From NCBI GenBank assembly GCA_022775805.1, contig JALFKB010000032.1, positions 1-39,227 on the forward strand: a DNA stretch of 39,227 nt, written 5' to 3'. Numbering within the stretch: position 1 is the stretch's first letter; each line of letters opens with the position of its first letter. The notes under the pieces were generated by a model, which made no database searches, was not told where the DNA came from, and was given only the letters and a program-made list of their open reading frames with translations. This DNA comes from Clostridiales bacterium (GTDB lineage: Bacteria; Bacillota; Clostridia; Peptostreptococcales; Anaerovoracaceae). Positions 1 to 39,227 of this stretch are shown here, piece after piece. The position numbers were made by a program, and so were the translations under genes.

Positions 1-1
1 G

Positions 2-163
2 GTGATTCCCCTGGGGTCTTATGGATATGTTCCCGGATACGGCGAGGTTCACGCCGAGGATACCGGGGGTGCCATCAAGGGCAATATAATCGACGTATGG
101 TTTCCCACCTACAGCCAGTGCAGAAGCTGGGGAAGGCGGACAGTGGATATCTACATTAAATAA
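2..163 (+). CDS. C-terminal fragment of a 3D-domain protein (5' end outside window)
   Basis: Open frame from the window edge: VIPLGSYGYVPGYGEVHAEDTGGAIKGNIIDVWFPTYSQCRSWGRRTVDIYIK*; DTGGAIKGNIIDVWF matches the conserved core of the 3D domain. Confidence 0.8.
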   Translation: MIPLGSYGYVPGYGEVHAEDTGGAIKGNIIDVWFPTYSQCRSWGRRTVDIYIK

Positions 164-168
164 AAGAA

Positions 169-200
169 GGCCTCATATACTCCGGTATGAGGCCTTTGAT
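169..200. terminator. Intrinsic terminator, probably bidirectional between converging genes
   Basis: GGCCTCATA (169-177) / TATGAGGCC (186-194), 9-bp perfect stem, T-rich on both sides, between the stop codons at 163 and 209. Confidence 0.75.
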
Positions 201-208
201 AATATGGC

Positions 209-1453
209 TTACTGAAGGTGCTTCCTCAGAAGCTCAGCGAAGAGAGCAGCATCCTCCTCTGTGGTGAAGATGGCTCTGGCGGAGAGATTTCTTCCGCCGC
301 CTTTGCCGCCGTAAAAGCCGGCATACTCCTTAACCAGGGCTCCGCAGTCAGGAGTTCCCTGGGATGCCAGCACATAGGATTTTTCCTCAGGGCAGTAGAG
401 CATTATCAGCTTGCCTTTGCATGCCGGCTTGCCCATGTATTCCTTGGACAGGTTGAAGGCGTCATCCATTGTCAGGTTTTCCAGAGGATGCACAAGTACT
501 GTGGTTTCTGAGGCATCAATAGCAGCATCAAGTTTTTGCTGCTCTGCGGACAGCAGAACTTTTTTTATTGCCGCCAGGCTGCCCTTGGCATCGGCAAGCT
601 TGGCTTCTATGCCCTTTATCTTTTCCGGCAGATCCTCAAGTGAGCAGGATCGGTCATTTGACATTTCCTGGAGCATGTCGTGCTTCATGTGGTAATCCGC
701 CAGGGCTCTCTGGCCTGCCTCGAAGAATATGCGGAACATTCCCTTGTAGTTTTCGACCTTTAATATCTTGATAAGCCCCACCTGTCCCGCAGTCTTGGGG
801 TGGGTGCCGCAGCAGGCCACACAGTCTGCGGGGTTTTCTGGGGAGCCGACGCATACTATGGAGATGTCCTCGTCAAAGGCCAGAGCTTTCCTGAGGGGCA
901 TATCCGCTACCTCTTCCCTGGTTTCAAATCTCATAACCGTAACAGGAGTGTTCTCCCAGATAACCCTGTTGGCCAGAAGCTCGCAGCGTGCAGCCAGAGC
1001 GTGGTCAATCTGCGTCGGACGGCTCATTTCCGGATTTGTGGGTTCATCCTCCAGACTGATATCTATTGTCATGTAATCCTCTCCCATATGGAAGCCCCGG
1101 TTCACACCACCGCACTCCTGATAGAATATTCCAGAGAGAATGTGCTCGCCGCAGTGGCGCTGCATGTTGTCAAAACGCCTGTCCCAGTCAAGACTGCAGT
1201 GGACTGATGCCCCCTCTGTGAGGCCCTGGGTGCTGCTGAGGCTGTGAACCACATCATCTCCATCCTCCTGAACATCGATGACATCAATAAGGGCTCCTGC
1301 AAAGGCAATAGTGCCCAGGTCGCAGCTCTGACCGCCTCCCTCAGGGAAGAAGGCTGTTCTGTCAAGATAGATGCCATTTTCGGTGATTTTTGTTATTGTC
1401 GCATCCCATTCTTTGATGTTAACATCCTGCTGGTATAATTTTGTGGTTGCCAT
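209..1453 (-). CDS. AlaX-type alanyl-tRNA editing protein (AlaRS editing domain + DHHA1-like C-terminus)
   Basis: ORF protein from internal Met MATTKLYQQDV...; FFPEGGGQSCDLG, HCGEHILSG, CCGTHPKTAG and GGKGGGRNLSARA match the editing and DHHA1 motifs. The start at 1453 has AAAGGAGA upstream; the longer ORF start at 1576 is not supported. Confidence 0.88.
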   Translation of the reverse strand: MATTKLYQQDVNIKEWDATITKITENGIYLDRTAFFPEGGGQSCDLGTIAFAGALIDVIDVQEDGDDVVHSLSSTQGLTEGASVHCSLDWDRRFDNMQRHCGEHILSGIFYQECGGVNRGFHMGEDYMTIDISLEDEPTNPEMSRPTQIDHALAARCELLANRVIWENTPVTVMRFETREEVADMPLRKALAFDEDISIVCVGSPENPADCVACCGTHPKTAGQVGLIKILKVENYKGMFRIFFEAGQRALADYHMKHDMLQEMSNDRSCSLEDLPEKIKGIEAKLADAKGSLAAIKKVLLSAEQQKLDAAIDASETTVLVHPLENLTMDDAFNLSKEYMGKPACKGKLIMLYCPEEKSYVLASQGTPDCGALVKEYAGFYGGKGGGRNLSARAIFTTEEDAALFAELLRKHLQ

Positions 1454-1710
1454 GTTATATTCTCCTTTGTTTAACAGCAATTCTATTATTGAAAGTTTAA
1501 GACTTCTAAGCAAAAAAGTCAATTTTTTCATTGAAAAGGAAATGAGGAACGGTGTATAATGAAGAAAAACTAACAAGTTTGCTGTAAGTCTTCAGGTTGC
1601 AGGCAGTTTACAGATATATACTGTAAATTACTGGCAGGAAACCCGAAAAACCGCTTGAAATACACATTTATTAAGGTTTTTGCCAGAAGTGAAATAATAA
1701 TTATGAAACC

Positions 1711-1840
1711 TGTGGAAAACTATGTTCTAAATTAAAAACTTGACAGTGAAAACGTTGAAATTTCAACAACAGTAAAAATATGGTTATCCACAGGGCGTGT
1801 TGGATAAAATTGTATACAATCTGTCAAATGCTGTGGATAA
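1711..1840. promoter_or_regulatory. Cluster of DnaA-box-like sequences in an AT-rich intergenic region
   Basis: TTTTCCACA (1711-1719, minus), TTATCCACA (1784-1792, plus), TTATCCACA (1832-1840, minus). Confidence 0.55.
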
Positions 1841-1947
1841 CTCTTGAAAAGCCCTAAAATACTGGAAATTTCCACTGTTGAACCAAATATTTACAGTTAC
1901 CAGAATTGGTTTACATAATATATTACAATAATGCAGGAGAATAAAAA

Positions 1948-3483
1948 ATGTTAAAAGAGAAAACGGTATACAAGGATGAGCTTCCGATTAATGTTATTAC
2001 GGCAAATATCGATGAGTATCCCATTCATTTTCATGACGACATGGAAATTGTATATGTGCTGGAGGGTAATGTTGTCCTGCGCAACGGATACTACACCTAC
2101 AACCTTAAGCAGGGAGATATTTTCATTATTAATGACAGGGAAATGCACAGCTTTGAGAGTACCGGAGAAGACAACATGGTCATGATGCTCCAGATGGATC
2201 TCACATATTTCTCCAGATATTACGATAATCTGAGGAACAATTTCTTCGTTACGGACATGGAGGATGACAGCGATGAAAGCCTAGACGTTCTCAAGGGAAT
2301 AATGGCGAGAATCATGATGGAAATTCTCCAGAAGGGCTATGGATATGAGCACAAGGTAATTGAGAGCACCCATAACCTTATCGCCTGTCTCATTTCGGAT
2401 TTTCAGTATTTCGTAATGGAGGACGGCAAGTTCAAGAACGAGGCAAAGAACAAGGGCAACAAGATTCTGGCGGGAAGGCTGAACAGAATAACGGACTACA
2501 TGTATGATAACTACAACCGCAAGCTGACCCTTAACGAAATAGCCGAGAGGGAGCATCTGTCAATATACTACCTGTCCCATATCATTAAAGAGGCAACGGG
2601 ACTCAGCTTCCAGGATCTCCTGAGCTACATAAGGGTGGAAGAATCCGAGAGGCTGCTTCTGGGAACCAATAAGAAGATAGGCGCCATTGCAGAAGAAACA
2701 GGCTTCTCTGCAGTGAGATATTACATCAAGCACTTTGAACAGTGGTTTGGCATGCATCCTCTGGAATACAGAAAAAAATACATAGGCAAAATCATAAGCA
2801 GAGAAATCGAGGCCAAGTACACCAGATGCTCTCCTGCTCAGATTGAGGAAGCAATTCGCAGACAGGTTAAGGGGGTTTATGCAGATTATCTGGACAAGAT
2901 GAAGATAAAGCCGACCATAATCGATGTGGATGTATACGACGATTATGCCTGCGTCCTGAACTCGACACCTCAGCTTGAGGAGTCCATGACCAGAGAAATC
3001 AACAGAGTGCTGGCTGAACCGTATATGCTAATGAGGGAAATGGATGAGAATCTCATTGCCTCAGGAGAGAACTACATGGTCACCACAAAGGACAAGTATC
3101 CGGGACCTCTTTCGAGTCTCAGCATTCTTGTTTACAACTTTGACGATAACGTGAGCAAATCCCTAAAGAGAATCGGTTCCAATTCAGATCTCATGAGAAT
3201 AATAAGAAACTATGACGGGGAAACTGAATTTCTCGTTCGGTGCAACGGCTTTTCCGGGGAGTACAGAATCCTGCGCCGCAGAATTGTACGGGACAACTTC
3301 ATCCAGATGCTGGAAGTCCAGGGAAACGAGCAGGAGGACATATCACCTCGCCATAGGCTGATTAATGAAATTGCCGCGGCACCGAGAGTGCAGAGCGCCA
3401 GTGTATCAACCTCCGATGCATTGAGCATAAGAAGCATTTTCAAGGGAATCGGGGCTGAGCTCATTCTGATAGACAGGAAATAA
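1948..3483 (+). CDS. AraC-family transcriptional regulator with cupin-like N-terminus and a C-terminal extension after the HTH
   Basis: N-terminal cupin-like segment (IHFHDDMEIVYVLEGNVVL...LKQGDIFIIN); double HTH (LTLNEIAEREHLSIYYLSHIIKEATGLSFQDLLSYIRVEESERLL ... IGAIAEETGFSAVRYYIKHFEQWFGMHPLEYRKKY). Confidence 0.88.
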   Translation: MLKEKTVYKDELPINVITANIDEYPIHFHDDMEIVYVLEGNVVLRNGYYTYNLKQGDIFIINDREMHSFESTGEDNMVMMLQMDLTYFSRYYDNLRNNFFVTDMEDDSDESLDVLKGIMARIMMEILQKGYGYEHKVIESTHNLIACLISDFQYFVMEDGKFKNEAKNKGNKILAGRLNRITDYMYDNYNRKLTLNEIAEREHLSIYYLSHIIKEATGLSFQDLLSYIRVEESERLLLGTNKKIGAIAEETGFSAVRYYIKHFEQWFGMHPLEYRKKYIGKIISREIEAKYTRCSPAQIEEAIRRQVKGVYADYLDKMKIKPTIIDVDVYDDYACVLNSTPQLEESMTREINRVLAEPYMLMREMDENLIASGENYMVTTKDKYPGPLSSLSILVYNFDDNVSKSLKRIGSNSDLMRIIRNYDGETEFLVRCNGFSGEYRILRRRIVRDNFIQMLEVQGNEQEDISPRHRLINEIAAAPRVQSASVSTSDALSIRSIFKGIGAELILIDRK

Positions 3484-3666
3484 TATACCGGGAAAAGTAA
3501 TTGACAGAAAATACAGAACAGCAAACTAGTGATTTGTTTTAAGCAAAAGCCTTATTGAAATGGATTTTTTAAAGGCATATGATTGTACTTGAAAAGAGGC
3601 TTCAGTATTTCAATACAGATACAATTGTATTCAGTTTTGTTAGATATATTTTTATGGAGGTAGAAT

Positions 3667-4950
3667 ATGAAATTACTTATCATCGGAGCTGGCGGAGTTG
3701 GTACATCAGCAGCTAAGATTATCGAAAGAGCAGGAGCTGAAGGCGACTGGGCAGAAAAAGTTGTAGTAGCAGACTATGACGTTGAAAGAGCTAAGGTTGT
3801 AGCAAACGAAATCTGCGGCGGCGGCAAGTTCGTTCCTGCACAGATTAACGCTATGGATCCTGCAAGCATCAAGGCAGTTGTAGAAGAACACGGATGTGAC
3901 TTCGCAATGAACGCTTGTGACCCAAGAATGAACGAAACAATCTTTGATACTTGTCTCGAGCTGAAGATCGGTTACCTTGACTGCGCAATGACACTTGGTA
4001 CTGAGCATCCTGAAAAGCCTTATGAGCTGGCAAACATCAAGCTTGGTGACTATCAGTTTGCTAAGCAGAAGGAATGGGAAGCATCAGGCAAAATCGCTGT
4101 ATGCGGATCAGGTGTTGAGCCTGGTATGGCAGACGTATTTGCTAAGTTCGCAGCAGTTCACCTCTTTGACAAGATTGACAGAGTTGATGTTCGTGACGGC
4201 GACAACTATGGAAACACAGATTCAGACTTCGGTTTCTCAGTATGGACAACAATCGAAGAATGTCTGCAGCCGCCTGTAATCTGGGAAAAGAACGAAGAGT
4301 ATCCTGAAGGACACTGGTTCTGTACTGAACCGTTCTCAGAACCTGACGTATTCAACTTCCCTGATGGAATCGGCGACGTAGAAGTAGTAAACGTAGAGCA
4401 CGAAGAAGTACTGCTGGTACCAAGAGAAATCGACTGTAACAGAGTAACATTCAAGTACGGTGTTCCTAGAGAATTCAGAGCTAAGCTGCTGACTCTCCAC
4501 GGATGGGGCCTGGACAACAAGAGAGATAAGATCAAGGTTGGAGACAGCGAAATCACACCAAGAGATTTTGTCTGCAAGGTTATCCCTTCACCGGTTGGCT
4601 CAACTGACGAAATGACAGGTAAGGGCTGTGCAGGTACTTGGGTAACAGGATGGAAAGACGGCAAGTACAGATCAGTATACCTGTATCAGGTAGCTGACAA
4701 CCAGGAATGCATCAAGAAGTACACTACAAACTCAGTAGTAGCTCAGACTGCAGTAGGTCCTGTAATCATGATGGAACTTATCGCTAAGGGAATCTGGAAT
4801 GAACCTGGTGCATGGGGTCCTGAACACTTTGATCCGGATCCATTCGTAGAAAGACTGGCTAAGTACGAATTCCCTGCAGGAATCAGAGAAATGGATTCAG
4901 AATACGCTGACGAACTGAACAAGAAAGCATTTGAGGATGCAGTAAAATAG
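3667..4950 (+). CDS. Saccharopine dehydrogenase-family NAD(P)-dependent oxidoreductase
   Basis: Rossmann motif MKLLIIGAGGVGTSAAKIIERAG; GSGVEPGMADVFAKFAA is typical of the saccharopine-dehydrogenase/carboxynorspermidine-synthase superfamily; GGAGG ribosome-binding site just upstream. Confidence 0.82.
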   Translation: MKLLIIGAGGVGTSAAKIIERAGAEGDWAEKVVVADYDVERAKVVANEICGGGKFVPAQINAMDPASIKAVVEEHGCDFAMNACDPRMNETIFDTCLELKIGYLDCAMTLGTEHPEKPYELANIKLGDYQFAKQKEWEASGKIAVCGSGVEPGMADVFAKFAAVHLFDKIDRVDVRDGDNYGNTDSDFGFSVWTTIEECLQPPVIWEKNEEYPEGHWFCTEPFSEPDVFNFPDGIGDVEVVNVEHEEVLLVPREIDCNRVTFKYGVPREFRAKLLTLHGWGLDNKRDKIKVGDSEITPRDFVCKVIPSPVGSTDEMTGKGCAGTWVTGWKDGKYRSVYLYQVADNQECIKKYTTNSVVAQTAVGPVIMMELIAKGIWNEPGAWGPEHFDPDPFVERLAKYEFPAGIREMDSEYADELNKKAFEDAVK

Positions 4951-4976
4951 TTTGTAAGACAACATAAAAAATACAG

Positions 4977-5020
4977 GAAGCTGTTCCGCTGACAACATAG
5001 CGGGACAGCTTCTTTTTTTA
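4977..5020 (+). terminator. Rho-independent terminator
   Basis: GAAGCTGTTCCGCT - gacaacat - AGCGGGACAGCTTC followed by TTTTTTTA. Confidence 0.88.
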
Positions 5021-5059
5021 TTTGTGCCTCGGTTCATATTGGTGTAAACTGTATTCATT

Positions 5060-6025
5060 ATGAAGGATATCAAAACCGTGGACATCATTGTTCCCTGCTA
5101 TAATGAGGAACAGAACATAGAAGCATTTTACAGGAGGACCCGTCAGGTTGAAGAAAGCCTGGAGGGGTGTTCCTTCAGTTACATTTTTGTTGATGACGGC
5201 AGTACGGACGGAACCCTGGAAACAATAAAGAAGCTGTGTCAGGAGGCCGTTGAGAGGGTAGTGTCAATCAAATACATTTCCTTCAGCAGGAACTTCGGCA
5301 AGGAGGCGGCAATGTATGCGGGCATAAGGGCCTCTGCAGGAAGCTCCGGTGATCTGGCTGTAATAATAGATGCGGATCTCCAGCATCCTCCTGAAATGAT
5401 AGGGAATATGCTGGGCATAATGGAAGAGACCGGCTGCGACTGCGTTGCTGCCAGGAGAGTATCCAGAAAGGGTGAACCGAAGATAAGAAGTCTGCTGGCA
5501 AGAGGCTTCTATAAAATAATGAACAGATACAGCGACATCAGCATCGCCGACGGAGCTGTGGACTTCAGACTCATGAAGAAAGCCATGGTGAAGGCCATCG
5601 CTTCAATGCCGGAAACTCAGCGGTTCAGCAAGGGCATTTTCGCCTGGGTTGGATTCGATACAGAGTGGATTGAGTTTGAGAATGTGAAGAGACTCTCAGG
5701 GGAAAGCAAGTGGACCGTGTGGGGGCTTACCAAGTATGCCGTAGACGGCTTCATTGATTTTGCAGATTATCCATTGAAGGTTCTGGGAGCCTTCGGCGGG
5801 GTAACCGCTGCCGGTTCAGCCCTGTATCTGGTATTTGAGATAATAAAGACCCTTGTAATGGGCAAGGATACCCCGGGTTACGCTTCCACAATATGTCTCA
5901 TTCTCTTTTTCGGCGGGGTAATCATTGCAATGCTTGGACTTCTGGGAGAATACATCGGAAGGATGTATCTGGAGACGAAGGGAAGACCTGTGTATGTGGA
6001 AAAGGAGTCCAACATAGATGACTGA
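5060..6025 (+). CDS. Glycosyltransferase family 2, polyprenyl-phosphate type (GtrB/CsbB-like) with two C-terminal TM helices
   Basis: VDIIVPCYNEEQNIEAFYRRT, FVDDGSTDGTLE, VIIDADLQHPPE, SGESKWTVWGL, then two hydrophobic helices. Confidence 0.88.
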   Translation: MKDIKTVDIIVPCYNEEQNIEAFYRRTRQVEESLEGCSFSYIFVDDGSTDGTLETIKKLCQEAVERVVSIKYISFSRNFGKEAAMYAGIRASAGSSGDLAVIIDADLQHPPEMIGNMLGIMEETGCDCVAARRVSRKGEPKIRSLLARGFYKIMNRYSDISIADGAVDFRLMKKAMVKAIASMPETQRFSKGIFAWVGFDTEWIEFENVKRLSGESKWTVWGLTKYAVDGFIDFADYPLKVLGAFGGVTAAGSALYLVFEIIKTLVMGKDTPGYASTICLILFFGGVIIAMLGLLGEYIGRMYLETKGRPVYVEKESNIDD

Positions 6026-8732
6026 TTATATAAAAGCTTTTATTAAGAACAATAGATTTGCCTTTGCAGCATTCCTTCTGCCGGTACTCGTTATGGTGCT
6101 GGCTTTTGCCGTTACCGGAGTTTATCCTTTCGGAAGCAGGCAGATTGCTGTAATAGACATGTATCATCAGTATGTTCCCTTCCTGGGAGAGCTTCAGTAC
6201 AAGCTTCAGGAGGGGGGCAGCCTTTTTTATTCCTGGAACTGCGGCGGCGGAGGCAATTTCTGGTGCCTGCTTTCCTATTACGGTGCAAGCCCTCTGAATC
6301 TGCTGCTGATTCTCTTTCCCAAATCCCTTCTGATGGAGGGGGTTACGGTTATTCTCCTTATCAAAATCGGGCTTACGGGAAGCTTCATGTTCACATACCT
6401 AAAGAATGCAGCAGGTCCCGCCGGGAATGTACAGGACAGAGAATGGGGCTGGCATACGGTGGCTTTCGCAGGAATGTACGCCCTGTGCACCTATGTTATC
6501 GGATACTACTGGTGCATCATGTGGCTTGATGCCGTAATGCTCCTGCCTCTTATGATGCTTGGACTAGAGAGGCTTATTGACAGGGGAGAGATGGCGCTTT
6601 ACACCATTTCTCTGGCTCTGATTGTATTCAGCAATTACTACATTGCCATTATGGTCTGCATCTTCGTTCTGGTGTACTATCCTGTGATGTACTTCATCAG
6701 AACCCGGGGATTTAGTCTGAGACATTGTGCTAAGGTTACCGCAAATGCAGTCTTCTGCTCTCTTCTTGCCATTGCCATGGCGGCGGTGATGCTGCTGCCT
6801 ACATACATCAGCATGAAGAGCGCCTACTACTTCTCCTCGGAAATGCCGGAGGACTGGAGACTATACAATAACATTCTGGACATTCTTAATCAGCTCCTGC
6901 CTAACGCACAGCTTACCTACATTGACGGCCTGCCTAACCTGTGCTGCGGACTGCTGGTAACCATGATGCTGATTTTCTATTTCATAACCCGTGAGATTCC
7001 TTTGAAGGAGAAGGTCCTGAACGGGGCGTTTCTGCTGTTCATGTTCTTCAGCATGAATCTTAACAAGCTGGATTTCATATGGCACGGGATGCATTTTCCT
7101 AATCAGCTTCCATATCGCTATACCTTCGTAATATGCTTCCTGCTGGTGGCTGCGGGATACAGGACATTCAACAGGATTGACAGCATAAGCACAGGGAAAA
7201 TAACTGCGGTAATTGCAGGAGGAGCAGGATATTATATCCTGGCACAGAAGCTGTTCCATACGGGCATAGACAACATGGTTGTTTTCGTTTATTACGGACT
7301 TGCCCTGCTGGCAATCTACGGAACTGTGCTGCTTCTCTACAGACAGCAGAGAATAACAAGGAAGGCCTTCATCCTTCTCGTGGCAGCGGCGGTTACCGCG
7401 GAGCTCTGCATCACCACATGCACGGAAATATCAGTGGTGGGAAATTCCTCCAGGGAGACATATAACGAAAACAAAGGCAGCATAACGGAGCTGGCTGCCT
7501 TTGCAAATGAGCGGGGAGGAGCCACCTCGGATGGCGGAGACGGAAGGTTCTCGAGAACGGAAATCGACGATCCAATTATCCACAACTGTCCGGCCATGTA
7601 CCACTACAGAGGAATGGGCCAGTTCTCTTCCACAATAAGCAGCGACACCACCACTCTCATGGATAAGATTGGTCTTGAGAGCAATCCGGGAGGAAACAGG
7701 TTCAATTATAACGAAACATGTCCTGTGCTGAACTGCATTACAAATGTGAATTATCTGATTGCCAGAGACCGAGTCCTGGAGGATCAGGATTTTGCCATTG
7801 TGAAGAAAAACGGAAACTCCAGGCTGTACGAAAGCAAGTATCCGCTGTCAATAGGCTACATGCTTCCGGGAACCATCAGAACATGGCAGCCTGACAGCGA
7901 GAATCCTTTTACAAATCTTGAGGAATATTTAAGAAGTGCCACCGAAGGGGAGGTTACATCCGTTTTCAATGCCCTGGGAAAGGGCGAGCTTGGGGGAATT
8001 GGGCTGAAATCCCGCTACGATTCCCACGGAACCATAGAATCTGAACTGGAAAGGGGAAGCACATCGGGAACCCTGTACATTAAGTATACCGCCCCAAGGG
8101 AGGACAAGTATTATGTCTTTGTTGAAGCGGACAGTGCCGAGGAGATAACCATAGACAGGAAGGATAACAAGGATAACCTTATCGTCCAGGCGGATTGCGG
8201 ATCCATAATCAATATCGGCAAGCTGAAGGAGGGAGAGTCCTTCAGAGTCAAGGTTGAGTTTGAAACCGGCAGAGCGGGACGAACCACATGTCACGTCTGC
8301 ACCATGGACAGAGAGACCTGGGACAGAGCCTATGAGATGATTTCCGCCGAAACCATGACGGTTGTGGAGAGCGGCGATTCATATATCAAAGGCACCGTAA
8401 AGGCCGGGGAGGGACAGGTTCTGGTGACCTCCATTCCATATGAGGAGGGCTGGAGCCTTAAGGTGGATGGCAGGAAAAGAGATATAACAGAGCTTGTGGG
8501 TGGATCCTGGATATCTGTTGGTCTTGATGAGGGTACCCACGAGATAGAGCTTTCCTTCAGGCCTCCGGGCATTATTGCCGGCTTGATGCTTACAGTTCTG
8601 TCATCTGTTGTTCTTCTTCTGATATGCCACAGAAGAAGACTCAGGAGTCTCGTCTCCAGGCGGCTGCAAGGCGCTCAATCGTATCGGGAATGTTGCTTAG
8701 AGGAATCTGATTGTAATAGAGAATCAGAGTAG
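6018..8732 (+). CDS. YfhO-family multi-pass membrane protein (putative membrane glycosyltransferase)
   Basis: 904 aa with many TM segments; MYHQYVPFLGELQYKLQEGGSLFYSWNCGGGGNFW near the N-terminus is typical of YfhO; overlaps the GT2 gene by 8 nt. Confidence 0.85.
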   Translation: MTDYIKAFIKNNRFAFAAFLLPVLVMVLAFAVTGVYPFGSRQIAVIDMYHQYVPFLGELQYKLQEGGSLFYSWNCGGGGNFWCLLSYYGASPLNLLLILFPKSLLMEGVTVILLIKIGLTGSFMFTYLKNAAGPAGNVQDREWGWHTVAFAGMYALCTYVIGYYWCIMWLDAVMLLPLMMLGLERLIDRGEMALYTISLALIVFSNYYIAIMVCIFVLVYYPVMYFIRTRGFSLRHCAKVTANAVFCSLLAIAMAAVMLLPTYISMKSAYYFSSEMPEDWRLYNNILDILNQLLPNAQLTYIDGLPNLCCGLLVTMMLIFYFITREIPLKEKVLNGAFLLFMFFSMNLNKLDFIWHGMHFPNQLPYRYTFVICFLLVAAGYRTFNRIDSISTGKITAVIAGGAGYYILAQKLFHTGIDNMVVFVYYGLALLAIYGTVLLLYRQQRITRKAFILLVAAAVTAELCITTCTEISVVGNSSRETYNENKGSITELAAFANERGGATSDGGDGRFSRTEIDDPIIHNCPAMYHYRGMGQFSSTISSDTTTLMDKIGLESNPGGNRFNYNETCPVLNCITNVNYLIARDRVLEDQDFAIVKKNGNSRLYESKYPLSIGYMLPGTIRTWQPDSENPFTNLEEYLRSATEGEVTSVFNALGKGELGGIGLKSRYDSHGTIESELERGSTSGTLYIKYTAPREDKYYVFVEADSAEEITIDRKDNKDNLIVQADCGSIINIGKLKEGESFRVKVEFETGRAGRTTCHVCTMDRETWDRAYEMISAETMTVVESGDSYIKGTVKAGEGQVLVTSIPYEEGWSLKVDGRKRDITELVGGSWISVGLDEGTHEIELSFRPPGIIAGLMLTVLSSVVLLLICHRRRLRSLVSRRLQGAQSYRECCLEESDCNRESE

Positions 8733-10068
8733 TTTTTTCCCTGTTTCCCGGCATGGTGCCGGCTTCAGGGCTATCAGCTGCGGACACTGCAGGGATGCCG
8801 AGATTTTCGGCATCCTTTTTTAATTCCTCTGCAGGCTTGGGAGAGGTAATCTCCAGAATCACATTAATACCCGATGATGTGTTGGCTACGCTGACGAAAT
8901 CCGACGCCTTGCGGGTGAAAACATCCGTTACCACCGACAGCTTCTGGGCGTACAGCTTACGAAGCTTTTTTATATGGGTCTGGTAGTGTCCCGTTTCCAT
9001 GAACATGGCCAGGGTCAGCTGTTCCAGCTTGGAGCAGGTTTGTGAATAGTCTCCGGCAATTGTTGAGAAATCCCGGGCCATGGCCGCAGGGAGAACCATG
9101 TAGCTGATTTTCACAGCGGCAAAGAGGGTGCTGGAGAATGAACCCAGATATACCACCCGATCCCCGTTTTCGAGACTTCTCAGGGCAGGTATGGGCTTTC
9201 CGAAATATCTCAGCTCGCTGTCGTAGTCGTCCTCGATTATGTAGCTGTCGTTTGCCTCCGCCCAGTTGATAAGCTCATATCTGCGGCCCACAGGCATGAC
9301 ACTGCCGGTGAAGGCGTGATTTGACGGGCTTACATATGCGGCGGTTCTGATGTTGGCTGGAAGCTTCTCAATGGCGAGACCGTCCCTGTGAACCTCCACG
9401 GAGGTTATGGCGAAGCCTCTGTCTCTAAAGGTGTTTCTGACAGGCATGTATCCCGGGTCCTCCAGAGCCACATGCTCAACACCCTGCCTTCTCAGGAGTG
9501 TAGCCAGGTGGTTGGTTATCTGCTGTGTTCCGGCGCCGATTATTATTCTGTCGGGACTGCAGGATACACCTCTGGAGGTGTAGAGATATCTGGAAATTTC
9601 CGTGCGAAGACCCTCTTCTCCCTGGGGGTCGCTCTCGAAGAACAGGGCAGGGGAATAGTCGTTCAGTATTCTGTTCATGCACTTCTTCCACTTGTTGAAG
9701 TCGAAGCACTCGGGATCGTACTGCATTACTATGGAGTCAGAGGAGGTGGATTCCTCCAGTGTTGAAACCTCCTGGAGCAGTATATCGCTGACGGCGGGAA
9801 CAGACTGGCGCTTATGGGCAAAAACCTTGCTCACATAGTAGCCTGACTGAGGCCGGGAAGTAACGTAGCCTTCAACGAGAAGCTGATTGTAGCTCTGTTC
9901 CACAGTTGTAATTGACAGTCCTGTTGAGGCGGCAAGACTTCTGAGGGAGGGGAGCTTTTCCCCCTCCGCCATTTCTCCGGTGAGAATGGCTTCTTTGATG
10001 TAGCTGTAGAGCTGAATGTAGTAAGGTGTCTTCCTGGTTTCATCAAATACGGGGAACAGAGCCTTCAT
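8641..10068 (-). CDS. GntR/MocR (PdxR)-type regulator: N-terminal wHTH + class I aminotransferase-like domain
   Basis: From Met MKALFPVFDETRKTPYYIQLYSYIKEAILTGEMAEGEKLPSLRSLAASTGLSITTVEQSYNQLLVEGYV (GntR HTH), then the fold-I aminotransferase motif IIEDDYDSELRY. The start at 10068 has GGAGGATTA upstream. Confidence 0.88.
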   Translation of the reverse strand: MKALFPVFDETRKTPYYIQLYSYIKEAILTGEMAEGEKLPSLRSLAASTGLSITTVEQSYNQLLVEGYVTSRPQSGYYVSKVFAHKRQSVPAVSDILLQEVSTLEESTSSDSIVMQYDPECFDFNKWKKCMNRILNDYSPALFFESDPQGEEGLRTEISRYLYTSRGVSCSPDRIIIGAGTQQITNHLATLLRRQGVEHVALEDPGYMPVRNTFRDRGFAITSVEVHRDGLAIEKLPANIRTAAYVSPSNHAFTGSVMPVGRRYELINWAEANDSYIIEDDYDSELRYFGKPIPALRSLENGDRVVYLGSFSSTLFAAVKISYMVLPAAMARDFSTIAGDYSQTCSKLEQLTLAMFMETGHYQTHIKKLRKLYAQKLSVVTDVFTRKASDFVSVANTSSGINVILEITSPKPAEELKKDAENLGIPAVSAADSPEAGTMPGNREKTTLILYYNQIPLSNIPDTIERLAAAWRRDS

Positions 10069-10105
10069 GATAATCCTCCGAACTGTTATTGCAAAAAAAT
10101 TTATT

Positions 10106-10140
10106 ATTGTATATTTAATTATATACAATTTTGCTATAAT
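10106..10140. promoter_or_regulatory. Divergent promoter/operator region: inverted repeat ATTGTATAT-ttaatt-ATATACAAT and extended -10 TGCTATAAT for aroD
   Basis: 9-bp perfect arms (10106-10114 / 10121-10129) between the MocR start and aroD; TGCTATAAT at 10132-10140. Confidence 0.65.
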
Positions 10141-10202
10141 ATAAAATAAACCAAACAGAAAATTACTAAAAAAATAAAACAGCTTATTATAGAGGAAATA
10201 CA

Positions 10203-11006
10203 ATGAGAATAATGAAAATCAAGAAGATGACGCTGCAGCCCGGGCGGCCGAAGATAGCCATTCCCATCACAGGCAGAAGCCATGAGGAAATAGTAGATCA
10301 GGTGGCGGCGGCCATCAAGGGACCCTGCGATATTCTGGAATGGAGAGCGGACTACTTCTTTGGAGAGCTGAACAATCTGGAGGAACGGATAGAGAATACG
10401 GCAGCACACATGGAGATGATAAGAATCCTGGATGACATAGATTACAGGACAGGTGGAATGCCTCTTATTTTCACAATTCGCGGGCATGTTCACGGGGGCA
10501 AGGTATCAATAAAACGACATCACGCATATGATTTGGCAAGCCTGGCAGCACAGTCAGGTCTTGTTGATTTTGTAGACATGGAACTGCTTGATGATGATGA
10601 CACATATGATGAAGCACAGGTGCTCAGGCAGATTGAAGAGATTCACAGCCTGGGTGCACGGGTAATTTTGTCTTATCACGACTATGAGGGCATGCCTACG
10701 GTGGAACAGATCGGAAACATTGCGGGACTCATGAGAAGCATGGGAGCTGACATGGTCAAGATTGCCGGCACTGTGAAAGAACGTGAAGAGGCGCTGGAAA
10801 TGCTCAAGATGGCAGCTTATCTAACCGAGGGGGAGCAGGACCCTGTCATTCTTGTTGCAATGGGTGACAAGGGCCTTATTTCCAGAGTTGCCGGGGGCAA
10901 ATACGGCTCCTGCATATCCTTCGCCAAGGGTGCGGAGAAAACTGCCCAGGGCCAGCCTGACGCAGAAACCCTTTCCAAGTTACTTGATGAATACTACGGA
11001 GAATAA
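10203..11006 (+). CDS. aroD: Type I 3-dehydroquinate dehydratase
   Basis: [77 protein letters not shown]. Confidence 0.92.
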
Positions 11007-11845
11007 TGGACTTTATAAGAGCAGAGAATCTCACATTTGAATACAGCAGACAGGATGCCTCGGGAGCCGAGTTAAAAACAAAGGCAATAGACGGCATTTC
11101 CTTCACCATTGAGAAGGGAAGCTTCACGGCAATAATCGGGCAGAATGGTTCAGGCAAGTCCACTTTGGCGAAGAACATGAACGGGCTGCTCATTCCCACT
11201 CAGGGCAAGATTTATGTTGACGGCATGGACACCTCTCTGGAGGAAAATCTGTGGCCTGTCAGACAGAGGGTGGGAATGGTGTTTCAGAACCCGGACAATC
11301 AGATTGTTTCCGCAATAGTTGAGGATGACGTTGCCTTCGGACCGGAAAACCTTGGAATTGAGCCGGAGGAAATACGCCGGCGTGTGGATGGTGCCCTTAA
11401 CAGTGTTGAAATGAATGAGTACAGGAAAAAGGCTCCACACCTTCTCTCGGGAGGGCAAAAGCAGAGAATCGCCATTGCCGGTGCAATTGCCATGGAACCG
11501 GAGTGTATCGTATTTGACGAGCCAACTGCAATGCTGGATCCCAGAGGGCGGCAGGAGGTTCTGAAGGTAATTCGCAGAATGAACGAGAAGGGTATAACAA
11601 CCATTCTGATTACCCATTTTATGGAGGAGGCTGCCAGCGCCGACAAGGTTATTGTAATGGACAGCGGCAGCATTGTTATGGAGGGAACTCCGGAGGAAAT
11701 TTTCAAACGTGGCACTGAGCTTATTGAACTGGGTCTCGGAGTGCCCGCACCCGTTGAGCTTGCCATGGAGCTCAGGAAAAGAGGGTTCGATATTCCTGAA
11801 GACATTCAGACAACAGACAGGCTTGTGGAAAGGCTGACAAAGTGA
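11006..11845 (+). CDS. ecfA1: ECF transporter ATPase A1 (CbiO-like)
   Basis: Walker [25 protein letters not shown], Walker [14 protein letters not shown]-loop [10 protein letters not shown]; start overlaps the aroD stop. Confidence 0.9.
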
Positions 11846-12684
11846 TAGAAGTAAAAAATCTTACGCATATATATAACGAGGGACTTCCCCATGAATCGGT
11901 GGCAATAGATGATGTGAGTTTCACCATTGATGATGGAGAGTTCGTAAGTATCATAGGGCATACAGGTTCAGGTAAATCCACCATGCTTCAGCATCTTAAC
12001 GGTTTGCTGAAACCAAAGTCGGGAACCATAATCATTGACGGAATCGACATTACAGACAGCAAAACCGGAATGCTGGAAATAAGAAAGAAGGTAGGGCTGG
12101 TATTCCAGTATCCGGAGTATCAGCTCTTTGAGGAAACCGTGGCGAAGGATGTGGCCTTCGGCCCTGCGAATCTGGGGCTTGAACCGGAGGAGATAGATGC
12201 GAGAGTCCGCAGATCCGTTGAGCTTGTGGGTCTGGATTATGATGAGATAAAAAACGCCTCCCCCTTCGAGCTTTCCGGAGGACAGAAGCGAAGGGTGGCA
12301 ATGGCGGGAGTACTTGCCATGGAGCCACGGGTTCTCGTTCTTGACGAACCTACTGCAGGGCTGAATCCCCGGGCTCACAGGGACATTCTCGATATGGTGG
12401 GAGAAATTCACAGGAGAGAGAAGAACACAATAATACTTGTGTCCCACAACATGAACGATGTGGCAAGGCTGTCGGATAGGATTCTCGTCATGAGCGGCGG
12501 GAAGCTGGAAATGAACGGAACACCTCAGGAGATTTTCTCCAGAGAGGAGGAAGTGAAGAGCATGGGTCTGGCGCTGCCTGACTCCATGGAAATACTGTCA
12601 AGACTCAGGAAGGCAGGCATGAGAATTGAAGGAACGGCAATGACCATTGGAGAAGCTGCCGATCTGATTGCGGAATCAAGATGA
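11842..12684 (+). CDS. ecfA2: ECF transporter ATPase A2
   Basis: Walker [55 protein letters not shown] overlap with the preceding gene. Confidence 0.9.
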
Positions 12685-13481
12685 TAAGAGACATTACATT
12701 AGGACAATACTATCCGGGAAACTCCTGGATTCATAAGCTTGACCCCAGAGTCAAGATACTGGCAACGCTGCTGTACATAGTGGCGCTGTTTGTTGTGCAG
12801 GATTTTTATGGCTTCATTATTGCCTTTGCGGCTCTTGAAGCGGTGATTGTGATTTCCAAGGTTCCCCGGAGGTACATATGGCGGGGGCTTAAGCCTGTAC
12901 TGCTTATTATTGGATTTACGATTATTATCAACATGTTTATGATAAAGGGGCATGTGCTGGTGCAGGTGGGCATTTTTCACATTACTGTTGAGGGCCTTAG
13001 GACGGCGGCGTTCATGGGCATCAGGCTGGTGCTGCTTATTATCGGCTCCTCGATGCTTACCCTGACAACGAGGCCAATAGGACTCACGGACGGAATAGAA
13101 GCACTTCTTTCGCCATTTAAGAAGATAGGACTTCCGGCCCACGAGCTTGCCATGATGATGACAATTGCCCTCAGATTCATTCCAACTCTCCTGGAGGAGA
13201 CGGATAAGATAATGAAGGCGCAGCAGGCCAGAGGTGCGGACTTCGAGAGCGGCAATCTCTTCAAGCGGGCAAAAGCGCTGGTTCCCATTCTCGTTCCCCT
13301 GTTTATCAGCGCCTTCAGAATAGCCCAGGATCTGGCAATGGCAATGGAGGCGAGGTGCTACGGCGGAAGCATTAAGAGAACACGAATGAACGAGATAAAG
13401 CTGGGAAAGCGTGATCTGGCAGCGGGGATTATCTTCGTGGTGTTTCTCGCCATGATTGTGCTTCAGAGGATACTTATGTAG
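12681..13481 (+). CDS. ecfT: ECF transporter transmembrane protein EcfT
   Basis: GQYYPGNSWIHKLDPRVKILATLLYIV at the N-terminus and the A-R-G type coupling motif (KAQQARGADFESG, MEARCYGGS); ATGA overlap. Confidence 0.9.
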   Translation: MIRDITLGQYYPGNSWIHKLDPRVKILATLLYIVALFVVQDFYGFIIAFAALEAVIVISKVPRRYIWRGLKPVLLIIGFTIIINMFMIKGHVLVQVGIFHITVEGLRTAAFMGIRLVLLIIGSSMLTLTTRPIGLTDGIEALLSPFKKIGLPAHELAMMMTIALRFIPTLLEETDKIMKAQQARGADFESGNLFKRAKALVPILVPLFISAFRIAQDLAMAMEARCYGGSIKRTRMNEIKLGKRDLAAGIIFVVFLAMIVLQRILM

Positions 13482-13489
13482 GAGTTTAA

Positions 13490-14209
13490 ATGAGACAGAG
13501 AAAAGCGAAGGATCTTGAAAAGAGGCTGGAGGAATGCAGCAGATTCATTGCAGAGGATATCGGACCGGACAGATGGAAGGACATCTTTGACAGACCCGGG
13601 GACATGTACCTGGAAATAGGCTGCGGCAAGGGCCAGTTCATAATAAAAAAGGCCCTCCTGGATCCCGACAACAACTATATCGGTATTGAGGGACAGGAGA
13701 CGGTTATTCTGAGAGCTGCTGAGAAAGCAAAGGCAGTGGCGGGGCTGGGACAGTGGCCTGAAAATGTCAGAGGCCGTGAGGTTTTTGAAGGACTGACGGG
13801 CTCACTGGATAATCTCAGACTGGCATCCTGCTATGTTAACGGCATGGACAAGCTCTTTCAGGAAAACAGCCTGGCGGGGGTTTATCTCAACTTCAGCGAT
13901 CCGTGGCCGAAGGCGCGACATGCCGAAAGACGGCTGACCCATCGCAGCAGACTGATGGATTATGCACGTTCAATAAGGGACGGTGGGTTCATCGAGTTCA
14001 AGACAGATAACGAGGGCCTCTTCGAATTCAGCATTGAGGAATTCGAGAGCTGCAGTCAAACCCTTAAAATTGTGGAATTCACAAGAAATTTACACGGTGA
14101 GGACTGTACTTTTGATTCGGCCTGTGTTACAACAGAGTACGAGGATAAATTCAGCGGCAGAGGAAAGAATATTAATTACATTAAAGTAATTGTAAATAAG
14201 GAGAAATAA
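13490..14209 (+). CDS. trmB: tRNA (guanine-N7-)-methyltransferase
   Basis: LEIGCGKGQFI, YIGIEGQETVILRAAEKA, VYLNFSDPWPKARHAERRLTH, FIEFKTDNEGLFEFS. Confidence 0.93.
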   Translation: MRQRKAKDLEKRLEECSRFIAEDIGPDRWKDIFDRPGDMYLEIGCGKGQFIIKKALLDPDNNYIGIEGQETVILRAAEKAKAVAGLGQWPENVRGREVFEGLTGSLDNLRLASCYVNGMDKLFQENSLAGVYLNFSDPWPKARHAERRLTHRSRLMDYARSIRDGGFIEFKTDNEGLFEFSIEEFESCSQTLKIVEFTRNLHGEDCTFDSACVTTEYEDKFSGRGKNINYIKVIVNKEK

Positions 14210-14212
14210 GAC

Positions 14213-15448
14213 GTGGGCGAATACATTCTGGCAAGAGGAAACGGAAGACACATTCCGCAGGAAGACAAGATATTTGGAATTTCAAACAGGGCTAAGGAGG
14301 CCATTGCAAAGAAGGGCAAGGACAATGTCATTAACGGCACAATAGGCTCTCTCCTTGACGATGATGGTGAGCTGGTTGTTCTGGAATCCGTGGACACGGT
14401 TTTCAAGCATCTTTCACCGAAGGACTATGCAGAGTATGCACCGATTGGAGGCATCAAGCCTTTCAAAGAATCGGTTAAGAAGGCAGCCTTTGGAATACAT
14501 GTGCCTAAGGGATATATTGAAGCTGTTGCAACTCCCGGGGGAACAGGTTCCCTGAGGAACGTTATTTCAAACTATTCAGACGGAGGAGATCAGATCCTCA
14601 CCTCGGACTGGCACTGGGCACCTTACAACACGATTGCAGGTGAAATCGGAAGAAGCATCGCAACTTACGAGCTGTTCACAAAGGACAGGAAATTCAATGT
14701 TGAGGCCTTCAGGGAAAAGTCTGCAGAGCTTCTGAACAAGCAGGAATCCCTGGTTATCATATTGAATACTCCTGCGCACAATCCTACAGGGTATTCCCTG
14801 ACTCTTGAAGACTGGGACAAGCTCATTGATGTTCTCACTGAGGAGGCAAAGTGCGGCAAGGCCATTGCACTGGTAGTCGATGTGGCGTACATCGACTTCG
14901 CAGGAGATGAGGAGGAATACAGAAGGTTCTTCCCTAAGCTGGAGAGACTTCCGGAAAACGTTATCTCAATTGTTGCATACAGCTTGAGCAAAACCTTCAC
15001 ACTTTACGGAACACGCTGCGGCGCCATGATCTGCGTTGCGAAGACCCAGGAGATTGCAGATGAGTTCAAGAGAGTCTGCGAGTATTCATCAAGAGGCTCA
15101 TGGTCAAACAGCGCCAAGGTTGCCCAGGTAATACTGTCAAGAATATACGGAGATCCTCAGCTGCTGGCCAAGATTGACAGCGAGAGGGAAAAATACAGAA
15201 ACATGCTTATAAGACGTGGTGCCGCCTTCAGCAGAGAGGCTGAGAAGGTGGGACTTGAAATCGTTCCTTACGATGCAGGCTTTTTCGTGAGCATTCCGTG
15301 TGATAATCCGGATGAAGTGTCAAGGAAGCTCGAGGAGAAGGATGTTTTCCTTGTTCCTCTGGCCAAGGGCATCAGAGTTGCGGTTGCATCACTTCCTGAA
15401 GAAAAATGCGCGGCTCTGCCGGCAATAATAAAAGAAGCGCTCGAATAG
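14213..15448 (+). CDS. Class I/II (fold I) aminotransferase, GTG start
   Basis: ATPGGTGSLRNVISNY, VIILNTPAHNPTGYSLT, VVDVAYIDFAG, SIVAYSLSKTFTLYGTRCG (PLP-Lys region). Confidence 0.87.
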   Translation: MGEYILARGNGRHIPQEDKIFGISNRAKEAIAKKGKDNVINGTIGSLLDDDGELVVLESVDTVFKHLSPKDYAEYAPIGGIKPFKESVKKAAFGIHVPKGYIEAVATPGGTGSLRNVISNYSDGGDQILTSDWHWAPYNTIAGEIGRSIATYELFTKDRKFNVEAFREKSAELLNKQESLVIILNTPAHNPTGYSLTLEDWDKLIDVLTEEAKCGKAIALVVDVAYIDFAGDEEEYRRFFPKLERLPENVISIVAYSLSKTFTLYGTRCGAMICVAKTQEIADEFKRVCEYSSRGSWSNSAKVAQVILSRIYGDPQLLAKIDSEREKYRNMLIRRGAAFSREAEKVGLEIVPYDAGFFVSIPCDNPDEVSRKLEEKDVFLVPLAKGIRVAVASLPEEKCAALPAIIKEALE

Positions 15449-15460
15449 AGCGCTTTTTTC
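15435..15460. terminator. Rho-independent terminator overlapping the aminotransferase stop codon
   Basis: AAGCGCTC (15435-15442) - gaata - GAGCGCTT (15448-15455) then TTTTT; the TAG stop is at 15446-15448. Also T-rich on the minus strand for the converging gene. Confidence 0.82.
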
Positions 15461-15491
15461 TATGGGTAAGTTTACGGACATAACGGGCATG

Positions 15492-16259
15492 TCATGGGTT
15501 TGACTCTTCAATGGAGGTGTACATAAGGGCAGAAAGCTGTATTCGCCCCGCCACGTTTGTCTTTCGGTACAGGTTCTGCAGATGTTTTTTCAGGGTGTTG
15601 GGACTTATGCAGAGCCTGCTGACTATTTCAGAATTGTCGTAGTTTTCAAGTATCAGCTCCAGAACCTCCGTTTCCCGGGCGGTGAGCAGGTATTTTTTTG
15701 TCAGTTTCACCATTTCAATACCCTTGGATGAGGAGGACCGCGCCTTTATTGCCTTTGCGAAGCGTGCATCAAGGTGGGTGCTCAGCAGCCTCAGTATCTG
15801 CATTTCATCGTTTGTGAAGTCCCCCTCCCCCTTTGTGCGGTACAGGGACATTATTCCCATAATTTTCCGGCCGTCTGTAATGGTGAGATCCACGGAGTAA
15901 TGTATTCCGAAGGGTTTGAAGCACCGCTGGTAGTAGTCGGTCTGTTCCCGTTTGCCCTCAGGCATCAGATCGGTATCCCTGAATACGGTGGATTGCTTTT
16001 TTCTCACAACCCAGAGGCTTCCGTCGGAATCCTGACATTTGATGTACTCGTGCTCTATTTCCTCATAGCTGTCGGGCACCGTAATAGGATCGCAGAAGAT
16101 CTCCCCGTCCCTGCCTGTTGTCATGAGGATGCTGGCGCAGGTACAGGGAATTATTGCCCGGATAAGTGTCACCACGGACCGTTTCATCTCATTAAAATCA
16201 TCCACGTTGTAAATCTGATATATTATGCTGTTGAGATTCATTTCTGTATTAAAATCCAC
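15492..16259 (-). CDS. LuxR-family (NarL-type HTH) regulator with GAF-like N-terminal sensor
   Basis: C-terminal LTARETEVLELILENYDNSEIVSRLCISPNTLKKHLQNLYRKTNVAGRIQLSALMYTS; N-terminal ~180 aa compatible with a GAF/PAS-type domain. Confidence 0.83.
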   Translation of the reverse strand: MDFNTEMNLNSIIYQIYNVDDFNEMKRSVVTLIRAIIPCTCASILMTTGRDGEIFCDPITVPDSYEEIEHEYIKCQDSDGSLWVVRKKQSTVFRDTDLMPEGKREQTDYYQRCFKPFGIHYSVDLTITDGRKIMGIMSLYRTKGEGDFTNDEMQILRLLSTHLDARFAKAIKARSSSSKGIEMVKLTKKYLLTARETEVLELILENYDNSEIVSRLCISPNTLKKHLQNLYRKTNVAGRIQLSALMYTSIEESNP

Positions 16260-16508
16260 GGCTGCCTCCGAAAGTTAAAAAAATAACAGTATTAATTCGA
16301 TAATAATACACTCCTTTAAGTAATAATAACACCAATCTCGGCAAATAAGAAGTAGGAAATGAGTATATACTCCAAAAGAAGTAGAAATATACTTATAATA
16401 AGCATGTTCATACTACCAAATAATTATTATTAGGTAATTGAGATTATGGGATTCGGGTTTTATTATCAGAACATACGTTAATTACTTAACCAAGGAGCAA
16501 TAATAATT

Positions 16509-17909
16509 ATGGAAAGCAAGAAAAAGAAAATTCCTGTAATGGGAGTCGCAATGATGGTTTGCGTTACCGTTGCAGGGGGAGGATTTGGTATTGAGGATTT
16601 AGTAGGTACGGTGGGACCGGGAATCACCATGATTACATTCTGTGCGATTCCGTTTTTCTGGTCACTGCCATTCAGCCTTTCATCAGCTGAACTTTCATCA
16701 GCATACCCGGAAGACGGCGGAATGTACATCTGGGCAAGAAACGGTCTCGGTGAGAAGGCGGGATTTGCCAGCGGATGGGCTTACACCATTGCAGGCTTTT
16801 TCGAACCATGCACCTTCGCTGTATTAACTGCAACATACCTCCAGGAGATGTTCTCTCTGGTGGGAATGGAAGTAGGCTCATTTGAATTCTTCCTGATATG
16901 TGCAGCGCTGATTATCATCTTCGCAATAATCAACATACTCGGTATTGAAGTAATCAGCAACATGGCAACAGTTGTTACATTCCTCTGCTTCATTCCTTTC
17001 ATTATCATGGTAATCTGTGCTTTCATGCACATGGAGGATCCTGCAAGCATGGTTACTCCGCTGAAGCATGAGAACATGTCCTTCCTTCAGTCAGCGGGAC
17101 AGGGACTTCTCATAGGAATCTGGTTCAACCAGGGATATGAAACGATTTCCTGCGCATCAGGAGACATAGAAAACGGAGAAAGAGTTGTGCCTAGAGGAAT
17201 TCTCATTTCCATTCCGATTATCGCACTGATGTACATGCTGTGGGTTGTTCCTGCAGTTGGAGCAATAAACGAGATGCAGCCGGGAAGCTGGGCAAACTGG
17301 GGAACAGGCGACGGAAACATCACATTCGTAGTTGCCTGCGAAATTCTTGGAGGAGCACCTCTGAAGTGGGCAATGGTTGCAGCAGGTTCACTGGCATCCA
17401 TGATGATTCTCTGTGAATATATAATGGCATATGCACATGTAATGTCATCCTTCAGTAAGAAGGGCACATTCTTTGAGATTTTCTCAAGGGAGAGCAAGTC
17501 AAAGGGAACTCCTGTTGCGGCGATTATCATTATTTCCGCAGTAAGTACAGCCCTGTCACTGTGGGCTGCATATTCCCAGGGTGAGGACAGCCCGTTCCAG
17601 ATTCTGGTGGAAGTAGCAACAGCAATCTATGCGATACCTTGCTGTCTGGTATTCATTTCAAACATGAAAATGCGTATCAAGGAGCCGGATAAGAAGCTGG
17701 CCTTTAAGGTGCCTCTTCCAAACAAGCTGTACTGCATCTGGCTCTGCGTTCCGATTATTCTGTACATATATAGTATTGTGTCAGACATTGCCATTTCAGG
17801 AATCGGAATTCTTCTGGGACTCACGGCAATTCCTGCCTATATTTTCTTCAAGAAGATTTACAAGAAGGGTGAATACTGGAAGGAAAGACATCAGCTGGAA
17901 GAACAATAA
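16509..17909 (+). CDS. APC-superfamily amino acid permease
   Basis: MMVCVTVAGGGFGIEDLVGTVGPG, SLSSAELSSAYPEDGGMYIWARNGLGEKAGFASGWAYTI, about 12 hydrophobic segments. Confidence 0.88.
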   Translation: MESKKKKIPVMGVAMMVCVTVAGGGFGIEDLVGTVGPGITMITFCAIPFFWSLPFSLSSAELSSAYPEDGGMYIWARNGLGEKAGFASGWAYTIAGFFEPCTFAVLTATYLQEMFSLVGMEVGSFEFFLICAALIIIFAIINILGIEVISNMATVVTFLCFIPFIIMVICAFMHMEDPASMVTPLKHENMSFLQSAGQGLLIGIWFNQGYETISCASGDIENGERVVPRGILISIPIIALMYMLWVVPAVGAINEMQPGSWANWGTGDGNITFVVACEILGGAPLKWAMVAAGSLASMMILCEYIMAYAHVMSSFSKKGTFFEIFSRESKSKGTPVAAIIIISAVSTALSLWAAYSQGEDSPFQILVEVATAIYAIPCCLVFISNMKMRIKEPDKKLAFKVPLPNKLYCIWLCVPIILYIYSIVSDIAISGIGILLGLTAIPAYIFFKKIYKKGEYWKERHQLEEQ

Positions 17910-17964
17910 TGAAATACTCATACGTTTAACTTATACATTTATACATGAACATTTTTCTGTCAGT

Positions 17965-18012
17965 AAGGCAAAAGCTGCACCGGGGGAACCGGTGCAGCTT
18001 TTGCCTTTTTTT
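17965..18012 (+). terminator. Rho-independent terminator
   Basis: AAGGCAAAAGCTGCACCG / CGGTGCAGCTTTTGCCTT long stem followed by TTTTTT. Confidence 0.9.
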
Positions 18013-18068
18013 GATTTCGCGAGGTTGTACATGTTCTGCAGGTGACTGAACACGGATTACAGAGACAA

Positions 18069-18491
18069 TCAGTTTTCGCTTTCATTGGCTATGTCTGCTG
18101 CATCTGCAGCCGGCAAGGTCTCCCCTGAGGGCTCGGATTCCAAGGAATCCATGGGCGCAGATGCATGTTCTGCCGTGTGAGACTTATTTGATGCCGCCTC
18201 CACGGCAATGTCCCTTGCCACATCATCGGGGACGCTTCTTACCCGATTTCTTGCTCTGGAACGTCTCCGTTTCATCAGGTCGAGAATTCGGCGCATCTCA
18301 TCCTCCTTCAGAGTGATTCCCCTGGACATTCTCCCGTGACTGGGATCCCATTCTCTGATGTCGTACTTGGCAGCACCGCCGTTCCAGCTCACCAGGTTTA
18401 TCTCCTTGGTCCAGCCTGTGTCCTGGGTGCTGATAATGCCGATTTCCTCAATAATTTCAAAAGTAACTTCACTTCCTTCATTCATCGCCAT
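18069..18491 (-). CDS. PC4/YdbC-like ssDNA-binding family protein with acidic C-terminal tail
   Basis: VTFEIIEEIGIISTQDTGWTKEINLVSWNGGAAKYDIREWDPSHGRMSRGITLKEDEMRRILDLM resembles bacterial YdbC/PC4 proteins. Confidence 0.78.
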   Translation of the reverse strand: MAMNEGSEVTFEIIEEIGIISTQDTGWTKEINLVSWNGGAAKYDIREWDPSHGRMSRGITLKEDEMRRILDLMKRRRSRARNRVRSVPDDVARDIAVEAASNKSHTAEHASAPMDSLESEPSGETLPAADAADIANESEN

Positions 18492-18647
18492 AAATAATCT
18501 CCTTTCCTTGCGCCCCTTTCACGCAATAATAATATTAATTAATGAATGTGTTTTGTGACAGGGATATAATACCAGCAATGGTAATAAATGTCAATAACAA
18601 ATGAATTACTGATTTACTGAAATCCACAATACTGGTATACTTGGACT

Positions 18648-20351
18648 ATGAACATTAAACTGAAAGCATGTCCCGGTAGAGACTGGGAAACAATTGAAAT
18701 CGATGAAAATGCAAGGCTGGATGAGATGGCGTCAGCGGCAGAGGCTTCAGGCGACGCACCGTACAGAATACTCCTGGCTAGAGTAAACGGCAGGGATGCG
18801 GAGCTTAGTGAGACTGTCCGGGAGGGGGACAGAGTTGAGCTTCTGGATATGAGAACCCACGCCGCAAACATGGTTTACCAGAGAAGTCTCACCATGATAT
18901 ACCTGACGGCAGCAAGGGATGTTTTTGATGCCATGGGCCTTACCGGGGTCAGGGTTGAAATTGACAACTCCATCAACAAGGGGTTCTATACTACAATCAG
19001 TATCAGCGGTGCCGACGGCAGCGGTGAAATCAGCAGGGAGACAGCTTCGGCGATAGAGAACCGTATGCTGCAGCTGGTTCATGAGGATGTTCCAATTGAG
19101 AAGCAGGAACTTACTCCCCGGGAGGCGATGGAAACATGGATGGATTGCGGTTACCCGGAGAAGGCTGAAATATTCAGCGGAATCACGGATGAGAAGCGGA
19201 CGGAAGTGTGTTATTCCATGAACGGATACAGGAACTACTTCTACGGTCCCATGGTTCCCTCCGCAGGGTACATAGAATACTTCCGGCTTACGATATACAG
19301 GGACGGGCTGCTTTTGCAGTTCCCTTATTATGACACCCCGGAGGTTATGCCTGAGACCGTGGATCAGGTGAAGCTCTATGAGGCCTTTGAGGAGGAACAC
19401 CGATGGCTTCAGCTGCTGGATGCGGCTACGGTGGCGGACATGAACAGAATAATTGCCCGGGGGCAGACGAAGGAGACAATCCTTCTGTCGGAGGCTCTCC
19501 ACGAGAAAAAGATTGCTGAGATTGCCGCGGAAATAAAGGAAAAGGGCAAGCGGATAATTCTTATTGCGGGACCGTCCTCCTCCGGGAAAACCACCTTTGC
19601 CAAGAGACTTTGCATACAGCTTAGGGTTGCGGGGCTTAAGCCTCTTTATCTGGGAACGGATGACTACTTCGTTGAGAGGGATGAAACGCCTCTTGATGCG
19701 AACGGGGAGAAGAACTATGAAGACCTTGAGGCCCTTGACATCAATCTGTTCTCCAACAATATGAACGGCCTTCTCAGGGGAGAGGAGGTTGACATACCGG
19801 AATTCGATTTCCTGGAGGGCAGGAAGATTTTCGGCAGGAGAGTGACGAGAATAGACCGGGATCAGCCTATTGTCATTGAGGGAATTCACGCCCTTAACGA
19901 CAGCCTTACAACCCAGATTGACGAAGGAGAAAAGTACAGAATATATATCAGTCCTCTGACGCAGCTGAACATCGACGCCCACAACAGGGTGCCCACCACC
20001 GATGCCAGAATGCTGAGAAGGATGGTTAGGGACTGCAAGTACAGAAACCATCCGCCGGCAGACACCATCAGAGACTGGCCTAAGGTTCGGGCAGGAGAGA
20101 ACAGGAACATCTTCCCTTACAACACCCGGGCTGATGTTATATTCAATTCAAACCTGGCATATGAGACCTTCCTCTTGAGGAAATACGCAGAGCCGCTGCT
20201 TTTGGAAATCGGTCCGGATCAGCCGGAGTACAGCGAGGCGCGAAGGCTTCTGGAGATGCTGAGGTTTTTCAGCGTTATTGAGGACGAGAAGGATGTGCCA
20301 AACAATTCAATAATCAGGGAATTTATCGGAGGGAGTGTATTTGTAGAATGA
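18648..20351 (+). CDS. Nucleoside kinase: TGS/ThrRS-like N-terminal domain fused to a uridine-kinase/PRK domain
   Basis: C-terminal IILIAGPSSSGKTTFAKRL (Walker A), LGTDDYFVERDETP, IVIEGIHALND; N-terminal TGS-like segment ending VREGDRVELLDMRTHAA. Confidence 0.85.
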   Translation: MNIKLKACPGRDWETIEIDENARLDEMASAAEASGDAPYRILLARVNGRDAELSETVREGDRVELLDMRTHAANMVYQRSLTMIYLTAARDVFDAMGLTGVRVEIDNSINKGFYTTISISGADGSGEISRETASAIENRMLQLVHEDVPIEKQELTPREAMETWMDCGYPEKAEIFSGITDEKRTEVCYSMNGYRNYFYGPMVPSAGYIEYFRLTIYRDGLLLQFPYYDTPEVMPETVDQVKLYEAFEEEHRWLQLLDAATVADMNRIIARGQTKETILLSEALHEKKIAEIAAEIKEKGKRIILIAGPSSSGKTTFAKRLCIQLRVAGLKPLYLGTDDYFVERDETPLDANGEKNYEDLEALDINLFSNNMNGLLRGEEVDIPEFDFLEGRKIFGRRVTRIDRDQPIVIEGIHALNDSLTTQIDEGEKYRIYISPLTQLNIDAHNRVPTTDARMLRRMVRDCKYRNHPPADTIRDWPKVRAGENRNIFPYNTRADVIFNSNLAYETFLLRKYAEPLLLEIGPDQPEYSEARRLLEMLRFFSVIEDEKDVPNNSIIREFIGGSVFVE

Positions 20352-21406
20352 TAGCAGTTATTGGAGGAGTTCAGACAACCGTAAGGGTTAAGCTGGCAAT
20401 ACCCGAAAGGGACATGGAGAAGCAAAAGAAGCAGGATGAGGATGCGGTTCTGGCTGCGGGACTTGATGTTGAGGCAGCGGGCGGGGAGGAAAGTCTCGAG
20501 GATGCTCGCTTCAGACACTACTATGAGCAGAAGATGAGGGAGCAGGCCGGTGAGAATTACTGGGATTCCATGGGCCTCGGTGTGAAGGATTTCGGCGGAT
20601 ATCCCCCTGTTGCTCCCGGTGAGAATACGGATATCAGAGTTACCAGCAGCGGTTGCAGCTATAATGTAGCGAAGTATCTTGGAGAAAAAATCGATACGGC
20701 GTTTATCTCCGTTATGGGAGACGATACCCTGGGTACAGCCGCGAAGGCAGAGCTTGCTGCCAGGGGCGTTGACATTTCCGGGGTGAAGACTCTTCATGCA
20801 TCTACGGCGGTTGGCGTGGAGGTGGCGAACCCCATGGGTGACCTGGAGTTTGCCCGGGAGAACATGGCGCTCCTTACGGAACTGACACCGGAATACGTTG
20901 AAAGCTGCGGAGAAATTCTTGCAAAGGCCGACGCAATCTTTATGGACGGCACTCTGCCGGAGGAGACCATGAAATACATCTCCGATAATTACAGCGATAA
21001 ATGTCCGATTTATTTTGACCCTGCATCAATTCACGGAGGCAGCGTCTTTGCCCGTTCAGGTGCAAAGGCAGCCTGCATTATGCCGGGAAGAATGGAAGCG
21101 GAGGCCATAAGCGGACTGCAGGTGCTGGGAATGGATCAGCTAATGGCGGCGGGGAATGCCTTTGAGAGCATGGGAATACCTCAGACGGTAATAACTCTTA
21201 AGATGGGTGGCCTGTATTACAAGGATGCTGCTGAAGCGGGAATAATCAAGCCTGAAAATCCGCTCTCCTTTGGAGATACGAAGGGAGCCGGGGATGTGCT
21301 TTCCGCGGAGCTGGTTTATCGTCTTGTATCGGGAGCCGGCCTCAGGGAGGCAGCGGAAGGAGCAGTGGCTGCAGCGGGAGAATACATAGCTGAGCTGAAC
21401 AGATAA
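20348..21406 (+). CDS. PfkB-family (ribokinase-like) carbohydrate/nucleoside kinase
   Basis: GGCSYNVAKYLG-like segment (SSGCSYNVAKYLG), GDDTLG, and the C-terminal PfkB signature GDTKGAGDVLSAELVYRLVSG; ATGA overlap with the upstream gene. Confidence 0.85.
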   Translation: MIAVIGGVQTTVRVKLAIPERDMEKQKKQDEDAVLAAGLDVEAAGGEESLEDARFRHYYEQKMREQAGENYWDSMGLGVKDFGGYPPVAPGENTDIRVTSSGCSYNVAKYLGEKIDTAFISVMGDDTLGTAAKAELAARGVDISGVKTLHASTAVGVEVANPMGDLEFARENMALLTELTPEYVESCGEILAKADAIFMDGTLPEETMKYISDNYSDKCPIYFDPASIHGGSVFARSGAKAACIMPGRMEAEAISGLQVLGMDQLMAAGNAFESMGIPQTVITLKMGGLYYKDAAEAGIIKPENPLSFGDTKGAGDVLSAELVYRLVSGAGLREAAEGAVAAAGEYIAELNR

Positions 21407-21505
21407 TGTTATGAAATGCGAAAGCTTATTGTGAATGGAGGAAGATTGTTGTGAATGTTGTGGCTTGTATGAACGCAGTAAGCTTTTTATGAATGGAGGA
21501 AGAAT

Positions 21506-22153
21506 ATGATAAAGAGTGATAATGTTAAGAAAGCAAACAAGATAAAAATCGATACTGTCATTAAGAATCTTGAGAAAAGAAACATGGCGGGATACTATGC
21601 CGACAGCAAGGAGGAGGCTCTTGCGAAGGTGCTGGAGCTTATTCCCGAGGGCGCTGTTGTTGGAAAGGGCGGAAGCGAGACTATAAACGAGCTGGGTCTG
21701 GTACCGATTCTTCAGGAAGGAAACTATACTTATCTTGATGCCTTTGCATCAGCAGATCCTCAGGTTCAGAAGGAAACCAAGCGCAGGACATTCTATGCCG
21801 ATGTAATGCTGACCAGCGCCAACGCCATTACTCTGGATGGAGAAATTGTAAACATCGACGGAACCGGCAACAGAATGGCAGCTGTAATATGGGGTCCTGA
21901 TAAGGTTGTGTTCATTGTTGGCGCCAACAAGATTGTCGCCTCGGTTGATGATGCCGTTGACAGAATCAAGTGCGATGCCTGTCCGCCAAACTGCATCCGT
22001 CTTGGCAAGAACACTCCGTGTGCGGCAACGGGCAAGTGTGCGGAATGCCTTTCTCTGGGCAACACTGTTTGCTGCCATACCGTAATCACAAGATTCTCAA
22101 GCATACCTGACAGGATGCATGTGATAATGGTTAACGAGAATCTGGGATTCTAG
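21506..22153 (+). CDS. LUD-domain (lactate utilization-type) protein with C-terminal Cys cluster
   Basis: GYYADSKEEALAKVLELIPEGAVVGKGGSETINELGL, ITLDGEIVNIDGTGNRMAAVIWGPDKVVFIVGANKIV, CDACPPNCIRLGKNTPCAATGKCAEC. Confidence 0.87.
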   Translation: MIKSDNVKKANKIKIDTVIKNLEKRNMAGYYADSKEEALAKVLELIPEGAVVGKGGSETINELGLVPILQEGNYTYLDAFASADPQVQKETKRRTFYADVMLTSANAITLDGEIVNIDGTGNRMAAVIWGPDKVVFIVGANKIVASVDDAVDRIKCDACPPNCIRLGKNTPCAATGKCAECLSLGNTVCCHTVITRFSSIPDRMHVIMVNENLGF

Positions 22154-22227
22154 ATTGCCGGTATTCATGCCCGGCGTCAGCGTCGGCGTTATACTGTGCT
22201 GAGATAAATTAATAAGATGAAATGTTA

Positions 22228-22270
22228 AAGCTGTCTGCTGCATTTAAGCGGGCAGCTTATTTGTTTTGTT
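22228..22270 (+). terminator. Probable terminator after the LUD gene
   Basis: AAGCTGTCTGC (22228-22238) - tgcatttaa - GCGGGCAGCTT (22248-22258), then ATTTGTTTTGTT; the stem includes G:T pairs. Confidence 0.6.
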
Positions 22271-22275
22271 CATAA

Positions 22276-22600
22276 TGCATGGCTCATAATTGATGCCGTA
22301 GCTGTGATTGTTGAAGTATTTGATTTTGAGAAGAATTTGCTACAACATCAATGTGATTCAGGCAGCTTTGCAGGCCTTTTTTGGGGATGAATTTGAAGCA
22401 ATTTCATTCAGTGAAGAATTGCTGCAACAAAACTTGAAAAATGTTGAAGCAAATAAAAAAAGATAGACATCGCTTCAAAAACTGGAAAAAATTAGGCGAT
22501 AAATCCGTGCTATTTCAAGGGCTTGTTGAAGCAATTTTGAGTTGTCGCTGATTTTTACAACATCGCTACGACATAATTACAACATCGTCTGCTCAAATCT
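22276..22600 (+). repeat. Structured intergenic repeat copy A: alternating TTGAAGCAA / TTGCTTCAA motif series
   Basis: Forward-type motifs at 22311, 22393, 22444, 22526; inverted-type at 22337, 22419, 22470, 22552; same geometry as copy B at 39036 onward. Some motifs are degenerate. Confidence 0.8.
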
Positions 22601-22789
22601 TCTGTTGACCGGCGCGGTCCGTTAACCTCACATAGCTGCATGCCCGGATCCATGGAAAGAACCCCATGAGGAGCCGGAAACCGGCGAAAAGGACACAACG
22701 ACAAAGGTGTACAAGGAACGGAGGCTGAAACCCTTGAAAATGCAGGGTTTTACCCTCTAAAAAAATGTGAAATTAATTCAAAAAAATCC

Positions 22790-22818
22790 TTGATTTTGTC
22801 AGAGGGTTTTGTTATGAT
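22790..22818 (+). promoter_or_regulatory. Promoter of the S10 ribosomal protein operon
   Basis: -35 TTGATT (22790-22795), 17-nt spacer, -10 TATGAT (22813-22818), about 260 nt upstream of rpsJ. Confidence 0.7.
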
Positions 22819-22824
22819 GATATA

Positions 22825-23075
22825 GCTTGTGTAAGGCGAAGAAGTGGGAAGTTACCGCGCTATCGGAGAATTTCCACCGAGAATTGTCCCCACATGATCG
22901 GGGGCGAAGGGATTCGCTGAATTTTTCTTGTGCGTAACCAAAAGGAAACACACGAAAGAGTGTACGGAGTGTGCACGAGCAGGCAAAAACGCTCCAAACG
23001 CTTGAAAATTCAAGGCTAGAACCCCTTGTACAAGCATAGCGAAAACTGTACTAAAGCAAGTTATAGGAGGAAAAA
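22825..23075 (+). promoter_or_regulatory. ~250-nt structured 5' leader of the S10 operon
   Basis: GTGGG/CCCAC long-range pairing near 22845-22892; hairpin GCGAA-ggga-TTCGC followed by a short T run (22904-22926); palindromes CTTGAAAATTCAAG (23001-23014) and CTTGTACAAG (23025-23034). Confidence 0.5.
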
Positions 23076-23387
23076 ATGAGCGAATTACAGAAAATCAGAA
23101 TCAAGCTTAAGGCTTATGACCATGCGCTTCTTGATGCTTCAGCAGCAAAGATTGTTGAAACAGCACAGAAGACAGGCGCCGAAGTATCAGGCCCGATTCC
23201 GCTTCCAACGGAAAAAGAAGTTATCACTATCCTGAGAGCTGTTCACAAGTACAAGGACTCAAGAGAACAGTTCGAGCAGAGAACACACAAGAGACTGATC
23301 GATATCTCAAGCGCAACTGCTAAGACAACTGATGCACTGACAAAGCTGGATATGCCTGCAGGTGTAGATATCGAAATCAAGCTCTAA
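23076..23387 (+). CDS. rpsJ: 30S ribosomal protein S10
   Basis: [45 protein letters not shown]. Confidence 0.97.
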
Positions 23388-23529
23388 GTCAAACGAGAAG
23401 GGAACTCACCCTTATTAAGGACGGCGCATGACATGGCCCGCAAGTTGACCGTAAGGCGGCCAGCGAGTTGCATGTAGCGAGGCAGATGGTGCTCCGGCCC
23501 GCTGTTAAGAAAGAGAGGAAAGATAAAAC
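23388..23529 (+). promoter_or_regulatory. Structured intercistronic region between rpsJ and rplC
   Basis: 142 nt without a credible ORF; AGGG/CCCT hairpin and TGGCC...GGCCA stem enclosing CC-GTAA-GG (GNRA-type loop). Confidence 0.4.
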
Positions 23530-24165
23530 ATGAAGACAATTTTAGGAAAGAAACTGGGAATGACTCAGATCTTCACTGAAGCAGGCGCAGTAGTACCTGT
23601 AACAGTTGTAGAGGCAGGCCCTATGACAGTAACTCAGGTTAAGACTGTTGAAACAGACGGTTATAACGGAGTACAGGTTGGTTTTGAAGAAGCAAAGCCG
23701 CAGAGAGTTAACAAGCCGATGACAGGACACTTCGAGAAGGCAGGCGTTAAGCCAATGAAGCACATCATCGAGTTCAGACCTGAAGACGGTGAAACTTACG
23801 AGGTTGGACAGGTTATCACAGCTGCTGAGTTTGAAGAAGGCAAGAAGCTGGATGTAACCGGAACTTCAAAGGGTAAGGGAACTCAGGGTAACATCAAGAG
23901 ACATGGACACCACAGAGGCCCTATGAGCCACGGCTCAAAGCACAAGAGACTTGCAGGTGCACTGGCAGCAGGTACATACCCTTCAAGAGTATTCAAGGGT
24001 AACGCAGGCCCGGGAAGAATGGGACGCGAAACAGTGACAGTTCAGAACGTTGAACTCGTGAAAGTTATTGCAGACAGAAACCTTATGCTGATTAAGGGTG
24101 CCATTCCGGGCAACAAGGGCGGAATCGTAAGCATCCACTATGCAGTAAAGGGACAGGATAAATAA
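23530..24165 (+). CDS. rplC: 50S ribosomal protein L3
   Basis: MKTILGKKLGMTQIFTEAGAVVPVTVVEAGP. Confidence 0.97.
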   Translation: MKTILGKKLGMTQIFTEAGAVVPVTVVEAGPMTVTQVKTVETDGYNGVQVGFEEAKPQRVNKPMTGHFEKAGVKPMKHIIEFRPEDGETYEVGQVITAAEFEEGKKLDVTGTSKGKGTQGNIKRHGHHRGPMSHGSKHKRLAGALAAGTYPSRVFKGNAGPGRMGRETVTVQNVELVKVIADRNLMLIKGAIPGNKGGIVSIHYAVKGQDK

Positions 24166-24189
24166 TGACTTCAGGAAGGAGGAAGTAAG

Positions 24190-24813
24190 ATGTCAAAAGT
24201 GACAATGCTGAATATGGCAGGCGCTGAAGCCGGAACCATCGAACTGAACGATGCAGTCTTCGGAATCGAGCCTAACCAGAATGCAGTTCATGCAGTAGTT
24301 AAGAACATATTAGCTAACAAGAGACAGGGAACACAGTCTGCTAAGACCAGAGCTGAAGTCAGAGGAGGCGGCAAGAAGCCTTTCAGACAGAAGGGAACAG
24401 GTCGTCACAGACAGGGATCGTCAACTGACCCTTCACAGGTTGGAGGCGGAGTTGTATTCGCACCAAAGCCAAGAAGCTACAGGTACACCCTGCCTAAGAA
24501 GCTGAGAAGACTGGCAATGCTCTCAATGCTTTCATCAAAGGCTCAGGAAAAGGAACTGATCGTAATCGACGAAATCAAGTTCGAAGAGCCGAAGACAAAG
24601 GAAATGGTTAAGATGCTTGATGCAGTTAAGGCCGAAAAGAAAGCTTTAATCGTTATGGCTGAAAAGGACGAGAACGTAATCAAGTCAGCAGCTAATATTC
24701 CGGGAGTCAGAACAGCACTGGTTGGAACAATGAACGTTTATGAAATCATCAACCACGGCAGCCTGATTCTGACAGCGGATGCAGTAAAGAGAATTGAGGA
24801 GGTGTACGCATAA
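24190..24813 (+). CDS. rplD: 50S ribosomal protein L4
   Basis: [33 protein letters not shown]. Confidence 0.97.
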
Positions 24814-25103
24814 TGAAAACTCCTTACGATGTAATAATAAAGCCTGTAATCTCCGAAAGATCAATGGAGGATGCACAGAACAAGAAATACACATTCAAGG
24901 TTGCCGTAGACGCTAACAAGACAGAAGTCAAGCAGGCAGTTGAGGAAATCTTCGATGTAGAAGTTAAGAAAGTCAACATCATGAACGTTGTAGGAAAACA
25001 GAAGAGAATGGGAAGATTCGTCGGAACAACTGCTGCTACCAAGAAGGCAATCGTAACACTTACAGCAGACAGCAAGGAAATCGAATTCTTCCAGAGTCTG
25101 TAA
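24813..25103 (+). CDS. rplW: 50S ribosomal protein L23
   Basis: [50 protein letters not shown]. Confidence 0.97.
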
Positions 25104-25121
25104 TACAGGAGGTAAGACGAA

Positions 25122-25955
25122 ATGGGAATCAAAAAATACAATCCGACAACTCCTGGTTTAAGAGGAATGACGGTTTCCACATTTGAGGAAATCACCTGCA
25201 CTACACCGGAGAAGTCACTGACAGTTACTCTCAAAAAGCACTCAGGAAGAAATTCAAGAGGCAAGATCACTGTTAGACATAGAGGCGGCGGCTACAGACC
25301 TAAGTACAGAATCATCGACTTCAAGAGAGACAAGGACGGTATTCCTGGAACAGTAGCTACTATAGAATATGACCCTAACAGAAGTGCAAACATCGCTCTG
25401 ATCAATTATGCAGACGGTGAGAAGAGATACATTGTTGCTCCTAACAAGCTGAAGGTTGGCGACGTAATCGTATCAGGCGCTGATGCAGACATTAAGGTTG
25501 GTAACGCACTGCCGGTTGCAAACATTCCTGTAGGTACAGTTGTACACAACATCGAGCTTCAGCCTGGCAAGGGCGCACAGATGGTAAGATCAGCCGGAAA
25601 CGGTGCCCAGCTCATGGCTAAGGAAGGCAAGTACGCATCACTGAGACTGCCATCCGGAGAAGTAAGAAAGGTAAGACTGGAATGCAGAGCTACAATCGGA
25701 GAAGTTGGTAACATCGATCACCAGAACATCCAGATTGGTAAAGCCGGAAGAAAACGTCACATGGGTATCAGACCTACAGTAAGAGGTTCTGTAATGAACC
25801 CTAACGATCACCCACACGGCGGTGGTGAAGGTAAGGCCGGAATCGGTCGTGTAAGCCCTGTAACACCTTGGGGTAAGCCTGCACTGGGTTACAAGACAAG
25901 AAAGAAGAAGAACCAGTCAGACAAATATATCGTTAAGAGAAGAAACGAAAAATAA
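25122..25955 (+). CDS. rplB: 50S ribosomal protein L2
   Basis: [18 protein letters not shown] ... [30 protein letters not shown] ... [16 protein letters not shown]. Confidence 0.98.
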
Positions 25956-25974
25956 GGAAAGGAGCAGAAGATAA

Positions 25975-26247
25975 ATGGGTAGATCACTGAAGAAGGGCCC
26001 TTTCGTAAATGAAAAGCTGCTGAAAGCCATTGAAGAAATGAACGCAGCTAACGAAAAGAAAGTCATCAAGACATGGTCAAGACCATCAACAATTTTCCCA
26101 CAGATGGTTGGACATACAATCGCAGTGCATGACGGCAGAAAGCACGTGCCTGTATACATCACAGAAGATATGGTTGGCCACAGATTAGGAGAATTTGCTC
26201 CTACAAGAAACTACAGAGGCCATGCCGCTGATAAGAAGTCAAAGTAG
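25975..26247 (+). CDS. rpsS: 30S ribosomal protein S19
   Basis: [23 protein letters not shown]...[31 protein letters not shown]. Confidence 0.97.
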
Positions 26248-26267
26248 AAGAAAGGAGATAATTGAAA

Positions 26268-26606
26268 ATGGAAGCAAAAGCACTTGCAAAGTATGTAAGA
26301 ATGTCTCCTTCAAAGATTAAGCCTGTTGTTGACTTAGTAAGAGGCAAAGACTTAAATGAGGCATTGACAATTCTGAAGTTCACTCCTGGCAAGGGAGCTG
26401 AAATCGTAGAAAAAGTTGTTCAGTCAGCAGCTGCAAACGCAGATGTAAAGGAAATGAACGCTGATAATCTGTATGTAGCCGAAATTTTTGCTCATCAGGG
26501 ACCAACAATGAAGAGATGGAAGGCCGGTTCCCAGGGCAGAGCATCAATCATCCTGAAGAGATCAAGCCATGTTGGCTGCACTCTTAAAGAAAAGGAGGTT
26601 AACTAA
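26268..26606 (+). CDS. rplV: 50S ribosomal protein L22 (start ATG 26268 or TTG 26262)
   Basis: [33 protein letters not shown]...[22 protein letters not shown]. Confidence 0.95.
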
Positions 26607-27514
26607 TGGGTCAGAAAGTAAGTCCACACGGATTAAGAGTTGGCGTTATTAAGGACTGGGATTCAAAGTGGTTCGCAGATAAGAACAAGTTTGCAGACTT
26701 CCTGGTTGAAGACAACAAAGTAAGAGAATTCGTAAAGAAGAAGTTATATGCTGCCGGCGTTTCAAAAGTTGCAATCGAAAGAGCAGCAGATAACAAGATA
26801 AAGATTATCGTTATGACAGCTAAGCCTGGTATGGTAATCGGAAGATCCGGAACAGGAATCGACGATCTGAAGGCTGAACTGGAAAAGATGACAAAGAAGA
26901 ATGTCGTTCTCGACATCAGAGAAGTAAGAAGAGCTGAACTGGACGCACAGCTGACTGCAGAGTCAATCGCACAGGCTCTCGAAAGAAGAGTATCCTTCAG
27001 AAGAGCAATGAAGCAGGCTATCGGCAGAACAATGAAGGCCGGCGCTAAGGGAATCAAGGTTCTGGCATCAGGAAGACTTGGTGGAGCTGAAATCGCCAGA
27101 TCAGAAAAGTACAGCGAAGGAAACGTTCCTCTCCACACTCTGAGAGCAGATATCGACTATGGTTTCGCAGAAGCAGACACCACTTACGGTAAGCTGGGCA
27201 TCAAGGTTTGGATCAACCACGGCGAAATTCTTGACAAGGGACTGAAACCTGCTGCTCCTGAAGAAAAGAAGGAAGGCAGAGGTCAGCGCGGCAAGAGAAG
27301 AGACGGCGAGAGAAGACCTAGAAGAGATGGTGAAAGAAGACCTAGAAGAGACGACAGAAGAGGCGAAAGAGCTGAAGCTCCGAAGGCAGTAAACCCTCGT
27401 AAGAGAAACACTCCGAAGGAAGAGCCGAAGCCGGTTGAAGCTGAAGTTGTCACAGCACAGGTAGAAGAAGCGCAGGTTGAAGCAGTAGAAGCTGCAGCAC
27501 CTGCTGAGGAATAG
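26606..27514 (+). CDS. rpsC: 30S ribosomal protein S3 with long low-complexity C-terminal tail
   Basis: [24 protein letters not shown] ... [23 protein letters not shown], then an Arg-rich/acidic extension. Confidence 0.97.
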
Positions 27515-27536
27515 ACACAGGAAGGAGGAACGCGAC

Positions 27537-27962
27537 ATGTTAATGCCTAAGCGCGTTAAGCACAGAAGAGTCCACAGAGGCAGAATGAAGGGCAAAGCCA
27601 CAAAGGGCAACACTATCACATACGGTGATTACGGTCTTCAGGCCACAGAGTGTGGATGGATTACTTCAAACCAGATCGAGGCAGCAAGAATTGCCATGAC
27701 AAGATCTGTTAAAAGAGGCGGTAAGGTTTACATCAAAATCTTCCCACACAAGTCAATAACAAAGAAACCTGCTGAAGTACGTATGGGTTCCGGTAAGGGT
27801 GCTCCTGAGTACTGGGTAGCAGTAGTTAAGCCGGGCAGAATAATGTTCGAAATCGAAGGTGTAACAGAGGCACAGGCTAGAGAAGCAATGAGACTTGCAT
27901 CACACAAGCTGCCGGTTAAGTGTAAGTTTGCCATCGCAGACAGAGAGGGTGGTGAAGCATAA
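27537..27962 (+). CDS. rplP: 50S ribosomal protein L16
   Basis: [36 protein letters not shown]. Confidence 0.97.
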
Positions 27963-28165
27963 TGGAATTAAAGAAAATCAGAGAAATGTCAGAGCAGGAA
28001 TTAAACGCTGAACTGAACAAGATGAAGAAGGACCTCTTTAATCTCAGATTCCAGCATGTGACTGGACAGCTCGAAAACCCAATCCTGCTGAGAGACACAA
28101 AGAGAGATATCGCAAGAGTTAAAACTATTATCAGAGAAAAAGAACTGAATAAGGTTCAGGGCTAA
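27962..28165 (+). CDS. rpmC: 50S ribosomal protein L29
   Basis: [40 protein letters not shown]. Confidence 0.96.
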
Positions 28166-28183
28166 CAGAAAGGAGGATGAATT

Positions 28184-28444
28184 ATGGCAGTTGATAGAAA
28201 CCGCAGAAAGACATTAGTCGGCATGGTAACAAGTGACAAGATGGATAAGACAATCGTTGTAACTGTAGAAGACTTCGTAAGACATTCCCTTTATGGAAAA
28301 GCTGTAAAGAAGACCAAGAAGGTTAAGGCTCACGACGAAAACAACGAATGCGAAATCGGCGATAAAGTTAGAATTATGGAAACAAGACCTCTGTCAAAGG
28401 ACAAGAGATGGAGACTTGTGAACATCGTAGAGAAAGTTAAGTAA
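28184..28444 (+). CDS. rpsQ: 30S ribosomal protein S17
   Basis: [65 protein letters not shown]. Confidence 0.97.
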
Positions 28445-28457
28445 GGAGGCACCAGCA

Positions 28458-28826
28458 ATGATTCAGACTGAAACTAGATTAAAGGTTGCTGACAACTCCG
28501 GCGCTAAAGAGCTTCTGTGCATCCGTATCCTCGGTGGTACAAGCCGTCAGTATGCCAACATCGGTGACATTATCGTTTGTGCGGTAAAAGACGCTACACC
28601 TGGCGGAGTTGTTAAGAAGGGCGACGTTGTCAGAGCTGTTGTGGTTAGAACTAAGTCCGGTGCCAGAAGAGCAGACGGCAGCTATGTAAAGTTTGACCAG
28701 AACGCAGCAGTAATTATCAAGGACGACATGCAGCCTGTAGGAACTCGTATATTTGGACCTGTTGCCAGAGAACTGAGAGAAAAGGGCTTCATGAAGATCG
28801 TATCCCTTGCACCGGAAGTATTATAG
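28458..28826 (+). CDS. rplN: 50S ribosomal protein L14
   Basis: [50 protein letters not shown]. Confidence 0.98.
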
Positions 28827-28836
28827 GAGGTATCAA

Positions 28837-29142
28837 ATGAAAATCAGAAAAGATGATACAGTAATCGTACTTGCCGGAAAAGATAAGGGAAAAACCGGTA
28901 AGGTATTAAAGGCAATGCCGAAAGAAGGCAAGGTTATCGTAGAAGGCGTTAACATTCAGACAAAGCATCAGAAGCAGACTCAGAAGGCTCCTGCTGAAAT
29001 CAAGCACCAGGAAGGCCCAATTGATGTTTCAAACGTTATGTACTATGATACAAAGGCCAAGAAGGCAACAAGAATCGGCTACAAAGTAGAAGATGGCAAG
29101 AAGACCAGAATTGCTAAGGCAACTGGCAGCGAAATTGACTAA
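28837..29142 (+). CDS. rplX: 50S ribosomal protein L24
   Basis: [49 protein letters not shown] at 28837 with GGAGG upstream (the ORF-track start at 28807 is too long). Confidence 0.95.
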
Positions 29143-29159
29143 GAAAGGAGGAGACGGTT

Positions 29160-29702
29160 TTGGCAGCAAGATTAAAGGAAATGTACAAAGAAAAAGTTTA
29201 TCCTGCTCTTAAGGAACAGTTTAACTATGATAACGTAATGATGATTCCTAAGCTCGAAAAGGTTACCCTGAACATGGGCCTTGGAGAAGCTAAGGAAAAC
29301 GCAAAGCTCCTGGAAGGTGCAGTAAATGAAATCGCGCTGATTACAGGACAGAGACCTGTAGTTACAAAGGCAAGAAAGTCAATTGCAAACTTCAAGGTTA
29401 GACAGGGAATGCCTGTTGGCGCCAAGGTTACACTCAGAGGCGACAGCATGTATGAATTCATCGACAAGCTTTTCAACATCGCTCTTCCGAGAGTAAGAGA
29501 CTTTAAGGGAGTAAGCAAGAACTCATTTGACGGTAGAGGAAACTACTCAATGGGTATCAAGGAACAGCTCATTTTCCCGGAAATCAACTATGATAAGGTT
29601 GATACAATCAAGGGTATGAACATTGTATTCACTACAACGGCTAAGACAGACGAAGAAGCTCAGGCTCTTCTGGCTGGACTGGGAATGCCGTTTGAGAAGT
29701 AA
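29160..29702 (+). CDS. rplE: 50S ribosomal protein L5 (TTG start)
   Basis: [40 protein letters not shown]...[34 protein letters not shown]. Confidence 0.97.
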
Positions 29703-29718
29703 TATAGGAGGGAAATAA

Positions 29719-29904
29719 ATGGCTAAAACATCTCTTAAAGTAAAGCAGCAGAGAAAACCTAAGTATTCAACGCGTGCATATACAAGATGTAGAATCTGTG
29801 GAAGACCTCACTCAGTACTGAAGAAGTACGGCATCTGCAGAATCTGCTTCAGAGAGCTTGCTTACAAGGGCGAAATCCCTGGCGTTAGAAAGGCTAGCTG
29901 GTAA
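29719..29904 (+). CDS. rpsZ: 30S ribosomal protein S14, zinc type
   Basis: 61 aa; [38 protein letters not shown] with CxxC...CxxC. Confidence 0.96.
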
Positions 29905-30123
29905 ATTCGTCTGCAGCCCCGGTGCTGCGTGCGAATGACAGGCGCCCGGCAGGGCGTCGCATACAGAAAGTTATCACATCTATTCGCTAAGTTGCGGTAA
30001 TCCGTCAAGCTGCCGGCAGACATTGCCGGATATGATGAGGCGGCGCACGATCCATCATGGGAAGCCGTAAGGCCGGGCATGAGGAGGAGTGCAGCAAAAC
30101 TGGCGGAGGAAGGAGAAACAGAA
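29905..30123 (+). promoter_or_regulatory. ~219-nt hairpin-rich intercistronic region between rpsZ and rpsH
   Basis: Hairpins: ATTCG-tct-GCAGC-cccggt-GCTGC-gtg-CGAAT (29905-29936), CGCCC-ggca-GGGCG, CCGGCA-gacat-TGCCGG (30013-30029), ATGATG...CATCAT (30032-30058), GCC-GTAA-GGC. Confidence 0.6.
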
Positions 30124-30522
30124 ATGACAATGACAGATCCAATTGCGGATATGCTGACAAGAATCAGAAATGCAAATACCGCAGGACATCCTACAGTTGA
30201 AATTCCTGCTTCAAAGATGAAGAAGTCAATCGCAGGAATTCTGAAGGAAGAAGGTTACATCGAAGATTTCGAAGTAATCGAAGACAACAAGCAGGGCATC
30301 ATCAAGGTTACTATGAAGTATGGTGCTGACAAGGAAAGAGTTATCAGCGGAATCAAGAAGATTTCAAAGCCTGGACTCAAGACTTATGCAAAGGCAAACG
30401 ACATTCCTAAGGTTCTTGGCGGACTGGGAATCGCTATCATCTCAACATCAAAGGGAATCGTAAGCGACAAGGAAGCCAGAAAGCTTGGAATCGGCGGCGA
30501 AGTAATTTGTTACGTATGGTAG
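30124..30522 (+). CDS. rpsH: 30S ribosomal protein S8
   Basis: [46 protein letters not shown]...[27 protein letters not shown]; internal ATG at 30124 preferred. Confidence 0.96.
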
Positions 30523-30534
30523 GAGGTATACAGA

Positions 30535-31077
30535 ATGTCAAGAATAGGATTTAAGACAATTGCAATTCCTGCCGGCGTAGAAATCAAAGTAGATGGAAAC
30601 GTTGTTTCCGTTAAAGGCCCTAAGGGCGAGCTGCAGGAAAGAATCAGCGACCTGCTTTCAGTTGAAATCAATGACGGCGTTCTCGAAGTAAAGAGAAGCT
30701 GCGACAAGCCTGAAGACAGAGCACAGCACGGACTGGCCAGAACACTGATCAACAACATGGTTATCGGAGTAACTGAAGGCTATCAGAAGAAGCTTCAGCT
30801 GGTAGGTGTAGGATACAAGGCAGAGAAGAAGGGTTCAACTCTGGTTATGAACCTGGGATACTCACATCCGATTGAAATGCCGGATCCTGAAGGCATTGAG
30901 ACAGAATGTCCGGATGCAACAACAGTAATCGTTAAAGGCATAAACAAAGCACTGGTTGGAAACTACGCTGCGAACATCAGAGCCTGGAGAAAGCCTGAAC
31001 CTTACAAGGGCAAGGGAATCAAGTACGAAGGCGAACAGATCCGCAGAAAAGAAGGCAAGACCGGAGTTGCAGGTTAA
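30535..31077 (+). CDS. rplF: 50S ribosomal protein L6
   Basis: MSRIGFKTIAIPAGVEIKVDGNVVSVKGPKGEL...GVGYKAEKKGSTLVMNLGYSHP...KPEPYKGKGIKYEGE. Confidence 0.97.
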   Translation: MSRIGFKTIAIPAGVEIKVDGNVVSVKGPKGELQERISDLLSVEINDGVLEVKRSCDKPEDRAQHGLARTLINNMVIGVTEGYQKKLQLVGVGYKAEKKGSTLVMNLGYSHPIEMPDPEGIETECPDATTVIVKGINKALVGNYAANIRAWRKPEPYKGKGIKYEGEQIRRKEGKTGVAG

Positions 31078-31095
31078 AGAAAGGAGTAAAGCATT

Positions 31096-31461
31096 ATGGC
31101 TAAAGGAAGCAGAAATGACAAGCGCATTGTTAGACATGCAAGAATCAGAAAAAACCTTAGCGGAACTCCTGAGATGCCTAGACTTTGCGTTTTCAGAAGC
31201 AGCAAGAACATTTTCGCTCAGATTATTGACGACGTAAATGGAGTAACACTTGTTTCTGCATCAACAATTGATAAAGAATTAAAGGCCGACATCAAGTACG
31301 GCGGCAACAAGGAAGCTGCAAAGGCAGTAGGAGAAGCTATCGCAAAGAGAGCACTGGCAAAGGGAATCGAAGCAGTTTGCTTTGACAGAGGCGGATTCCT
31401 CTATCACGGAAGAGTGAAGGAACTGGCTGACGGTGCTCGTGAAGCAGGATTGAAATTTTAA
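31096..31461 (+). CDS. rplR: 50S ribosomal protein L18
   Basis: [46 protein letters not shown]...[26 protein letters not shown]. Confidence 0.97.
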
Positions 31462-31478
31462 CGGGAGGTAACAACAAG

Positions 31479-31982
31479 ATGAGAAATGCTTTAGACGCAT
31501 CAAAGCTGGAATTAACTGAAACAATAGTTAATATCAGACGTGTTGCTAAAACCGTTAAAGGCGGTAGAAACATGAGATTTTCCGTAACAGTAGTTGTTGG
31601 CGACGGTGAAGGTCATGTAGGCGTTGGCCTCGGCAAGGCTCTGGAAATTCCGGAAGCAGTAAGAAAAGCAACAGAAGATGCTAAGAAAAACATAATTACA
31701 GTTCCTACAGTAGGAACAACAATTCCTCACAGACAGCTTGGCGTATTCGGCGCAGGAAGAGTTCTTCTCATGCCGGCTGCTCCTGGTACAGGCGTTATCG
31801 CAGGTTCATCAGTTCGTACTGTTCTGGAAGCTGCAGGCGTTAAGGATATCAGAGCCAAGTCAATCGGTTCAAACAACACCGGAAACATGGCATATGCTAC
31901 AATCGAGGGACTCAAGAGCCTGATGACTGTAGAAGAGGTTGCCAGAAGAAGAGGAAAGACTAAGGAAGAAATCTTAGGATAA
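31479..31982 (+). CDS. rpsE: 30S ribosomal protein S5
   Basis: [51 protein letters not shown]. Confidence 0.97.
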
Positions 31983-31995
31983 GGAGGAAGTAATA

Positions 31996-32178
31996 ATGGC
32001 AAAGATGATTAAAGTCACTTTAACAAAGAGTGTTATTGGCGCTTCCCCTAAACAGAAAAAAGTAGTAGAAGCGTTAGGACTTAAGAAGATGCACCAGTCA
32101 GTTGAACTGGTTGATTCTCCTGTAACAAGAGGAGCAATCAGCAAGGTTCCGCATCTCTTAACTGTAGAAGAGTTATAA
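31996..32178 (+). CDS. rpmD: 50S ribosomal protein L30
   Basis: [60 protein letters not shown]. Confidence 0.96.
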
Positions 32179-32198
32179 GACAGGAGGTGCAAAGGTAA

Positions 32199-32639
32199 AT
32201 GAAACTGCATGAATTAAGAGCAGTTCCGGGCGCAACCAGAGCTCCAAAGAGAAAGGGACGCGGTACAGGAACTGGAAACGGTACAACAGCTGGTAGAGGT
32301 ATGAACGGACAGAAGTCCAGATCAGGCGGCGGCGTAAGACTCGGTTTCGAAGGTGGTCAGATGCCTCTGTACAGAAGAATCCCTAAGAGAGGATTTACTA
32401 ACATCTGGGGAACAGAATACACAGTTCTCAATGTTAGCGACTTAAACAGATTTGAAGCTGGCAGCACAGTAACACCTGAGACCCTCAAGGAAGCTGGACT
32501 TGCCAAGCAGGTTAAGGACGGCATAAAGATTCTCGGCGGCGGAGACCTGGAAAAGGGACTGACAGTTCAGGCTAACAAGTTCAGCAAGACTGCTGTTGAG
32601 AAAATTGAAGCTGCCGGAGGAAAGGCAGAGGTGATCTAA
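32199..32639 (+). CDS. rplO: 50S ribosomal protein L15
   Basis: [45 protein letters not shown]. Confidence 0.97.
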
Positions 32640-33922
32640 TGGAGATGCTTAGAACAGTTTCAAAGGCCTGGAACATTCCGGACATAAGAAAGAAGATTAT
32701 CTTCACCCTTTGCATGCTGGTAATCTTCAGAATCGGAGCTCAGATTCCGGTTCCCGGAATGAACAGAGATGTGCTTGCACAGACCTTTGACAGCGATACA
32801 GGACTTTTTGCCCTGTTTGATCTGTTCTCGGGAGGTTCATTCAGCAACTTTACAATATTCGCGCTGAGTATCACACCTTACATCACAGCATCCATCATTC
32901 TCCAGCTCCTGACAATTGCCATTCCGGCACTGGAAAGGCTGTCAAGAGAGGGTCAGGAAGGAAGAAAAAAGATTGCACAGTACACCAGATATCTCACAGT
33001 GGCGCTGGCAGTTGTTCAGGCAATAGGCGTTACTATCGGTCTGTTCAGACAGGCTCTGGTATCAACTGATGTATTTTCAATCATCGTAATCGTGCTCGTT
33101 CTCACAGCAGGTACAGCGTTCCTGATGTGGCTGGGCGAACAGATTAACGACAAGGGAATTGGAAACGGCATATCACTGATAATTTTCGCAGGAATCGTAT
33201 GCAGACTGCCGTCTGCATGTGAGGAAATGTGGAACAAGCTTATGGACGGAACAATGAGCGTTGTAACACTCATCGTATTCCTTCTGTTCTGCGGAGCGGT
33301 AATCGTGGGAATCATCCTGGTTCAGCAGGGTCAGAGAAGAATCCCGGTTCAGTATGCCAAGAGAGTTGTAGGCCGTAAGATGTACGGCGGACAGTCCACA
33401 CATATTCCGCTTAAGGTTAACCAGGCAGGAGTTATTCCGGTAATTTTCGCCATGGCTTTCCTGCAGTTCCCGCTGACCATAACGTACTTCATGAACGCAC
33501 AGGGTGCAGCTGCACAGTGGATAGAAAAGTGGCTGGCTCCTACGGGAACACCTGGTGTGTGGGTGTATGCGGCATTTAATGCAGTGCTGATTATTTTCTT
33601 CACATACTTCTATACTTCAGTAACATTCAACCCACTTGAGGTTGCCTCAAATCTTAAGGCAAACGGCGGGTTCATCCCTGGTATCAGACCGGGAAAGACA
33701 ACGGTTGAATATCTGAACAAAGTAATGACAAGAATCACTTTTGTGGGAGCGATATTCCTTGCACTGGTGGCAATCCTTCCTACAATCGTGAGCCAGCTGG
33801 GAGGACTTTCCTTCCACTTTGGCGGAACATCGCTGCTGATTGCAGTTGGTGTTGCTCTGGATACAATGAAACAGCTTGAGAACCAGATGGTAATGAGAAA
33901 CTACTCAGGCTTCCTGAAGTAG
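32639..33922 (+). CDS. secY: Protein translocase subunit SecY
   Basis: [38 protein letters not shown]...[34 protein letters not shown]. Confidence 0.98.
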
Positions 33923-33947
33923 AAACTTATTAAGAGAGGAGATAGAA

Positions 33948-34592
33948 ATGAACTTAATTTTATTAGGCCCTCCGGGAGCAGGCAAAGGCACCCAGGCCGC
34001 AAAGATTATTGAGAAATACAATATTCCTCATATCTCAACAGGCGACATTTTCAGAGAAAACATAAAGAACGGAACTGAACTCGGCAAGAAGGCACAGGAG
34101 TACATGAATGCCGGTCAGCTTGTTCCGGATGAACTCGTAGTAGAAATCGCAACAGACAGACTCACAAAGGACGACTGCAAGGACGGATTCCTTCTGGACG
34201 GATTTCCTAGAACAGTATTTCAGGCTGAGGCCCTGGACAAGTTCCTGGCTGAAAGAGGAAGCAGGATTGACAACGTTCTGGACATCGATGTTAACAGAGA
34301 GGAACTGATGATCAGACTTACAGGCAGAAGAGTCTGCTCAAAGTGCGGAGCATCATTCCACATTGTAAACATCCCTCCAAAGCAGGAAGGCATATGCGAT
34401 GTCTGCGGAGCAGAACTGATTCAGAGAAAAGATGATAACGAAGAAACAGCTGCTAACAGAATCGAGGTTTACAACAAGGAAACCAAGCCTCTCATAGATT
34501 ACTATGAAAAGGCCGGCAATATTTCCCATATTGACGGCACAACAGGTTTGGAAAACGTATTTAATGCAATAGTTGGCATATTAGGTGAGTAG
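33948..34592 (+). CDS. adk: Adenylate kinase (zinc-binding lid type)
   Basis: [46 protein letters not shown]; lid CSKCGASFH...CDVCG. Confidence 0.98.
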
Positions 34593-34594
34593 GC

Positions 34595-35347
34595 ATGATC
34601 ATTATCAAATCTGATTCAGAAATTGATTTAATGAGAGAATCGGGCAAGGTGACTGGATTCATACTCAAGGAACTTGAAAACATCATCAGGCCCGGCCTAT
34701 CTACGGCCGATATTGACAGATTTGTTGAGAAGACAATTCGCGGGGCCGGAATGATTCCATCCTTCAAAGGATACGGAGGATTCCCGGCCAGTGCGTGTGT
34801 CTCAATCAACGATGAAGTTGTTCATGGGATTCCCGACAAGAAAAGAATTCTGAGAGAAGGAGACATTGTCAGCGTTGATGTGGGATCTACCTACAAAGGA
34901 TACGTCAGCGACGCCGCCAGAACCTACCCTGTGGGTGAGGTCAGCGATGTGGCAAGACATCTGATGGAGGCAACACGAGACAGCTTTTTCGCAGGTCTTG
35001 AATACTGCAAAGTCGGCTGCAGGCTGTCAGATATCTCCCATGCAATTCAGCAGTCTGCTGAAGGCGAAGGCTTCAGCGTAATCAGAGACTTCGTCGGTCA
35101 CGGCGTGGGACAGAACATGCACGAAGACCCTCAGATTCCTAATTTCGGCAAAGCCGGAAGAGGACCGAGACTGGCAAAGGGAATGGTATTTGCCATTGAA
35201 CCAATGATCTGTGAGGGAACGTACGATGTTAGAACGTTATCCAATGACTGGACAGTTGTCACACTTGACGGCAAGCTGTCTGCCCATTATGAAAATACTG
35301 TAGTTATTACCGATGGTGAGCCGGAGCTGCTCACTCTGGGCGAATAG
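34595..35347 (+). CDS. map: Type I methionine aminopeptidase
   Basis: GYGGFPASACVSINDEVVHGIPDKKRILREGDIVSVDVGSTYKGYVSDAARTYPVG...GHGVGQNMHEDPQIPNFG. Confidence 0.97.
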   Translation: MIIIKSDSEIDLMRESGKVTGFILKELENIIRPGLSTADIDRFVEKTIRGAGMIPSFKGYGGFPASACVSINDEVVHGIPDKKRILREGDIVSVDVGSTYKGYVSDAARTYPVGEVSDVARHLMEATRDSFFAGLEYCKVGCRLSDISHAIQQSAEGEGFSVIRDFVGHGVGQNMHEDPQIPNFGKAGRGPRLAKGMVFAIEPMICEGTYDVRTLSNDWTVVTLDGKLSAHYENTVVITDGEPELLTLGE

Positions 35348-35374
35348 CCCCGAATATAGCGAGGTGTAGAGAGT

Positions 35375-35596
35375 ATGGCAAAGAAAGATGTCATAGAAGC
35401 TGAAGGCGTTGTTGTAGAAGCACAGCCAAACGCAATGTTCGTAGTAGAACTTGAAACCGGTCATAAGGTGCTTGCACATGTATCCGGTAAGATAAGAACA
35501 AACTATATCAGAATTATTCCGGGAGATAAGGTAAAGGTGGAGCTTTCACCGTATGACCTGACCCGGGGAAGAATCACATGGAGAGGCAAAGCATAA
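35375..35596 (+). CDS. infA: Translation initiation factor IF-1
   Basis: [73 protein letters not shown]. Confidence 0.96.
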
Positions 35597-35608
35597 GGAG
35601 GAAACAAA

Positions 35609-35722
35609 ATGAAAGTAAGAGCTTCCGTAAAGCCTATGTGCGAAAAATGCAAGATAATCAAGAGAAAAGGAAAAGTAATGGTTATCTGCGAAAATCCTAA
35701 GCATAAGCAGAAGCAGGGCTAA
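35609..35722 (+). CDS. rpmJ: 50S ribosomal protein L36 (not in the supplied ORF track)
   Basis: ATG after [44 protein letters not shown]. Confidence 0.95.
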
Positions 35723-35817
35723 TTAATTATCACTTATTTTAGAACATCCCGTTTATATTATGCTCCGGGCAGGTAAGAGCCCGGGTGCGTGACGGAAGAT
35801 GGGAACAGGAGGAAAAT
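35723..35817 (+). promoter_or_regulatory. Leader-like region upstream of rpsM (alpha-operon position)
   Basis: CCGGGC-aggtaaga-GCCCGG hairpin (35765-35784); possible weak promoter TTATTT-16-TATTAT (35734-35761). Confidence 0.45.
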
Positions 35818-36186
35818 ATGGCTCGTATAGCCGGTGTAGACTTACCAAACGAAAAAAGAATCGAAGCTGGCCTTACCTACATCTATGGTATTGGTTGGAC
35901 AACTTCCAGAGAAATTCTGGAAAAGACCGGAATCAACCCTTCAACAAGAGTTAAGGACCTCACTGAAGAGGAAGCCGGTAAAATCAGAAAGGTTATCGAA
36001 AACGATTACATGGTAGAAGGTGATCTGAGAAGAGACGTATCCATGAACATCAAAAGACTCATGGAAATCGGCTGCTACAGAGGTATCAGACACAGAAGAG
36101 GTCTGCCTGTAAGAGGACAGAAAACCAAGACTAACGCAAGAACTCGCAAGGGTCCTAAGAAGACCGTTGGAAGAAAGAAGAAGTAA
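35818..36186 (+). CDS. rpsM: 30S ribosomal protein S13
   Basis: [52 protein letters not shown]; start 35818 after AGGAGG. Confidence 0.97.
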
Positions 36187-36201
36187 AGGAGGTAGAGTAA
36201 T

Positions 36202-36600
36202 ATGGCTAAAGCTGCTAAGAAAGCTGTTAGAAAAAAGAGAAAAGAACGTAAGAACGTTGAAAAAGGTCAGGCTCATATTCAGGCTACCTTTAACAATACA
36301 TTAGTTACTCTGACAGATATGGCAGGTAACGCACTTTCATGGTCAAGCGCAGGTTCACTGGGCTTCAGAGGATCAAGAAAGTCAACACCGTTTGCTGCAC
36401 AGTCCGCTGCAGAAGAAGCTGCAAAGGGAGCTATGGAGCACGGTCTTAAAACAGTTGAAGTATACGTAAAGGGTCCGGGATCCGGCAGAGAAGCTGCTAT
36501 CAGAGCTCTTCAGACTGCAGGTCTCGAAGTAACCATGATTAAGGATATCACACCGATTCCTCATAATGGATGCAGACCGCCGAAGCGTAGAAGAGTCTGA
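36202..36600 (+). CDS. rpsK: 30S ribosomal protein S11
   Basis: [46 protein letters not shown]. Confidence 0.97.
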
Positions 36601-36618
36601 TAGAAGGGAGGATAACAA

Positions 36619-37239
36619 ATGGCAAGATATACAGACGCTAACTGCAGACTTTGCAGAAGAGAAGGACAGAAGCTCTTCCTTAAGGGCGACAGATGTTACA
36701 GCACAAAGTGTGCCATGGAAAGAAGAGGTTATGCTCCCGGACAGCATGGACAGGGAAGATCAAAGGCTTCAGACTATGCACTCCAGCTGAGAGAAAAGCA
36801 GAAGACTAAGAGATTCTACGGACTGCAGGAAACTCAGTTCAGAAATCTCTTTGACAAGGCTGACAGAAAGTCAGGTATCACAGGTGAAAACCTGCTGATT
36901 ATGCTGGAAACAAGACTTGACAACGTGGTATTCAGACTGGGATTCGCTTCATCAAGAAAGGAAGCAAGACAGCTGGTTAACCACGGACACTTTACTGTAA
37001 ACGGCAAGAAGGTAAACATCCCATCATACACAGTTAAGCCTGGCGATGTTATCAAGGTTAAGGAAAAGAGCACCAACTCTCCTAAGTTCAAGGAAGTAAA
37101 GGAAATGACTATCACAGTTCCTGAATGGGTATCAGTTGACGTTGAGAAGCTGGAAGGAAAGGTTCTTTCAGTTCCTACAAGAGAACAGATTGACACACCT
37201 GTTGCAGAACACCTTATCGTCGAACTGTACTCAAAATAA
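36619..37239 (+). CDS. rpsD: 30S ribosomal protein S4
   Basis: [26 protein letters not shown]...[19 protein letters not shown]...[38 protein letters not shown]. Confidence 0.97.
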
Positions 37240-37310
37240 TGTACTGTCAAGCTCGTAAATCAAAGGCGGATTGCTTTTGCATGATGCCTATATAAAAGGG
37301 AGGGTTAAAC

Positions 37311-38258
37311 GTGATAGAAATTGAAAAACCAACAATCGAATGTGTATATTCAAACGATGATCCGAATTACGGAAAGTTTGTTGTGGAACCCCTTGAAAGA
37401 GGTTACGGAACAACACTGGGAAATTCTCTGAGAAGAATTCTGCTCAGCTCACTCCCGGGCGTGGCTGTCACATCAGTTAAGATTGATGGCATCCTTCACG
37501 AGTTTTCAACCATTCCGGGTGTCAAGGAAGATGTTACTGAAATCATCCTGAACCTGAAAAAGCTTGCAGTAAGACTGACAGGCGAAAACGAAAAGAGAGT
37601 GGTTATTAACGAGGTAGGACCGAAGGAAGTAACTGCAGCTGATATTATCAAGGATTCAGATATTGAAATTTTCAATCCGGAACTGCACATTGCGACCCTC
37701 GACGAGGACACAACACTCGTTATGGAAATCAACCTTGCAAGAGGCAGAGGCTATGTACCTGCTGAAATGAACAAGGATGAGAACACACTGATTTCCATGA
37801 TCCCGACAGATTCAATTTTCACGCCTGTAAGAAAGTGCAACTTCACTGTTGAAAATACAAGAGTTGGACAGGTTACAGACTATGACAAGCTGATTCTTGA
37901 AATCTGGACAGACGGATCCATTACACCAAGTGAAGGCGTTTCAATTGGTGCTAAAATCATGCAGGAACATTTGAAGCTGTTCGTTGACCTCAACGACTCG
38001 GCAGAGGGCATGGATATTCTGGTTGAGAAACCAGGCAATCCTGCTACTCAGGCGCTGGAGATGACTATCGAAGAGCTTGAACTCTCGGTAAGATCATTCA
38101 ACTGTCTGAAGAGAGCGGCAATCAACACAGTTGAAGAGCTGACAATGAAGAGCGAAGAAGACATGATGAAGGTTAGAAACCTTGGTAAGAAGTCACTGGA
38201 TGAAGTTAAACACAAGCTGGAAGAACTTGGCCTGAGTTTAAGAGAAAGTGACGAATAA
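37311..38258 (+). CDS. rpoA: RNA polymerase alpha subunit (GTG start)
   Basis: [62 protein letters not shown]-terminal [23 protein letters not shown]. Confidence 0.98.
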
Positions 38259-38307
38259 CTGAAATACGTGCCTCGGCACGGAAATAATTAACAGGAGGAA
38301 AGCAGAA

Positions 38308-38649
38308 ATGCCAGGATACAGAAAATTAGGCAGAGATTCAGCTCATAGAAAAGCTATGCTGAGAAATCTGGTAACTGACCTGCTTAGAGAAGGCAGAATC
38401 CAGACAACTGAATTCAGAGCTAAGGAAGCCAGAAGACAGGCTGAGAAGATGATTACGCTGGGTAAGCGCGGTGATCTCCACGCCAGAAGACAGGCTATGG
38501 CTTACATCTATGATGAATCAGTAGTAACTAAGTTATTTGAAGAAATCGCACCTAAGTATGCGGACCGTCAGGGCGGATACACAAGAATTCTGAAGCTTGG
38601 ACCTCGTAGAGGCGACGCTGCAGAAGTAGTATTCCTCGAATTGGTTTAA
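38308..38649 (+). CDS. rplQ: 50S ribosomal protein L17
   Basis: [63 protein letters not shown]. Confidence 0.97.
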
Positions 38650-38671
38650 TTTCGGGATAACTAAAAAATAT

Positions 38672-38708
38672 GCTGCTGCACTACGTTGACAGTGCAGCAG
38701 CTTTTTTT
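38672..38708 (+). terminator. Rho-independent terminator of the ribosomal super-operon
   Basis: GCTGCTGCACT (38672-38682) - acgttgac - AGTGCAGCAGC (38691-38701) followed by TTTTTTT. Confidence 0.93.
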
Positions 38709-38713
38709 ATTTC

Positions 38714-38911
38714 CCGGGGTGCCGGTTGCCGGGGAAGCTTCGTCCTCGTCACCCGCAATGAGCCGCGCTCATTCGCAGCTCGCGGAAGGTCAGCAAAACT
38801 CGCGCCGGTGCGCTCAAACATTGCTGACCTTTAGCCGCTCCCCATGCTCATTTCGCTGGTCATTGCAGGGGCTCCTGCGGAAAGCGCTTCTCCCGGCACC
38901 CGGCACCCCGG
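38714..38911. repeat. ~198-bp GC-rich imperfect palindrome
   Basis: Outer arms CCGGGGTGCCGGTTGCCGGG / CCCGGCACCCGGCACCCCGG; inner arms AAGGTCAGCAA (38786-38796) / TTGCTGACCTT (38821-38831); partial complementarity in between. Confidence 0.75.
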
Positions 38912-39012
38912 CAAACACAAAAGCTGCAATGACGATGCAGTGCAGCAGCAGCGAGCGATGAAGAGCTGGAAACAATTGAAAGCGATGGAATAAATAGACG
39001 CGTTATCAGATA

Positions 39013-39227
39013 TGCGTGGCTCGTGGGCAGGATTGTTGAAGCAATTGCGACTGAGATGATTTTGCTTCAACATGAGCCTGATGTTGCCTGCATTTAAAGG
39101 CATTTCCGAGGTCAGATTTGAAGCAATTCCTAATTAAGAAAAATTGCTTCAACAAAATCAGAAAAATGTTGAAGCAAATGAAAAATGAGACTGATATTTA
39201 CAACAATTGGAAAATTTTAGGCGATAA
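39013..39227 (+). repeat. Structured intergenic repeat copy B (truncated by the window end)
   Basis: TTGAAGCAA at 39036, 39118, 39169; TTGCTTCAA-type at 39062, 39144, 39195 (degenerate); ends in TTAGGCGATAA as copy A does at 22492-22502. Confidence 0.8.

Follow-up and report, generated by a model that had tools for sequence, protein, structure and literature searches.

Upstream of the S10 operon of a Clostridiales bacterium, short motifs alternate in orientation along about 250 bp of intergenic DNA, and the question raised by this locus is what such an array is and what it might do. "The window" hereafter means the whole stretch of DNA that was analysed (39,227 nucleotides), which belongs to a 1.49-Mb MAG (G000; 139 contigs, 94% complete).

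Architecture of the repeat

The initial annotation had described eight strictly alternating motifs with spacings of 26, 56, 26, 25, 26, 56 and 26 nt and with 133 nt both between F1 and F3 and between F2 and F4; a motif scan of the window found them at those positions and in that arrangement. The array had been assigned to 22276-22600 and indeed lies there, but the element proper is slightly shorter (Table 1), with flanks that are unrelated between copies. We call this element family A, namely, a 255-bp non-coding intergenic repeat, whose window copy carries eight alternating TTGAAGCAA/TTGCTTCAA motifs. Its parts were delimited with an alignment of 21 copies (A1), 20 of which come from this genome and one from another genome (L038).

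Table 1. Positions of family A and of neighbouring features in the window
Feature	Position	Strand	Basis
Family A full copy: 133-bp unit apparently duplicated in tandem, with eight alternating 11-bp sites in all	22308..22563	+	nhmmer profile 2-255 of 255, 205 bits; alignment A1
Site F1, TGTTGAAGTAT	22309..22319	+	motif scan, alignment A1
Site I1, TTGCTACAACA, reverse motif	22337..22347	-	motif scan, alignment A1
Site F2, ATTTGAAGCAA	22391..22401	+	motif scan, alignment A1
Site I2, TTGCTGCAACA	22419..22429	-	motif scan, alignment A1
Site F3, TGTTGAAGCAA	22442..22452	+	exact 11-mer search, alignment A1
Site I3, TCGCTTCAAAA; other copies often TATTTACAACA here	22470..22480	-	alignment A1
Conserved asymmetric block, consensus TTGGAAAAATTTAGGCGATAAA	22482..22503	+	18 genome matches, all inside family A copies
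Site F4, TGTTGAAGCAA	22524..22534	+	exact 11-mer search, alignment A1
Site I4, TTTTTACAACA, alternative motif form	22552..22562	-	alignment A1
Second copy of family A, located downstream of rplQ and incomplete because contig C16 ends inside it	39033..39227	+	genome match, profile
Hairpin resembling an intrinsic terminator, which follows the LUD-domain gene and closely precedes the element	22228..22258	+	consensus scan only
Promoter-like TTGATT-17-TATGAT, ~230 bp past the element and ahead of rpsJ	22790..22818	+	consensus scan only; count not above shuffles

The spacing is symmetric about the element centre. The halves are direct repeats of 133 bp, and each of them contains an 11-bp site (consensus TGTTGAAGCAA) four times, as two inverted pairs. 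Also, the 56-nt spacers of the two halves are alike in the consensus (ATTTAGGC..ATAA..GGCC(C)TTTTTCAGGG); judging from these features of the consensus, therefore, the element seems to have arisen by tandem duplication of such a unit with two inverted pairs. Neighbouring sites in the same orientation are 82 and 51 bp apart, which are not whole helical turns, and there is thus no simple helical phasing of the sites. By consensus scans only, the window copy is placed between the terminator-like hairpin of the LUD-domain gene and the promoter-like site of rpsJ. Nearby, a 31-bp direct repeat (74%) of the AAACCCTTGAAAATGCAGGGTTT type was noticed at 22728-22758 and 22996-23026 of the window, with one unit upstream of the rpsJ promoter-like site and the other in the rpsJ leader.

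Family A copies across the genome

The 325-bp stretch covered by the initial annotation matches 25 places in the genome. When BLAST and pattern searches of the genome were combined with profile searches of fetched stretches, family A amounted to 24 full-length or large copies and about five fragments. The profile recovered 20 full-length copies, the copy downstream of rplQ and further large or cut copies on contigs C131, C21 and C1, and the fragments, with one to three hairpins, are found on C19, C54, C100, C106 and C134. The label "copy A" in the initial annotation had implied another copy in the window, and it turned out to be the one cut by the contig end. In the genome as a whole there are 88 exact occurrences of the 11-mer TGTTGAAGCAA and none of the reversed control pattern; the 88 fall almost entirely inside family A copies, and isolated sites elsewhere are nearly absent. 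The copies start at ATGTTGAAG and end at CAACAT, and their flanks are unrelated to each other except for a family B neighbour (described below) at some loci. The genome-wide search for the spaced motif thus revealed a fixed spacing kept among copies, not a random scatter.

By crude ORF calls, the copies are intergenic, with flanking genes that are in tandem, divergent or convergent. Among the proteins encoded beside them are TrkH, Iso_dh, PhoU-like, CoA transferase, PFOR, RelA/SpoT and GGDEF proteins; no functional theme was seen in the neighbouring genes examined. The location upstream of the S10 operon, while correct for the window copy, is hence incidental, given that other copies flank unrelated genes. 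These observations bear on the idea that the eight sites are classical transcription-factor operators regulating the adjoining genes. The intergenic location, with several copies between divergent genes, would fit such operators, but the neighbours lack a common theme, some copies have convergent genes on their two sides, the copies share their 255-bp layout and spacers by descent, and isolated sites outside the element are nearly absent; we therefore consider operators of this type very unlikely.

More family A copies than expected lie near contig ends: 14 of 29 are no farther than 500 bp from one, versus 9% expected, as on C16, C135, C59, C41, C90, C26, C97, C19, C134 and other contigs of the genome, suggesting strain variation or sequencing dropout near the copies.

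Conservation of sites and spacers

The dispersed copies of family A have a fixed length, and almost all of the resident ones have kept their sites far better than their spacers. Pairwise identity in A1 is 88% in the sites versus 54% in the other columns. Fitch counts of terminal changes per column on a FastTree tree of the 21 copies were about tenfold lower in the six best sites (0.37; 59 columns) than in the spacers (3.88), and on the same tree I3/I4 showed 1.14 and the TTGG..GGCGATA block 1.38. Also, pairs of copies at about 30% spacer divergence differ by only about 4% in their sites. Despite the diverged spacers, 19 of the 21 copies are equal in length, the exceptions being +2 and -10. If the repeat were neutral and decaying, each copy would show lost sites and new indels along the branch leading to it, and the resident copies thus appear to be under selection. 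Alternatively, gene conversion restricted to the family A sites may be at work.

The copies were found partly through the sites themselves, so that decayed copies may be under-sampled. However, no site-decayed relic was found through the site-independent TTGGAAAAATTTAGGCGATAAA/TTAGGCGATAAA block, all 18 matches of which fall in known family A copies. Contig C131 represents an apparent strain variant of the copy downstream of rplQ, in which the left end is deleted and two bases in I2 are changed; 4 of the 11 differences between the two are in sites. Site loss is hence tolerated at this locus. The sequence missing from C131 amounts to about 77 bp spanning the left end of the second copy (window 38966-39040 versus L017:115-130), as might result from deletion at a short match, GAAG.

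Recognition as DNA or as RNA

Since the 11-bp arms are able to pair, family A might instead be a structured RNA, with four or alternative hairpins acting in transcripts, for example, in leaders or at 3' ends. The RNA fold of one copy (L014) is indeed better than those of shuffled sequences (z -3.85), but the window copy is only modestly stable as a single-strand DNA fold (z -1.65). The check for covariation went against this reading: the arms do not covary beyond shuffles, with an RNAalifold covariation term of -0.05 on the family A alignment and no hairpin signal in mutual information. The named four-hairpin structure has 80.4% paired cells versus 80.7% in shuffled alignments, the loop columns just inside the arms of H1-H4 show no pairing beyond chance (p 0.58-0.995), and an extension of the central stem gave p 0.07. 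Moreover, I3 and I4 read GCTTCAACA in some copies and TTTACAACA in others, with no corresponding change in the partner sites F3 and F4, so that hairpins 3 and 4 are broken in most copies.

The mixed orientation and position of the copies relative to genes and the placement of the window copy between terminator-like and promoter-like sites also argue against a transcript-borne function, and no Rfam family scored above its gathering threshold, in agreement with the initial annotation, in which no known riboswitch explained the array. The same annotation had found no tRNA and no CRISPR layout; indeed, a tRNA/tmRNA search of the stretch was empty, and, unlike in CRISPR, the motifs alternate in orientation and the spacers are common to copies by descent. 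An RNA function is, in our judgement, quite improbable. Each arm is conserved as a sequence and not as one half of a pair, which points to recognition of the family A sites in duplex DNA. Among the readings first offered for the array, therefore, those of a binding array and of a (formerly) non-autonomous repeat have gained support, while that of a structured RNA has been weakened.

Mobility and resemblance to known repeats

If family A is a purely selfish, non-autonomous transposon (MITE- or REPIN-like), its sites would be recognised by a transposase or relaxase and kept only because intact copies replicate. The sharp ends, the unrelated flanks, the dispersal in one lineage with near absence from 48 congeners, and the modular fragments of one to three hairpins all fit this reading, and REPINs likewise have conserved ends with length-constrained spacers (PMC3116915). 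Terminal inverted repeats ATGTTG...CAACAT are found at nearly all copies, while they are short and imperfect. On the other hand, no target-site duplication was detected at the ends above shuffled flank pairing (p 0.22), and complementarity between flanks was not significant (p 0.085). The Y1/RAYT transposase (PF01797) had no match in this 94% complete genome, whereas 5 of 14 control genomes were positive. The best spacer identity among the 21 aligned copies is 74%, with no recent near-identical pair, so that the dispersal looks old; in addition, the sites have stayed conserved along long terminal branches, on which those of a dead insertion would be expected to decay. A purely selfish element is hence possible but somewhat doubtful. 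As to an autonomous insertion sequence with the same ends, no exact 11-mer sites were seen to bound a gene, and the sites occur almost only in family A copies and fragments (the search for insertion sequences covered Y1 only).

In its build, family A is most like the BIMEs and REPINs. BIMEs/REPs bind several proteins and have a proposed role in chromosome organisation, and REP units have a GTAG/GTGG-type tag at the palindrome foot (PMC2817692); REPINs are inverted pairs of a conserved short sequence with a spacer constrained mainly in length, and are extragenic, non-autonomous and RAYT-mobilised (PMC3116915). Like BIMEs, family A is intergenic and has short palindromic units regularly spaced in alternating orientation, but it has about 29 copies versus usually more than 100, in one fixed 255-bp format. 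Like REPINs, it consists of inverted pairs of a conserved short site with a length-constrained spacer and is extragenic and non-autonomous, but four pairs are fixed together, and near-identical copies are absent. Furthermore, the consensus of its unit in A1 (TGTTGAAGCAA) has no GTAG/GTGG-type tag, its spacers show no compensatory changes, which REPINs have, and its host genome yielded no Y1/RAYT transposase. Given these three differences, we do not file family A as a member of either class. MITE, BOX, RUP, RU and ERIC elements (PMC3049150, PMC2759123, PMC10969869) are also small, non-coding intergenic repeats of modular or inverted-repeat build, and MITEs share with family A the terminal inverted repeats. 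Compared with these elements, family A differs in having no target-site duplication, no parent insertion sequence (for Y1, the only type tested) and a site-specific constraint on resident copies, the sequence comparison being through Rfam only.

The reading that we prefer, at about even odds, is that family A is an old non-autonomous dispersed repeat, BIME- or REPIN-like, that is now kept as a putative multi-site protein-docking array on duplex DNA. Family A would have spread long ago in this lineage by a duplicative, non-autonomous route, and a sequence-specific protein would recognise its sites in the duplex, using them as a multi-site array located in the gaps between operons. The putative docking role could be nucleoid, topological or regulatory, as reported for BIMEs, and selection on the resident copies would keep the sites and their spacing.

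Distribution outside this genome

Among 49 genomes of the genus, this one included, a real family A element was found in only 1 of the 48 congeners (G055), at the same place and with the same score as in the genome of L040, which is apparently the same genome. Matches in two other congeners (G057 and G023) extend over 24-26 bp only, and those in G023 look like coding coincidences. When about 85,000 species genomes were scanned for exact matches to the central site pair, two real elements emerged, namely, a true family A element in MAG SUG1106 (L038) and a true but truncated one in MAG SUG1236 (L040); the remaining matches in the pattern scan of this collection are lone hairpins or coding matches. 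Each of the two genomes has a single detected copy on a short contig. Misbinning from the present species was rejected, in that the flanks have no species-level match to G000, but both contigs being short, misbinning from a third organism could have occurred. A literature search for the motif returned, among the matches listed at the top, unrelated primers only.

The repetition of the sites in both orientations also recalls replication, partition or recombinase site arrays (iteron-, parS- or att-like) brought in by integrated plasmids or phages. Such an origin is highly improbable: family A occupies about two dozen chromosomal loci, searches of 72,556 plasmids and of 50,697 phage records gave no match, and pattern matches in viral contigs were without the element. 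Also, most of the neighbours examined have ordinary roles in metabolism or transport, while one has a DnaB-like/HNH match.

A second repeat family and variation at rplQ

A second inverted-repeat family, family B (AATCACGAACTTTTTCC...TTTTTCGTGATT; about 241 bp), occurs at no fewer than 14 places in the genome (e.g., L011:249-489) and was not detected in the 48 congeners. As in family A, fixed conserved blocks are combined with variable loops. Nine of 14 family B places are within 107 bp of a family A copy (binomial p ~7e-13 versus uniform placement, which would be less extreme counting intergenic space only). It is tempting, though rather unlikely, that families A and B form a lineage-specific, chromosome-wide pair of coupled docking elements for a new nucleoid- or insulator-type protein system in Bacillota, which would have been recruited from a mobile repeat and would now be kept by selection per site with fixed geometry.

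Interspersed palindromic repeats are usually regarded as selfish or decaying DNA. About two dozen diverged family A copies keep their eight sites and spacing while the spacers drift, making domestication as chromosomal docking sites testable, and the near-absence in species of the same genus together with the co-location with family B provides a compact natural experiment.

Some further variation was noticed around these repeats. One family A copy is bracketed by two copies (98%) of a 65-bp family B right end (L011:426-490 and 863-927), and the CCCTTG..AGGG part of the 31-bp direct repeat near rpsJ resembles a family B block. After the rplQ terminator, the window has a GC-rich palindromic insert (family C, 38716-38890), while contig C131, the apparent strain variant of this locus, is without family C and thus represents a natural empty site.
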